Positions 1 through 64,000 of a DNA stretch of 64,000 nucleotides are shown in pieces. The number at the start of each line of letters is the position of its first letter. Within the stretch, counting starts at the first letter, position 1. The notes below the pieces were generated by a model. That model was not told the origin of the DNA. It saw only the letters and a program-made list of their open reading frames with translations, and searched no databases. Location: positions 186,001 through 250,000 of the forward strand of contig CAMDAC010000002.1 in assembly GCA_945888325.1 (NCBI GenBank), read 5' to 3'. This DNA is from Candidatus Sulfopaludibacter sp. SbA3. Its GTDB lineage: Bacteria; Pseudomonadota; Alphaproteobacteria; Caulobacterales; Hyphomonadaceae. The position numbers and the translations under genes were made by a program.

Positions 1-2
1 GC

Positions 3-956
3 CGCGACGTTCAGCGCCGGATCGTGTTTGCGGAAGGCGAAGAACCCGCGGTGGTGCGCGCCGCCTGGAGTTTCAAGAGCCAGGGGCTTGGCCATCCGAT
101 CCTGATCGGCCGCGAAGCGCAGGTCGAAGCAACGATGGAGCAGATGGGCGTGCCGGCCGGGGCGCTCGACATCATCAATGCGCGCTTGTCTGACAACAAC
201 CCCGCCTATGTCGACATGCTGTACAAGCGCCTTCAGCGCAAAGGCTATCTGAAGCGCGATGTGCAGCGCCTGGTGAACCAGGACCGCAACGTGTTCGGCT
301 GCTGCATGCTGAAGAACGGCGACGCCGACGGCATGGTGACCGGCGTGACGCGCGCCTACGACGCGGCGCTGAAGGATGCGCTGCTGGTGCTCGACCCGAT
401 TCCCGGACAGGCCGTGATCGGCATGTCGATGGTGATCAACATGGGCAAGACGATCTTTATCGCCGACACGAGCGTGAACGAACTTCCCGACGGGCAGACG
501 CTGGCCAACATTGCGCTGGAAGCGGTTCGCAGCGTGCGCAGCCTCGGCTTTACGCCGCGTGTTGCCTTCCTCTCCTATTCGACCTTCGGCAATCCGATGG
601 GTGAGCGGGCGGACAAGGTGCGCGATGCGGTCGCGATCCTAGACCGGACGCCGGGCATCGACTTCGAATACGAAGGCGACATGAATGCCGACGTGGCCCT
701 CAACCCGAACCACAAGCTGCTCTATCCGTTCTCGCGCCTGACCGGGCCCGCCAACGTGCTGGTCATGCCGGCGATCCACTCGGCCTCGATTGCGACGAAC
801 CTGCTGGAGCAGATGAGCCGCGCGGTTGTGATCGGCCCGATGCTGCTGGGCCTCGAAAAGCCCGTGCAGATCGCGTCCCTCGGTGCCACCGTCGGCGATA
901 TCGTGGACCTCGCCACGCTGGCCGCGTTCGACATCGACCAGGTGCACAGCGCCTGA
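3..956 (+). CDS. maeB: NADP-dependent malic enzyme, C-terminal phosphotransacetylase-like domain (5' truncated by window)
   Basis: Translation FAEGEEPAVVRAAW...VLVMPAIHSASIATNLL...GPMLLGLEKPVQIASLGATVGDIVDLATLAAFD is typical of the MaeB PTA-like domain; the frame is open to the left edge. Confidence 0.9.
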   Translation, partial: RDVQRRIVFAEGEEPAVVRAAWSFKSQGLGHPILIGREAQVEATMEQMGVPAGALDIINARLSDNNPAYVDMLYKRLQRKGYLKRDVQRLVNQDRNVFGCCMLKNGDADGMVTGVTRAYDAALKDALLVLDPIPGQAVIGMSMVINMGKTIFIADTSVNELPDGQTLANIALEAVRSVRSLGFTPRVAFLSYSTFGNPMGERADKVRDAVAILDRTPGIDFEYEGDMNADVALNPNHKLLYPFSRLTGPANVLVMPAIHSASIATNLLEQMSRAVVIGPMLLGLEKPVQIASLGATVGDIVDLATLAAFDIDQVHSA

Positions 957-960
957 GGAT

Positions 961-2694
961 TTATTCCGCAGGCAGAGGTTCAGCCGGCGCCAAGCGGGAC
1001 TGCCGGAACCATTCGAAGGCGGACAGGGCGACGGCAATGCCGCCGAGCCAGAACGTCAGGATGAAGACGCTGTAATAGCCCTGCGTCTCGATCATGGCGC
1101 CAAGCCAAGGGCGACCAAGCGTGCCGATCAGCATGGTGAGCGAAGCGAGCAATGCATATTGCACGGCGGCAAAGCGCGCGTTCACGACGGACGTGAGATA
1201 GGCAACGACCGCGACGCTGGCGAAGCCGCCGGCCAGGTTCTCGCCGGCGATCGCGATCATCAGGCGCGCCATGCGCTCGCCCGCTTCCGCGCCCTGCCCT
1301 TCCGGCGAAATCTGTGCGGCCCAACCGGCGAACACGCGGAACGGTTCAGCGAGTCTTGTCCATTCGAGGAACGCGTCGATGCCCATGCCGCCGCGCGAGA
1401 GGTCCGCGAACAGGAGATTGGTCGCAGCCGCCAGCACTGCGCCTGCGACAAGAACCGGCATGCGGCCGAGGAAACTGATGACGACGGCGCCGAGGGCGGC
1501 GCCAGCGACAGTCATCAGTACACCGAAGAACTTGGAGGCAACGGCGACGTCCGCCATCGTGTGGTGAAGCGCGCCAAACCGGTCGTCCAGATAGAACGGA
1601 TAGGCGAACGAGCCCCAGACAGAATCTGTGAACCGGTAGGTCAGCGCCAGCAGCAGCACGAGCAATGCGCCCCAGCGCAGACGGCCGATCAAATCCATCA
1701 GCGGATCGAAGATTGACCGGAAAACGGCGCGCGTGATGCGCGCGGCGCGTGTCTCGCCGGTGGGGCCGTCGATGATCTCGGCGGGTTCGCGCCCATGGCG
1801 AATGAGGAGGATCAGCGCGCCGGCGGCGGGCATCAGCACAGTCAGGAACACGATCCATGGGCCTTGCTCGGTAACGAAGGCGCCGCCTTTGGGTGGGGGG
1901 ACCTGCGTGAACGAGGCGATCACGAAGGTCGCGATCATCAGGAACGCAGCGATCCAGCCGGCCGCCACCAGCAGGGTCGCGAAGGTGCGCTCACGCTCGG
2001 GAATGCCGGCCTGGAAGGTGAGCCTTTTGCTGCCCGGACCGGTTTCGATCTCCGGCTCTGGCGCGAGCAGCGTGCCGGCGATGGACAGGACCATCATCGC
2101 GGCGATCATCACGTAGACCACCACCCAGCCGAAATAACCCGCGAGGAGCAACGCGAGAAAGCCGGTGATGAAGCCCGCAATCCGGTAGCCGAACTGGTAG
2201 AGCGCGGCCATCAGGTCCTTGTCTTCTTCGGACCGCGCCACCTCGATGCGCCAGGCGTCCAGCACGATGTCATGCGTCGCCGAGAACAGGGCGGCGAACA
2301 GGGCGATGACAGCAACCAGGCCGATGTTCTCGCCGGGGTTCGAGAAGGCGAGGAGGAACAGCAGGCCGGCAATCGGCAGCTGCAGGCTCAGCAGCCATGT
2401 GCGACGCGGGCCAAGAAACGGGAAAGGATGGTGCGCGGTCTGAAAGGCCGGCGACCAGAGGAATTTGAACGCGTAGCCGATGGTGACGATAGACAGTACA
2501 CCGATGGTCGAGGGCGTGACGCCTTCAGTGGTCAGCCAGGCATTCAGCGTGCCGAGCACGGCGCCGTAGGGCAGGCCCGCGGACAGCGCGAGCAGGAACA
2601 TGGCCGCCATGCGCCGGTCGCGCATCGCCTTCAGCGCGCGGATGAAGCGCGGCGGTGTCTTTTCCGGAACCATGATCGCCGCGGCGTCCGTCAT
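961..2694 (-). CDS. ampG: MFS transporter, AmpG-like muropeptide permease
   Basis: Multi-TM protein with LSAGLPYGAVLGTLNAWLTTEGVT..IGVLS and FKFLWSP AmpG-type motifs; overlaps the upstream kinase stop by 4 nt. Confidence 0.8.
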   Translation of the reverse strand: MTDAAAIMVPEKTPPRFIRALKAMRDRRMAAMFLLALSAGLPYGAVLGTLNAWLTTEGVTPSTIGVLSIVTIGYAFKFLWSPAFQTAHHPFPFLGPRRTWLLSLQLPIAGLLFLLAFSNPGENIGLVAVIALFAALFSATHDIVLDAWRIEVARSEEDKDLMAALYQFGYRIAGFITGFLALLLAGYFGWVVVYVMIAAMMVLSIAGTLLAPEPEIETGPGSKRLTFQAGIPERERTFATLLVAAGWIAAFLMIATFVIASFTQVPPPKGGAFVTEQGPWIVFLTVLMPAAGALILLIRHGREPAEIIDGPTGETRAARITRAVFRSIFDPLMDLIGRLRWGALLVLLLALTYRFTDSVWGSFAYPFYLDDRFGALHHTMADVAVASKFFGVLMTVAGAALGAVVISFLGRMPVLVAGAVLAAATNLLFADLSRGGMGIDAFLEWTRLAEPFRVFAGWAAQISPEGQGAEAGERMARLMIAIAGENLAGGFASVAVVAYLTSVVNARFAAVQYALLASLTMLIGTLGRPWLGAMIETQGYYSVFILTFWLGGIAVALSAFEWFRQSRLAPAEPLPAE

Positions 2695-4181
2695 GCGGCG
2701 CCTGTCAGGCGGCCGGCGCCGGCTGTCCATTGCAGCGCAAGCGAGCGCAGGGCTTGCGCGTCGAGGGGCTTGGCGGCAACGCTGCTGGCGCCGCTGTCGC
2801 GGGCGCGCCGTTCGATGTCCGGATTGATCTCGGCGGAGACGGCGATGATCGGCGCGGTGAACCCGCTTGCCCGCAGCCGCCGCATCGCTTCGAACCCGTC
2901 CATAACCGGCATCCTCAGATCCATCAGTACAAGTTGCGGGGCCATCCGCGCCGCAGCCTCGAGCGCTTCGCTTCCGGTTGCGGCCACAGTGACGGTAAAT
3001 CCGGCTGATTCCAAGGCGCGGCGTGCAATCAGCGCGTTTACAGGATTGTCATCCGCGATCAGCACGCGTCCGCCGCCAGCTTCCGACTCCGGTTCTTCAG
3101 CGACGAGGCGGCCGGTGCGCGCGAGGTGGATGCGCTCGGCAATCGACGACATCCGGAGCGGACGGACCAGCCAGCCGCGGCAGCCCAGCTGGCGGAACCG
3201 GCCTATGGCGCCGCGGTCTTCCGGACGCAGGACAACCAGTGCAGGCGCCTTGCGCGCAAGGGCGGCCACCATGGCCTCCGGGAGGTCTGCGCCCACCAGC
3301 AGCACATCAATGCCTTCCGGGACCTGGCCGGTCGACAGGTCGATCTGGAAAGCGCCTGTTTCGAGGCCGGACATCGCGGCCGCGAGCGCCAGGGTTGTCG
3401 CCGGCGGCAGACCCGCCAGGCCAATCCGGCCGCCGAGCCGGGTCGCGTCATGCAGCGGCAGGGCATCTGCCAGGCTCAGGGGAATGTGGACGGAGAAGCT
3501 CGCCCCTTCCCCCAGACGCGACGCGATGGTGACGGAGCCGCCCAGCAGATCTGCCAGTCGTTTGACGATGGCAAGGCCGAGGCCGACGCCGCCATCTCGG
3601 TAGGCATCGCCGGACGCCGACTGGCGGAAAGCCTCGAACAGGCGCGCCTGGTCCTCCTCGGCAATGCCGGGGCCCGTATCGCGCACATGCAGGGCCAGCC
3701 CGGTCGCGAGCGGCTCGACATCGACAAGGACGGCGCCCTGGCGCGTGAATTTCAGTGCGTTACCGACAAGATTGAACAGGATCTGGCGTAGGCGGCCGGC
3801 ATCGCCCTCGTAGATGGGGACGGGCCAATGGACCGCCCGCACGGCGAGGTCGAGCCCGGCCGCGTGGGCCCGCGGCGAGAGCAGTTCCGCAACTTCACGG
3901 GCGAGCTGCAGCGGGCAGAAGTTCTCCGTCTCGAGTTCGACCGCCGAGGCATCCAGGCGTGCATAGTCGAGCACATTGTTCAGCAGGTCGAGCAGGCGTC
4001 CGCCGGAAAGACGGATCGTTTCCGCATACTCGCGCTGGGCGGGCGAAAGGTCGGTTTCGAGCAACAGCGACACGGTGCCGAGGATGCCGTTCAGGGGCGT
4101 GCGGATTTCGTGGCTGGCGGTTGCCAGGAAGGCCTGTTCAGGCGAATCGGTATCGGAGGGGCTGCAGGGCGGAGATGTCAT
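2691..4181 (-). CDS. hybrid sensor histidine kinase / response regulator (HisKA-HATPase-REC)
   Basis: HEIRTPLNGILGTVSLLLETDL (H-box), NLVGNALKFT (N-box), DTGPGI, GLGLAIVKRL, and a C-terminal REC domain with ADDNPVNALIARRAL..VLMDLRMPVMDG. Confidence 0.93.
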   Translation of the reverse strand: MTSPPCSPSDTDSPEQAFLATASHEIRTPLNGILGTVSLLLETDLSPAQREYAETIRLSGGRLLDLLNNVLDYARLDASAVELETENFCPLQLAREVAELLSPRAHAAGLDLAVRAVHWPVPIYEGDAGRLRQILFNLVGNALKFTRQGAVLVDVEPLATGLALHVRDTGPGIAEEDQARLFEAFRQSASGDAYRDGGVGLGLAIVKRLADLLGGSVTIASRLGEGASFSVHIPLSLADALPLHDATRLGGRIGLAGLPPATTLALAAAMSGLETGAFQIDLSTGQVPEGIDVLLVGADLPEAMVAALARKAPALVVLRPEDRGAIGRFRQLGCRGWLVRPLRMSSIAERIHLARTGRLVAEEPESEAGGGRVLIADDNPVNALIARRALESAGFTVTVAATGSEALEAAARMAPQLVLMDLRMPVMDGFEAMRRLRASGFTAPIIAVSAEINPDIERRARDSGASSVAAKPLDAQALRSLALQWTAGAGRLTGAA

Positions 4182-4227
4182 GCGCGCAGCCTAGTTCGAA
4201 TGCCTGAGCAGAGCCTTAACCGGATGC

Positions 4228-5772
4228 TTACCGCGCAATCATGGACCCAGCCGCGCCGGCCGTGCTGTTCGCCGGCCGATGCCGGTAGCTCAGGGCTTCG
4301 GCCACGTGGACGCGTCGTACTCCGCCTGAGCCATCGAGATCCGCAATTGTACGGGCCACTTTCAGAACGCGGGTATAGCCCCGCGCGGTCAGCGACAGCT
4401 TGGCCGCGGCATCCGACAGAAGCGCTGCGCCGGGGCCATCCGGGAGAGCGAACTGATCAATTGCGCCGGGCGGCATGTCCGCATTGACGAGGCGCCTGCC
4501 CTCCGTGCCGGCCTCAAACCGTTCGGCCTGCACTTCGCGCGCCCGGGCGACGCGGCCGCGCACTTCCGCCGTGCCCTCGGACGGCGCTGGCAGGCTGAGG
4601 TCCACCGCTGTGACGGGCGGCGTCTCGTAGAAAAGGTCGATCCGGTCAAGAAAAGGCCCAGAAATCCGGGCCTGATAGTCCTGCGCGCAGCGGGGTCCGC
4701 GCGTACAGGCGGCGGCGCCGGGCCCTCCCCCACAGCGGCAGGGGTTCATCGCCGAGATCAGCTGGAAGCGCGCAGGATAGCGCACATGCCGGTTGGCCCG
4801 CGCGATGACCGCTTCGCCCGCTTCGAGCGGCTGGCGCAGGCTGTCGAGAACCTGCCCTGAAAATTCCGGCAGCTCGTCCAGGAACAGCACGCCATGATGG
4901 GCGAGCGAGACTTCGCCCGGTTTGGCCTTGATACCGCCGCCGACAAGTGCAGCCATAGAGGCCGAATGGTGCGGCGCCCGGAAAGGTCTGGTGCGTGAAA
5001 GCTGCCCGCGCTGCAGCAGCCCGGCGACGGACTGGATCTGCGAGACTTCGAGCAATTCACGCGCCGAAAGCGGCGCCAGGAGTCCCGGCAGTCGCTGCGC
5101 CAGCATCGATTTGCCCGAGCCCGGCGGCCCGCAATAGAGAAGGTTGTGACCGCCAGCGGCGGCGATTTCGAGCACACGCTTGGCGCCTTCCTGGCCTTTC
5201 ACCTCGTTCAGGTCAGGCCCCGGCGGCGTCTCGAGCAGATCACCTTTCTTCGGCGGGCCCAGCACGCTTCTACCCGCGAAGTGATTGATCAGTGCGATCA
5301 GGCTCAGCGCCGGCAGCACACCGCCGCCCGCCCAGGCGGCTTCGGCGCCGCAGGCTTCCGGACAGATCAGGCTGAGCCCCATGGCCTCGGCCGCCATCGC
5401 CGCGGGCAACACGCCGGCCGTTTCAACCAGCCGTCCATCCAGCGACAGCTCTCCAATGGCCGCGTATCTGGACAACTGGTCTTCCGGCAGCACACCCAGC
5501 TTGGCCAGCATGGCGAGCGCAATGGCGAGATCATAATGGCTGCCTTCCTTCGGAAGGTCCGCCGGCGCGAGGTTCACGATCACCCGCTTGGACGGCAGGG
5601 TCAGCCCCAGCGCGGCGAAAGCGGCGCGTACGCGTTCCCGGCTTTCCCCCACCGCCTTGTCCGGCAGGCCGACGACCATGAAGGTCACCTGTCCGCCCGC
5701 AAGCTGGACCTGGACATCGACCGGCTGTGCTTCAACGCCGTCGAAAGCAAAAGTGGTGATCCGCGCGACCAT
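4228..5772 (-). CDS. comM: YifB/ComM family Mg-chelatase-like AAA ATPase
   Basis: MVARITTFAFDGVEAQPVDVQVQLAGG, Walker A CGPPGSGKSMLAQRLPGLL, FLDELPEF, AMNPCRCG. Confidence 0.95.
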   Translation of the reverse strand: MVARITTFAFDGVEAQPVDVQVQLAGGQVTFMVVGLPDKAVGESRERVRAAFAALGLTLPSKRVIVNLAPADLPKEGSHYDLAIALAMLAKLGVLPEDQLSRYAAIGELSLDGRLVETAGVLPAAMAAEAMGLSLICPEACGAEAAWAGGGVLPALSLIALINHFAGRSVLGPPKKGDLLETPPGPDLNEVKGQEGAKRVLEIAAAGGHNLLYCGPPGSGKSMLAQRLPGLLAPLSARELLEVSQIQSVAGLLQRGQLSRTRPFRAPHHSASMAALVGGGIKAKPGEVSLAHHGVLFLDELPEFSGQVLDSLRQPLEAGEAVIARANRHVRYPARFQLISAMNPCRCGGGPGAAACTRGPRCAQDYQARISGPFLDRIDLFYETPPVTAVDLSLPAPSEGTAEVRGRVARAREVQAERFEAGTEGRRLVNADMPPGAIDQFALPDGPGAALLSDAAAKLSLTARGYTRVLKVARTIADLDGSGGVRRVHVAEALSYRHRPANSTAGAAGSMIAR

Positions 5773-6377
5773 GCCCCGCCCCTTCCCGCCTCTGTTTCAG
5801 CTAGCATGGTTGATCGAACAAAAGAAGAACAATTCTTAATGAAATTGAAATTAGGGGGCCGGGCGTTGGCATGGCTGCAGAAGGCCCTCCCCTCCCATCG
5901 CGCCGCAATGGCCGGTGAGGGTGTTGGGATTTTTTGGTTTGAGAACCTTCAAACAGCACAGGTCCGTGGGCGGCGGTGTTGCGCAAGGGTCCGGCGGAGA
6001 GGTTTCAAGGGTCTGATCAAAATGGATTAAATTTTTTTACCAGAGGCGTGTTTTCTGTAGGCGCAAGTTTGGCTTTTTGCCTCTCGGGACCGCTTCAGTC
6101 CGTTGCATCCGGTGCATTTCGGATGACGAGTTTCTCTCACTCAGTCTCATAGATTCTCACTTTTTATCACTTTGTATCGGTTCCTTCTCGTCCGTTCTCG
6201 GGGGCGTTGGGTTTGCGCGCGTGGGTGCGAGGGGAAGTATACCTCCGCAGACCGGGAGGCGGCGTAAGCTCAGGCCAGGTATTTTACAGCGCGTTGATGC
6301 GCCTACGGATTTTATTTTCGGGAGGGACGCAACGTGTTGCGCAAGGCCGGACGGGTGCGACACCGGCGGGCGGCGGA

Positions 6378-7358
6378 TCAGGCTTCGACGGTTTCCACGG
6401 CCGCAAGGGCGGCGCGCAGGACCTCGAGGCCGGCGCCTTTCTTCACGGCATTCTCCGACAGGATGCGGCGCCACTGGCGGGCGCCCGGCTGGCTGGCGAA
6501 CAGGCCGAGCATGTGCCGCGTCATGGCGTGCAAGCTGAGGCCTTCGGTGAGACGGGCAGCGATATAGGGCTCGAAGGCGCGCACCGCCTCCCCCGCCGTG
6601 ACCGGCGCGCCGGCGCCGAACAGGCGCGCGTCGACTTCGCCGAGCAGGCCTGGCGTCTGATAGGCCGCGCGGCCGAGCATGACGCCGTCGAAGGTTTCGA
6701 GGTGTGCCGCACACTGATCAAGACTGGTGATGCCGCCGTTGAGGATGATCGCAAGATCAGGACGCTCTCGTTTGAGTTGGGCGACCAGGCCGTAGTCAAG
6801 CGGCGGCACCTCGCGGTTCTCCTTCGGGCTGAGGCCCTTAAGCCACGCGGCCCGCGCATGCACGGTGAACACGGAACATCCTGCCGCCGACACCTTGTCT
6901 ACAAAGGTAAACAGGGTCTCCCGGGCCGGCAGATCGTCGATCGCGATACGGTTCTTGACGGAGACCGGAATGGAGACGGCACCGCGCATCGCGAAAACAC
7001 ACTCCGCCACGAGGTCGGGCTCGGCCATCAGGCAGGCGCCGAAAGAGCCGGACTGGACTCGGTCAGACGGGCAGCCGCAATTCAGGTTTACCTCGTCATA
7101 ACCAGAATCTTCCGCGATACGCGCCGCCTCGGCAAGCTTGACAGGGGCCGAGCCGCCGAGCTGCAGAACGACAGGATGTTCCTCCGGGCCGTAGCCCAAA
7201 ATCCGGGCCCGGTCGCCATGGATGACCGCATCGGCGGTCACCATCTCGGTCCAGAGGAGCGCCCTTTTCGTCAGCACACGGTGGAAGGCCCGGCAATGCC
7301 GGTCGGTCCAGTCCATCATGGGCGCGACAGAGAATCTATAGTCTTGTTTTTTCAACAT
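6378..7358 (-). CDS. dusA: tRNA-dihydrouridine synthase A
   Basis: RFSVAPMMDWTDRHCRAFHR, LNCGCPSDRVQSGSFGACLM, VHARAAWLKGLSPKENREVPPLDY. Confidence 0.96.
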   Translation of the reverse strand: MLKKQDYRFSVAPMMDWTDRHCRAFHRVLTKRALLWTEMVTADAVIHGDRARILGYGPEEHPVVLQLGGSAPVKLAEAARIAEDSGYDEVNLNCGCPSDRVQSGSFGACLMAEPDLVAECVFAMRGAVSIPVSVKNRIAIDDLPARETLFTFVDKVSAAGCSVFTVHARAAWLKGLSPKENREVPPLDYGLVAQLKRERPDLAIILNGGITSLDQCAAHLETFDGVMLGRAAYQTPGLLGEVDARLFGAGAPVTAGEAVRAFEPYIAARLTEGLSLHAMTRHMLGLFASQPGARQWRRILSENAVKKGAGLEVLRAALAAVETVEA

Positions 7359-7728
7359 ATTTTAAGACCGCCAAAGGGCTTTATGCAGAACTGGCGGCGT
7401 TGGCCGAAGACCGTTCCGCGTGTCCTGCTCATCGTTTCCCAATCATCGATCCTCACTTCGCAGACATGCTGAACGTCGGCAAGCGTTGCGCCGTTCAATC
7501 CTTATGTTCCTTCGACTATCTGAAGGTGAAGACCGGGACTGACCGCCAAGATGCATGCAATCGCCGAATTGCCGCTCCCTCGAGCTCACCTGCGACGAAT
7601 GCTTACGGGCCCTCCGACCTTAAATCAAAATTCACCAACCACCCTTAAGCCATGGACGGGTCAGGCGTGGGCCCGTCGTGGCCCCTCGCTGGAAAATACG
7701 TTTAGAACGACCGAAGGGATAACGACCG

Positions 7729-8022
7729 TTGACGGAACTCGTAGCTGAAAATTCGCTCGTTCTTGATGCGGATCTGGGTGCCAAAGCAGCGCCCAGACTC
7801 CAGGCCGCCCTGCTCGAACGGCGCGGACACCCAGTTGTCATTGATGCCAGCAAAGTCGGCCACATTGGTGGCGGATGCCTCCAGTTGCTTTTGAGCGCCA
7901 AGCTGACCTGGGAGTCTGACAAACAGAGTTTCAGTCTGGTTTCGCCGTCCCAACCCATGATTCAGGCTCTGGAGTTCACCGGGCTCGACACTGCATTTTC
8001 ACAAGAACAGGGGGCTTCATAA
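7729..8022 (+). CDS. STAS-domain protein, chemotaxis operon
   Basis: TTG start after a GA-rich region; STAS-like VVIDASKVGHIGGGCLQLLLSAKL; first gene of the che cluster, overlapping the downstream start. Confidence 0.75.
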   Translation: MTELVAENSLVLDADLGAKAAPRLQAALLERRGHPVVIDASKVGHIGGGCLQLLLSAKLTWESDKQSFSLVSPSQPMIQALEFTGLDTAFSQEQGAS

Positions 8023-8387
8023 TGTCGCTTAGAATTCTGGCGGTCGACGATTCAAGAACCATGCGCGACATGATCCGCCTCGCGCTCGTTGAAGCCGGTT
8101 TCGAGGTGCATCTTGCAGAGGATGGCATCCATGGTCTTGAGGTCATGGATGCGGTGAACCCCCAGGTCATCATCACCGATATCAACATGCCCCGGATGGA
8201 TGGCTTCGGTTTCATAGAAGCCGTTCGCGCCCGGGAAGACTACAAGGGTGTTCCCATCCTTACACTGACGACCGAGAGCGCCACCGAGCTGAAGCAGCGC
8301 GCGCGTGACGCCGGTGCAACAGGATGGATCGTCAAGCCATTCAACAAAGAAAAGCTGATCAGCATCATTCATCGTGTAGCTGCCTGA
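8022..8387 (+). CDS. cheY: chemotaxis response regulator CheY
   Basis: REC domain only: ILAVDDSRTMRDMI..IITDINMPRMDGFGFIEAVR..WIVKPFNKEKL. Confidence 0.92.
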   Translation: MSLRILAVDDSRTMRDMIRLALVEAGFEVHLAEDGIHGLEVMDAVNPQVIITDINMPRMDGFGFIEAVRAREDYKGVPILTLTTESATELKQRARDAGATGWIVKPFNKEKLISIIHRVAA

Positions 8388-8409
8388 ACCAACCGAAACG
8401 GAATTGCCA

Positions 8410-10506
8410 ATGGACACGATGGACGAAATCCGGGAGACTTTCTTCCTTGAGTGCGAAGACCTGCTTCAGGATCTTGAAACGGGCCTCACCGCCATTCGCG
8501 ATGGCGACCGCGACCCGGAGAAGGTGAACTCGGTTTTCCGGGCTGTTCATTCGATCAAGGGCGGCGCGGGCGCCTTCGCGCTCAACGACCTGGTCCGGTT
8601 CGCACACAAGTTCGAAACCACGCTGGACGAAGTTCGGGCGGGACGGCTTGAGCCTCAGACAGACCTGGTTGCGCTGTTTCTGCGCTCTGCGGATTTTCTG
8701 GCAGATCTGGTGGCCTCGGCCCAATCCGGCGATCAGGTCGATGGCGAGCAAATCGATCACCTGATCTCCGAGCTGGAATCGTTCATCGACAGCGACAATG
8801 CCGCGCCGAGCGCCGAAAACTTTGTCTTCGAACCCATCGCGCTCGACTTCAGTCTCGACTTCGATGCCCCTCCCCCGCCTCCCGCCGAGGACGGCGACTG
8901 GCGCATCACAATCTCACCGCACGAGAACCTGTTTGCGCGCGGAAATGACTCTGTCATGTTGCTGCGGGCGCTCCGGCTTCTGGGCGACTATTCGGTCACC
9001 TGCGACTGGAGCGATCTCTTTTTTCTGGACCATATGGACTGCGAAAAGAGTTACCTGAAATGGTCCCTGACAATGCCCGCCATGGTCACGGAAACCGCGA
9101 TCCGGGAAGTCTTCGAATTCGTCGAAGATGAGTGCGATCTGAAAATCGAGCGGACCGCTGTCAGCAGCGCGCCGCGCCCCGCACCTGTTGAGACGCAGAC
9201 GCCGAGCAAACCGGCACTCGCTGCCTCTCCGCAAGCCTTGCACGAAGATTCCGATCACGGTCCGTCGACGGCCGCCTCCGCAGACGCCAACGGCAAGGAT
9301 GCCGGAAAAGCGCCGAAAGCAACCGTCCGGGTAGAACTCGACCGGGTCGACCGGCTGATCAACCTGATCGGCGAACTGGTCATCAACCAGTCGATGCTCT
9401 CGCAAGCCGTCTTCGATGCCGGGTTCCCCCCGAACTCCCCGCTCGCCGGCGGTCTCGATGAGTTCAAGCAACTCACCCGCGACATTCAGGAAAGCGTGAT
9501 GTCGATCCGCGCTCAGCCGGTTAAGCCGCTGTTCCAGAGAATGTCGCGTATCGTTCGCGAGGCGTCCAACGCTACGCGCAAGGACGTGCGCCTGGTCACC
9601 GAAGGCGAGTCGACCGAAGTCGACAAGATCGTCATCGAACGGCTGTCCGATCCGCTGACCCACATGATCCGGAATGCTGTCGATCACGGCTTGGAATCCC
9701 GCGAAAAACGCGAGGCGGCAGGCAAACCCCGCGAGGGCGTTGTCCGGCTTTCTGCAATGCACAGGTCCGGCAGGGTGATCATCGAGGTGAGCGACGACGG
9801 CGCGGGGATCAACCGCCCGAGAGTGCGTCAGATTGCCATCGAAAAGGGATTGATCTCGGCCGACGAACAATTGACCGACGGCGAGATCGACAACCTCCTC
9901 TTCATGCCGGGCTTCTCGACGGCTTCGGAAGTGTCGAACCTTTCGGGCCGCGGCGTCGGAATGGATGTCGTCAAGAAATCGATCCAGGCCCTCGGCGGCC
10001 GCGTCTCAATCGTTTCCGTCCCTGGCCAGGGATCGTCTTTCATCATCAGCCTGCCTTTGACTCTCGCGATCCTCGACGGAATGGTTGTCCGGATTGCGGG
10101 CCAGACCACAATCATTCCGCTTACGGACATCGTGGAAACCCTCAAGCCAAAACCGGAAGATATTCACTATCTGTCGACCGAAGGGCAAGTCGTCTTCATC
10201 CGGGGCGCGTTCGTTCCGCTGGTGGATGTCGGGGCGACGCTCGGTTACCGTGCCCCCCTGACGAAAGTCGACAACCAGATCGTCGTGCTCACCCAGACGG
10301 AAGACAGTGCCCTCAGCGCACTTCTGGTGGACGAGATCTTCGACCAGCGACAGGTCGTGATCAAAGGTCTCGAAGAAAATTATGGTTCCGTACCCGGAAT
10401 AGCTGCCGCGACCATCCTTGGCGACGGAAGAATTGCACTAATTCTTGACGTTGACCGGATAGTCTCCCGGAAAAGCATGACAGCCGATCTGTCAGAGGCA
10501 GCGTGA
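8410..10506 (+). CDS. cheA: chemotaxis histidine kinase CheA
   Basis: HPt VNSVFRAVHSIKGGAGAF; H-kinase dimer and HATPase (NAVDHGLE, DDGAGIN, GRGVGMDVVKK); C-terminal CheW-like domain. Confidence 0.96.
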   Translation: MDTMDEIRETFFLECEDLLQDLETGLTAIRDGDRDPEKVNSVFRAVHSIKGGAGAFALNDLVRFAHKFETTLDEVRAGRLEPQTDLVALFLRSADFLADLVASAQSGDQVDGEQIDHLISELESFIDSDNAAPSAENFVFEPIALDFSLDFDAPPPPPAEDGDWRITISPHENLFARGNDSVMLLRALRLLGDYSVTCDWSDLFFLDHMDCEKSYLKWSLTMPAMVTETAIREVFEFVEDECDLKIERTAVSSAPRPAPVETQTPSKPALAASPQALHEDSDHGPSTAASADANGKDAGKAPKATVRVELDRVDRLINLIGELVINQSMLSQAVFDAGFPPNSPLAGGLDEFKQLTRDIQESVMSIRAQPVKPLFQRMSRIVREASNATRKDVRLVTEGESTEVDKIVIERLSDPLTHMIRNAVDHGLESREKREAAGKPREGVVRLSAMHRSGRVIIEVSDDGAGINRPRVRQIAIEKGLISADEQLTDGEIDNLLFMPGFSTASEVSNLSGRGVGMDVVKKSIQALGGRVSIVSVPGQGSSFIISLPLTLAILDGMVVRIAGQTTIIPLTDIVETLKPKPEDIHYLSTEGQVVFIRGAFVPLVDVGATLGYRAPLTKVDNQIVVLTQTEDSALSALLVDEIFDQRQVVIKGLEENYGSVPGIAAATILGDGRIALILDVDRIVSRKSMTADLSEAA

Positions 10507-10991
10507 GTAAGGAAGTAAACATGCACGACAAAAACGAGACGCCCCCGATGAACGAGAACAAGTTCATTTCCTTCACGATCAGCGGCCAGACGTTCTGCGT
10601 CGACATCATGGCGGTGCGCGAGATCCGCGGCTGGGCCAAGCCCACGCCCATTCCGCACTCGCCTTCCTATGTGTGCGGTGTCATCAACCTGCGCGGAACT
10701 GTTCTGCCGATCGTGGACCTGGGCGCTCGGCTCGGCATGCCTTCAACCGATCCAACTCCCTCCAACGTGACGATCGTCGTGCAGATCGGAGAGCAGTTGA
10801 TTGGCCTTGTGGTAGAAGCCGTTTCCGACATTCTTTCGCTGAAGGACAGCATCCTTCAACCAACCCCTGAGATTGCCTCGGAAACATCCAAGGCCTTCTT
10901 CAAGAGCCTGGTCGCCCTTGAGGGCAACATGATCCGGGTGATCGATCTGACGACCCTGGCGCCCGCCGCCCAGATGTCGACGGCCGCCTGA
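10503..10991 (+). CDS. cheW: chemotaxis coupling protein CheW
   Basis: KFISFTISGQTFCVDIMAVREIRGW..VCGVINLRGTVLPIVDLGARLG; overlaps the cheA stop. Confidence 0.95.
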   Translation: MSKEVNMHDKNETPPMNENKFISFTISGQTFCVDIMAVREIRGWAKPTPIPHSPSYVCGVINLRGTVLPIVDLGARLGMPSTDPTPSNVTIVVQIGEQLIGLVVEAVSDILSLKDSILQPTPEIASETSKAFFKSLVALEGNMIRVIDLTTLAPAAQMSTAA

Positions 10992-11293
10992 TTTATCCTG
11001 CGCAGTTTAACCATTCGGTCGGCAGGGCGAATGGACTGTCCGCGCGCGCTTGCCCCAGAAGACTTCCAGGCCGGCTCCCTTCCCTGCTGAAGCGGACCGG
11101 ACTAGCAGCGGATCCGGGCATCGTCCCGGGACGGATCAAGTAAGGACTGCCAGAGTTTCGGGTACCATGCTCCAGGGTACGTAGTGTTAATGCCGATTTC
11201 ACCAATTGGTGCCGCAACGTAACGTCATATCAACGAGAACTGAGATAAACAGCGACGGTGGATCGCGCTGGTTCACGACCAAAGGGACGAAAA

Positions 11294-11680
11294 ATGTCGA
11301 TCAAAGACAGCCTGCGAATTCTTGTTGTCGACGACATGGCTGCCAGCCGGGGCGTTCTTATCAACGGACTCGAACAGTGCGGAATCAAGAACATCTTTTC
11401 CGAAACGACGTGTGACGGCGCGCTGAGCTTCATGCTGAAGACGCCGGTTCACCTGGTCGTCTCCGACTACAACATGCCCGGCAAAAGCGGCCTTGATCTG
11501 CTCAAGGCCATACGCGCCTCAGGACAGCTGCAGCGAACCGGTTTCATTCTCGTATCCGGCACCACTGACTCAACGGTTGTCACCGAAGGGCAGCGCCTGG
11601 GCATGAACAACTTCCTGCCCAAGCCGGTCACTCCGGAAAGCCTGCGCAAAACCGTCGAAGCCGTCGTAGGCCGGCTCTAG
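11294..11680 (+). CDS. single-domain response regulator (CheY-like)
   Basis: LRILVVDDMAASRGVLINGL..VVSDYNMPGKSGLDLLKAIR..LPKPVTPESLRK. Confidence 0.88.
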   Translation: MSIKDSLRILVVDDMAASRGVLINGLEQCGIKNIFSETTCDGALSFMLKTPVHLVVSDYNMPGKSGLDLLKAIRASGQLQRTGFILVSGTTDSTVVTEGQRLGMNNFLPKPVTPESLRKTVEAVVGRL

Positions 11681-11682
11681 TC

Positions 11683-12060
11683 GTGCTCGCCGAGAACGTG
11701 ACTTCACGCTTCGAACCGGAGGTTGCGCCGTCCCTGCTGCTGGCGCGGCTCGGATCGATTTTCCGCGAGCTCGAACATACCTGCAATGACTTTCAGGAAG
11801 CGCTGTCTTCCAGTCTGCAGTCAGACACATTCCTGACCGCATCGCTGATCAGCCGCCTGCAGGAAATCGACCGGGTCTCGCAGACACTGGGGTCGATTGC
11901 GGCTTTCACGAGCGCGCTGGAAACGGCCCCTTCCGGTGATGTGATCAACATTGGCAAAGCGCTTGACCAGGTGCGCCTCCATGCCGTTCGCGAGGCACTG
12001 TGCGGCCTCAGCGTTCCCTATGCCGAGAGCGATGTGCCAGCTGGAGCCGAATTGTTCTAG
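11683..12060 (+). CDS. small helical chemotaxis-operon protein, candidate CheZ/CheT-like phosphatase
   Basis: 125 aa, immediately downstream of the response regulator; predicted helix LISRLQEIDRVSQTLGSI carries a DxxxQ motif (D63-RVS-Q67). Confidence 0.55.
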   Translation: MLAENVTSRFEPEVAPSLLLARLGSIFRELEHTCNDFQEALSSSLQSDTFLTASLISRLQEIDRVSQTLGSIAAFTSALETAPSGDVINIGKALDQVRLHAVREALCGLSVPYAESDVPAGAELF

Positions 12061-12256
12061 GCTTGCAGGCGCACCATGCTGCGTCTCGATCGATCCACCC
12101 ACTGATCATCGCCTTCGCGTTCCGCCGAGACCAAGGCGCCCCTCCCCCGCCCCAGAATCAAACGGCACGCTGGCAGCCGCCCGGCTTGCGCAAAGCGTTC
12201 GCGCACGCCGTGTCCGGCACGCCGGATTTGTTTGTGGGTGGTCTGAGGCGGCCGCC

Positions 12257-12820
12257 CTAGAAGAGTTCGGCCGATCCCTCGTCGACCGGAACTGGCACCG
12301 CGCGGGCGCGTTCGGCGATCATCACCTCCGGCGACGTCGACTCAAGGAGCATTTGTCCCGCACGACCATCCGTAGGCCAGAAGCGTACCCGCCGCGCGCG
12401 ATTGCCGCCGAGACTTTTTGCGACGCACGTAATGCCTTCGTCGGTCAGAAACCGTGTCGCGAACTCGGCGTTCTGAGCGCCCACATCGTTGAGACTCTTG
12501 ATGACGTGCGCGCCGCCGAAAAGTTTCGCCTGCAGTCGCGAGCGTGCAGCGCCGTTCTGAAGCAAGCCGTTGATCAGAAGTTCCATTGAGTTGACGCCGT
12601 AACGCATCGAATCTCCGCACCCTTCACCGCCCGGCAAAAGGAAGTGGTTCATCCCGCCGACACGGGCGAGAGGATCCCAGATGCAGGTCGCGACGCACGA
12701 ACCAAGAATGGTCGTGTAGATCACGCCCGGATCCCGGCTCACGCCGTGTTCGCCCTGGATTACATGGACCAGCCGTTCACGGCGTGGCGGGGGGGCAGCA
12801 GGTGATACGGCCTGGCTCAT
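12257..12820 (-). CDS. cheD: chemoreceptor glutamine deamidase CheD
   Basis: ILGSCVATCIWDPLARVGGMNHFLLPGG and VFGGAHVI-like KLFGGAHVIKSL; CheD signature. Confidence 0.95.
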   Translation of the reverse strand: MSQAVSPAAPPPRRERLVHVIQGEHGVSRDPGVIYTTILGSCVATCIWDPLARVGGMNHFLLPGGEGCGDSMRYGVNSMELLINGLLQNGAARSRLQAKLFGGAHVIKSLNDVGAQNAEFATRFLTDEGITCVAKSLGGNRARRVRFWPTDGRAGQMLLESTSPEVMIAERARAVPVPVDEGSAELF

Positions 12821-12941
12821 GCGCGCGATCCATTGGTTTTCGGCTGGATATGAGAAAGTTGCTTCAGCTTTTGCAAGCCGGGCTTTTGCGGAGTGGGCCG
12901 CAGGTGTTCAAGCAGCAAGGGGCTTGGGACAGCAGAAGTCA

Positions 12942-13958
12942 TCACGCCGCTCCCCTGCCTTCAAGCGCGCAGAGATCGAGCGCTGCTTGTCCGATGGCGC
13001 CGAGCGGCAACTGCCGCTCAACCGCGCCGGCCTCAAAGGCTGATTTCGGCATACCATAGACGACGCTGGTTACTTCATCTTGACCTATGGTTTTCGCGCC
13101 GGCCTTGTGCATCCCGAGCAATCCTGCGGCGCCGTCCCGTCCCATGCCGGTCAGTATGACGCCGACTGCCCGGCGACCGTAAACGTCGGCGACAGAATCG
13201 AAGAGGACGTCCACTGACGGGCGGTGGCCATTGACCGTTGGCCCCTCTCGCAGCCTGCAGCGCGGCTGAAGTCCGTTCGCGACTTCAAGGTGGGCCGCAC
13301 CGCCGGGCGCGAGGTAGACGTGGCCGGGCAATAGTGGCGCGCCGTCGCTCGCTTCCTGAACCTTCGGTGCACAAGTCCTGTCGAGGCGCGCTGCGAAGCT
13401 GGCCGTGAAACTCGCCGGCATATGCTGGGTGATGACCGTAGGCGGACAATTCTCCGGGAAAGGTGCCAGGACCTGCATCAGCGCTTCCACGCCGCCTGTC
13501 GAAGAGCCGATGGCGATGATCTTGTTTGCCGGGCGATATCCGGCCTGACGCGGACTGGGGGCTGCGCGGTCTCCCGCTCCCCTAACGTGCGCACGCGCAG
13601 CAGCTTTGACTTTGTCGACCAGGTCCTCGAAGTCGGGCTTGCCGACACAGTCGAAGGCGCCCAGCGCCAAGGCGTCGATCGAGACGGAGGCGCCTGCCTG
13701 CGTCAGGGTCGATACCATGATCACCGGCATCGGCCGCAGCCGCATGATCTTCTCGAGAAATTCGATGCCGCTCATCTTCGGCATCTCGACATCAAGGGTA
13801 ATGACGTCGGGATTGAGTTCCTTGATCGCCGCGCGCGCCTCGATGGGATCGCCAGCCGTGCCGACGATTTCGATGCTGGAATCCGCGGAGAGGGCCGCAG
13901 TTATCAGCCCACGGATGGTTGGGGAGTCGTCGACGACAAGAACGCGGATTTTCTTCAT
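12942..13958 (-). CDS. cheB: chemotaxis methylesterase CheB
   Basis: N-terminal REC ([29 protein letters not shown]) and esterase motifs [36 protein letters not shown]. Confidence 0.97.
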
Positions 13959-14827
13959 CGGCGCGCCCCTGAAAGTTTGTAGACGGTCAGTCCGTCGCTT
14001 TCGTAACCCGCGACATCAACCCGCTCGGAATGGCCGATGTACAGCCTGCCCTCTGGCGTCAGGGCATTCTTGAATCGGTTCCACAGGAACGCCTGGGTGG
14101 TTTCTTCGAAATAGATGACGACGTTTCGGCAAAAGATCGCGTCGAACTGTCCGCGCATCGGCCAATCACCGATGAGATTGAGCTCCTTGAATACGATGAG
14201 ATCACGCACTTCCGGGCGGACGGTCCACATCCCGTCGCGCTCGCCTTCGCGGCCGAGCCAGCGGGTTCTCAACGCGGGCGGAATGGGCGCAACGGCGTCC
14301 TCGCGGTAGCGGCCCGCCTTGGCTTTCGCCACGATGTTGGGATCAATGTCGCTGGCGAGGATGCGAAGATCGTAGCGACCGATGTCCGGGCAAAGTCCGA
14401 GGATCGTCAGAGCCAGCGAGTAAGGCTCTTCGCCGCTCGAGCAGGCGGCGGACCAAAGTCGAACACGGGCTCCGCTTTTCGCCGCCTCGATAAGTCGCGG
14501 GCCAACGCTGGCGCGGAAATGGTCGAAATGATGGGGTTCACGGAAGAACCGGGTGACGTTGGTGGTCAGAGCCGCCATCATCTCGGTACGCTCCCCTGCT
14601 CCCGCAGGGCTGACGGCAAAGGCGCAATATTCGTCGAAGCTGGCGAGGCCAAGCTTTCGGATTCGCTTGGCCAGGCGCGAGTAGACGAGCGTCGCCTTGG
14701 CTTCGGTCAGCGCAATGCCGGTTTCATCCTTCAGGAAGGCAGCAATCTGATCGAAGTTACGCTGGGTTAAAGCGTATTCACCCTCAATCAAGGTTCGGGA
14801 GCGGGGTGAGGCAGCCAAGGGATTCAT
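13955..14827 (-). CDS. cheR: chemotaxis methyltransferase CheR
   Basis: [50 protein letters not shown]; 4-nt overlap with cheB. Confidence 0.97.
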
Positions 14828-15032
14828 GCGGCGTACTCAAGCTCCTGCAGCGGCAACAAGAATTATATCGGGATTGGCAAACAGATCCTTACTTTCGTAT
14901 GGATGATGTCCTGCTTTCTGGATTTTGCGGTCTGCATCCGGGTGGCCTCCCTCCGCCGCGCCGGGTCCACATTCGTGGAGGGCGCGGCGGCGGGATACAC
15001 TATGGATGCGGGCTTATCGCTTGCCCTTCGCC

Positions 15033-17252
15033 CTAGAACTCCTGCCAATCGTCGTCGGCCTTGAGTGCGGCGCTGCCGCTATTTGACGCAAACCGGGCAA
15101 CCCGCTCGCGCTGCTGCAGCACGGGTGGGTAGGCGTTGGACTTCGGCTTCGCCTTTGTGCGGGCGTGGGTCTGGGCCGGGGCAATTCCAGTCTGGAAGCG
15201 CGAGACCAGGCTGATCAGTTCTTCAGCTTCCTGGGTCAGGGAGTGGCTGGCGGCCGTCGACTGCTCAACCATTGCGGCGTTTTGCTGCGTCACTTGGTCC
15301 ATCTGGTTTATCGCGGTGTTCACCTCCGCCAAAGCTGACGACTGCTCCTGGGCCGATGCTGCGATCTCAGACACCAGACCGCTGATCTCGTTGACCTTGA
15401 TCACGATCTTCTGCAGCGCCTTGCCAGCTTCGCCGACGAGTTCGACGCCTGTTTCCACGTGCTGCGAGCTTGCCGATATGTGCTGCTTGATCTCTTTAGC
15501 CGCCTCGGAAGACCTCTGCGCGAGCGCCCGCACTTCGGACGCGACGACCGCAAAGCCCCTGCCCGCATCGCCCGCCCGTGCTGCTTCCACGCCGGCGTTC
15601 AGCGCCAGCAGGTTTGTCTGGAAGGCGATTTCGTCGATCACGCCGATAATCTGTGATATCTGCTTCGAAGATTTCTCGATTTCCGCCATAGCGGCGACCG
15701 TTTCCTGCACAATATGACCCGACGCTTCAGCGTCGGAGCGGGTCGTTGCGACAACGCCGTTGGCCTGCTTGGAGCCTTCCGCTGTCTTGCGGACGGTCGC
15801 GGTGATCTCGTCGAGAGCCGCAGCGGTCTCCTCAAGGCTGGCAGCTTGTTGCTCTGTGCGGCGGGAGAGGTCGTCAGAGGCCTGACTGATCTCACCGGCG
15901 CCTGAATGGATGCCACCGGCATTGACGATGATGGTTTTCATCGCGTCCTGCAGCTTGCCCATGGCTTCGTTGAAGTCGCTCCGCAGCTTTTCATACTCGC
16001 CGGGGAATGGCTGGCTGATGCGCGCTGTCAGGTTGCCGTCGGCCAGATGTCCAAGAGCTTCGGCGAGGCCATTGACTACATTCGACTGTTCAGCTGCGCG
16101 CGCAACACGTTCAGCTTCGGATGCTCTGATCCCCAATTCGTTCTGCGTCACGTCAGACGCAAACTTGACGACTCTATATGCCTTGCCCGACGCGTCAGTG
16201 ATGGCCGTATAGGTGGCATCAAGCCAGACTTCTCGGTTGCCTTTGCCAATACGGCAGAAACGATCTTTGGCGAAACCCCCGCCTTTCAGTTTATCCCAGA
16301 ATGCCTTGTACTCGGGGCTGCGAGCATATTCCGGTGTTGCAAACATCGAGTGGTGCTTGCCTCTGATCTCGTCGAGCGAATATCCCATTGCTTGGCAGAA
16401 AGCGGAATTGGCGTCGATGATTGTGCCGTCTATTTGGAATTCTATCATCGCCTGAGAAGATTTGAGCGACTGCACTACCCCGTCGTTAAACCGCGTCTGG
16501 GTAACATCAACCCACTGAAGAACATTGCCCACGTACGCGCGCTTGGCATCGAAAACTGCGCCGACTTCGAGCGCAAACTTCTGTTCACCGACGGTTATAT
16601 CTGTGCGGTGAGGCAGGCGAGAAGGGTCCGAAAGCATCTGGCGCTGGTGCGACGGATTCTTATGGAACATGTCGATGTTGGAGCCGATCACTTTAGACGT
16701 ATCAAATGTGGGCCAAAGAATTTTGAAGGCGTCACCATGCTTCGTCATAAGGTCGATCGTGGCCTTGTTGGCATAAGTGACTTTGAAGTCGCGGTCGATC
16801 ACCATAGTGGCGACCTGAGAGGCTTCAAACGCGGCGCTCTTGTAAGCTGAAATCTGCGAGAGCTCTTCCTGAGCGGTGATGTCGGTGGCGAACTTCACCA
16901 ATTTCACAACCTGTCCGGACTTGTCGCAAATGGGATTGTAGGTTGCCTGAATCCAGACATCCTTCCCGCCTTTGCTGATGCGGCGAAACTTGTCACTGAC
17001 GAATTCGCCCCGGTTCAGGCGATCCCAGAAGTTGCGGTAGTCCGGGCTTGCTGCATACTCAGGTTTGGCAAACATCGAGTGGTGGCGGCCCTCGATTTCG
17101 CTCAACGAATAACCGAACACTCTCAGGAAATTGTCATTGGCTGTGAGGATCGTACCATCCGGCTTGAACTCGATGACCGCCTGCGATCGCATGATCGCAT
17201 TGAAGTAACCCTCAAATTCGACCGTGGGCTTGCCGCCAAACACCTTCAACAT
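15033..17252 (-). CDS. PAS-containing soluble methyl-accepting chemotaxis protein
   Basis: Repeated PAS modules ([29 protein letters not shown]) and MA hairpin tip [36 protein letters not shown]-terminus DDWQEF. Confidence 0.94.
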
Positions 17253-17487
17253 GAAAACCACTCCTCGCACGGGCTCATTCGCCCAGAATCGAGAAATAGG
17301 TTTATCTGGTTAATATGCAGTATACTGAGTTTACGATGATTTGAACGTCAAAAAGTACAGGCCGCATTGAAAACATCTAAGAGCATAAAATATTTCACTT
17401 GGTATTTTTTACTTCAGAAATTATCTCTGTCGACTGCAATAGAAATTTTTCCCGAGTAAATTCGGGTTTCGCAGCCTTCAGTTTATT

Positions 17488-17823
17488 CTACTTGCCCGGA
17501 ACAACCTCACCCAGTCGCTCCTGCGAATGGAAAACACGCTTCAGGGCTTCGCGCGCGTCATGCAATTCGAGTCGCTTGCCAGATAGCTCGGCCCGGCGAA
17601 CGGCGATGTCCTTGATCACCTTACCGACATGTCCATGCGCTTCGGCCAGCAGGTGAGCATCTATGCCCGCCCTGCCCTCATCCATGGAATTCAGAGCGCC
17701 CACAAGCGCGCTGATCGCGCGCTCAATCCGCTCTACTTCCAGCTGCAGCATGCGCACGTGCTGCTCGGCGCTCTGGCGTTTCAGGGCTACGATCTTCTGC
17801 AGGACATCTTTCTTTGACGCCAT
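17488..17823 (-). CDS. coiled-coil protein, candidate flagellar export protein FliJ
   Basis: 111 aa, alpha-helical/charged, directly downstream of flhB; size and composition are FliJ-like, but no diagnostic motif. Confidence 0.45.
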   Translation of the reverse strand: MASKKDVLQKIVALKRQSAEQHVRMLQLEVERIERAISALVGALNSMDEGRAGIDAHLLAEAHGHVGKVIKDIAVRRAELSGKRLELHDAREALKRVFHSQERLGEVVPGK

Positions 17824-17826
17824 CGG

Positions 17827-18903
17827 TTAGCCCTGCGTCGGGTTCTTGAGGCGGTCGATGAACTGGATCGCGGCGGCGACGGCGGCGAAGTGTTCCGGGC
17901 GGATTTCCTCGTCAATCTCGACCAGATTGTAGAGCGATCGCGCCGCTGGAGGATCACGGTAGATAGGCACTTTGTTCTCGGCCGCAATTTCGCGGATCTT
18001 CGCTGCCATGTGATCAACACCCTTGGCCACGCAGACCGGCGCCTTCTGGCTGTCGGGATCCCATTTCAGCGCAACAGCGTAGTGGGTCGGGTTGACCATC
18101 ACGACCGTCGCCGTCTTCACGTTCTGCAACATCTGCCCACGTGATATTTTCGAGGCCCTTTCGCGGCGCCTCATCTTCATCTCCGGATCGCCCTCGCTCT
18201 GCTTCATCTCCTTCTTCATCTCTTCGCGCGACATTTTCAGCTTGTTGAGATGCAGCTGTCGCTGGAGCGGCAGGTCGATCAAGGCGAGCGCAAGCTGGAA
18301 GGCGAGGAAATAGAGGATCAGGCGGAGCACCTGATCAAACGTGAACTGGTAGAAGTCGCCCATCTGCATTTCTGCGGTGGCGTAATAGTCCTCCATGAAC
18401 TGGATCAGGAAGATGACGCCGATCCCCCCCGCAAAGAGCAGTTTGACGGTGTCTTTGAGGAAGTCGAGCAGACCACTCGTGCCAAAGCGCTTCTTCAAAG
18501 TCTCCATCGGCGATATCTTTTTGACGTCAAGTTCGATCTTCTTCATCGAGAAGGTGATCGCCTGCTGGACGACCAGGGAACCGAGCACGATCGCAGCGAG
18601 CACAAGGAAGATTGGCAGGAGATGCAGCATGACACTGCCGATCCAGCCCCATGTGGCGGTGCCGCCGCCGTTGAACATGTCCTCGGCATAGACATCGCCA
18701 TGATACAGCATTGAGGCGAAGTCTTCGAACAGGGTCTTGCCCACCAGGGCGTTCAGCACGAAAGCCGCAACCACGATGCCAAGCGTCAGCGCGAACGCGT
18801 TGGCTTCCTTGGACTGCGGAATGTTGCCTTCCTCGCGCGCCTGGGTCAGGCGCTGCTCTGTGGGATCAAATTCCTTTTCGCCGCTGTCGTCCTGCTCGGC
18901 CAT
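17827..18903 (-). CDS. flhB: flagellar export protein FlhB
   Basis: EFDPTEQRLTQAREEGNIPQSKE and cleavage-site region VMVNPTHYAVALKWD. Confidence 0.97.
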   Translation of the reverse strand: MAEQDDSGEKEFDPTEQRLTQAREEGNIPQSKEANAFALTLGIVVAAFVLNALVGKTLFEDFASMLYHGDVYAEDMFNGGGTATWGWIGSVMLHLLPIFLVLAAIVLGSLVVQQAITFSMKKIELDVKKISPMETLKKRFGTSGLLDFLKDTVKLLFAGGIGVIFLIQFMEDYYATAEMQMGDFYQFTFDQVLRLILYFLAFQLALALIDLPLQRQLHLNKLKMSREEMKKEMKQSEGDPEMKMRRRERASKISRGQMLQNVKTATVVMVNPTHYAVALKWDPDSQKAPVCVAKGVDHMAAKIREIAAENKVPIYRDPPAARSLYNLVEIDEEIRPEHFAAVAAAIQFIDRLKNPTQG

Positions 18904-18911
18904 CTTCTATC

Positions 18912-19667
18912 TCACATCCAACCAACGACCTGCATCGCGCGGTCCTTCCACGCGATCAGGAGGCCCGCAATCGACAGGGCGAGCATCATGGTCCCTGCCC
19001 CCACCATGAAGGGCGCACCGACGAACGCCACCATAAGCGACGGCAAGGCCTTGTTGATGAAGCCGAGACTGACATTGTAGAGCAGATTCACCGCGACAAA
19101 CGGCCAGGCAAGCAGAAGCGCAAATCCGAAGGCGGAGTAGAGGCTTTGGGCCAGCATCGGTCCGCTGAGCAACGTCAAGGCACCGAGCGGAATATCCGTA
19201 TACAGGCGCATCAGCGACACGATCACTTCGACATGAAAGTTTGCCGACAGCAGCACCGCGGCGCCCGCCATAGACAGAAGATTCGCCGTCAACGTTTGCG
19301 CCTCGTGCTCCAGGGCCGGAGCCAGGAACTGCGAGAGCCCGATGGACTGCGCGATGACGGATCCGGCAATCGTCATCATCCAGATCGTCGCGCGCAGCAT
19401 CACACCAAGCGCGAAACCAATAAAGATCTCGGTGACCAGAAGTCCGAACAATGTTGTCAAGTCCGTGCTGGCCGGCCCCGTAATGAACCCTGATGTGGTG
19501 ATCGCCAGAGCCACGCCGACCAGCAGGAACGCGCGTGCCCGATTTGGAATGACCTGTTCGCCAATCCCGGGCAAGAAGAAGATGATGAAGGACAGCCGCG
19601 CCACGACCGTCATAAACAGCGCAATCCAAGCTGTCAGGTCGTCCGACAACGGAAGGCCGAGGTCCAT
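18912..19667 (-). CDS. fliR: flagellar export protein FliR
   Basis: Multi-TM protein in flhB-fliR-flhA order; FLLVGVALAIT, EIFIGFALGVMLR. Confidence 0.93.
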   Translation of the reverse strand: MDLGLPLSDDLTAWIALFMTVVARLSFIIFFLPGIGEQVIPNRARAFLLVGVALAITTSGFITGPASTDLTTLFGLLVTEIFIGFALGVMLRATIWMMTIAGSVIAQSIGLSQFLAPALEHEAQTLTANLLSMAGAAVLLSANFHVEVIVSLMRLYTDIPLGALTLLSGPMLAQSLYSAFGFALLLAWPFVAVNLLYNVSLGFINKALPSLMVAFVGAPFMVGAGTMMLALSIAGLLIAWKDRAMQVVGWM

Positions 19668-21745
19668 TACGCAACGCCGATGATGTAGGGCTTGCTCTTG
19701 GCGCTGATTTCTTCGTAGGCGACAACGGCGTTGCGAATGCCCTTGCTGGCGAGGACCGTTTGCAGGAAGCGGCGGCGTTTTGACGTCGTGGCGACAGCGG
19801 CAACAATCCCTTTCTGCGCAGTTTCGTTCAGTTTCCCCTGGATCGCCGTGATCAACTCGCCGAAGAGTTCCGGCGGCAGCGCGATATCGGAGCTGCCACT
19901 TTCACCATTGACTTCATACTCCGTGAATTTCTGTTCCCAGCCCGCAGACAACTGGACAAGCGGGAGGCGACCCTGGTCATCCTGCAGCCGGTCGACAATC
20001 TGGAACGCCAACCGCTGGCGCACGAGTTCGACAATGCGCGGCACGCCAAGCCCCATCGGCTTCACTTCGGCGATCGTCTCGACGATCAGGAACAGGTTCC
20101 GGATGGAGATGCGCTCGGCCAGCAGAAGGCGCAGGACCGAAAGCAGCACTTCGGGTGTGACCTTGCCCGGAATATACTCGTCGAGGAAGCGCTGGTTCGC
20201 CTGAGCACGGTCGGTATCGGTAATCCTGGTCAGGGATTCAAGCGTTTCGACCATGACCATCCTGGTAAAGACGAGCGCGAAGTTGGACTGGATCACCTCG
20301 AGCATGTGGGTCGCCAGCACTTCCATGGGCTCGACCGTCGGAATACCGGCGGACGCAAGTTCCTGCTTCCGGCCATTCGGCAGCCAGCGCGCCGCAGCCT
20401 TGTAAACCGGTTCACGGACCTTCTCGCCTTGCAGGTGAGGCAGCTGGTTATCCTCGATGAGGGCCAGCACGTTGCCGGGACGCAGGAAACCCGAATCGAG
20501 ACGCACGCCCTGGATGCGGATGCGGTATTCGTTCTTCTTCAGGGTCGGATTGTCGGTCATCCGGATTGCCGGCAACACGAAGCCATACTCTTCGGCGATG
20601 TAGCGTCTGATCTTGTCGATCCGGCTTTCGAAGCCGTTCTCGCCGACCAGGACAAGGTTCACGAGGTCCGGCGAAACTTCGAGATGGATTTCGTCGGAGT
20701 AAATCGAATCGCCGATTTTCGCGACAGTAGGCTGGGTGGATGGCGCAGGATTGGCCTTCTCTTCGGCTTTGCGCTTTTCCTCCTTGCGGATCAGGAAGGC
20801 CACAAAGACGAAACCGGCTGCCGCCGTCATGAACGGGATAAAGGGAAGACCCAGAAAGGCAAAGACCGCCATCACGCCGCCGACAATCAGCAGCGGTGTA
20901 GAACTTGCACTGAGCTGCACGCCAAGAGCGCGGTCTATGGCGCCTTCTTCCCGGCCCTTGGACAGGAGGAGCGCTGCGGATATCGAAACGATCACGGCAG
21001 GGATTTGCGTGACCAGACCATCGCCCACCGTCAGGATGGAGTAGTTCTGAAGAGCTTCTTCGAAGCTCAGACCGTGTGACAGCAGGCCGAAGCCCATGCC
21101 GGCCACCAGGTTCAGGGTGGTGATCAACAGGCCCGCAATTGCGTCCCCTTTCACGAATTTCGACGCGCCATCGAGTGAACCGAGGAAAGCCGCCTCTTCC
21201 TGCTCGCGCGCGCGGCGGAGCTTGGCCTCTTCATGCGTAATCGCGCCCACGGCGAGGTCGGAGTCGATGGCCATTTGCTTGCCGGGCATGGCATCAAGGG
21301 CAAAGCGCGCTCCCACTTCCGCCATACGGCCGGCGCCCTTGGTGATGACCATGAAGTTCACAATCATCAGCACGGCGAATACCATCAGGCCCACAAACAG
21401 CTCACCGCCCATAACGAACATGGCAAAGCCTTCGATCACATGGCCGGCGGCGTCCGTGCCCGTGTGTCCCTGCCCGATGATCAGCTTGGTCGAGGCGACG
21501 TTCAGCGCCAGGCGCAGGATCAGCGTCGCGAGAAGAATGCTGGGAAAAGAGGAGAAATCGAGCGGCTTCTCCACGAAGATCACGGTCGTGAATATCAGGA
21601 TCGAAAGCGCAAACGACACGGTCAGGCCGATATCGATGACCCAGGCCGGCATCGGCAGGATCATGAACAGGATGACGACCATCAAGCCGATCGCAAGCAG
21701 TGAGGTCGGGTTGGTCAGGCCACCATACGGTTTCGAATTCGGCAT
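19667..21745 (-). CDS. flhA: flagellar export protein FlhA
   Basis: FPSILLATLILRLALNVASTKLII, VITKGAGRMAEVGARFALDAMPGKQMAIDSDL, FVKGDAIAGLLIT. Confidence 0.98.
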   Translation of the reverse strand: MPNSKPYGGLTNPTSLLAIGLMVVILFMILPMPAWVIDIGLTVSFALSILIFTTVIFVEKPLDFSSFPSILLATLILRLALNVASTKLIIGQGHTGTDAAGHVIEGFAMFVMGGELFVGLMVFAVLMIVNFMVITKGAGRMAEVGARFALDAMPGKQMAIDSDLAVGAITHEEAKLRRAREQEEAAFLGSLDGASKFVKGDAIAGLLITTLNLVAGMGFGLLSHGLSFEEALQNYSILTVGDGLVTQIPAVIVSISAALLLSKGREEGAIDRALGVQLSASSTPLLIVGGVMAVFAFLGLPFIPFMTAAAGFVFVAFLIRKEEKRKAEEKANPAPSTQPTVAKIGDSIYSDEIHLEVSPDLVNLVLVGENGFESRIDKIRRYIAEEYGFVLPAIRMTDNPTLKKNEYRIRIQGVRLDSGFLRPGNVLALIEDNQLPHLQGEKVREPVYKAAARWLPNGRKQELASAGIPTVEPMEVLATHMLEVIQSNFALVFTRMVMVETLESLTRITDTDRAQANQRFLDEYIPGKVTPEVLLSVLRLLLAERISIRNLFLIVETIAEVKPMGLGVPRIVELVRQRLAFQIVDRLQDDQGRLPLVQLSAGWEQKFTEYEVNGESGSSDIALPPELFGELITAIQGKLNETAQKGIVAAVATTSKRRRFLQTVLASKGIRNAVVAYEEISAKSKPYIIGVA

Positions 21746-21753
21746 GTCGAAAT

Positions 21754-22017
21754 CTATCCAGCAATCAAGGGAATGACCCAGTTATTGAACAGGTCGAGCG
21801 CGACCTTGGTCATGTAACCGAGCGAGAGAAAGAAGACTATGACGACCGCAAGGATCTTCGGGATGAAGGTCAGGGTCATTTCCTGGATCGAGGTCAGCGC
21901 CTGCAGAAGGCCGATCGCAAAACCGACGACCAGCGTGGTCGCGAGGATCGGCAGACCCATCATCACCGCGCCCCACAGGCTGGCGCGCAGCACTTCAAAG
22001 ATTTCGCTTTCGCTCAT
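21754..22017 (-). CDS. fliQ: flagellar export protein FliQ
   Basis: 87 aa two-TM: LPILATTLVVGFAIGLLQALTSIQEMTLTFIPKI. Confidence 0.95.
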   Translation of the reverse strand: MSESEIFEVLRASLWGAVMMGLPILATTLVVGFAIGLLQALTSIQEMTLTFIPKILAVVIVFFLSLGYMTKVALDLFNNWVIPLIAG

Positions 22018-22032
22018 GACTGGATACCTGCC

Positions 22033-22332
22033 TCAGACCGGCATCCGCAGCAGTTCCTGATAGGCTTCCACCACCTTGTCGCGGATCGTGACAACCGCAT
22101 CGAGCATCAGCTCGGCATTGCTCAGCGCCTGCACCATGGCATGCGGGTCAGCGCCAGTTACAGCGGTCTGCATGGCGGTCTGCTCGGCCTGCTGCAAGGC
22201 GGCGCGGAAATCGCCGATGCCCTCGGCAATCTGGCTTCCGGCCGCGTCCGTCTTGGCGACCGCGCCGCCGGTATCGATCGCACGGGTTGCGGCGTTGAAG
22301 GCACTGTATGGATTGAACCCCAGATTAGACAT
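22033..22332 (-). CDS. fliE: flagellar hook-basal body complex protein FliE
   Basis: DPHAMVQALSNAELMLDAVVTIRDKVVEAYQELLRMPV. Confidence 0.95.
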   Translation of the reverse strand: MSNLGFNPYSAFNAATRAIDTGGAVAKTDAAGSQIAEGIGDFRAALQQAEQTAMQTAVTGADPHAMVQALSNAELMLDAVVTIRDKVVEAYQELLRMPV

Positions 22333-22342
22333 TCAGGTCTCC

Positions 22343-22726
22343 CTAGCGGCGCAGGACATCCAGCAAGGACCGGTACATAGTCCGGGCTTGCTGGAACGAA
22401 TTGAGGTTGGCTTCGTAGGACCGGTTGGCTTCGCGCATGTCGGCCAGCTCGGTCACGAGTGAAACATTGGACTGGGTGACGTAGCCATCGGGGTCGGCCA
22501 TCGGATGATCCGGATCGAAATTGCGCACGCCTTCGGTCCGGTCGAGCTGGACGCGCGTCTCGAGGAACGCGTCGGCATTCGGCGGTTGTGGCGCAACCAT
22601 CAGAAGCTTGCGCTGATAGCCAGGCGTATCGACGTTTGAGATATTCTCCGAAGAGAGGCCCATCCGTTTTGTCTGCAGCTCCATGCCCTGGATGGCCTGC
22701 ATCATGGTTGCCTTGAGCGGGTTCAT
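22343..22726 (-). CDS. flgC: flagellar basal-body rod protein FlgC
   Basis: SENISNVDTPGYQRKLL, YVTQSNVSLVTELADMREANRSYEANLNSF. Confidence 0.95.
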   Translation of the reverse strand: MNPLKATMMQAIQGMELQTKRMGLSSENISNVDTPGYQRKLLMVAPQPPNADAFLETRVQLDRTEGVRNFDPDHPMADPDGYVTQSNVSLVTELADMREANRSYEANLNSFQQARTMYRSLLDVLRR

Positions 22727-22737
22727 TTAATGCTCCC

Positions 22738-23097
22738 TTAGCCGCGGCGGCCGATTGCGGTGCGCAACAGGTCCATTGATTTGGTGTAGACGGAGAGCGC
22801 CAGGCTGTGCTGGCCCATGGCTTCTGCGGAATTGAAGATTTCCTGCTCGAGGCTGACCGAGTTGCCGTTGGGCGACATCGGGCCGTGTGACTCTGTTACC
22901 CGGAACGATGCCGTCATCGGATCGGCAGCCGCAGAATTCGACACCCGCGCCAGGAATGCATCGAACGATTCGATCTCTTTCGCCTTGTACCCGGGTTCGT
23001 TGGCCCGGGCGATGTTGGTCGCACTCACGCTTTGCGCTTCGGCCGCGTAGCGGGCCATCGCGCCGTAAACCTGAAACAGCTGCACGTCCGAAATCAT
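22738..23097 (-). CDS. flgB: flagellar basal-body rod protein FlgB
   Basis: ARYAAEAQSVSATNIARANEPGYKAKEI; precedes flgC. Confidence 0.92.
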   Translation of the reverse strand: MISDVQLFQVYGAMARYAAEAQSVSATNIARANEPGYKAKEIESFDAFLARVSNSAAADPMTASFRVTESHGPMSPNGNSVSLEQEIFNSAEAMGQHSLALSVYTKSMDLLRTAIGRRG

Positions 23098-23180
23098 GAG
23101 AAAGGCACCGTGGTTAACCTTTTGAGAAAATGTTCCGATTAATTAAAGAATAGGTTAACAACCGAAGGGGTTTTGTTTAC

Positions 23181-24533
23181 TTGCACACGCTCGCCACCTC
23201 CCTCCCCAGCCAGCTCTATCGCCTCTGGGGCACCGTGACTGATGTCGCTCCCGGCATGCTGAAGCTCGCAGGAGTCAGCGAACTGGCGGGTGTCGGCAAC
23301 GAAATCCAGATCCGGAAGCCCGACCAGACCATCCATGGCGAGATCCTCAGCGTGTCGGGCGAAAGTGTTACCGCGCTGCTCTTTTCACCTTGCGACACGA
23401 TCCGCATCGGTGACCGGGTCGAAATCGAGCAGGAAGCCCGTATCGAGCCCGGGGATCATTGGCTCGGCCATATCATCAACTATCGCGGCGAAGTGTCCGG
23501 TGGCGACCCGGCTGCCGCGCCCGTGCGGGCGAGCATCCGGCCGCTGAATGCTCCTGCCCTCCCCCCGCACGCGCGCCGGAGCCTGGGACCCCGGCTGGCC
23601 ACAGGATGGGCGGTGACGGACACGCTGCTGCCGATATGCCGCGGCCAGAGGCTCGGCCTGTTTGCCGGCTCCGGCATCGGGAAATCGACCTTTCTCGGGT
23701 CGCTCGCCACCGGGCTGGAAGCGGACCGCGTGGTCATCGCCCTGATCGGCGAGCGGGGCCGCGAGGTCAATGACTTCATCCAGCACACACTGACGCCCGA
23801 AATGCGCAAGCGGACCGTTGTCGTCGCAGCGACAGCGAGCGAGTCACCAGGCGCCAAGAAGCGCGCCGCCAACTGCGCCATCGCCACGGCTGAACATTTC
23901 CGCGACCAGGGGCACAATGTGCTGTTCCTGTTCGACTCGATCACCCGTCTTGCGGAAGCACACCGCGAAACGGCCCTGCTGGCCGGAGAAGTGCCCGCGC
24001 TGAACGCTTTCCCACCTTCGACGGTGCGCGTGATTGCCGAACTTGCAGAACGCGCCGGCCCCGGAACTGAGGGAGAGGGCGACATCACGGCCGTCTTCTC
24101 AGTGCTCGTCGCCGGATCCGACCTAGAAGAGCCCGTCGCAGACATGATCCGGGGGATGCTGGACGGACATATCATTCTCGCCCGGCCAATCGCCGAACGG
24201 GGCCGTTTCCCGGCGATCGATGTGCTGCGAAGTGTGTCGCGCTGTTTGCCGAAGGCCGCAACGGCTGAAGAAAATGACCTTCTGCGGGAGTATCGGCGGA
24301 TGATCGCGCTTTACGAAGAGGTTGCCCCGATGCTGCGTGCCAACCTCTACGAGTTCGGCCGGGACATGAACTCTGACCGCGCGATTTCGCTGTTTCCGGC
24401 GCTCGACAATTTTGTGGCAACCCGCAAGGCCGAAGGCATCGAAAGCTCGTTCAAGGAGCTGCGGGGTATTCTGGAAACAAAGCCTGCATCAAACCCGGCG
24501 CCGCCAATAGCCGTGACAATGGTCAAGCGCTGA
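23181..24533 (+). CDS. fliI: flagellum-specific ATPase FliI
   Basis: Walker A GLFAGSGIGKSTFLG, GERGREVNDFI, DSITRLAEAHRETALLAGEVPALNAFPPS. Confidence 0.96.
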   Translation: MHTLATSLPSQLYRLWGTVTDVAPGMLKLAGVSELAGVGNEIQIRKPDQTIHGEILSVSGESVTALLFSPCDTIRIGDRVEIEQEARIEPGDHWLGHIINYRGEVSGGDPAAAPVRASIRPLNAPALPPHARRSLGPRLATGWAVTDTLLPICRGQRLGLFAGSGIGKSTFLGSLATGLEADRVVIALIGERGREVNDFIQHTLTPEMRKRTVVVAATASESPGAKKRAANCAIATAEHFRDQGHNVLFLFDSITRLAEAHRETALLAGEVPALNAFPPSTVRVIAELAERAGPGTEGEGDITAVFSVLVAGSDLEEPVADMIRGMLDGHIILARPIAERGRFPAIDVLRSVSRCLPKAATAEENDLLREYRRMIALYEEVAPMLRANLYEFGRDMNSDRAISLFPALDNFVATRKAEGIESSFKELRGILETKPASNPAPPIAVTMVKR

Positions 24534-25361
24534 TCAGAGTCCGCTGAGAAGCAGGTTGATCCCTCCCTGGCCGCCGATGCTGCCGTTCAACAGCGTCAGC
24601 GCGTTGGCTGCGGGCGAATAGTTGGCCGCGCCGTTCCTTACAGATTCGAGCGCATGGAAGCGTTTGATGAGCCGGTCCACTTGATCAGGGTCGGCAAGGT
24701 CTTTCACATCGCTTATGCCAAGCTGCTTCTGGATGCCGTTCTTGAGAATCTCAGCCTGCTTCTCGATCGGCAATTTGCGAATGTCCGTAGGCAGATTGAG
24801 GCTCGTTTCCAGAACCGTGCGGACCGGCACATTTCCAAGCAGCCGGTAGAGGATCGCTGTTTCGCTGGAGCCATTGCCCGTCAGCCCCTTGATATCGGCC
24901 TCGTAGTTGAGCGCCAATCGCATCGAGTCATCAACATTGCCGACAGCCGTTTCAAACGTCGATTTGTCGAACTCGGCTGAAATTTTGTCGAGCGCTTCCG
25001 GCGTGATCGTGATCGTGCCGTTCACGGGCTTGAAGGCATTCGCAAACGCCGCGTACTTCGGGTTGTTCAAACGGGCGAGGAATGTGCTCTCCGGATCGCT
25101 GGCTTCCTTCAAAACCTTGTCGATAAAGCCGCGTTTCCACTCCTCACCGCCGAGATCGAACGCCGTCAGCGCCACCCGCATCAGTCGCTTGTCATTCAGG
25201 AACGCTTCTTTGGTGACGGGTTCCGAGAACTTCTCGACCAAGTATGACCGGTCTGCCTTGACCTGCGGCGAGTTGGAAAGACTTTGCAGCTGGCGATCAT
25301 ATGTCGACTGCAGGAATTTCCATCCGCCGTTCCCTGTGAGAGGAATGACCGGCTGATACAT
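24534..25361 (-). CDS. DUF1217 flagellar protein
   Basis: Repeated helical AFDLGGEEWKRGFIDKVL / NPKYAAFANAFKP units in flagellar context, typical of DUF1217. Confidence 0.75.
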   Translation of the reverse strand: MYQPVIPLTGNGGWKFLQSTYDRQLQSLSNSPQVKADRSYLVEKFSEPVTKEAFLNDKRLMRVALTAFDLGGEEWKRGFIDKVLKEASDPESTFLARLNNPKYAAFANAFKPVNGTITITPEALDKISAEFDKSTFETAVGNVDDSMRLALNYEADIKGLTGNGSSETAILYRLLGNVPVRTVLETSLNLPTDIRKLPIEKQAEILKNGIQKQLGISDVKDLADPDQVDRLIKRFHALESVRNGAANYSPAANALTLLNGSIGGQGGINLLLSGL

Positions 25362-25364
25362 CGC

Positions 25365-25793
25365 CTATGCCACCTTGGCCGGCAGGCCGCCAAGCGCGGC
25401 CTGGCGCCCGAGAAGCTGTGCTTCGATAGCCAGGATTTGGCGCAGGTGGCAAAGCGCCGAGTAGTGATTCCCGCGGCTGAGCATGGAGCGAAGGGTCGGG
25501 ATCAGTTCGGAATTGAACGGACGGAAGATGTCGAGCAGCGCAACGCATTCCGCGTCAATCGCCGGCACCGTGTCCACCACATCGAGGTCTCCGGTAATCA
25601 GCAACTGGATGGCGAAATAGATGCGCTTCACGGGGGTGTCTACATCTTCAGGCCGAAGCGCATCCCGGCAACGCAGTACGCGGACGTTTGCATCCGAGAT
25701 CCGGATACGGGCCGGCTTGTCGCCATTTTCGAGCAGGGCGCCATTGACGATGAAGCGTTCACCTGGCGCTATTTTCAGTACAAGTCCGGACAT
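25365..25793 (-). CDS. flbT: flagellin mRNA regulator FlbT
   Basis: LVLKIAPGERFIVNGALLENGDKPARI, AIQLLITGDL; adjacent to flaF and flagellin. Confidence 0.95.
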   Translation of the reverse strand: MSGLVLKIAPGERFIVNGALLENGDKPARIRISDANVRVLRCRDALRPEDVDTPVKRIYFAIQLLITGDLDVVDTVPAIDAECVALLDIFRPFNSELIPTLRSMLSRGNHYSALCHLRQILAIEAQLLGRQAALGGLPAKVA

Positions 25794-26182
25794 CAGACCC
25801 CCTCCTCTTCCACGCTGTATTCCGACTGGCGGACGAGCCCGGCCATGACGGTCTTGTTGACTTCAATGAGATCAGGAATGCGTTCCTCGCCTTCCAGGGC
25901 CTTGAAGCTCGTCTGGCGGACATATTCGGAAAGGAAAAGCAGGCTGCGCTTGAGATCGTCCGGCAATGCGTTGCCGGGCTGCAGCAGGTCTGTCGCAATG
26001 ATTGTCCACAACTGCTGGTTCCGGCTTAGCGCATCGGCCCAGTCTGAGAGGGAGCGTGTTTCGGGGTCTTTGACGCTGTCGAGCGCCTCGGTGATCTGGA
26101 GGAAAAGAGCGTACTCAACTTCCTTGTCGCCGGCAGTGCGTTGCGAAATCTCGCCATACGCCTTGTACGCCAATGCCTGCAA
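25793..26182 (-). CDS. flaF: flagellin synthesis regulator FlaF
   Basis: ALAYKAYGEISQRTAGDKEVEYALFLQITEAL..LWTIIATDLLQPGNALPDDLKRSLLFLSEYVR. Confidence 0.95.
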   Translation of the reverse strand: MQALAYKAYGEISQRTAGDKEVEYALFLQITEALDSVKDPETRSLSDWADALSRNQQLWTIIATDLLQPGNALPDDLKRSLLFLSEYVRQTSFKALEGEERIPDLIEVNKTVMAGLVRQSEYSVEEEGV

Positions 26183-26209
26183 CTCGCCCTCCTGGATCTA
26201 TGTAGGAAA

Positions 26210-26232
26210 CCCGGGGGCATCTTGCCCCCGGG
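26210..26232 (-). terminator. GC-rich hairpin between flagellin and flaF
   Basis: Perfect 10-bp inverted repeat CCCGGGGGCA-TCT-TGCCCCCGGG just 3' of the flagellin stop; followed on the minus strand by TTTCCT. Confidence 0.8.
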
Positions 26233-26245
26233 CCTAGTCGTTAGT

Positions 26246-27493
26246 TTAGCGGAACAGCGACAGAAGCGACTGCGGCTGCTGGTTGGCAATCGACAGAGCC
26301 TGAACGCCGAGCTGCTGCTGAACCTGCAGAGCCTGCAATTTCGCCGAAGCAGCTTCGATGTCAGCGTCGGTGAGACCGCCGATACCCGAGGTGAACGAGT
26401 CGATCAGTGTCGAGACGAACTCGTTCTGAGCGCCAAGGCGCTTCTGCGAAGAACCGAACTCTGCAGCAGCGTCGATCGCCACGCCAAGCAGCGTTTCGAT
26501 CGAGGTGAGAGCTGACGTTGCACCAGCATCGGAAGTAACATCGATGTTATTGAGTGCGCCGAGGCCGCCAGCGCTCGTGCCGGCCGTGCCACCCGTAGCC
26601 GATACAGCGGTGATGCTGACTGCGCCACCCGAGCTGTTGACGATCGAGATCACGTCATCTGCGCGCGACACCGAGTATCCGGTCTCGTTCGTTGCTGCGA
26701 AGAAGGTCGAAATCTGGTTGGAGAGGTTTGCAGCCACTGATTCGACGCTATCGGTCGTGCCGGCAACATACTCAAACGAGCGCGTACCCACGCTGTTTGC
26801 TCCGGCTGTATCGTTCAGCGTGATACGGTAGCTGTTGCCAGCAGCAACCGATGCAATGGTGATGTTCTGGGTGGCAGCGTTGGCGACCGAAGCGGCCGTA
26901 CCAGCAGCGGTGCCGCCGTTGTTGATGATCGTCGTGTTGGTCACTGCCGTAGCGCCAAACGTTGCAGCGGTCGCAGTATTGCTCAGCGACAGGTCCTGAC
27001 GGGCAATCGAGACGTACGAGGCGGACACGGCGCCCGAAGAGTTGCGGTCAAGCGAAGACAGAACGTCCACGTCAGCGGTGGAAGAACCGTCGATGAGGTT
27101 CAGGCCGTTGAACTGTGCAGCACCTACGATCGAGCTGATCGTGCCGCGAAGGGCTTCGACGTCAGTCTGGATCTTGTCGCGGTCGACGTTCCCTTCCTGA
27201 GCCGAAACGATGAGGTTCTTCATTTCCTGAAGGGTCGACACGACTTTTTCAGCGGCCGAGCGGGCAACGCCGACCGTCGAGGAACCGAGGTTCAGCGAGT
27301 CGGAAATCTGCTTGAAGCTCGAGACGTCGGTCGACATGACCGTCGAGATGGCCCAGATGGCGGCGTTGTCTTTCGCGTTGGCAACTTTCTTGCCGGTCGA
27401 AATCTCGCTCTGCACGCCTTCAAGGTTGCGGTTGATGTTGCGCAGGGTTTCAAGGGCGACCATTGCGCTGTTGTTGGTCAGGATACTGGACAT
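26246..27493 (-). CDS. flagellin
   Basis: N-terminal D0/D1 NNSAMVALETLRNINRNLEGVQSEISTGKKVANAKDNAAIWAI and C-terminal LQALQVQQQLGVQALSIANQQPQSLLSLFR. Confidence 0.97.
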   Translation of the reverse strand: MSSILTNNSAMVALETLRNINRNLEGVQSEISTGKKVANAKDNAAIWAISTVMSTDVSSFKQISDSLNLGSSTVGVARSAAEKVVSTLQEMKNLIVSAQEGNVDRDKIQTDVEALRGTISSIVGAAQFNGLNLIDGSSTADVDVLSSLDRNSSGAVSASYVSIARQDLSLSNTATAATFGATAVTNTTIINNGGTAAGTAASVANAATQNITIASVAAGNSYRITLNDTAGANSVGTRSFEYVAGTTDSVESVAANLSNQISTFFAATNETGYSVSRADDVISIVNSSGGAVSITAVSATGGTAGTSAGGLGALNNIDVTSDAGATSALTSIETLLGVAIDAAAEFGSSQKRLGAQNEFVSTLIDSFTSGIGGLTDADIEAASAKLQALQVQQQLGVQALSIANQQPQSLLSLFR

Positions 27494-27641
27494 ACTTTAT
27501 TCCTTTGGGTATTTCGCCATCGTCAGTGCGCGGCGGGTTGCTCGGTATGTGTCATCCTGACAGTGGGGAAATCCCCGAAGCGGTCTTGGCTTCATTATTC
27601 AAAAGGATAGCACCCAAGGCTGAATCTCTGGTTAATCCGGT

Positions 27642-28013
27642 TTAGGCTTTTCTGCTGAAAGAGCCCGTTGCGTTCGAAAAAGAGAGTTGTATGCCGCCGC
27701 GTCCGTAGGATCCAACCTGCGCGCCCGTATGGAGGCTCTCCAGCCGTGTGAGGGCGTGGCGGACACCGTTCCGAACGGCGTCCATATGCGCTGCATTTTC
27801 CTCCGCCGTCTGAATGATCCGCTCGATGCCGCGCCGCGTCTCCGGAGCGACTGTCCTCAATCCACCGGTTTGCAGAAACTCTTCAAAGTTCTGCAGCGCA
27901 ATCATCTTCTCTCCGATCAACTCGGCCACTTCTGCGGCGCGTCCGGATTTGAGCAGCACCTGCTCCCGCTCCAGGATGTCCATCAGTGCCGCGATCACGC
28001 GTTGCTCAGTCAT
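27642..28013 (-). CDS. FlgN-like flagellar chaperone candidate
   Basis: 123 aa helical, ALMDILEREQVLLKSGRAAEVAELIGEKMIALQNFEEFL; FlgN-like pattern, overlaps the rod-binding protein gene. Confidence 0.55.
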   Translation of the reverse strand: MTEQRVIAALMDILEREQVLLKSGRAAEVAELIGEKMIALQNFEEFLQTGGLRTVAPETRRGIERIIQTAEENAAHMDAVRNGVRHALTRLESLHTGAQVGSYGRGGIQLSFSNATGSFSRKA

Positions 28014-28330
28014 TTGGGCGTATCCAGATTTGCGGCAGGGTTTTCGGAGGATGGCAGGTCAACATGCTCTCCCAGCCCCAACGGATGGGTTGCGGCGAGA
28101 TCCTTGGCGATGGACTCAACGACGTATCTGGAAAAGGAAGAAGCGGCTTCTCCGCCCCCTTGTGTCAGCGCTTTCTCGAGCCCGGCATGGCTCAGCATTT
28201 CCGCCCACAACATCTGTTCGAAGCGCTGCCGGATATCCTGTTCCGCCGTTTCGCGCTCTGACATTGGAGCATTCGGCGTGGCTGACTTGATATCGGCGGT
28301 GGCCATGCCCGGCATAACTGAAAGTGCCAT
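28010..28330 (-). CDS. FlgJ-type rod-binding protein (no hydrolase domain)
   Basis: RFEQMLWAEMLSHAGLEKALTQGGGEAASSFSRYVVESIAKDLA, matching the rod-binding domain; only 106 aa. Confidence 0.75.
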   Translation of the reverse strand: MALSVMPGMATADIKSATPNAPMSERETAEQDIRQRFEQMLWAEMLSHAGLEKALTQGGGEAASSFSRYVVESIAKDLAATHPLGLGEHVDLPSSENPAANLDTPK

Positions 28331-28445
28331 GTGAGCGGTCTCCGGTTTGATCCGTCTACGAAGTTACCAAAACAGCGCGTTCGGTTAACGCATATTTTAC
28401 GGGGCATGGTTGTATTAAGGTTAACAGCAGGAAGTTACTTTCCGA

Positions 28446-30149
28446 ATGGCCCTCGCAACTGATCTAATCTTCAGACCCCTTGAGTCTCCCGCTCAGGAAG
28501 CGCCGAACCGTCGTTTGGCCAATCCGGGCAGCGGCGAAGAATTTTCCGAGCTTTTGTCCAAGGCGCGCACCTCGCAAACTAAACCACTCGGCACCGCACC
28601 GCAGGAGCTTGCACTCGCGCAAGCGGCCTCCCCCTCCCTGCCGCTGGGCGCCGGCATGGCGACGCTTCCGGCGTTTTCGCAGGATGGTTTGTTGGGCATT
28701 TCGGCGGCCGGTGAACCTGCGCTTGGTCGGCCGGCAACAGATATCGCTGGAACGATCCTGCCCGGCATCGAGTCAGCTGAACTAGCGGCGGGCTCCAGTT
28801 TGGTAGCGGCAACACAAACAGGTCCCGGCCTGGTTGATCCAAGAAGCACCAAGGCTGGCATCGCGGCAGCGGGACCTGAAGGGCTTCCCGTGGACAGCCT
28901 GCCGGCCATTCAGAGCGGTCCCCAACCCGCCGATCCTAAAGCCTTGCCTGAAGTGGCCCGGAAGATCACGGCCGATGCCGATCGCATTGATCTGCAAACT
29001 CCAGCTAAAATCGTGTTGGCGGCGCCGGCGGGCCGATTGGAAACGGACCAGAATACCGCCTCGTCAATCGAGGCCACGCCGCAAATCGCAGAGCCAGCAA
29101 TCGCGAAACCCGAGAATCCGGAGTCGGTAGACGCCGGTACAGTCCCCGCAACAGACGCTTCCAAACCATTGGTGCTCCCAACGGCGACAGCATCTCGAGC
29201 GGACGCGGGCGCAAGCGCAGGCTTGAATGTTCCTGAGGGAGAAATCGCAGCGTCCGCCCCCGCCTCTCGCGATGGCTCTGCGACCAGAACAGACAAAGGC
29301 GCAGACAGATCGGCCGAAACCGGCACCCACAGCGAGCCTGTGGCGTTGGCGACCGCGCCTACGTCTGCTTTCGGCGTGGTGGCGGCCGCTCTGGACGTCC
29401 AGACAACAGTCAGCCAGCCGGTTGCCAGCGCTGTTCCAGCCGTGGCCGCGTCGAGCCCGGCGATCAACTCCCGAAGCATCGCAAAGCCAGACAGCGGCCA
29501 AGTCAGCGATACCCCCCCTTCCGGGCCGCCCCTACCGGCCTCAGACGCCTTGGTCTTCGCGGATGTGCTTGGCACAGGTGAACAGCTTGCGGCCTCCGAG
29601 GCGCCCGGTCCTTCCACACAGGGTGCTCCGGCCCTGGCAGCGGTCGCTTCGGCTCCTGCCGCGATCCAGTCCTCCAGCACCTCGGTGGTGGTGCCTCCGG
29701 CCATGGCGCCCGCCAACGCCGTCCTTGTTGCCTCCCCTGCCGACATCACCAGCATCGTCTCGACCGCTGCGGACAATGGAGACGCGGACCGGATCGTGAT
29801 CCAGCTGGATCCTCCCGAACTCGGCCGTGTCTCGATCGACTTCAAGTTCGATGCAAACGGCCTGCAGCATGTAACCGTCACCGGCGAGTCGCCTGAAGCG
29901 ATGCGCCAGTTGCGCCTCATGCATTTCGAATTGACCCAGGCACTGGAGCGTCACGGCATCACCAGCCAGAACATGAGCTTCCAGCAGCAGCAACAGAACG
30001 CCCAGCATTCGCCCACGCCCAACCCTTTCGCACGGCAGGGCCTCCTGAACGAAGCGGGCGCTGCCGCAGCGCTTGAGCCGGTGATCGCAAACAACAACCA
30101 GACATCGCCCCGCATGCCGCCGGGCGGGCGTCTCGACATGAAACTCTAG
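28446..30149 (+). CDS. fliK: flagellar hook-length control protein FliK
   Basis: Low-complexity Ala/Pro/Ser N-terminus and C-terminal RIVIQLDPPELGRVSIDFKFDANGLQHVTVTGESPEAMRQLR (Flg_hook domain). Confidence 0.9.
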   Translation: MALATDLIFRPLESPAQEAPNRRLANPGSGEEFSELLSKARTSQTKPLGTAPQELALAQAASPSLPLGAGMATLPAFSQDGLLGISAAGEPALGRPATDIAGTILPGIESAELAAGSSLVAATQTGPGLVDPRSTKAGIAAAGPEGLPVDSLPAIQSGPQPADPKALPEVARKITADADRIDLQTPAKIVLAAPAGRLETDQNTASSIEATPQIAEPAIAKPENPESVDAGTVPATDASKPLVLPTATASRADAGASAGLNVPEGEIAASAPASRDGSATRTDKGADRSAETGTHSEPVALATAPTSAFGVVAAALDVQTTVSQPVASAVPAVAASSPAINSRSIAKPDSGQVSDTPPSGPPLPASDALVFADVLGTGEQLAASEAPGPSTQGAPALAAVASAPAAIQSSSTSVVVPPAMAPANAVLVASPADITSIVSTAADNGDADRIVIQLDPPELGRVSIDFKFDANGLQHVTVTGESPEAMRQLRLMHFELTQALERHGITSQNMSFQQQQQNAQHSPTPNPFARQGLLNEAGAAAALEPVIANNNQTSPRMPPGGRLDMKL

Positions 30150-30160
30150 GAGCCCAGCCA

Positions 30161-30730
30161 ATGACCACTGTATCGAACGTTTCCAATACCGGCACGTCTT
30201 CGGTTGCCACGGCTCCTACCAGCCAGCCGGCGTTTGGTCAGGAGTTCAATAGCTTCATCAAACTGCTGACGGCGCAGGTGCGAAACCAGGACCCGTTGTC
30301 CCCCCTGGATTCGACACAATTCGTCGAACAGCTCGCGACCTTTTCCTCTCTCGAGCAGCAAGTGAACACCAACACAAACCTCAAATCGATTTCCACAATG
30401 ATCAGCGATCTGGCGCGGACGATGACTGCGCAATCGCCCAGTCAGGCCCTGTCCCTGCAATCGTCCTGGCTGCCCTTCTCCGGAGACTCCGTTCAGTTCA
30501 GTGGCGAGATACCGGCCGGCACATCGCGGGGAGTCCTCACGATCAAGAACGAGAGTGGGCAGGCCGTCTGGACTGAGACGCTGGGCATCGGCGCCGGCGT
30601 CTACTCGTGGGATGGCCGCACGACGTCAGGCAGCCAGGCTCCGACCGGCGACCTGTATGAGTACAGCATCGATACCTACAATGCCGCCGGTGAGTACACG
30701 GGCAGCGTTGCACCCCGGCCGATCTTGTAG
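30161..30730 (+). CDS. flgD: flagellar hook assembly protein FlgD
   Basis: FGQEFNSFIKLLTAQVRNQDPLSPLDSTQFVEQLATFSSLEQQVNTN. Confidence 0.96.
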   Translation: MTTVSNVSNTGTSSVATAPTSQPAFGQEFNSFIKLLTAQVRNQDPLSPLDSTQFVEQLATFSSLEQQVNTNTNLKSISTMISDLARTMTAQSPSQALSLQSSWLPFSGDSVQFSGEIPAGTSRGVLTIKNESGQAVWTETLGIGAGVYSWDGRTTSGSQAPTGDLYEYSIDTYNAAGEYTGSVAPRPIL

Positions 30731-30765
30731 ATTGATCGCCGGGCCTGCCTCGATCTGGCTGCCCG

Positions 30766-31350
30766 TCAGATATCCTGTTTCGCCATGTCGACGATCAGGA
30801 CATTGTTGATTCCCGAGCCCACAACAGACTTCAGGTTGTCCATGACCGTGCTGCGGATCAGCTCGTAGTTCTCGACGCTCGTGATGGATTCGAACGTGGT
30901 GCCATCGTTACTGAGCGTGATCAGGGAGGTCATGATGTTGTCGCGCAGCTTGGGCTCCATGCTCTGAAGGTTCGAGGCAATGGACCCATCGGCTTCAAGG
31001 TTCAGGTTCAGGATGATCAGGCTGTGGACACGGCCTTCGCGGATGATCGGCACGACGAATTCCCGCGTGAACTTGAAATAGTAGACTTCGGACTCGGCAC
31101 TTTCGGCGCCGTGACCATCAGAGCCGTGAGAGTCCTTCTTCTTCTCCTTCTCCGGCTTTTTGCCGTGATCGTCCTTCTTCTTCTCGGCGTGACCATCATC
31201 CTTCTTCTCGCCATGAGAATCCTTCGCTGGCTTTTCAGCCTTTGCCGCAGGATCGGAAGGCCCGGACGACATCGACCGGAGGAAATCGCCCCCTACCCCG
31301 CCCGCCACAATGCAGACGATGACGATGATGGCTGCGATGATGTTCTTCAT
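30766..31350 (-). CDS. FliL-like flagellar basal body-associated protein with His/Lys-rich linker
   Basis: N-terminal TM, linker KDSHGEKKDDGHAEKKKDDHGKK..., C-terminal domain YYFKFTREFVVPIIREGRVHSLIILNLNLE..PKLRDNIMTSLITL. Confidence 0.7.
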   Translation of the reverse strand: MKNIIAAIIVIVCIVAGGVGGDFLRSMSSGPSDPAAKAEKPAKDSHGEKKDDGHAEKKKDDHGKKPEKEKKKDSHGSDGHGAESAESEVYYFKFTREFVVPIIREGRVHSLIILNLNLEADGSIASNLQSMEPKLRDNIMTSLITLSNDGTTFESITSVENYELIRSTVMDNLKSVVGSGINNVLIVDMAKQDI

Positions 31351-31359
31351 GGGGTGATC

Positions 31360-32067
31360 CTAGAACGGATTATAGCGATCGAGCAGTTTCGGAATGGCGT
31401 TCATTTCGGTGTTGGCCGTCGCCTCACCGCTGCTGACATATGCCAGTTGGGCATCGGCGATCTTTTCATAGGAAACCGTGTTCGTGCGGGTCACGTCCTG
31501 CGCGCGGATTACACCGGAAACCGTCAAATAACGGACTTCATTGCTGACCTGCGTCTGCTGGTAGCCGCGGATGATCAGGTTGCCGTTCGGCTCGACACCG
31601 ACCACACGCGCCGCCAGGGTGAAAGTAACCTTCTCGGCCCGGTTCACCGCGCCGCTGCCATTGAGGTCCGATGCCCGGTTGTAGTCATAAGCGGGCGACA
31701 GGGACGCACCGCCGGGCAAAACCCCATTGGCCCATTCCGGCAACCCGAGGAATGACTCGACGGCCATGTTCTCGTTGGAATCGCGCGTGCGTGAGAGCGA
31801 ACTCTGAAGGCTCGCCTGGTCGTTCATCTCGACGAGCACCGTCAAAAGGTCACCAACATCCTTGGCGCGCCGCATGCTGAGCAGCGAATCGGATGATGTG
31901 GACCAGAGCGAAGCATTCTCGGGCGCGGACTGGCCGGCCGTCTCCGAGGCCCAGGGGCCCTGGTAGGTGTCGAATTTGGCCGGGGCGAGTTCGACCGATT
32001 CGTGCGGCGAGCTGGCACATGCCGTTACGGCGAAGGCGGCGAAGGAGAGCGTTGCGAGATGTTTCAT
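31360..32067 (-). CDS. flgH: flagellar L-ring protein FlgH
   Basis: Lipoprotein-like signal AVTACASS; SLWSTSSDSLLSMRRAKDVGDLLTVLVEMNDQASLQSS; GNLIIRGYQQTQVSNEVRYLTVSGVIRAQDV. Confidence 0.95.
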   Translation of the reverse strand: MKHLATLSFAAFAVTACASSPHESVELAPAKFDTYQGPWASETAGQSAPENASLWSTSSDSLLSMRRAKDVGDLLTVLVEMNDQASLQSSLSRTRDSNENMAVESFLGLPEWANGVLPGGASLSPAYDYNRASDLNGSGAVNRAEKVTFTLAARVVGVEPNGNLIIRGYQQTQVSNEVRYLTVSGVIRAQDVTRTNTVSYEKIADAQLAYVSSGEATANTEMNAIPKLLDRYNPF

Positions 32068-32471
32068 TGTGCGAGAACCCATCCGTCAGCTTGAACAACG
32101 CCCTGAACCATCTGACGGGATTGAAGGTTGAGCACATTCACACTTTCATTCAGGGCGGCGTCGCCCATGGCGCGGCCAGACGTCGAAATCTCGAGCGGAC
32201 CCTTGATGTATTTTATCGTCACAACCTGGTTGCGGGTCACCAGGCGGGCCGGCTGGGTATTGTCCAGCGTGATCGGCTGGCCAACATAGACAGTCCGGCG
32301 CACTTCCCGGCCCGCGAACAGGTCATAGACTTCGGGGCCGTCCCCTTCCTGCAACTCTGCATTTGCGACTGTTACCCCGTCGCCCGCACGAATGACTTCG
32401 GCGGCCACCAGCGAAGAGGCGTCCGTGAGGGCCACCATCGCTCCCATTCCGGCTGCGATCAGCGAAAACAT
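32064..32471 (-). CDS. flgA: flagella basal body P-ring formation protein FlgA
   Basis: VYVGQPITLDNTQPARLVTRNQVVTIKYIKGPLEISTSGRAMGDAALNESVNVLNLQSRQMVQGVV. Confidence 0.93.
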   Translation of the reverse strand: MFSLIAAGMGAMVALTDASSLVAAEVIRAGDGVTVANAELQEGDGPEVYDLFAGREVRRTVYVGQPITLDNTQPARLVTRNQVVTIKYIKGPLEISTSGRAMGDAALNESVNVLNLQSRQMVQGVVQADGWVLAQ

Positions 32472-32475
32472 GGCG

Positions 32476-33261
32476 CTACCTCATTCTCGTTGTGGCCGAC
32501 AGCATTTCGTCGGACGCGGTGATGACCTTGGAGTTCAGCTCGTACCCGCGTTGGGCTTCGATCAGATCCGAAATTTCCTTGACGACATCGACACCGGAAT
32601 CCTCGATGAATCCTTGCCGCAGGACTCCGACTCCATCTGTACCCGGTACAAGCCGGTTGGCAGCGCCCGAAGCTTGCGTCTCGCGGTACATGTTGTCGCC
32701 GAGGGCCTCGAGCCCCTTCTCGTTGATGAAACGCACGAGAGAGATCGTTCCGATCGGTTGCCCCTCGGGGACATCTGAGAAGTAGGCCACGACTTCCCCA
32801 TCACGGCTGATGGAAATCCGCTGCGCATCCTCCGGAATGACAATCCCGTCGGCGAGCGGAAAGCCGTCCATTGTCACGACTTCGCCGGTCGGGCTGCGGC
32901 TGAGCTTGCCGTCCCGGGTATAGGCCGGCTCGCCCGAGGGCAGCGTCAGTTCGAGAAAGCCGGAGCCGTCTATGGCAATATCAAGCTCGGCATCCGTCTG
33001 GCGCAGCGCACCCTGGGTGATCTGCATCGAGACTGTCGAAGGCCGCACGCCGGTACCGATCTGGATCCCGGCAGGCACGACTGTTCCGGTTTGGGAAGTG
33101 ATTGTGCCGGGGGTGAGGTGCTGCTGGTACATGAGGTCCGAGAACTCGGCCACGCGTGGGCGATAGGCGGTCGTGCTCATGTTGGCGATGTTGTTCGAGA
33201 TCACGTCCACCCGCGTTTGCTGGGCGGCCATCCCTGAGGCTGCAATCTGTAGAGATTTCAT
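32476..33261 (-). CDS. flgG: flagellar distal rod protein FlgG
   Basis: MKSLQIAASGMAAQQTRVDVISNNIANMSTTAYRPRVAEFSDLMYQ; C-terminal LIEAQRGYELNSKVI. Confidence 0.95.
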   Translation of the reverse strand: MKSLQIAASGMAAQQTRVDVISNNIANMSTTAYRPRVAEFSDLMYQQHLTPGTITSQTGTVVPAGIQIGTGVRPSTVSMQITQGALRQTDAELDIAIDGSGFLELTLPSGEPAYTRDGKLSRSPTGEVVTMDGFPLADGIVIPEDAQRISISRDGEVVAYFSDVPEGQPIGTISLVRFINEKGLEALGDNMYRETQASGAANRLVPGTDGVGVLRQGFIEDSGVDVVKEISDLIEAQRGYELNSKVITASDEMLSATTRMR

Positions 33262-33288
33262 GGGTTTCTCCTCATTTCATTTCGTACT

Positions 33289-34002
33289 TCAGCGTTCGCG
33301 CAGGGAAGTGATGAGCTGGCTGATCCGGTCGTCTTCGCGGTCGAGCATGGCCTGGCCCGCTTCGTAGGCCCGCTGGACTTCGATCATGCGGGCGACTTCC
33401 AGAACCGGCGAGACGTTGGACTGTTCGAGCGCGCCCTGAATGATGTTCGCTTCTTCAAACTGCGCGTACCCGCCCGGAGCCGAAAAGAAGGTATTCGAAT
33501 CGCGCAGCAGTTCACCTTCGGCCCGCACAACGCCCACCCGGTCGATCAATTGTCCGTCGGCGGATATGGACCCGTCAGCCCCGATCGAGACCTGATTGGC
33601 GTCCTCGGGAATGGTGATCGGATTGCCCCCTGCCCCCAACACGCCGTTGCCGAATGCATCGATCAGCGTGCTTTCGGAGGACAGCTGGAAATTCCCGGCG
33701 CGCGTAAGGCGCGGCCCCTGCGGCGTCTGGAGAACGAAAAACCCCTCGCCCTGAACGGCAAGATCAAATTGGCTGCCGGTGAACTTGAAGTCCCCTTGGG
33801 ACATCTTGAAGGCGTGCCCGCCGAGACCGCCCATCGACACCGAGTCTTCCTGGGAACCGGGTGAGACAAGGAACTCGGCGAAGATCGCCCGGTCCGACTT
33901 ATAGCCGGTCGTGCTTGAGTTCGCGAGGTTGTTGGCGACAACCTGCATCTCCTGCATCAGACCTTGTTGGCGGCCAAGGGACGTATAAATCGCGCTGGAC
34001 AT
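33289..34002 (-). CDS. flgF: flagellar proximal rod protein FlgF
   Basis: SAIYTSLGRQQGLMQEMQVVANNLANSSTTGYKSDRAIFAEF; MIEVQRAYEAGQ. Confidence 0.93.
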   Translation of the reverse strand: MSSAIYTSLGRQQGLMQEMQVVANNLANSSTTGYKSDRAIFAEFLVSPGSQEDSVSMGGLGGHAFKMSQGDFKFTGSQFDLAVQGEGFFVLQTPQGPRLTRAGNFQLSSESTLIDAFGNGVLGAGGNPITIPEDANQVSIGADGSISADGQLIDRVGVVRAEGELLRDSNTFFSAPGGYAQFEEANIIQGALEQSNVSPVLEVARMIEVQRAYEAGQAMLDREDDRISQLITSLRER

Positions 34003-35762
34003 CAGGGCGTCTCCCCCGAAAACTGTGCAAGCGACGCGCGCGCGCTGTCCAGCTTTCCTGAAATGGTGGACATTGCCATTCGCTCGGGGACCAAGGTCTT
34101 CTCAGGAAGGGCCTTCAGAACCATTACGCGATCTACGCGCCATTGCTGATCATCCCCGTCCAGTTTCAGCGCCGCCTGATAGAAGCGTTCGGAGACCAGC
34201 CAGTGGCTTGTTGAAGCATCCTGTTCGATCAGAGCAAGGATCGTATCGGGATCAAGGCTCAGGCGGCTTTCGAACATCGTCAGTCTTTGACGTTCTCGTG
34301 TATCTATCGCCGCCAACGCTGCAATCCGGTTGATGCGCTGATTGGCCGGATATGTTTCAGCGAGACCGTAAAGTTCCTCATAATTCTTCTGCCGATAAGC
34401 AAGGACGGCGCGCTCGACGGCGACTTCCTCGCCGCCCTTCGCCTTTGATGCCAGCGTTTCGCCCAGCGAGCCAAAACCGAGACGGACGGCTACGACCGTG
34501 GCCGTTTCGTAAAGCGCGGCCCGGTCGGGCACGCCGTCAAGCAGTCCCTTGTCCTTGATCAGAGCTTCAATGGCCGCGATGTTGCGGAGCGGATCTTCGC
34601 TCGCCAGGTCGCGCTGCAGGCTGCCTGCCAGATGCCGGGTCAGCTCTTCGCGCGCGGTCTCGGATTGCAGGCTGGGGAGATCTGCCAGCCGCATCATGGG
34701 CTCGTACATGGAGTTGCGGCTCAGTTCGTCGAGCACGAAACGCAAGTCCGCCCGCACGTCGGTGTCTTTCTGGGCAAGCTCGATCCGGGTGACCACTTCA
34801 TCCAGCAGAATCTCGCGAACGGCTGAATTGATCGGTCTTTTGTGCCGGACCAGAGACGCGAGGGCAGCCTCCTGAAAATGCGCCTGGATAAGGAAACCCT
34901 CGATGCGTTGCTCCGCCTCCGGACTGGATTCGCCGAGATCGAGAACGGCTTCACTGAATTGAAGCTGCGACGAGTTCGCGATCTCTTCTTCGGAGAAGCT
35001 GTTCAGCAGAAGCTTGGCCAGTTTGCGCTCATTCATCGCGTCGAGCGCCGGAATGGCGATGATGGCGGCCCGGTCCCTCAACTGAAGGGGCAGCTCGGCA
35101 AAGTCCTCAGCCTGTTCCGTCAGGAGGGCCGCACCGGCCGCGTCCTCCCCGGCAAGAAGTGCAAGCGCTTGCCAAAGACCAGCCTGCGGATAGCAGCCCG
35201 CCAGTTCGGCGAAGTAAGCCGCCGGCGCCGGCCCCTGCCCTTGGAGAAGGACTGCGAGATTCTGCACGGCAACCGACTGCGGATCGCGTCCTGTCTTCAC
35301 GGTCATCGCCGCTTCGGCTGCAAGGTCGAGCGCAAGATAGGCTTTGGCGAGGGTGCCCCCGGCATGGGTCCCGGGCGCCTGCCCTTCATTGCCGGACTCT
35401 TCGCGGTAGGCGTAAATGTCGCTGTACTGCTTCAGTTCTGCGTATTCGGTAAAATCGAGCGGGTACGGCCTGGAGCAATCGAGCGTAACGCCCGCAGGCG
35501 GCGCGGCCACGCTTTTCACAACCGGAGGCGCTTCCGTTGCGGCGGCTTTCGGAACGATGGATTTGGGCTCGCCGGATGGTTTTGCCTTGCCGGCGGGATC
35601 CAGTAGCCCTTCATCGACCGCCTGACGCACAAAGGCGTCGAGCTCGCTGGAGAATTCAGAACGGCGTGCGTCAGGCTCCTGGCCCGCAGGAGTGTCCTTG
35701 AGCGCCTGTCCTGGCTGCGCCAGGATCAGTGCACCGAGAAGGATCCAGCCTACACGCTTCAT
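34002..35762 (-). CDS. putative exported helical-repeat protein between flgF and motA (MotC-like by position)
   Basis: Signal-peptide-like N-terminus MKRVGWILLGALILAQPGQA; long helical body; start/stop overlap with both motA and flgF. Confidence 0.6.
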   Translation of the reverse strand: MKRVGWILLGALILAQPGQALKDTPAGQEPDARRSEFSSELDAFVRQAVDEGLLDPAGKAKPSGEPKSIVPKAAATEAPPVVKSVAAPPAGVTLDCSRPYPLDFTEYAELKQYSDIYAYREESGNEGQAPGTHAGGTLAKAYLALDLAAEAAMTVKTGRDPQSVAVQNLAVLLQGQGPAPAAYFAELAGCYPQAGLWQALALLAGEDAAGAALLTEQAEDFAELPLQLRDRAAIIAIPALDAMNERKLAKLLLNSFSEEEIANSSQLQFSEAVLDLGESSPEAEQRIEGFLIQAHFQEAALASLVRHKRPINSAVREILLDEVVTRIELAQKDTDVRADLRFVLDELSRNSMYEPMMRLADLPSLQSETAREELTRHLAGSLQRDLASEDPLRNIAAIEALIKDKGLLDGVPDRAALYETATVVAVRLGFGSLGETLASKAKGGEEVAVERAVLAYRQKNYEELYGLAETYPANQRINRIAALAAIDTRERQRLTMFESRLSLDPDTILALIEQDASTSHWLVSERFYQAALKLDGDDQQWRVDRVMVLKALPEKTLVPERMAMSTISGKLDSARASLAQFSGETP

Positions 35763-36625
35763 GCCGCCTGCTTGAGCTCCCTGATCGCCTGTTCGATTTC
35801 GTCGAACGACGGGCGGACGCGCGAGGGCGCATGCCGGCGGGCAACTTCCACACAGATGTTGACGGGGTTCTTGTGAAGGTTCGAGACGAGCACTTCGCCG
35901 ATCATCGAGTAGAAGATGTGTTCTTCCATGCGCGTGTGTTTCACGCGCGCTGCGAACGGACCAACGACGCCATAGGCGAGGAACACGCCAAGGAACGTAC
36001 CGACCAGCGCGCCGCCGATCATTCCGCCCAGGACTTCCGGCGGCTTGTCGATCGAGGCCATCGTCTTGATCACGCCGAGCACGGCGGCCACGATGCCCAG
36101 CGCCGGCAGTGCGTCAGCCATGCTCTGCAGCGCGTGAGATCCGTGCAGCTTGTCCTCGGCCAGGCTCTCGAGATGTTTCTCGAGAAGGATTTCGACCTGG
36201 TGAACGTTGTCGAAGTTCATGATCATCGACCGGATCGTGTCGCAGATCATCTCGATCGCATCGTGATCCTTGAGGATGCGCGGATACTTCGTGAAGATAG
36301 ACGATTCCTGCGGCGCCTCGATGTGAGCCTCGATGTCTACGGGGTTCTGTTTCAGCACGTTGAGGAGTTCGTGCATCAGGCAGAGAAGATCGGCATAGTC
36401 CTTCTTCTTCCACTTCGGCCCTGCAAATGCCGTCACCATGTCGCCCGCGGTATGCTTGATCGTGGTGAAGTCGTTGGATGCGACGAAGGCCCCGGCGGCC
36501 GCCCCGCCGATCATCATCATCTCGTAGGGCAACGAGTGCAGGATGATGTCCATTCGGCCGCCCGCCATGAGGTAGCCGCCAAACACCATCACGATGGTTA
36601 TAGTCAGTCCGATAGCCGCGTTCAC
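35759..36625 (-). CDS. motA: flagellar stator protein MotA
   Basis: GLTITIVMVFGGYLMAGGRMDII, ADALPALGIVAAVLGVIKTMASIDKPPEVLGGMIGGALVGTFLGVFLAYG. Confidence 0.97.
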   Translation of the reverse strand: MNAAIGLTITIVMVFGGYLMAGGRMDIILHSLPYEMMMIGGAAAGAFVASNDFTTIKHTAGDMVTAFAGPKWKKKDYADLLCLMHELLNVLKQNPVDIEAHIEAPQESSIFTKYPRILKDHDAIEMICDTIRSMIMNFDNVHQVEILLEKHLESLAEDKLHGSHALQSMADALPALGIVAAVLGVIKTMASIDKPPEVLGGMIGGALVGTFLGVFLAYGVVGPFAARVKHTRMEEHIFYSMIGEVLVSNLHKNPVNICVEVARRHAPSRVRPSFDEIEQAIRELKQAA

Positions 36626-36667
36626 GTTTTGTCTCCGTCCCCCGGCGCCTTGGCCCGGATGTCGTCG

Positions 36668-37567
36668 TTAAAGATTCGCCAATTCCCGGGTAAAGGGCTC
36701 GAGAATAGGCGTTTTAAGTTTCAGGGCGCGCTGCTGTTTCCAGACACCCATTTCACAAAGGCCGATATCGACGTTCCCGTTCACGGTCTCCGCTCTCAAC
36801 GAAACCCGCGACGTGTCGACATCCGGCAAGGCGATTAACTGACCCACCTCCAACCGCGAGCATTGACCGATCGTAAGCGTCAGACGGTCAAGCACGCCAT
36901 CGACCGTTATCATGGAAGACTTAACACTTGCTCGCAGCGTCTCACTTCCGGGCCCTGAGGAGGATTTGCTCATCCGGGCGGCCTGCTGCTCAATCTCAAA
37001 GGCGTTGCGCAGCACATAATCGAGGTGGAAAACCATCCAAACGCGGACAACCTGGCCGTCGTACGCCGCGGTGAACCCGATCATCAGGTAACGCTGCGTC
37101 TGGGTGAACCCGCCCGAGGCCGAAGAGTAGTCAGACAACGGAGCTTGAGTCCCCAGCGACAGGTGGCCGGCAAGGTTCGCGATGATGGTATTCCACAGAG
37201 CCGATGTGGGCGTCTCGAGCAGCAGCTTCCGGAACAGTTCCGACACGCCTGACAACTCGCCGAGAGGCTGTTGCAGGCGTTGGCTCGCGTTCACGGTGGC
37301 CGTAAATTCATCGACCGCGATGGCACACAAGCCCGGCGAATAGTCCCCGTTGAATACGTAGCTCAGCAGCTTGTCGAGCTGGCCGGATGCCGTTGTTCCG
37401 GGCACCACGTTGCGCGTTTCCAAGACTGCAGCTGTCTCTGTCCCGAGCGTGGCGGTCATCCAGGTCGAAACTTGCTTTTGCAGGGTTTGCCAGAAGTCAT
37501 CGAGCTGCAGCACTGCGGTCGGGATACCCGCTCGGGCCTCGATCTTTTTGCGCAGCACGGTCGACAT
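36668..37567 (-). CDS. fliM: divergent flagellar motor switch protein FliM
   Basis: FliM-like middle domain (TQRYLMIGFTAAYDGQVVRVWMVFHLDYV) and C-terminal SpoA-like LTIGQCSRLEVGQLIALPDVDTSRVSLRAETVNGNVDIGLCEMGVWKQQRALKL. Confidence 0.75.
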   Translation of the reverse strand: MSTVLRKKIEARAGIPTAVLQLDDFWQTLQKQVSTWMTATLGTETAAVLETRNVVPGTTASGQLDKLLSYVFNGDYSPGLCAIAVDEFTATVNASQRLQQPLGELSGVSELFRKLLLETPTSALWNTIIANLAGHLSLGTQAPLSDYSSASGGFTQTQRYLMIGFTAAYDGQVVRVWMVFHLDYVLRNAFEIEQQAARMSKSSSGPGSETLRASVKSSMITVDGVLDRLTLTIGQCSRLEVGQLIALPDVDTSRVSLRAETVNGNVDIGLCEMGVWKQQRALKLKTPILEPFTRELANL

Positions 37568-37721
37568 TGTGAACCTTTGGCGATTTTATGTTAACTAACT
37601 CTGTAATGAACGGGAATTGATTGAGGAATCGTTAGCAAGGCCGGGCGATCTGCGCGTACCGCCTGCGCGGTTAATTGAGCAAAAGCTGATAATTGGACGA
37701 CCTGAACAAGTCAGGTGCCCG

Positions 37722-38585
37722 ATGCATACCGAGCCAACAGCTGCCGTGCAGCCAATCATCATCAGACGGAAGAAGGTCTATAAGGCCGACGGACATCATG
37801 GCGGTGCCTGGAAAGTGGCATATGCGGACTTCGTGACCGCGATGATGGCATTCTTCCTTTTGATGTGGCTGCTCAATGCGACCACCGAGGATCAGCGCAA
37901 GGGCCTTGCCGACTATTTCAACCCGTCCATTCCGATCAGCCGCATTTCGGGCGGGGGCTCGGATGCTTTGAATGGTGACTCCATATTCACCGAGGAAACG
38001 CTGGCCAGGTCCGGCTCCGGCTCGTCGCACGAGCGCAATATCGAGTCCCCGGCGTCGAATGCGTCCATGGCTGAAGCTGAATCCGAACAGAAAGCCGCCG
38101 CCGCCGGAATGTCCGAGGCTGAGACGCAAGCCATCGCCGAGAACCTCCAGTCGCTGAAGACCGCGCTCGACGAGCAAAGCCAGCAGCTTTCAGAACACCT
38201 CATGATCAAGATGTCTCCGGACGGCATCGTTCTGGAACTGGTCGACTCCGAGAGCACCCCGCTCTTCCCTGTCGGCCGCAGCGAACCGTCGGACCTTCTG
38301 ATCGAGCTTCTCGGCGTCGTTGCCGACTCTTTCGCAACCTTCCAGAATGATATCAAGATCGTAGGCCATACCGACAACCGCCGGTACCGCAATGACGCCA
38401 TCTACGACAACTGGAACCTGTCGGCCGACCGCGCCAACGCCGCGCGGCGCTTGCTGCTCCGCAGCGGCATCGACCCGGCCCGTGTGCGGGAAGTGACCGG
38501 GAAAGCCGACACTGACCCCCTGGTCAAGGACAATCCGGCTGCGGCCCAGAACCGGCGAATCTCGATCACGATCCTGACGAACTAG
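37722..38585 (+). CDS. motB: flagellar stator protein MotB
   Basis: HGGAWKVAYADFVTAMMAFFLLMWLLNAT and OmpA-like IKIVGHTDNRRYRNDAIYDNWNLSADRANAARRLL. Confidence 0.96.
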   Translation: MHTEPTAAVQPIIIRRKKVYKADGHHGGAWKVAYADFVTAMMAFFLLMWLLNATTEDQRKGLADYFNPSIPISRISGGGSDALNGDSIFTEETLARSGSGSSHERNIESPASNASMAEAESEQKAAAAGMSEAETQAIAENLQSLKTALDEQSQQLSEHLMIKMSPDGIVLELVDSESTPLFPVGRSEPSDLLIELLGVVADSFATFQNDIKIVGHTDNRRYRNDAIYDNWNLSADRANAARRLLLRSGIDPARVREVTGKADTDPLVKDNPAAAQNRRISITILTN

Positions 38586-38611
38586 GTCGCCGCCGGGAAA
38601 ACAATTACCGT

Positions 38612-38639
38612 ATACTGACTCACTAAAGTGAATCAGTAT
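38612..38639. repeat. near-perfect 12-bp inverted repeat upstream of flgE
   Basis: ATACTGACTCAC-TAAA-GTGAATCAGTAT; one mismatch over 12 bp. Confidence 0.9.
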
Positions 38640-38711
38640 GAACGTTGGTTATCCGCTTGTTTACAACTTCGCTCCAGATTGCGCCCTTATCTGACGCAGG
38701 AGCACCCAGAT

Positions 38712-40016
38712 ATGAGCATTTCATCGTCCCTCAACGCCGGGGTTATGGGCTTGAGTGTCAACGGCACACGCCTCGCCACCATTTCCGACAACATCGCCAA
38801 CTCCGGAACGAACGGTTACAAACGTAGCCTTGTCGACTTCTCGAGCATGGTTCTGCAAACGCGGTCCGCAGCCTATGCTGCCGGCGGTGTTGAAGTCGCT
38901 TCCTACAAGGACATTGCGGCAACCGGATCACTCATTTCGACAGGCAGCGCAACGGACATCGCGGTCGCGGGCCGCGGTCTGATCCCGGTGACGGACAATT
39001 CGGGCGTCACCGAACTGTCCTCCGAGCGCCGCCTGATGCTCACCCCGACCGGATCGTTCTTTGCAGACCAGAACGGAAACCTGAGAACGCAAAGCGGCCT
39101 GTTCCTTCTCGGCTGGCCGGCAGATGGTCAGGGCAATATCGGAAACGTCAGCCGCAACAGCGGCGTGAACCTGGAAGCGGTCAACATTGCGACGTCGCAG
39201 TTCACGGCGACCCCGACTTCGCGGATCGACCTCGGCATCAACATCCCTGCCGACGCAACACGTGCCGGCGGAACCGGCGACAGTTACTCGCTGCCGGTTG
39301 AATACTTCGACAACCTTGGCCGGGCACAAACCCTGACCTTCATGTTCTCTCCGACAGTCCCCGCCACCGGCGCAAGCAACCAGTGGGCCGTGACGATCGA
39401 GGACAGCGCCGACACATCCGCCGGATCGATCGGCGATCTGGACATCGTGTTCACGGACAACGCAACCTCGGGCGGCCGGATCGCCAGCGTCGCGGCGACC
39501 AACGGTGCGAGCTATGATTCATCCACCGGCATCGTTTCCATCACCCTGCCCCACGGCCCCGTGGAAGTGTTCATCGGCCGTCAGAACGACAGCGCCGGTA
39601 TCACACAGCTCGCCGCTCCTTTTGCACCGACATCGGTTGCGAAAGATGGCGCACCGATCGGTGACCTTCAGTCCGTGGAGATCGATGACCAGGGCTATCT
39701 GCAGGCAATCTACGACTCCGGCTTCCGCCGCACGCTGTACCAGATTCCGATCGGCGATGTTCCGAACATGAACGGTCTCGCTGCGCTTGATTCCCAAGCC
39801 TACAGTGTCTCGGCAGGCAGCGGTAACTTGTACCTCTGGGACGCCAATACGGGTCCGGTGGGCGGCATTTCAGGCTACGCCCTGATGGAGTCAACCACTG
39901 ACATCGCGCAGGAACTGACGGATCTGATCGAGACGCAGCGCGCCTACACTTCGAACGCCAAAATCGTTCAGACGGTAGACGAGATGCTTCAGGAAACAAC
40001 GAACTTGAAGCGATAG
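38712..40016 (+). CDS. flgE: flagellar hook protein FlgE
   Basis: SISSSLNAGVMGLSVNGTRLATISDNIANSGTNGYKRS..LTDLIETQRAYTSNAKIVQTVDEMLQETTNLKR. Confidence 0.94.
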   Translation: MSISSSLNAGVMGLSVNGTRLATISDNIANSGTNGYKRSLVDFSSMVLQTRSAAYAAGGVEVASYKDIAATGSLISTGSATDIAVAGRGLIPVTDNSGVTELSSERRLMLTPTGSFFADQNGNLRTQSGLFLLGWPADGQGNIGNVSRNSGVNLEAVNIATSQFTATPTSRIDLGINIPADATRAGGTGDSYSLPVEYFDNLGRAQTLTFMFSPTVPATGASNQWAVTIEDSADTSAGSIGDLDIVFTDNATSGGRIASVAATNGASYDSSTGIVSITLPHGPVEVFIGRQNDSAGITQLAAPFAPTSVAKDGAPIGDLQSVEIDDQGYLQAIYDSGFRRTLYQIPIGDVPNMNGLAALDSQAYSVSAGSGNLYLWDANTGPVGGISGYALMESTTDIAQELTDLIETQRAYTSNAKIVQTVDEMLQETTNLKR

Positions 40017-40045
40017 AGCCCCGAAACGGCTAGGCGGACTTCCAA

Positions 40046-41494
40046 GTGAGCCTCTCCAGCGCAATCAACGCCGCCCGGTCCGGCCTTCAGGTCAGCAGCC
40101 TGAGGGCCGAAACCGTGGCGACGAACGTCGCCAACGCGACGACGCCCGGCTATGTGCGCCGCTCGATCACGGTGAGCGAAATTGTTCTTGGCGGTTCGTC
40201 CGCCGGGGTCCGCTCGGACGGAGTCGGCCGGATCAACGATACGGCCATCAAGGCCCAACGGCGGGAATTGACCAGCGACGTGGCGCAGGCCAGCGTTCTC
40301 GCCTCAACCTGGAAGTCGATCTCAGCCCGCATCGGCGATACGTCCGACGGAGATGGTTTGTTCAAGACCTTTTCCGACTTTGAAACGGCCCTCTCCCGCG
40401 CCATAGCAACCCCTGAATCGACCAGCGCCGCAGCCGGCCTTCTGCAAGCCGCCCGGAACATTACCGACGAACTCAACAGTCTGTCCGACATGGTCACAAC
40501 CCAGCGCGCAGAAGCGGACCGCGAGATCGGCAACGGCGTAGACGTTGTGAATTCGGCTCTGAAGCAGATCGAGGAAATCAACGGACGCCTGTCCGGCATC
40601 AACCGGACCAGCGGCGAAGCCGCCGCCCTCATGGACGAGCGCCAGCGGGTGCTCGACACGATTGCCGAGTACCTCCCGATACAGACGGTAGAGCGCGACC
40701 ACGGGACAATTGACGTTCTGACCACAGAAGGTGTTTTCCTCCTCGCAGGACGCGCCCGTGAAATAGAGTTCACGCCTTCTGCAGCCTTCGGTCCGAACGA
40801 GACATTGGCCGGCGGCGACCTGTCTGGTCTGACGGTCGACGGCGTGAATTTGACGCCGGGCGCGGCTTCGTTCGGCGCTGTGTCAGGCGGCCTGTTCGGC
40901 GCCCTGTTCACCTTGCGTGATCAAGACCTGCCTGCCCTCAGCGAGCAGCTGGACACAATCGCCAGCCAGCTGATCAGCCGTCTTTCCGACGACACGATCG
41001 ACCCGACAAAGACGCCCGGCGATCCGGGCCTCTTCATTGACACCGACACCCTCGGCGGAGCCGGGCTGGCCGGACGGATTTCGATCAATGCCGCGGTTGA
41101 CCCCGGCCAGGGCGGAGCACTCTGGCGCCTGCGCGACGGGATTGGCGCCACGACGACCGGCGCGCCAGGTAACCAGACGATCCTAAAAGGCATGTTCGAC
41201 GCGTTCACCGCTGTCCAGGCCATCGGCGCAACCGGGTTTCAGGGCAGCTTTTCCTCAACCGAAATGGCTGCGCAAATTGCCTCATTTTCCGGTCAGGCGC
41301 GGATCTACAACGAGTCCGTGCTGTCCTCGACTGAAACCCAGTACAACATTCTGGTTGAAGCCGAACAAACCGAAACCGGGGTCGACATCGACAACCAGCT
41401 TCAGGACCTGATGCTCATCGAACAGGCCTATGCCGCCAATGCGCGTGTCATCGAGATTGCTGGCCAGATGATCAATACGTTGATGGAGCTCTGA
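40046..41494 (+). CDS. flgK: flagellar hook-associated protein 1 FlgK
   Basis: SLSSAINAARSGLQVSSLRAETVATNVANATTPGYVRRSI; C-terminal LQDLMLIEQAYAANARVIEIAGQMINTLMEL. Confidence 0.95.
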   Translation: MSLSSAINAARSGLQVSSLRAETVATNVANATTPGYVRRSITVSEIVLGGSSAGVRSDGVGRINDTAIKAQRRELTSDVAQASVLASTWKSISARIGDTSDGDGLFKTFSDFETALSRAIATPESTSAAAGLLQAARNITDELNSLSDMVTTQRAEADREIGNGVDVVNSALKQIEEINGRLSGINRTSGEAAALMDERQRVLDTIAEYLPIQTVERDHGTIDVLTTEGVFLLAGRAREIEFTPSAAFGPNETLAGGDLSGLTVDGVNLTPGAASFGAVSGGLFGALFTLRDQDLPALSEQLDTIASQLISRLSDDTIDPTKTPGDPGLFIDTDTLGGAGLAGRISINAAVDPGQGGALWRLRDGIGATTTGAPGNQTILKGMFDAFTAVQAIGATGFQGSFSSTEMAAQIASFSGQARIYNESVLSSTETQYNILVEAEQTETGVDIDNQLQDLMLIEQAYAANARVIEIAGQMINTLMEL

Positions 41495-41498
41495 TACC

Positions 41499-42479
41499 AT
41501 GCGCGTCACGCCCCCGCCGCCTAACCTGATCTCTGCCCAGTTTGGCCAAACCGTCGCAACCCTGCGCCAGAACGTCACGACAACGGCCGTGGAAGCCACC
41601 ACCGGCCGGTATGCCGACCTCACATCACACCTTTCTGGCCGCATCGGCACAGCAATGCTCAGCCAGAAGGCCGTCGATGACATTGCCTTTCAGCGGGAGC
41701 AGCTCGATCTCCGCGAAAGCCGTCTCGCAGTTGCGCAGCGCAGCATGTCCCTGATCCACGAGCGTGTGTTGGGTATCGACACTGACATGTATGGCGCCCT
41801 GTCGACCGGCAATGAATTGACGCAAAGCCTGGTCGCCCAGGATGCCGAAGCTGCGCTCGGCAACGTATTCAGCAACCTGAACGTACGGTTTGGCGAACGC
41901 TTCCTCTTCGCCGGCGATCAAACGTCCACACAGCCCCTGTCCAGCCCGGATGATCTGCTTGCGGACATTCGGAACCTTGCGAGTACCGCGATTGATTCAG
42001 CTGATTTTGCAGCGTCGCTCGACATATACTTCAATAGCCCAACAGGTGGCTGGCAGACAAACATACTCCAAGGCTCGCCCACATCGTCGGACTCCGATGC
42101 CGTGACCGCCAATGATCCCGCCTTCGTCGAGCTGATCTCCGGCCTTGCGCTGATGGCCCTGTCAGATCCCCAAAACAGCCCCGCCCTCTTCAGGGCAGAT
42201 CCCGATATCGCTCTTTCCGGCGCCCAGCGCTTGAGCAACGGCCTTACCGCGCTGACGAACGTGCGCGCGGATCGCGGGGTGATCGAGGAACAGATCGAAG
42301 CCGAAAAGAAATCACTCGACATCGAAGAAACCATCTTCACGACCGCTCTGAACAGCTTGTCGGCGCGCGATCAGTACGAAGCCGCGTCCACACTCACGCA
42401 ACTCGAAGCAACCCTGGAAGCTTCCTACCTGCTCACGTCGCGGCTTTCGTCCCTGACCCTGCTCAATTTTCTGAGGTAA
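41499..42479 (+). CDS. flgL: flagellar hook-associated protein 3 FlgL-like
   Basis: Flagellin-like N-terminus and C-terminal YEAASTLTQLEATLEASYLLTSRLSSLTLLNFLR, directly after flgK. Confidence 0.92.
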   Translation: MRVTPPPPNLISAQFGQTVATLRQNVTTTAVEATTGRYADLTSHLSGRIGTAMLSQKAVDDIAFQREQLDLRESRLAVAQRSMSLIHERVLGIDTDMYGALSTGNELTQSLVAQDAEAALGNVFSNLNVRFGERFLFAGDQTSTQPLSSPDDLLADIRNLASTAIDSADFAASLDIYFNSPTGGWQTNILQGSPTSSDSDAVTANDPAFVELISGLALMALSDPQNSPALFRADPDIALSGAQRLSNGLTALTNVRADRGVIEEQIEAEKKSLDIEETIFTTALNSLSARDQYEAASTLTQLEATLEASYLLTSRLSSLTLLNFLR

Positions 42480-42483
42480 TCTG

Positions 42484-43593
42484 ATGAAGTGGTCCATCTG
42501 GCTGGTTGCCGCGCTTGGCATGTCGTCCCTTCTCTGGACGCCGCAAGCGCAGGCTCAGTCCCGAATCCGGGATATCGTGGACGTCGAAGGCGTGCGCGAA
42601 AACGACCTCGTCGGTTACGGCATAGTAGTTGGTCTCAACGGTACGGGCGATTCGGTCCGCAATTCACCGTTCACGGAAGATTCGCTGACCCACATGCTGG
42701 AACGCCTCGGCGTCAACGTCCAAGGCGAGGACATCAAGCCGAAGAACGTGGCCGCCGTGCTGGTCACGGCATCCCTGCCTCCATTTGCCCGCAACGGCTC
42801 TAGCATCGATGTGTCGGTCTCCTCGATCGGCGATGCCAGCAGCCTCGAGGGCGGCACGCTGATCATGACCCCGCTCAAGGGCGCCGACAACGAGGTCTAT
42901 GCGGCCGCGCAGGGCAGCATCATCGTCAGCGGTATTGATGTGAAGGCCCAGGCCGCCCGCGAAACGCGCGGCACGCCCACGGGCGGGTCGGTTCCCAATG
43001 GCGCACGCATCGAACGCGAGGTCAATTTCGAGTTCAACCGGCGCGACAGCATCGTGCTCGCCTTGCGCAATCCGGACTTTACCACGGCGGCGCGGATAGA
43101 AGACACCATCAACGCGGAATTCCGCCTTCCCATCGCCTCCATGCTGGATCCGGGTACAGTACAGATTGACCTTCGGGGCATGACGGAATCTCCGGCGCGC
43201 CTGCTTGCCAGTATCGAGAACCTGCCGGTGACGGTCGCCTCCCCTGCCCGCATCGTCATCGACGAAAAGTCGGGCACAATCGTTCTGGGCGAGGACGTGA
43301 CGATCTCGAAAGTGGCCATTGCTCAAGGCAACATCTCGATCCGTGTGACGGAGTATCCGGTCGCCTCGCAGCCCAACCCCTTCTCGGACGGCGAAACCAT
43401 CGTCCTGCCGCGCTCCGACATCCAGGTCACCGAAACCGGCAGCCGGAACATCGCCATACTTCAGCCAAACGTGACGCTGTCTCAGTTGATCGACGGGCTG
43501 AACGCTCTCGGCGTTTCGCCCCAGGAAATGGCCGACATCATCCGCGCGATGAAGACAGCGGGCGCGATCCATGCGGATCTCGTGATCAGGTAA
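42484..43593 (+). CDS. flgI: flagellar P-ring protein FlgI
   Basis: RIRDIVDVEGVRENDLVGYGIVVGLNGTGDSVRNSPFTEDSLTHMLERLGVN. Confidence 0.98.
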   Translation: MKWSIWLVAALGMSSLLWTPQAQAQSRIRDIVDVEGVRENDLVGYGIVVGLNGTGDSVRNSPFTEDSLTHMLERLGVNVQGEDIKPKNVAAVLVTASLPPFARNGSSIDVSVSSIGDASSLEGGTLIMTPLKGADNEVYAAAQGSIIVSGIDVKAQAARETRGTPTGGSVPNGARIEREVNFEFNRRDSIVLALRNPDFTTAARIEDTINAEFRLPIASMLDPGTVQIDLRGMTESPARLLASIENLPVTVASPARIVIDEKSGTIVLGEDVTISKVAIAQGNISIRVTEYPVASQPNPFSDGETIVLPRSDIQVTETGSRNIAILQPNVTLSQLIDGLNALGVSPQEMADIIRAMKTAGAIHADLVIR

Positions 43594-43763
43594 TCTCGCC
43601 GCAGGGGTTCAGACTGCGATTTTGCCAACCGCCCGAAGCCGGCGCCCGTTGTATTGCAGCGCCGCTGTGAGCGCCTTGCTCGCCGTCCGGATTCAGACCG
43701 TCGCCAACATCTCCCCGATGGCCATGACAGTTCGCCATGACGTCCTGGCAGGGTGGGTTGGAC

Positions 43764-45575
43764 TTAGCTGGCTTTCCGTCCAGTGCGGCCCTGGTCGCGG
43801 CCTTCGGCCTGGACCACAGAATTGCCGGAGGCGCTTGTTGAGCCATTGCTGCGACGGGCATCGAGAGAAAACCGGGCGATGAGTTCGGAAACCTGTTGGG
43901 CTTCGCGCGAAAGCGTATGGGTGGCGGCCGAAGTTTCTTCCACCATGGCGGCATTCTGCTGGGTCGAGGCGTCCATCTGGCCAACTGCGGTGTTGATCTC
44001 ACCAAGAGACCCCGCCTGCTGTTTCGAGACAGCGTAAATTTCGCTCACCAGAGTATTGATCTCCGAAACCTTGGCGGAAATCTGTTTGAACGCGTCTCCG
44101 GTCTGTGAAACGAGCTTTACCCCGCTGCTGACCTGGCTTGTGGACGTGCTGATGAGTACCTCGATCTCCTTTGCGGCTTTGGCGGAACGCTGGGCAAGCG
44201 CCCTGACTTCCGTCGCAACAACCGCAAAGCCTCGGCCGGCATCACCGGCACGGGCGGCTTCAACGCCGGCATTCAGCGCCAGCAAGTTTGTCTGAAAGGC
44301 AATCTCGTCAATCACGCTGGTGATGCTCTGGATCTTCTTGGTCGATGAAAAAATGTCTTCCATCGCCTTCACGGCAGAACGTGCCACCTCTGCACCGCCG
44401 TCAGCTTCTTCCAGTGCGCTTTCCACCACCTGCTTTGTCTGACCTGCCTGGTTGGCGGAACCGCGCACAGTCTCGTTCATGCTGCCGATGGCATGCGCTG
44501 TTTCGCCCAGGGTCGCTGCCTGACGCTCTGTTCGTAGGGAAAGATCCTCGGCCGCACTGGCGATTTCACGGACGCCTCTTTCGACCCCCTGCACAACACC
44601 TTGAATGTCCTTCAACAGCGAGCGCAGGGTAGCGACGGTCGTGTTGAAGTTCTGGCGAAGCTCCTCATAGCCGTCCGCAAACCTCTGCTCGATTCTGCAG
44701 GTAAGATCGCCGGCAGACAGCGCGCTCAGCCCATCCGCCAAAGCTTTGACCACGGCTGCCTGCTCTTGGCGAATCCGCTCACTTTCTGCATCTGCAAATT
44801 TCCGCTGCGCGGAAGCCGTTGCTTCAGCGGCGGCTTGAGATTGCCGTGCCAGTTCGAGATCACCGAGCGTTTTCTTGAGGGCGGACGCCTCTCGTTCGAC
44901 TTCAAGGCGGGCCGCGCCTTCTCTCTCTCTCGCTTCCGCAGTCTTGAGGCGCTCGGATTCGAGATCTGCCAGCGTGAGTTTGAGCTTAATTGCCTCTCGC
45001 TCTATTTCAGCGTGGGCTTGTTGTGCGTCGCGATGCCTCTGATCGGCCATCGATGCATAGACCTGCACCGAGCGCACGACGATGCAAAGCCCGATTGCCT
45101 CAATGACGAGGATGATTGCGTGCATCGCAAGGCGGCCGAGGCTCGTCCCACCCGGATAGATGAAATCCGAGGCGGCAAAGTTGAGTACGATGTGATGAAC
45201 CGCAACGAAAGCAGCAGCAAAGATGATGACGCTGATCTTCCGGAAACCGCTCAGCAATGCCAGCGCGGCGAAGAAGTACATATGCGCATCAATCTGCCAC
45301 GGATGGCCACTCAGTGCCAGGACGATCACGGAGGCTTGCGCCATGATTGTCACGCCCATGACGACCGAGCCGACCTGGCCCTGGATCACGTATCGCGCGA
45401 TCACCGAAATCAGGGCGATCCCCAGCGATCCGCTGGCGAGCAGCAACACGGGAGCGCCTGAAAGGAGAGCGGCGCCCGCAGCGATCGGTACATGAAGGAA
45501 TGAATAGAGAAGGAAAAGCGTCGTAGTCGAAGAGGTTTTCAACACGCTGAACAACGTCAACTCCCCATGCACCAT
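43764..45575 (-). CDS. methyl-accepting chemotaxis protein with polytopic N-terminal sensor
   Basis: Several hydrophobic segments over about 180 aa, coiled coil, then MA domain [40 protein letters not shown]. Confidence 0.93.
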   Translation of the reverse strand: MVHGELTLFSVLKTSSTTTLFLLYSFLHVPIAAGAALLSGAPVLLLASGSLGIALISVIARYVIQGQVGSVVMGVTIMAQASVIVLALSGHPWQIDAHMYFFAALALLSGFRKISVIIFAAAFVAVHHIVLNFAASDFIYPGGTSLGRLAMHAIILVIEAIGLCIVVRSVQVYASMADQRHRDAQQAHAEIEREAIKLKLTLADLESERLKTAEAREREGAARLEVEREASALKKTLGDLELARQSQAAAEATASAQRKFADAESERIRQEQAAVVKALADGLSALSAGDLTCRIEQRFADGYEELRQNFNTTVATLRSLLKDIQGVVQGVERGVREIASAAEDLSLRTERQAATLGETAHAIGSMNETVRGSANQAGQTKQVVESALEEADGGAEVARSAVKAMEDIFSSTKKIQSITSVIDEIAFQTNLLALNAGVEAARAGDAGRGFAVVATEVRALAQRSAKAAKEIEVLISTSTSQVSSGVKLVSQTGDAFKQISAKVSEINTLVSEIYAVSKQQAGSLGEINTAVGQMDASTQQNAAMVEETSAATHTLSREAQQVSELIARFSLDARRSNGSTSASGNSVVQAEGRDQGRTGRKAS

Positions 45576-45883
45576 GTGTTTGGCAAGAAACCGGATTCCA
45601 GAATTGCTCTGGCTAGAAAAAACTCTGCGGCGATACAGGCCAAAATGGCGACGACGGCCACCAGCACCCGCAGGAACTTGAACTGAACTGAACGGATATT
45701 CTCAGCCTCTGCAGTGCCCAGCCTGGAACAATCCATTCTCAGCCCACCTCAAGTGCCGCCCGCTGAAGAGACTATCCAGCAGAACACTTGCAATCGAATT
45801 AAGCCTTGTTGAGTTTAGTCAAACGCCTGAGAATCTGAGTCGTCCCGCGCGAACACGTCAGGCTATCCAGCGCTGTTCATCTG

Positions 45884-46993
45884 CTAACCGGGGAGCGGAA
45901 CGCTTGCCTCGTCATTCTTGTCCGTCGCGCGGATCATCGTGATGACACCGCGGCGGCTGAGGTCCATCAGCGTCGTCAGGAACTCGCGCTGCAGGGTCTC
46001 CACCTGATCGGCGCTGAACGCCGGCATGTCCTTGAACTCTTCGCGCATCGAATCGGCCATGCGGGAGGAGATATTGCTCAGCAGGAATTCAAGTATCGGC
46101 GGATAGGTGTCCCGAAGACTGGCGAGCAACTTGACCATGACCGCATTGTCGATCTGACGGAACACCACGGTCACTGCGTTGCGCGGCAGGATCTCCGGCA
46201 GCGCATCGATCGTGAACAAGCCCTTCTCGATGATCGGTAGCTTGGCTTCATGAGACGTGCGCAGGAAGTCGATCAGGTTGTTGCGCTTCTGCGCCGGAAT
46301 CAGGCTCAGCACTTCACCTATCACGCCGAGATGGTCGTCGTTGTTCTCCGAGACGTCCTGATCCTTGTTGAGAAACTCGATCTCGATCATGCGCTCGACG
46401 GCAGGTTCGATGCTCGGATCAATCTTTGGCGCTTCGACCATGTATCCGAGCGTCGGGCTGACCTTTTCATCCGGCAGAAGGCACAGAATGCTCGAGACCA
46501 TGCCGGTATTCAGCTTACGGAGAACCAGGGCGATGATGTTCGGAGTCATTGAGCCCAGATACTCGGCGATCTCGGGCGCCTCCCTCTGCGCAAGACGTGT
46601 CCAGACATCCGCTGTTTCCAGGAAGGACAGGTCCATTTCGACGGGCGCAGAGCCGAACAGCGCGTTCATCCGGCCGGGATCCAGCACGCCGGACATGACT
46701 TCCCGCGCCTTCTCCGGACCACCGCGCAACGACCCGGAACTCTGCCGCAACTGGGTGAGGAAATCGATCACGATCTCGACCAGTTCTTCCCTCGCCAGGG
46801 TCGAGATGTTCTCGATCGCGGTCACCACCTTTGCAAGCGCCGCATCGTCAAGCTTCTGCACAATCGGCTTGGCCGCAGTCTCGCCAAGCAGCGTGATGAT
46901 CACCGCCGCGCGCTGTGAGGCAGATATGTTGGATTTTCGGCCCGCCTTCCCCGGCGCTGCCTCGCCACGATCGCGCTTGGTCGGCGTATTCAT
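45884..46993 (-). CDS. fliG: flagellar motor switch protein FliG
   Basis: AAVIITLLGETAAKPIVQKLDDAALAKVV..VMVKLLASLRDTYPPILEFLLSNISSRMADSMREEF. Confidence 0.96.
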   Translation of the reverse strand: MNTPTKRDRGEAAPGKAGRKSNISASQRAAVIITLLGETAAKPIVQKLDDAALAKVVTAIENISTLAREELVEIVIDFLTQLRQSSGSLRGGPEKAREVMSGVLDPGRMNALFGSAPVEMDLSFLETADVWTRLAQREAPEIAEYLGSMTPNIIALVLRKLNTGMVSSILCLLPDEKVSPTLGYMVEAPKIDPSIEPAVERMIEIEFLNKDQDVSENNDDHLGVIGEVLSLIPAQKRNNLIDFLRTSHEAKLPIIEKGLFTIDALPEILPRNAVTVVFRQIDNAVMVKLLASLRDTYPPILEFLLSNISSRMADSMREEFKDMPAFSADQVETLQREFLTTLMDLSRRGVITMIRATDKNDEASVPLPG

Positions 46994-47760
46994 GATCCAT
47001 AACCTCTGAGCACAGCTTCAGTAATCTTCAGCCAGCCATCTGCCAGTACGAAAAAGCCCAGCTTGAACGGCAGCGACACGACAGTCGGCGGCACCATCAT
47101 CATGCCGACGGCCATCAGTACCGAAGCCACCACCAGGTCGATCACCATAAAGGGCAGGAAGATAACGAAACCTATCTGAAACGCATGCTTGATTTCGCTC
47201 AGCATGAAGGCGGTCGAAAGCAGCGAGAAGGACGGCGCCTCGCCTTCGACCAGCGGCCGGTTGACCGCGTCAGCCAGCGTCATCAACGCTTCGGGATCCG
47301 TCCGCCTCTTCATGAACTCGCGGAACGGGTCCGTGGTCAGTTTCCAGGCCTGTTGCTCGTCCAGCACACCGTTCATATAAGGCGTGATGCCGTTTTCCCA
47401 GGCCGACATGAAGACCGGCTCCATCACGAAAAAGGTCAGGAACATGGCCAGCGCCATGATCATCATGTTGGGCGGCGCCTGCTGCACACCGATCGCCTGA
47501 CGCATGAACGAGAAGACGATAACCATGAAAGGCAGGCAGGTGACCATCATGGCGATGCCCGGCACAAGGCTGAGCACAGACACCAGAAGCAGCAACTGGA
47601 TGACCGAGCTGCTGAGCTGGCCATCGCCGTTCGGATTGATCAAGCCTTCGAGGGCCGGAATTTGTCCGGGTACGGCTTGTTGAGCCTGTGCTGCGCCAGC
47701 GAACAAGACCGCCAGCACCATCAGGAAAACAAACCGAAGAAGTACACCCATGCTAGGCAT
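46990..47760 (-). CDS. fliP: flagellar export protein FliP
   Basis: LLVSVLSLVPGIAMMVTCLPFMVIVFSFMRQAIGVQQAPPNMMIMALAMFLTFFVMEPVF. Confidence 0.97.
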   Translation of the reverse strand: MPSMGVLLRFVFLMVLAVLFAGAAQAQQAVPGQIPALEGLINPNGDGQLSSSVIQLLLLVSVLSLVPGIAMMVTCLPFMVIVFSFMRQAIGVQQAPPNMMIMALAMFLTFFVMEPVFMSAWENGITPYMNGVLDEQQAWKLTTDPFREFMKRRTDPEALMTLADAVNRPLVEGEAPSFSLLSTAFMLSEIKHAFQIGFVIFLPFMVIDLVVASVLMAVGMMMVPPTVVSLPFKLGFFVLADGWLKITEAVLRGYGS

Positions 47761-48076
47761 TTTCGTCCTGGGCGCGTTCGATGATCTCGATGATCTTCAC
47801 AGCGATCTGGCCGTCGCCGGTCTCAACAAGCTCGCCGCGTGCAATCAGGCGATTGTCGATGCTCAGCTCTACCGGATCATCAATGCGCGACGAAAGCGGC
47901 ACGATCGACTCCGGCTGAAGCTCAAGAATTTCTGCCACGCTGAGCCGTTTCTGGCCGATCGAAACCGTCACGGTGACCGGCACGCTATAGATCGAGCGGC
48001 GGAACGCGTTGCGTCCGGAAGCATCCCGGCGGTCGTCATCGGCGGCGATGGCAGGTGCTGTGTCGGGAAGAGCCAT
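47753..48076 (-). CDS. fliN: flagellar motor switch protein FliN
   Basis: SIYSVPVTVTVSIGQKRLSVAEILELQPESIVPLSSRIDDPVELSIDNRLIARGELVETGDGQIAVKIIEII. Confidence 0.94.
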   Translation of the reverse strand: MALPDTAPAIAADDDRRDASGRNAFRRSIYSVPVTVTVSIGQKRLSVAEILELQPESIVPLSSRIDDPVELSIDNRLIARGELVETGDGQIAVKIIEIIERAQDENA

Positions 48077-48080
48077 TCCT

Positions 48081-48698
48081 CTACTCCTTGGTCATGGGTT
48101 GGGTTGAATTCAGCTGCGCAAGGCAAGCTTGCAGCAGGCCGTCAAAATCGAACGTCAGCCCGCCTGTCTGCCACGAGACGTCGATTCGTCCCTGCCCCGG
48201 GGCCGAGGCAGGCAGGATGGTGCAGCGATGGGCGAGCGAACTGTTGCGCTCCACCATGTCCCTGAGATCCGAGGCGAGGGACTCCTCCGCGTGTATCTCG
48301 ACCACGGCGGCCGAGGCCGGAACGAGCGAAGGCAAGTGACGGCCGATCTCCTCCGCAAGAAACGCTTTCGACAGCAGCGGAAACAGTTTCGCCGCCATGG
48401 AACGGATGTTTTCGACCGCCTGCGCCCGTGCGTCGCGCTCAATTTTTTCGAGTCTGCCGGTCACGGCTGCGAGCGACGCCTCAAGCGCGGTCAGGTCAAG
48501 CTGCGCCGGCGGCGGCGGCTGAAACGGAACCTCAATCAGGGGCGCCTCGTCGTTGAATGTATCGCCCGCGGACTGATCGGCTGCGCCGAATACGACGCCA
48601 GTTTCTGCGTCGTCGAAGGAACGCCGCCAGTCGGTCGGCGGAAGCAACGCCCCCTTGTCGTCAAACCGGGGCAAGCCTGAAAGCAAGGGCCTACTCAT
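48081..48698 (-). CDS. FliH-like flagellar export regulator
   Basis: Position between fliF and fliN; C-terminal helical/ferredoxin-like region; weak primary signature. Confidence 0.65.
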   Translation of the reverse strand: MSRPLLSGLPRFDDKGALLPPTDWRRSFDDAETGVVFGAADQSAGDTFNDEAPLIEVPFQPPPPAQLDLTALEASLAAVTGRLEKIERDARAQAVENIRSMAAKLFPLLSKAFLAEEIGRHLPSLVPASAAVVEIHAEESLASDLRDMVERNSSLAHRCTILPASAPGQGRIDVSWQTGGLTFDFDGLLQACLAQLNSTQPMTKE

Positions 48699-50220
48699 TG
48701 ACGGCAATCTTCTGATCTTCGTTCAGCCATTGCTGGAGCAGGGCTGCGGTTTCTTCCTCACGCTCCCGCGCGTAGTCCTTCAGATAGTTGAGCGGGTCGG
48801 ATTCCGATGCGCCGCCTGCGACTGCTGGAACTGCGCCAGGCGCCGCCGTACCATCCAGCGCCACGTCCGCCTTCTTCGGCGAGAGCATCGGCCGGACAAC
48901 ACCAAAGGCGAGTACGATCACGACGAGACCGAGCAGCAAGGCCTGCAGGCCGGACCAGAGATAGCGATCCAGCAATTGCTGCATCATGCCCGGAGCCGCG
49001 ACCAGGTCATCCGCTGTCACTTGCTGGAAGGGCATCAGCTCGACCGAGATGGAATCGCCGCGCTCCATGTTCAGACCCGCGCCGGATGTGACCAGCGATT
49101 GCACGTCGGCGAGGACTTTATCGCGAATAGTCGCCGCATCCGCAGCTGCCGGATCCAGACCCAGCGACTGCTCGTTGAGCAGAACCGCGATGGAGATTCG
49201 CTCGATCTGCCCCGGCAGTTTCTCGATTTCTGTGCGGGTCTCGTTGATTTCGTAGGCGATGTTTTCAGACGAGTTCTTGGAAGCGTTCGTACTGCCGCCG
49301 GCGGCAGCCCCCTCACCTTCCTGAGGAAGGTTGCTGGCCACCGTCAACGCGCCGCCGCCGCCACTGCCGGACTCGCTCATGTCACTTGTCGTTCGGCTAC
49401 GGATGACTTTCGATTGCGGGTCGAATGCCACGGTCGACACCCGCTGGCGTTCGCGGCTGACATCAACCGAAACGGACACGCGCGCATTCCCGGCGCCGAC
49501 GCGGGCTTCCAGCAGGCTGGTGATCTTCTGCTCCAGCGCGCTTGCCTGGTCTTCCGCTGCAGGACCCGCCTCGGCCGTTTCGTCCGAATTCGGACCAGCC
49601 AGGATGCCCTTGGTGGGATCGATGACGGCCACGTCTTCCGGCTTCAGACCGGAAACAGCCAGCGCGACGAGATACTGGATCGCCTCAGCCTGCCCCTTGG
49701 ACAGGGAATGCGTCGTTGTCAGCGTCACGGAGGCCGTCTGGGCCGGCTGCGAGCGCGCAAAGCCGGACCGCAGGCTTGCGCCGATATGCACGCGCGCCGC
49801 CGAGATGCCGGGAATCGCGAGGATGGTCCGCGTCAGCTCGCCTTCCTTCGCACGCCAGTACGAGGCGTTGTACATCTCGGACGTGACCGAGAAGCCATTC
49901 ACCTCATCGAGCAGTTCATACCCCTGCACCGACTGGCGCGGCAGGCCTTCCTTGGCGAGCGCAAAGCGCACCGAGTCGCGCTGGCCTTCCGGAATGAAGA
50001 TCGCGCCGCCCTGAATCTCGTATTCGACACCGCTTTGGTCGAGTTCCTCGATGATCTCGCCGGCATATTGCGGCTCGAGGCCGGAATACAGCAACGCCAT
50101 GGGTTCCTTGGTCGCGCCCTGCACCATGAAGCTCATGGCAAACACAATCCCCAGCACCGCAGCCCCAAGCAGGAGCTGACGCGACAAGGGCAAGGCTCTT
50201 AGCGTCTCGATAAACTTCAT
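48691..50220 (-). CDS. fliF: flagellar MS-ring protein FliF
   Basis: TKEPMALLYSGLEPQYAGEIIEELDQSGVEYEIQGGAIFIPEGQRDSVRFALAKEGLPRQ. Confidence 0.97.
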   Translation of the reverse strand: MKFIETLRALPLSRQLLLGAAVLGIVFAMSFMVQGATKEPMALLYSGLEPQYAGEIIEELDQSGVEYEIQGGAIFIPEGQRDSVRFALAKEGLPRQSVQGYELLDEVNGFSVTSEMYNASYWRAKEGELTRTILAIPGISAARVHIGASLRSGFARSQPAQTASVTLTTTHSLSKGQAEAIQYLVALAVSGLKPEDVAVIDPTKGILAGPNSDETAEAGPAAEDQASALEQKITSLLEARVGAGNARVSVSVDVSRERQRVSTVAFDPQSKVIRSRTTSDMSESGSGGGGALTVASNLPQEGEGAAAGGSTNASKNSSENIAYEINETRTEIEKLPGQIERISIAVLLNEQSLGLDPAAADAATIRDKVLADVQSLVTSGAGLNMERGDSISVELMPFQQVTADDLVAAPGMMQQLLDRYLWSGLQALLLGLVVIVLAFGVVRPMLSPKKADVALDGTAAPGAVPAVAGGASESDPLNYLKDYAREREEETAALLQQWLNEDQKIAVNE

Positions 50221-50250
50221 GAACAAATGGCCCCATTCGGGTCTGATTCT

Positions 50251-50273
50251 GGTCTAATGATTAAAATTAGACC
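50251..50273. repeat. perfect 8-bp inverted repeat in the fliF/fliL divergent promoter region
   Basis: GGTCTAAT-GATTAAA-ATTAGACC, with another GGTCTAA copy at 50306-50312. Confidence 0.9.
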
Positions 50274-50347
50274 CCAAATCGTTAAGGTTATCTTTACCCC
50301 GGATTGGTCTAACCGGCCTTGCGCTAGGTGATGGAACCGGGGATCCA

Positions 50348-50875
50348 ATGGCCAAGAAGCCGGAAAAGAAGGTGGAAAAGAAGCAAGACGGCGATCCGGC
50401 AGCCGCAGCGGCCAAGCCCGCCGGAGGCATGATCGGCCTGATTATCCTCGGCGCAGCCGCCCTCGGCAGCTCCTTCGGCATCGTTTACTTTCTGACACCC
50501 CCTCCTGCCGTGCCCACCGAAGCCTGCGCGCCGGCTGAACAAGATGCCGCAGTCGTGGAGCCGGCCATCAAGGCCGATCAGACGTACGTCCAGATGCAGG
50601 AAATCCTGATCACGGTCGGCAGCGCCCCGGCCACCCGGTACCTCAAGATGAACGTCTCGGTGATCACAGAAACAGGCAATGTCGAAGCGGTCCAGGCCGC
50701 CGAGCCTGTCTTGGTCGATGCCTTCAACACCTACCTGCGCTCCCTGGAGATGAAGGATTTTGAAGACCCCGGCTTCTACCCCCGCATGCGCGAGCAGCTC
50801 GCCCGCCGGTCGGAGCTTGTGCTCGGCAGCGGAGTCTCCGATGGTGTCCTCATCACCGAGTTTCTCCTGAGGTAA
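50348..50875 (+). CDS. fliL: flagellar basal body-associated protein FliL
   Basis: N-terminal Lys-rich segment, TM, then VQMQEILITVGSAPATRYLKMNVSVITETGN..; divergent from fliF. Confidence 0.85.
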   Translation: MAKKPEKKVEKKQDGDPAAAAAKPAGGMIGLIILGAAALGSSFGIVYFLTPPPAVPTEACAPAEQDAAVVEPAIKADQTYVQMQEILITVGSAPATRYLKMNVSVITETGNVEAVQAAEPVLVDAFNTYLRSLEMKDFEDPGFYPRMREQLARRSELVLGSGVSDGVLITEFLLR

Positions 50876-51366
50876 TGGAAATGGCTATCCAGCCCACGGA
50901 CATTGCGATCTTCCTGGTCTCCTTTGCGGCCTGCATCTACTGTTTCGTGCTGAGCAAGCGCCTCAAGGCGCTGCAGAACACCAAGGATGGCCTCGGCGCC
51001 ACGATTACAGCCCTGTCGACGTCCATCGCCCAGATGAGCTCGACCACCCAGGACACCCGCGTCCGCGTCGAATCGATGGCGACCCGCCTCGCCCACCTGA
51101 TATCGGAGGCCGACAAGACCTGCCGGAAACTGGAAGAGACCATCGCCTCGGTTGATAGCGCCAAGGCCAGCGCCACGGACGAAGTGCACACTGCGCAGAT
51201 GGACCTCTATGTCATGATGCGCACCGTGCTCGACCAGTCCAAGGAACGCGTCGCCGAGATGACCGGCATCATGCGCCAGATGCGCGCGATGTCCGATGAA
51301 GCGTCGGCATCGCTAGACACCGCCAGCGGCGGGCTCGGGCTCCTGACGCGCTCCCGCTCGTCCTGA
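50875..51366 (+). CDS. flagellar-locus membrane-anchored coiled-coil protein (DUF6468-like)
   Basis: N-terminal TM IAIFLVSFAACIYCFVLSKRLKAL then coiled coil; 1-nt overlap with fliL. Confidence 0.6.
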   Translation: MEMAIQPTDIAIFLVSFAACIYCFVLSKRLKALQNTKDGLGATITALSTSIAQMSSTTQDTRVRVESMATRLAHLISEADKTCRKLEETIASVDSAKASATDEVHTAQMDLYVMMRTVLDQSKERVAEMTGIMRQMRAMSDEASASLDTASGGLGLLTRSRSS

Positions 51367-51509
51367 GAGGGCGCTTGCGGGCAAAGGTTAGCAGAAGCCG
51401 CCCGAAAATTTACGAATAATTAGCCCGAACCGTGAAATCTTTCGGAAAGGTTTGCGTCCGGATTTTCCGTCCGCAGGCCTGACCCTCCGAAGGCTGCGAA
51501 GAAATCCCC

Positions 51510-52142
51510 ATGTCTTTCGTCAAGAACAACACCTCGCATGTGCTGCTGACGCTCGGCGTCCTGTTCACGATTGGCGGCGCCACCCGCTTCCTGCCGAACG
51601 GCCTCGCCTTCGCCGAGGATCTCGGCCTCAAACCGGCCACTGAAACGGCTGCCGCCAAGACCGACGGCGCTGCCAAACCGGCCGATCCCTCCGCCGCGGA
51701 CCTTCAGGAAGTGTGTTTCACGACCGAATCCGCCGCCATGGTCGCAGAAGACCAGTGGTTGTTTGAATCCCAGAAGGAAGAACTGAAGAACGAGAAGCTC
51801 GCGCTCCAGACCTGGGAGAAGGAACTCGAGACGCAGACGGCCGAGCTTCAGGCCCTGCAGACAACGCTTGAAGCCCGCTGGCAGGAGATCCAGGGCGCCT
51901 CGGACCAGGACATCAAGCACCTTGCCGGCATGTACAGCGCCATGAAGCCGGACGCCGCCGCCTCCATCTTCAACCAGATGGACCCCGCCTTCGCGGCCGG
52001 TTTCTTGCGCCTGATCCCCAGCGAACAAGCCGGCCTGATCCTCGCCAACATGGATTCCAAGAAGGCCTACGTGATCAGCGTGAAGCTCGCCACGATGAAC
52101 GCCGACGTGCGGAACGCCCACGCCAGCCTCAACGACGGTTGA
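51510..52142 (+). CDS. MotE-like exported protein (MgtE N-domain-like C-terminus)
   Basis: Signal/TM, coiled coil, then LAGMYSAMKPDAAASIFNQMDPAFAAGFLRLIPSEQAGLILANMDSKKAYVISVKLA. Confidence 0.8.
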   Translation: MSFVKNNTSHVLLTLGVLFTIGGATRFLPNGLAFAEDLGLKPATETAAAKTDGAAKPADPSAADLQEVCFTTESAAMVAEDQWLFESQKEELKNEKLALQTWEKELETQTAELQALQTTLEARWQEIQGASDQDIKHLAGMYSAMKPDAAASIFNQMDPAFAAGFLRLIPSEQAGLILANMDSKKAYVISVKLATMNADVRNAHASLNDG

Positions 52143-52233
52143 GCCCTTTCCCGGCGGCATCTGACGCTACGTCGCGCCTTTGACCCCCCTGCTTTCCGGG
52201 TTACCTTGACCGCATCGGACAAGGGACAGGCGC

Positions 52234-53157
52234 ATGGACGGCCCGAAATCTTATCTCGGCTGGAAGGTTGACTACACCGCCCCCGCCGGCGAACCCGCTT
52301 TCGCAGGCCCTGACTCGATTTCCTGGCAGGTCTTCAAGAACCCTGTCGCCCTGGCGGTCGGCGGCGTCTGCGCCGTGCTTCTCGAATTCGCCGATGCCCG
52401 CATCCGTTCCGGCGTCTGGGATCACTCCGTCTTCAAGACCGACCCGATCGGCCGCTCCAAACGCACGGGCACAGCCGCCATGGTCGGCGTCTACGGCCCG
52501 CAGGCCGCGGCCCGCCGCGTCATCCAGGGCGTCACCAACATGCACGCGCGTGTGAAGGGCGAGACCCCCACAGGCGAAGCCTACCAGGCTCTCGATGTCG
52601 AACTGCTGGACTGGGTCAGCGCCACCGCCAGCTACGGCTTCCTGATGGGCTACCACCGTTTCGTCCGTCCCCTGAGCGAGGCCGATAAGAACCGCTTCTT
52701 CGCCGAAGGCGAGACCGTCGCGGGTCTCTACGGCGTCCAGACCAAGATCCGCTCGCTCGCCGACTTCGACACGATGATGCGCAAGCTCCTGCTCCGCTTT
52801 GAGCCGCATCCGATCAACACCGAATTCCTCGACATCATGCGCTCCGGCCGCGCCGCGCCCGGCGTGCCCAAGGGCCTGCAAAGCTCGCTGGTCAACGCCG
52901 CCGTCGAAATCCTGCCGCCGGAAGTTCGCGCCAAGCTCGCGCTCGGCCCGGAATACGATCTTTCTCCCGCCGGCCGCTTCGCCGTCAAAACCATGGCGCG
53001 CATCGCCGAAAGCGTCCCCGACACTGCCGGCCCGCCCGCGCAGGCCTGTGAACGCCTCGGCCTGCCCCGCAGTTTCCTGTGGAAAAGCGAAGCCGAACGC
53101 GTCCGCCTTTTCGAATCCACCCGCAATCGCCCCCTGCCGCAGGAAGCCTCCGCATGA
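52234..53157 (+). CDS. oxygenase MpaB family (DUF2236) protein
   Basis: GVCAVLLEFADARIRSGVWDHSVFKTDPIGRSKRTGTAAMVGVYGP..MHARVKG, and LDWVSATASYGFLMGYHRFV. Confidence 0.85.
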   Translation: MDGPKSYLGWKVDYTAPAGEPAFAGPDSISWQVFKNPVALAVGGVCAVLLEFADARIRSGVWDHSVFKTDPIGRSKRTGTAAMVGVYGPQAAARRVIQGVTNMHARVKGETPTGEAYQALDVELLDWVSATASYGFLMGYHRFVRPLSEADKNRFFAEGETVAGLYGVQTKIRSLADFDTMMRKLLLRFEPHPINTEFLDIMRSGRAAPGVPKGLQSSLVNAAVEILPPEVRAKLALGPEYDLSPAGRFAVKTMARIAESVPDTAGPPAQACERLGLPRSFLWKSEAERVRLFESTRNRPLPQEASA

Positions 53158-54362
53158 AACTTGCCTTCACCCGCGACGAAGAAGCCTTCCGCGCCCAAGT
53201 CCGCGAATTCCTTGACCGAAACCTCAGCGCCGACCTGCGCGCCTACGCCAAACGCATGACCAGCGTCTATTCCACCAAGCCGGTCGCGATGGAGTGGCAG
53301 CGCATCCTGGTGAAACAGGGCTGGGCCGCGCCGTCCTGGCCGGTCGAATACGGCGGCACCAACTGGTCCGTCGCGCAGCGCTACATCTTCGACGTCGAAA
53401 TGGCCCGCGCCGGCGCCCCGCCGCTCTCGCCCATGGGCATCGGCATGTGCGGCCCCGCCCTCATCGGCCATGGCTCGAAAGCGCAGAAGGATCACTACCT
53501 CCCGCGCATCCTCTCCGGCGAAGACTTCTGGTGCCAGGGATACTCCGAACCGCACGCCGGATCGGACCTTGCCGCGCTCACCATGTCCGCTGTTGAGGAC
53601 GGGGACCACTATATCTGCAATGGCTCCAAGATCTGGACGACGCACGCCCACGAAGCCAACATGATGTTCTGCCTTGTACGGACGGATTCCTCCGGCAAGA
53701 TGCAGCAGGGCATCACTTTCATCCTGATCGACATGACCTCCCCCGGCGTGCGCGTCGATCCCATCCTGATGCTGTCCGGCGAGCATATCCAGAACGCCGT
53801 CTTCTTCACCGATGTGCGCGTGCCGAAGGCCAATGTCATCGGCAAGGTCAACGAGGGCTGGACGGTCGCGAAGTACCTGCTCGAGTTCGAGCGCGGCGGC
53901 TCGTCCTATGGCCCCCGCCTGCTCGCGCGCCTGCGCAGCCTCCGCCAGATCGCCGCCGAGGAAGGCCTCCTCGACGCAGATTTCGCCCGCAAGCTCTCGC
54001 AGGCCGAAGCCGAAGCGCAGACACTCGAAGCCGCCGAACTGCAGATGATGTCCGAACTCGCCGGCGGCGGCACACCGGGCCTCAAGGCCTCAATGATGAA
54101 AATCCGCGGCACCGAACTCAGCCAGCATCTGACCGAACTCGGCCTCGAACTTGCCGGCGCCTATGCCGCCCCGTTCCAGCCGCACCATACCTCGCCCGGC
54201 GGCCCCGTCCCCGGCTTCGACGGCGCCAACACACCGCTCGTCGGCCCGGAAAGCGCCGTCACCGTTTCGGCGAAATACCTGAACGACCGCGCCGGCTCCA
54301 TCTATGCGGGCTCAAATGAAATCCAGCGCGGCATCCTGTCGAAGGGGCAGCTGGGCCTCTAG
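53154..54362 (+). CDS. acyl-CoA dehydrogenase
   Basis: GYSEPHAGSDLAALTMSAVEDGDHYICNGSKIWTTHAHEANMMFCLVRT..GSSYGPRLLARL..IYAGSNEIQRGILSKGQLGL. Confidence 0.96.
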   Translation: MKLAFTRDEEAFRAQVREFLDRNLSADLRAYAKRMTSVYSTKPVAMEWQRILVKQGWAAPSWPVEYGGTNWSVAQRYIFDVEMARAGAPPLSPMGIGMCGPALIGHGSKAQKDHYLPRILSGEDFWCQGYSEPHAGSDLAALTMSAVEDGDHYICNGSKIWTTHAHEANMMFCLVRTDSSGKMQQGITFILIDMTSPGVRVDPILMLSGEHIQNAVFFTDVRVPKANVIGKVNEGWTVAKYLLEFERGGSSYGPRLLARLRSLRQIAAEEGLLDADFARKLSQAEAEAQTLEAAELQMMSELAGGGTPGLKASMMKIRGTELSQHLTELGLELAGAYAAPFQPHHTSPGGPVPGFDGANTPLVGPESAVTVSAKYLNDRAGSIYAGSNEIQRGILSKGQLGL

Positions 54363-55891
54363 AACCCGCCGCCGGTCTTGAACCCGCCGCCGCTGGGGAA
54401 GGATCGTCCGCCTGAAGACGATGAGCGCGAGGAACGTTTCGGCGGCCCCGGAAAGATCGGCCCGCTGCCATATCCGCCGCTACCGCGCGTCGTTTCCTTG
54501 ATCACTTCCTCCAGCACTTCGCCAAGGATACCGCCGATCACGCCGCCCATGATGTCGGGCAAGCCGATCGTGTCCTGCCGGCTGCGTCCGCCGAAATCTG
54601 GATGCGCTTGTGCCTCGGCCCGTCGCACCGAGCGGCTGAGGCCGCGCAGCGTGTCGCGCACATCCATGCCGCCCTTCATCAGGTTCGACATCATCTCGTC
54701 AAACGCGACGCGCGACATCAACGCATACGGACTGTCGAACCGCGCCTCCTTGAACTGCCGCCGCAGCGCTTCCATCCGCGCCAGGTCCTCGCGCAGCACG
54801 CGCGGCCGCATCAGGCGCTTACCTGCTTGCAGGTCCAGCGACATCTCCTCGGCGCGCAGGCGCACCAACGCGTCCACCAGCCGGTCATCTTCGGTGTCCA
54901 CCGTTTCCGCTGCCAGAACGCGCAGGTCCGGAAAACTCGCCTTGCGCCGCTGCGCGGCGAGCAGCTCGCGCGCTTCCACCGCAGGTCCGGCCTCTTCCTT
55001 CAGCGCGGCTTCATGGCGCTTCGCCCACTCGCGGTGCGCTTCCTCGGCCGCCGCAATGTCCTTGTCGCAAGCTTCAATATCCGCCTTCAGACGATCCGCA
55101 TCGGCTTGCAGCGCCTCGATCCCGGCCTCTCGCATCGCCTGCTGCTCGGCATCGACCAGCGCGGCTTCGGCCTTGTCCTCCAACCCGGCGACAAACACCG
55201 CATGCTCGGCAATCTTGTCCGGCAACTCCGTCAGGCGCTGATAATTGAGGAAGGCCTGGTCATACCGGCAGAGCTTCGCCACCCAGCCATCCAGCATACG
55301 GATGATCCCTCCCGCCTTGTACTCCGGCGACCGGAACTTGCGCTTCCAGAAATAGCTGAACAGGGCGCCCTGCTCATACGGCGCGCCCTTCTCCGTGCGG
55401 TCCGTGCGCGCAAGTTCCAGCTTCTGCTGCGCGCGCAGCGTCACAGCCCGCGCCTCTTCCGGCGCCTCGACCAGCTCCGCATAAGCCGCGCTGCCCTTGA
55501 GGCTCACCTCGGCATCCGCAACCCGCGTCTCATACGCCGCGATCGCCGCGTCATGGCGCAGAGCGAGTTCCGCCCGCTTCGCCTCAAGCGCGGCCGATGC
55601 CGTTTCCAGGGCGCCTTTTTCGGCCTCGACGAATTGCGCATGCCGCTCCGTCAGCGCCCGCGCGGAGGCTTCCAGTTTGCCGAATTCGGCGCCGTCGCCG
55701 CCCGCCTGCATAAGGTCCAGCCGCATCGCCGCCAGCGCGCCATAGGCCGCCGCCTGTTCGCGCTGGATCATGCCGCGCCGCGATTCCACACCGTCTGCAT
55801 CCGCCAGCGCCGCTGCCAGCGACTGGCGCAGCTTGCCCAGCTCCCCGTTCAGCAGCGCCAGCGCGTCGCGTCCGTTCAATGCGTTGCTCAT
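54359..55891 (-). CDS. uncharacterised coiled-coil protein with Gly/Ser/Phe-rich C-terminal tail
   Basis: Long Ala/Glu/Arg-rich helices; C-terminus SSRSSSSGGRSFPSGGGFKTGGGF; 4-nt convergent overlap with the dehydrogenase gene. Confidence 0.8.
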   Translation of the reverse strand: MSNALNGRDALALLNGELGKLRQSLAAALADADGVESRRGMIQREQAAAYGALAAMRLDLMQAGGDGAEFGKLEASARALTERHAQFVEAEKGALETASAALEAKRAELALRHDAAIAAYETRVADAEVSLKGSAAYAELVEAPEEARAVTLRAQQKLELARTDRTEKGAPYEQGALFSYFWKRKFRSPEYKAGGIIRMLDGWVAKLCRYDQAFLNYQRLTELPDKIAEHAVFVAGLEDKAEAALVDAEQQAMREAGIEALQADADRLKADIEACDKDIAAAEEAHREWAKRHEAALKEEAGPAVEARELLAAQRRKASFPDLRVLAAETVDTEDDRLVDALVRLRAEEMSLDLQAGKRLMRPRVLREDLARMEALRRQFKEARFDSPYALMSRVAFDEMMSNLMKGGMDVRDTLRGLSRSVRRAEAQAHPDFGGRSRQDTIGLPDIMGGVIGGILGEVLEEVIKETTRGSGGYGSGPIFPGPPKRSSRSSSSGGRSFPSGGGFKTGGGF

Positions 55892-55895
55892 GCGC

Positions 55896-56195
55896 TTACC
55901 ACTCAAGGATCGCCCCACCCGGCGTTTCCACCGTATACTGAGGGTTGATATACCCGGCTGTCTTCTGCCCGATCACTGACTTCTGGATAATCTGGTCATC
56001 GCCCTTGTCGGCGGCCACGCCATTGAATACGGCCTCGCTCACCCGCTGTCCCCAGCGCGACACCCGGTCAGACCGCCGGTCTTCCTCACTGGTCACCGGT
56101 ACTTCGACGAGCCGTCCCGACGGATCCACCGCCTCCACGATCAGGTAATAGTTGCGCGCGCCCGGCACATCGTCGGGGATCCGGAACAATCTCAT
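55896..56195 (-). CDS. small uncharacterised protein, operon partner of the coiled-coil protein
   Basis: 99-aa ORF MRLFRIPDDVPGARNYYLIVEAVDPSGRLVEVPV...GGAILEW, 4 nt from the downstream start. Confidence 0.75.
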   Translation of the reverse strand: MRLFRIPDDVPGARNYYLIVEAVDPSGRLVEVPVTSEEDRRSDRVSRWGQRVSEAVFNGVAADKGDDQIIQKSVIGQKTAGYINPQYTVETPGGAILEW

Positions 56196-56234
56196 CCTGA
56201 TTGTCGCTCGCTTCTCACCCAGAATGTCGCGCTA

Positions 56235-56480
56235 CATTGCTACAAGACGGCATTCCGGCATCTGCTCGATGCGTGCGGGTTCGAGTACCGGGACACTAAG
56301 GATCGCCATGTGCTGACGTCGCTGCGGCACACCTATGCCACTCTGCGGCTTACGACGCGCACCGGCATACGCGCATCCGTCAAAGCGCTGAGCAAGCAGA
56401 TGGGCACAAGTGAGCGCATGATTGAGCGCCACTATGGGCATGATCAGATACTGGACTACCGGGACGAGTTGCTGAGCTAA
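56235..56480 (+). pseudogene. C-terminal fragment of a tyrosine recombinase/phage integrase
   Basis: Frame read by hand: HCYKTAFRHLLDACGFEYRDTKDRHVLTSLRHTYATLRLTTRTGIRASVKALSKQMGTSERMIERHYGHDQILDYRDELLS*; LRHTYAT box and C-terminal RHYGH; no start codon context. Confidence 0.75.
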
Positions 56481-57249
56481 CTGTCCTGATCCGACACGGC
56501 TGAGACGACGGCTGTCCGGGACAGAGCCAGGTTGGCTACACCGTCAGATTCCGGGGCCGACTGGGTCGATCTAATCGTGACATTTATCCGGCCAACCGGA
56601 AGCGGCGCCCAGTTCGCCGAAAGCGCAGACGCCGCCGGTCTGAAACGTGGCGACACCAGCTTTGTCCCTACCCACCCATTCGGATGGGACACCTATCCTT
56701 TTGCGTCGCACTCGAGACCCGCCAATGAAATGTTTCGGCACGATCGATGCTAAGTCACTGCTCAGCAGGCTGGGTGGGGATCCGGACTGCAGCATGGATC
56801 CGGTGTCAGGGGACGGCATTGGGTCCATGCGTCCACAATCCGACTGGCTCATCAGTTTTCAAGCAGTTCTCCGGAACGATGTATAATTCCCTCTACGGCT
56901 GAGCTGGCGGCGCGCTCGCTGCCTCTGATTATCTGTGGTCGAACGCAATTAAGGCGCTACCTCCCTTCAGACAGTAGCACTCGGGAGCAAACAAGAACGT
57001 CAACGAGACAAGTGGGGACGATCTCGAGGACGTTCTTGAGCTTCAGAAGTCGCTTGGGTAGGGGACGCACGACTTCGCTCACCACCATTTTATGGTTGAG
57101 CGACGCTGCCAATATATCCGTATGCATAGGTCATGGCCTACTCCCGGCAAACTGAATTGAGCCTCTCAACACCCACGAAAAGCGCGCTGCGCGTAGGCTG
57201 GCTAAAGACAGCGCCAATCCCGGAATTCTGTTTGTTTTCTGTGGTGTAA

Positions 57250-57296
57250 TGGTGGGCGGTACAAGGTTCGAACTTGTGACCCCTACGATGTCAACG
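57250..57296 (-). other. tRNA-Val(GAC) 3' half fragment (att-like)
   Basis: Minus strand CGTTGACATCGTAGGGGTCACAAGTTCGAACCTTGTACCGCCCACCA: anticodon loop, T-arm ACAAG-TTCGAAC-CTTGT, acceptor ACCGCCC-A-CCA; no matching 5' half (GGGCGGT) adjacent. Confidence 0.75.
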
Positions 57297-57479
57297 CTCC
57301 GCTACGCTAGTTAAAACGTCTTAATGCCTTGTTTTTATTGATTTTTATAATTCCGCGCTTGGTTGGGCGAACCCTACGCCTCGCACAAAGATCACATCAC
57401 TCCGACTTTGGCATCTCGCGCGTAGGAACGCGCCGCGCTTGACCGTACAGCTTGAGTAACAGAGCGAGGGCGCCGTTGA

Positions 57480-57629
57480 ATGGGACGCAAGGCCAGCGGC
57501 ACAAGTATCGAAATCCGGCCCGGCCTCTACCTCAAATCTCACGACGGACTTCTGCACTGCTACTTCCGCATTGAGGGACGTGCGTTCAGGCGCAACACGC
57601 GCAACGATGAAATTGCCGAAGCGCCGCCC
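57480..57629 (+). pseudogene. probable N-terminal fragment of a tyrosine recombinase
   Basis: MGRKASGTSIEIRPGLYLKSHDGLLHCYFRIEGRAFRRNTRNDEIAEA resembles the integrase N-terminal arm-binding region; then runs into the 3' end of the MCP gene. Confidence 0.5.
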
Positions 57630-57660
57630 ATGCCGACACGCTTCGTCTGCGCGTCGGGTA

Positions 57661-60492
57661 TCAGAAATCCTTCCAGCCGTCTGTTGCCTTTAGGCGCGCC
57701 GATCCTTGGGTTGCGAATCGAGCCACGCGCTGGCGTTGCTGATGAACCGGCGTTTCCGGTGCTGCCGTTACTGTTCGCTTAGGTGCTGCCCGATCCAACT
57801 CAGCGCCAGTCTGGAACCTAGCAGTCAGTTCTGTCAGCTCCGCAGCCTCGCGCTTCAAATGATGGCTGGCAGCGGTTGCTTCCTCGACCATAGCGGCGTT
57901 CTGCTGAGTGACCTGGTCCATCTGGTTGATTGCCGTGTTAATTTCTCCTAACCCGGCGGACTGTTCCTGCGAGGCAACAGTGATCTCGCCGACAAGGGTC
58001 GATATCTCACCCACTTTGCCAGCAATCATGTTGAGTGCGGCGCCGGCTTTTCCGACGAGGTCAACGCCGGTGTCAACATGCTGCGAGCTGATCGCGATCA
58101 GTTCCTTGATCTCTTTCGCGGCTTCCGAAGAGCGGTGTGCAAGAGCGCGGACTTCTGACGCGACAACGGCGAAGCCACGCCCGGCATCTCCGGCACGGGC
58201 TGCCTCCACGCCAGCATTCAGAGCCAATAGGTTGGTCTGGAACGAGATTTCATGAATTACGCCCAGGATCTGCGATATCTGCCTCGAGGAGGCATTGATT
58301 GAAGCCATCGCAGCCACCGCACCATTGACGACTTGACGCGACTCTTCGGCATCGGAGCAAGCAACCGAGACGATGACGTTTGCCTGCTTGGCATTGTCAG
58401 CGGCTTTTTGCACGGTTGCCGTGATCTGATCGAGCGCGGCGGCCGTTTCTTCGAGGCTGGCCGCCTGTTGCTCAGTTCTCCTTGAAAGATCGTCCGCCGC
58501 CTGACTGATTTCGCTGGCGCCAGAGCTGATACCATGGGCATTCGCCGCAATGCTTCGCATGGCTTCCTGCAACTCATCCATTGCGTTGTTAAAGTCGCGA
58601 CGGAGGGTCTCATACTGGCCCGGAAACGGCTCTGTGATACGTGCCTTGAGATTGCCAGCCGCGAGGTCAGACAGACCACGGGCGAGGCCCGAGACGACCT
58701 TTTCCTGTGCGGCGGCGTTTGCTTGCTGCTCAGATGATTCTGCAGCGCGCCGATCATGTTCGACCTGCGTTATGTCGGTCGCAAACTTGACGACCTTTAG
58801 CGGATTGCCGCGCAAGTCCAGAACAAGGTTATAGCTTGCTTCAAACCAGACCTCTCGGCCGCCTTTAGAGAGATGCATGAATTTTCCAGAGACATGTTCA
58901 CCGAGATTCAGGCGCTCCCAGAGCGCTCGGTACTCAGCCGTCGCAGAGTTTCCCGGAGCGACAAACATCGAGTGGTGCTGTCCCGAAATTTCGTTGACCG
59001 TGTAGCCCATCGTTGCAAGGAAGTTTTCGTTTGCCGTGAGGATCGTGCCATCAAGCTTGAACTCGACCACTGCCTGAGCGCGTTGGATCGCGTCAATTTT
59101 GGCAGACTGTTCATTGGCTTGCAGCTCTGCTGCCGTGATGTCAGCCGCAATCTGCAAAACCCTCACGACACGGCCGTTCTTGTCGATGATCGGATTATAG
59201 GAAGCCTGGAACCAGATTTCTCCGCCTCCCCTGCCCAGGAACATGAACTTCCCTGAAACGGGTTCTCCCCGGTTCAGAAGGCTCCAAATATCGTTCGTCT
59301 CGGGGCCTCTTGCATCCTCAGCCGAGAGGAACATCGCGTGACGCTTCCCGACCACCTCGTTAAGCGAATAACCCATCAGTCGAAGGAAGTTCTCATTCGC
59401 CGTCATCAGCGTACCGTCTGGCTGATATTCAACAACAGCCTGAGCAACGGAGATCGCTTTCACATAGCCCGCCGGACCGAGCATCGCCAGTTCGGCTTGC
59501 TCCGCATCGCGCAGGATCCTTTGGTTGACGTCGTCTCGAAGGAAGCTGAGCGTCTTGGCGATCACACCCGTTTCATTCTTGTCATCCGTGTAGGGAATTT
59601 CTGATCTGAAATCGCCCGAACGCAACTTGTCCATGCTGGAAGTCAGTTTCTTGAAGCGACCAGCCAATCCTGTCGATACATACCAGGCGAGCGCACAGGC
59701 AATTGCCAACAAAAGGCCCACGACCAAGAGCTGACCCTCTAGCCTCGAACGAAGCCCGTCAATCCGGATATTGAGCAAGCGTTCGAGCTCAACGGCAGTT
59801 TCCTTCCAGCTTTCGTCCAAGACGGCTTCGAACCTGTCGGTATCTGCGCCGTATTCGCCGCTTGAAGCTGAATTCAAGAGAACCGAGACTTCCCGGTCAA
59901 TGGCAGCCATCGGTTCTTCAAGCGCCGCGCGGGTTTCGCCCGAAGCATTGCTTTTGATTGAGGCTCCTATGGATGAAACCGCAGCACCAGCAGCCGCACG
60001 CAGGTTTTCGCCGGCAATTTTGACCTCCAAATCGCGATCATTTGTTTCGCTCTGGGCCCGAAGCATTGCTTCGAACTCGCGTGCAGCTTTCAGCGTCGCC
60101 GGAATGCGAACTGTGACCGCATCCATGGCATAGAAGCTATCGAGTTCAGGATCGAGAGTCAGGTTTGAGCCATCGGCGACCTGTTGGATAAGCTTCAGCC
60201 CCGCAGAAACTTGCTCAGGACCAGCAGTAGATCTTTTCAGCGCTTCCGCGGCCGCGCCTGCGCCAAAGGATGCTTCTGCTGTTGCGGCGTCAACAGAGCC
60301 GCCTTCAAGAGTGGCTGGCCAAGCGTCTTGCAGAAAGTGCACGCCCGCTCGCTCTTTCTCTGAAAATCGAAGCTCGCGGTCGGCCTGCATGACAAGGAGC
60401 GCTGTCGGGAAGATGGCAGAAGCGATAAACAAAACTGATATCAGTGCGAGGCGGGCCGCAAGCGAAAAGCGGCTATTCAATAGGTCGAGCAT
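57661..60492 (-). CDS. methyl-accepting chemotaxis protein (TM sensor-HAMP-PAS-PAS-MA)
   Basis: TMs [20 protein letters not shown] and [22 protein letters not shown], two PAS repeats, MA tip [41 protein letters not shown]-terminus DGWKDF. Confidence 0.94.
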
Positions 60493-60813
60493 GCTTAAGT
60501 CCTGGCACAAGAGCAGATTGGTTTCTGGTAGCACCTGTTGATTAATATGCAGTGACATTCGCGGGTGAACCGCGCGGGGTTTGCCGGAGGCCATTTTCTT
60601 TGGAAGCGTGGACCTATGACAGAGAAGAAGCAAAGACCAAATTATTCGCACAGACCAAAAAACGCTGGGTCAAAGGCGCCAACGGCGAGCGCGTTAAAAG
60701 AGAAGCGAAGCCCTGAGCTCACTTGTGGCACTGGGCATGCTGTTTGCTAACCAACCACGCGAACTTCCTGTTTTGGGACCGATACGGGTCCCGCGCCAAT
60801 CGGAGACGGACCT

Positions 60814-61212
60814 GTGACTGATGAAACTGACCTGCGCATAGGCAAGCGTCTATACCACCGCCGCCGTCTGCTGGGCATGACGCAGAAAGAACTGGGCAAC
60901 CAGGTGGGCGTGCGCTTCCAGCAAATCCAGAAGTACGAGTGCGGCGCAAACCGCATCACCGCCTCCCGCCTGTTCGACCTTTCCCGGGCCCTGAACGTGT
61001 CGGTGCAATACTTCTTCGACGGCATGGCCGTCGCCAACCCGATGCCGAAAGCCGCCAACGACGCCGAGCAGATGGATGGCGACATCCTTTCGCAAAAAGA
61101 GACGCTGGAACTGGTGCGCGCTTACTACCACCTCGGCGAACGCCCCCGCAAACGTCTCCTCGAGTTGGCGAAAGCCTTTGAAGGCGATAGCGTTAGCCCC
61201 CGCGCTGCTTAA
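60814..61212 (+). CDS. XRE-family helix-turn-helix transcriptional regulator
   Basis: GKRLYHRRRLLGMTQKELGNQVGVRFQQIQKYECGANRITASRLFDLSRALNVSVQYFFDG. Confidence 0.93.
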   Translation: MTDETDLRIGKRLYHRRRLLGMTQKELGNQVGVRFQQIQKYECGANRITASRLFDLSRALNVSVQYFFDGMAVANPMPKAANDAEQMDGDILSQKETLELVRAYYHLGERPRKRLLELAKAFEGDSVSPRAA

Positions 61213-61378
61213 CGCCCTTCAACCGGCGTCACACGGCGTCTACGAGCGCGCGACAGCGCCCTCGCTGCCTTGGCCTTGCAGCTTGCACAATCTTGCACAA
61301 AACACGCTATTTTGGGCGCTGTACGGGTGGGTGTAGGGCTTGGAGACTTCTGAAAACTGCAGAGCTTGGGCGCGGGCA

Positions 61379-61528
61379 CTTTGGCTGGGTGGCGAGCAAC
61401 TTCTGCATGTTGGTGATGCCGGCGCGCATCAACCGGATTTCCAGCCGCGGTCCAATCCCGGAGATCTCGCTGATTGGGAGAGGCAGTAGCGGTGCAGGCA
61501 TTTCTTCAGGTCGCCAGATCGTCACCAC
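61379..61528 (-). pseudogene. fragment resembling the HhH region of a Y-family DNA polymerase (DinB-like)
   Basis: VTIWRPEEMPAPLLPLPISEISGIGPRLEIRLMRAGITNMQKLLATQPK; in-frame stop just upstream and loss of similarity downstream. Confidence 0.5.
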
Positions 61529-62117
61529 TGGTTCACCAAAATCGGGACCCTCCCCCGCCCCGATGCCTGCATCAGCAAAACCTCCACAGCAGACTTACCA
61601 GCGAACAGCTGAAAAGGTTCGTCCACGGAAGGCGGCAAAACACGGCGAGGATCGCCAGCAGTCCCTGTTCTAGAAATCCACTTTTCGCCTGATGCATGAA
61701 GATCGAACGGGTGGATCTGATGATGGAAAACGAGGAGTTCGTAGCTTGGAATCGTGTTTGATCTATCGGCCGCATCGGCTGTCACCGTCACGACAGACTC
61801 TCCGTTCAAATGCGGGACCAATGGCGTATCAGGTCGTTCGCCATAGTTATCGTTGTCGGCTTCGGTTTCAAACGCTACGCGGAACGCCAACACTCTCAAT
61901 GTGAGTGTTCCGCGAAGATGTTACCGACCTGTACATCTAGATTTTCCGCCAGTCCCCCAGAACTAACTCGACGCTTCCTGCACCAAATCGAGCCATCTCG
62001 AAAAGAACTGACACTGCCCTTTGGGTCGGCGCCCATGCTATCGAATACGGCCTCCCACTGGCACGGGCCAAGATCAATCGATCTTTGAGTTCGGGTTCAG
62101 CTGTACCATGGAGCAGA

Positions 62118-63971
62118 CTAGTTGCCTTCGGCTGCTAGCGCCCTGCAGCGCTCTAAAACTAATCCCATAACCTTTTCCTTTGTGGCCCGAGCGGCTTCTG
62201 CCTCTATGGCAATTTCAGGCAGCTGAATCGTTTGCGCCCGTTCGGGCACGCGCGCTGTAAGTTCTGCGATCGCCGCCTCAGCACCTTCGGCCGGCAGGCC
62301 GATTGTCCGCGCCAGAGCCAGGAAGTCCTGGTGCGTCAGGCGGTCATCCTTGCCGTTAAGTTTGAGCGCCATGCGATCGCCCCCCAAACCCGGGAAGACA
62401 CGCGTCGTGACAGCGTCGTAGAGCGGCGCGAAGCGCACGCTCGTGAAAGTCTTGTCACCCACGTCGGCCACTTTGAGCAAGGCAAGATTCTTGAGGTGCA
62501 TATCGCCATCGGCGATGAGCCAGGCGAACACGGCGCGGCGGAACAGGATATCGAGATCGCTGGCCGGATCAGTCGACAGTGGTCGCAGCCCGCGAGCCAA
62601 CCGCTCTATTGTTCCATCGTATTTGGCCGACGCGGGAAGGTCCAGAATGGAGCAGAAATCTTCCATCGCCAATCGCCGTTGATCTTCTGGTCCACGACGA
62701 ATGTCGAACCGTTCGATGACCAGCGCTGGCGACATGCCGTCGGGCATCTTAAGTAGCGCGGCACCCGGCACTTCAAATCCCGCCGAGCGACCAAGCTCAA
62801 GACAAAGCCACTCAACAATTGGCAACGTCTCGAAGCCTGCGGTGCCTGCCGGCTTGAGGATATGTGTGAACGGCTGATTTATGGCCGGAACGAGTGCGCC
62901 ATCGGGCATCAAACTCATTGGGGCTTTGATCTGGACGCCCGACAGGCGCGGGGTTTCTGCGCGCGCAAAAATTCGTGCCAGGTTCTGCTCGAAGGTCTCC
63001 TCAATCTCACCCCGCGACGGACCGGTGTAGCGTCCCGTGAAGCGACCTGCGTCGATGTATCCAGCCAGTGTTGTCGTCAGAGTATCGGCAGGCAGCGCCG
63101 CCAGTTCCTCTCGATCCTCGGCGATGCCTATGTTCGACATATACCGGCGTCCGCGCCGGAGCGCCTCGCGTTCATCGCGATCGCGGAGAACCTGTGCCAG
63201 CCAGCCCTCGGGCAGTAGCGATTCAATGAAAGCCGGAAGCTTGCCCGGCATGGTCTCGCGAACCAAGGCCGGTCCCGCCCGGCGCCGCGGCTTCCAACGC
63301 CATTCGTATCCGTCGTGAGTCAGCCGGCCTTGAGGTTCGCCGTGCCAGGCGACGATGAGATCAAGCGCAGCCTTGTTGACCGGCACCTTTGCAGCTCCTG
63401 GCTGGGCCAGCAGGAAGCGTTCAGCGCCCTCCCCTTCGCGGTACCATTCATTTTCGCGCGCCAGGACCCAGACGGCGTCGGCCGCAGCTTGGGGGTCCCC
63501 ATATTCTTCCACCAGGCGCGCCGCCATCTGCGCGCGCATCTCCGCCGTGACAGCGCTCGCATGTTCGCTGCGCAGGCGGAACGCTTCGAGAAATCGGTGG
63601 CGCGGCGAGGAGGCCTCGATACGCAACTCGCCCATTTCGTCGCCGATGACGGCGATCGCCGTCGATGGATGTTTCGGCGCTTGGTTCTGGATGATCTCGA
63701 ACGTTCGTAGCCGCGTACGCTGGTTGCGGCGGCCGCTGATGAACAGCCTGCCATCGGGCGTCGGCGCGAGCAGCACCGCGCTCGCCGACGACAGAAAAGC
63801 GTTGGGATAGAGATAGTGCGCAATACGGACGGCATGGCCGAGGATCGCCGCCTCGATGTTCCCTTGGTCATCGACGTAAACCCCGCGCACGAGCTGTATC
63901 AACTCACCGGCCTGCGCGCGCTGATGCGCGCGTTTGGCGTCAATCGTTTCGCCGACCAAATGAAGTGCCAT
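62118..63971 (-). CDS. HipA-family Ser/Thr kinase with AbiEi-like N-terminal extension
   Basis: Kinase motifs LSGVQIKAPMSL, VIERFDI, WLIADGDMHLKNLALL; about 190 aa N-terminal region with GELIQLVRGVYVDD..YPNAFLSSASAVLLAPTPDGRLFISGRRNQRTRLR. Confidence 0.8.
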   Translation of the reverse strand: MALHLVGETIDAKRAHQRAQAGELIQLVRGVYVDDQGNIEAAILGHAVRIAHYLYPNAFLSSASAVLLAPTPDGRLFISGRRNQRTRLRTFEIIQNQAPKHPSTAIAVIGDEMGELRIEASSPRHRFLEAFRLRSEHASAVTAEMRAQMAARLVEEYGDPQAAADAVWVLARENEWYREGEGAERFLLAQPGAAKVPVNKAALDLIVAWHGEPQGRLTHDGYEWRWKPRRRAGPALVRETMPGKLPAFIESLLPEGWLAQVLRDRDEREALRRGRRYMSNIGIAEDREELAALPADTLTTTLAGYIDAGRFTGRYTGPSRGEIEETFEQNLARIFARAETPRLSGVQIKAPMSLMPDGALVPAINQPFTHILKPAGTAGFETLPIVEWLCLELGRSAGFEVPGAALLKMPDGMSPALVIERFDIRRGPEDQRRLAMEDFCSILDLPASAKYDGTIERLARGLRPLSTDPASDLDILFRRAVFAWLIADGDMHLKNLALLKVADVGDKTFTSVRFAPLYDAVTTRVFPGLGGDRMALKLNGKDDRLTHQDFLALARTIGLPAEGAEAAIAELTARVPERAQTIQLPEIAIEAEAARATKEKVMGLVLERCRALAAEGN

Positions 63972-64000
63972 GGAATTATCTCGCATCTCAGATGCGCGTT

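Follow-up and report, generated by a model that had tools for sequence, protein, structure and literature searches.

Kinases of the HipA type govern dormancy and tolerance to antibiotics, and a separate antitoxin normally keeps them in check. The locus described here raises the question of how such a kinase is controlled when no partner gene adjoins it and its polypeptide carries an additional N-terminal domain. The hipA-family gene occupies positions 62118..63971 on the minus strand of the window (the whole 64,000-nucleotide stretch of DNA that was analysed) and was delimited by its open reading frame, its HipA_C match and its relatives. An earlier note, made from the sequence alone, had described it as a 617-aa HipA kinase with an AbiEi-type N-terminal domain of ~190 aa. 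The 617-aa reading frame lies at the coordinates given there, and the quoted motifs LSGVQIK, ERFDI, ADGDMHLKN, AGELIQLVRGVYVDD and GRLFISGRRNQRTRLR are all present in its translation. The longest open reading frame comprises 622 aa and begins with an ATG at 63986. The start at 63971 appears the better choice, because the five extra codons sit within a conserved palindromic operator and because the inner ATG is absent from some relatives.

Judged by its motifs, the C-terminal HipA module is predicted to be an intact kinase, with all features of the HipA family in place: HipA_C, the Gly-rich loop, the catalytic DxHxxN and the metal-binding D. The HipA_C core spans residues 343-577 (62241..62945, minus strand; PF07804, E = 2.9e-43). 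The Gly-rich loop TPRLSGVQIK was located at residues 340-349 (62925..62954, minus strand) by alignment with HipA and HipT, and the catalytic loop DGDMHLKN, a motif kept among relatives, at residues 488-495 (62487..62510, minus strand). A region resembling the HipA N-subdomain precedes the core (residues 200-340; 62952..63374, minus strand); it gave a weak Couple_hipA match, and HipA structures align with the model there. By sequence, the kinase core is nearest to HipT of Legionella, followed by E. coli HipA. The full-length AlphaFold model (pLDDT 83) matched HipA structures over ~460 columns in Foldseek and, separately, the AbiEi antitoxin 6y8q, which points to a complete HipA-type module preceded by an additional domain. 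Ser344 is invariant and corresponds to HipT Ser59. Arg342 occupies the position of HipA Ser150 throughout the family, so HipA-type self-inactivation via Ser150 phosphorylation would be unavailable, which would leave more of the control to the N-terminal domain, hereafter the head.

The AbiEi-like head covers residues 1-190 (63402..63971, minus strand) and combines a trimmed winged helix-turn-helix (wHTH) with a beta/helical domain of the AbiEi C-terminal type. Its likeness to AbiEi was not visible in Pfam, where the head gave sub-threshold noise only, and a sequence search of the PDB with the head profile returned nothing useful, so structure was needed to establish the link. Modelled alone with AlphaFold, the head reached a pLDDT of 90, and its top PDB match in Foldseek was 6y8q, the S. 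agalactiae AbiEi antitoxin (E = 2.3e-5, probability 1.00, 198 columns). In hhalign, the head profile aligned with stand-alone AbiEi of the same order over 146 collinear columns with a score of 42.7, against a best score of 24.3 from 40 column shuffles; with a second, AbiEi_4-type set (A6) it aligned over only 37 columns. PADLOC AbiEi profiles matched 48 of 53 family members (best E = 2e-5), the single-sequence match being weak (E = 0.044). The hhalign, Foldseek and PADLOC results thus agree on the AbiEi-type half of the architecture proposed earlier, as does the HipA_C match on the kinase half.

The winged helix of AbiEi has the order H1-S1-H2-H3-wing (PMC3985639). In the model of the head, the equivalent of H3, the putative DNA-recognition helix 12-20 (63912..63938, minus strand), is kept together with the wing strands at residues 24-34 (ELIQLVRGVYV; 63870..63902, minus strand), which hhalign aligned to the AbiEi wing, while H1 and H2 are missing. 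A mis-called start does not account for this loss, because operators directly precede the start codon in relatives. The earlier expectation of an N-terminal wHTH/AbiEi fold was therefore borne out as to the AbiEi fold but not as to a complete wHTH, and sequence comparison and modelling together indicate an AbiEi-type fold overall with a trimmed winged helix. Any DNA binding would have to be performed by this reduced fold. That the fusion itself is a product of chance or annotation, an ordinary HipA with an overlong, misread start, would agree with Pfam seeing HipA_C only. This idea is refuted by conservation and retains a negligible probability: the head keeps ~60% or more identity across relatives, with ~50 of 198 positions invariant, is confidently folded in the model and is directly preceded by conserved operators.

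Upstream of the kinase gene lie the operators and then an intact tRNA-Val(gac) gene at 64321-64395 (L004:6322-6396), beyond the window. Neither side of the kinase gene has a HipB-like neighbour, even when the sequence past 64000 is taken into account, which extends the earlier statement that a HipB partner is absent. A DUF1814/AbiEii nucleotidyltransferase neighbour was likewise found neither here nor beside ten annotated plasmid relatives. A perfect 49-bp copy of the 3' half of tRNA-Val(gac) stands at 57248..57296 (minus strand), and this repeat bounds an island of ~7 kb that contains a PAS/MCP chemoreceptor gene (57661-60651), an XRE gene and the kinase gene. A genome of the same genus shares these chromosomal flanks but carries different content at the tRNA and lacks the kinase gene.

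The XRE gene of the island (60814-61212) was considered as HipB and rejected: it is convergent and ~0.9 kb away, and it has an 83%-identical DNA duplicate on the opposite side of the island. This gene and its HTH_3 (XRE) counterpart (L004:8233-8631), alike over 500 bp, stand on either side of the island's tRNA-Val end and are possible recombination arms. An open reading frame at 57480 looks by eye like the N-terminal remnant of an integrase; Pfam does not confirm it. Farther out, L004:11263-14628 encodes a protein of 1121 aa whose N-terminal part is a TIR domain (TIR_2/ThsB_TIR) and whose C-terminal part is long and repeat-like, a possible defence or signalling gene.

Relatives were found in 12 of 299 genomes of the order (two with remnants only), 6 of 385 of the class and 4 of 399 of the phylum. 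A GTDB scan yielded 211 loci, nearly all alphaproteobacterial among the 80 matches listed, and 70 plasmid records carry relatives at a coverage of at least 80%. The full-length relatives (n = 73) measure 611-642 aa, and all keep the fusion and the kinase motifs, the catalytic motif being present in 73 of 73. Proteins from different families share 86-91% identity over the N-terminal half, indicating recent transfer. Ten annotated plasmid copies lie in ten unrelated neighbourhoods with no adjoining HTH antitoxin partner. At several loci of the sphingomonad type, RepB/ParB-like genes precede it, belonging to an element that also has a serine recombinase; automated neighbour clustering, too noisy in GC-rich DNA, was used for this RepB/recombinase context only. 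Phage records gave a single match, distant and kinase-only, and viral contigs one full relative (L018). The family is thus patchily spread on plasmids and islands as a solitary, mobile gene, a distribution that fits a toxin-antitoxin (TA) or defence gene.

Decayed copies occur in the family (L015, L065 and L090). L065 and L090, the latter on a Jiella plasmid, are broken into open frames of 223 and 335 aa, which is consistent with a costly or selfish gene. At L164 (G065:C9, ~4922-5396), the operator region and the first 45 codons remain by a tRNA-Val fragment, the other sequence of the kinase gene being lost. Two relatives, L104 near cas9 on a Nitrobacter plasmid and L107 upstream of a TerB / ATPase / helicase operon on a Pseudosulfitobacter plasmid, have settings that hint at defence-rich regions.

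Comparison of upstream regions provided new evidence in the form of paired palindromes that flank and overlap the promoter. The proximal operator is a palindrome centred 18 bp before the ATG (63975..64000, running on to 64003), and the distal operator lies beyond the window at 64030-64058 (L004:6031-6059). Over 91 upstream regions, the two best palindromes averaged 11.8 and 10.5 of 14 matched pairs, compared with 8.7 and 7.9 of 14 after dinucleotide shuffling; 81% of the regions, versus 1.5% of the shuffles, had 10 or more of 14 pairs in both palindromes. Their centres fall at -18 and about -73, in most cases 55 bp from each other. The upstream consensus runs from the first operator through a CTTG(A/C) -35 element, 17 bp and a TGgGATTA -10 element merged with the second operator to the ATG, with the middle of the spacer unconserved. 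A sigma-70 consensus scan of the window's own copy detected no promoter, the -35 element there being weak. In its own 3.28-Mb genome, the operator motif occurs at these two sites only, with up to 3 mismatches allowed.

The outer arm of the operator falls into two classes, ATTATC (68 members) and ACTTTC (15 members), with four members unclear, the classes having been defined by inspection after the sequences were looked at. Residue 12, the first of helix 12-20, is A/S/T in 68/68 ATTATC members and K/R in 15/15 ACTTTC members. Among all 617 columns it is the sole one without error against operator class in the 83 classified sequences, and four of the best five class-tracking columns (12, 17, 18 and 20) lie within this helix. 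On a tree built from the kinase only, with the head left out, operator class changes four times, three of them with good branch support, and each change is matched at residue 12; with three to four independent changes, a sign test alone cannot reach significance. Four later-found members fit the pattern, combining K12 with ACTTTC-type proximal operators. We read this relation between helix and operator as a specificity code. Taken together, the unique paired operators and the covariation of residue 12 suggest that the head very probably represses its own gene at two matched sites, in line with the built-in DNA-binding module postulated in the earlier note.

The operators might also be bound by another regulator, with the AbiEi-like head only modulating the kinase. 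The reduced wHTH would suit such an arrangement, as would the lack of palindromes upstream of the Fic relatives described below, but we regard it as improbable, given that the sites are unique to the kinase gene in its genome, that gene and operator layout occur together in many families and plasmids and that residue 12 covaries with operator class.

The whole is best explained, with a probability of roughly 0.7, by a solitary, mobile, self-repressing Ser/Thr kinase of the HipA family that works as a one-polypeptide TA module. The AbiEi-derived head would bind the two operators through helix 12-20 and the wing and keep transcription low. The kinase, when released or overproduced, would act like HipA and HipT and phosphorylate a translation factor, thereby slowing growth. 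In place of HipB, the C-terminal, AbiEi-type portion of the head probably holds the kinase back in cis as well. The fused protein may in this way stabilise or defend mobile DNA. Toxicity of the kinase, antitoxin action of the head in cis and phage defence are what we infer; plasmid or island stabiliser, persistence factor and phage defence are the candidate functions.

Instead of a toxin, the protein could be a signalling or transcription regulator in which phosphorylation of the head itself, or of a dedicated partner, by the kinase relieves repression with no growth arrest. A solitary gene with only its own operators in the genome is compatible with this, as are the family-wide Arg342, which would preclude self-inactivation of the HipA type, and the example of E. 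coli YjjJ/HipH, also solitary, which acts on CsrA and RpmE (PMC9948734). We nevertheless consider a pure regulator unlikely, since the patchy spread on plasmids and islands and the decayed copies resemble a TA or defence gene rather than a housekeeping regulator, and YjjJ itself is toxic when overproduced.

A role as a phage-defence (abortive infection) gene, in which a phage product would free the kinase from its head or its operators, is a possibility that we advance tentatively. The HipAD/DS-6 system, a HipA kinase with a DUF3037 protein, protects against phage and needs its kinase to do so (PMC13092281, PMC12548924), which shows that defence is within the reach of a HipA-like kinase; AbiE belongs to the abortive-infection systems (PMC3985639); and the context is mobile, with the TIR-domain gene ~5 kb away. 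On the other side, no PADLOC system model fits the fused kinase.

A related AbiEi-like head is fused to a Fic domain in proteins of ~470-520 aa (L170:529-2007 and L171-L177), and in hhalign this head resembles the HipA-fused head (probability 96.5, E = 9e-10) more than it does stand-alone AbiEi. Fic fusions were found in Alphaproteobacteria, Burkholderiales and Bacteroidota plasmids, usually as solitary genes on plasmids, an example being the 'Fic family protein' of Novosphingobium pNL1. A search upstream of the Fic relatives turned up no clear pair of palindromes, so the head may do more than bind DNA. Its sharing by HipA and Fic suggests an interchangeable control module. As a conjecture, the reduced AbiEi-derived head could be a general cis-acting module joined to unrelated toxin enzymes (HipA kinase, Fic) to make one-polypeptide TA systems, with the HipA version coupling operator occupancy to kinase restraint.

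Compared with known systems, the family shares with E. coli HipBA the kinase core with its catalytic loop, the HipA fold and, very probably, autoregulation at palindromic operators. It differs in lacking HipB, with no adjacent HipB-type antitoxin gene here or in ten plasmid relatives, in having a probable repressor of AbiEi type fused N-terminally and in carrying Arg in the Gly-rich loop where HipA has Ser150. HipBST offers the nearest kinase core by sequence, and the Ser before Gly is placed as in HipT S59; unlike this family, HipBST consists of three genes with a HipS antitoxin, and HipT has no N-subdomain. HipAD/DS-6 also joins a HipA-like kinase to no HipB, but comprises two genes with a DUF3037 antitoxin. 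E. coli HipH/YjjJ is likewise a kinase of the HipA family that stands alone and is extended at its N-terminus by a DNA-binding-like region (PMC8262856), but it has 443 aa, an HTH extension of ~100 aa and a head that is not AbiEi. Outside the catalytic motif, it shows hardly any similarity to the family protein (BLAST E = 0.027), which scored 12.4 bits on the YjjJ equivalog model against a cut-off of 401.

With AbiE, a type IV TA system, the likeness spans the whole head. AbiEi is a repressor of its own promoter, acting at two repeats, and for antitoxicity the C-terminal part of AbiEi suffices (PMC3985639, PMC7319586). The enzyme of the present family is a fused kinase rather than a DUF1814 nucleotidyltransferase, its wHTH is trimmed, and its operators are each palindromic with centres ~55 bp apart, as opposed to the 23-3-23 arrangement of AbiE. 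The Fic fusions have the related head and the usually solitary plasmid-borne gene in common with the family, but a Fic enzyme replaces the kinase and paired palindromes were not seen upstream.

Gerdes et al. list ten families of Hip kinases; the solitary YjjJ/HipH with its HTH extension is among them, and no family has AbiEi. Their sampling retained kinases that have an antitoxin gene next to them (PMC8262856), so most solitary genes of the present kind would be excluded. In the open-access literature on HipA together with AbiEi, no paper appears to describe the fusion, and its members are annotated merely as 'HipA domain-containing protein'. The sequence comparisons indicate a real, uncharacterised fusion that belongs to the HipA kinase family and to a trimmed AbiEi-type fold. 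It would combine a repressor, a probable antitoxin and a kinase within a single chain that is common on plasmids and islands of Alphaproteobacteria, and the proposed code between operator and residue 12 offers a direct test of self-regulation through exchange of a single residue. If this reading is correct, the family would be a widespread one-gene TA version that surveys requiring a partner gene have skipped.
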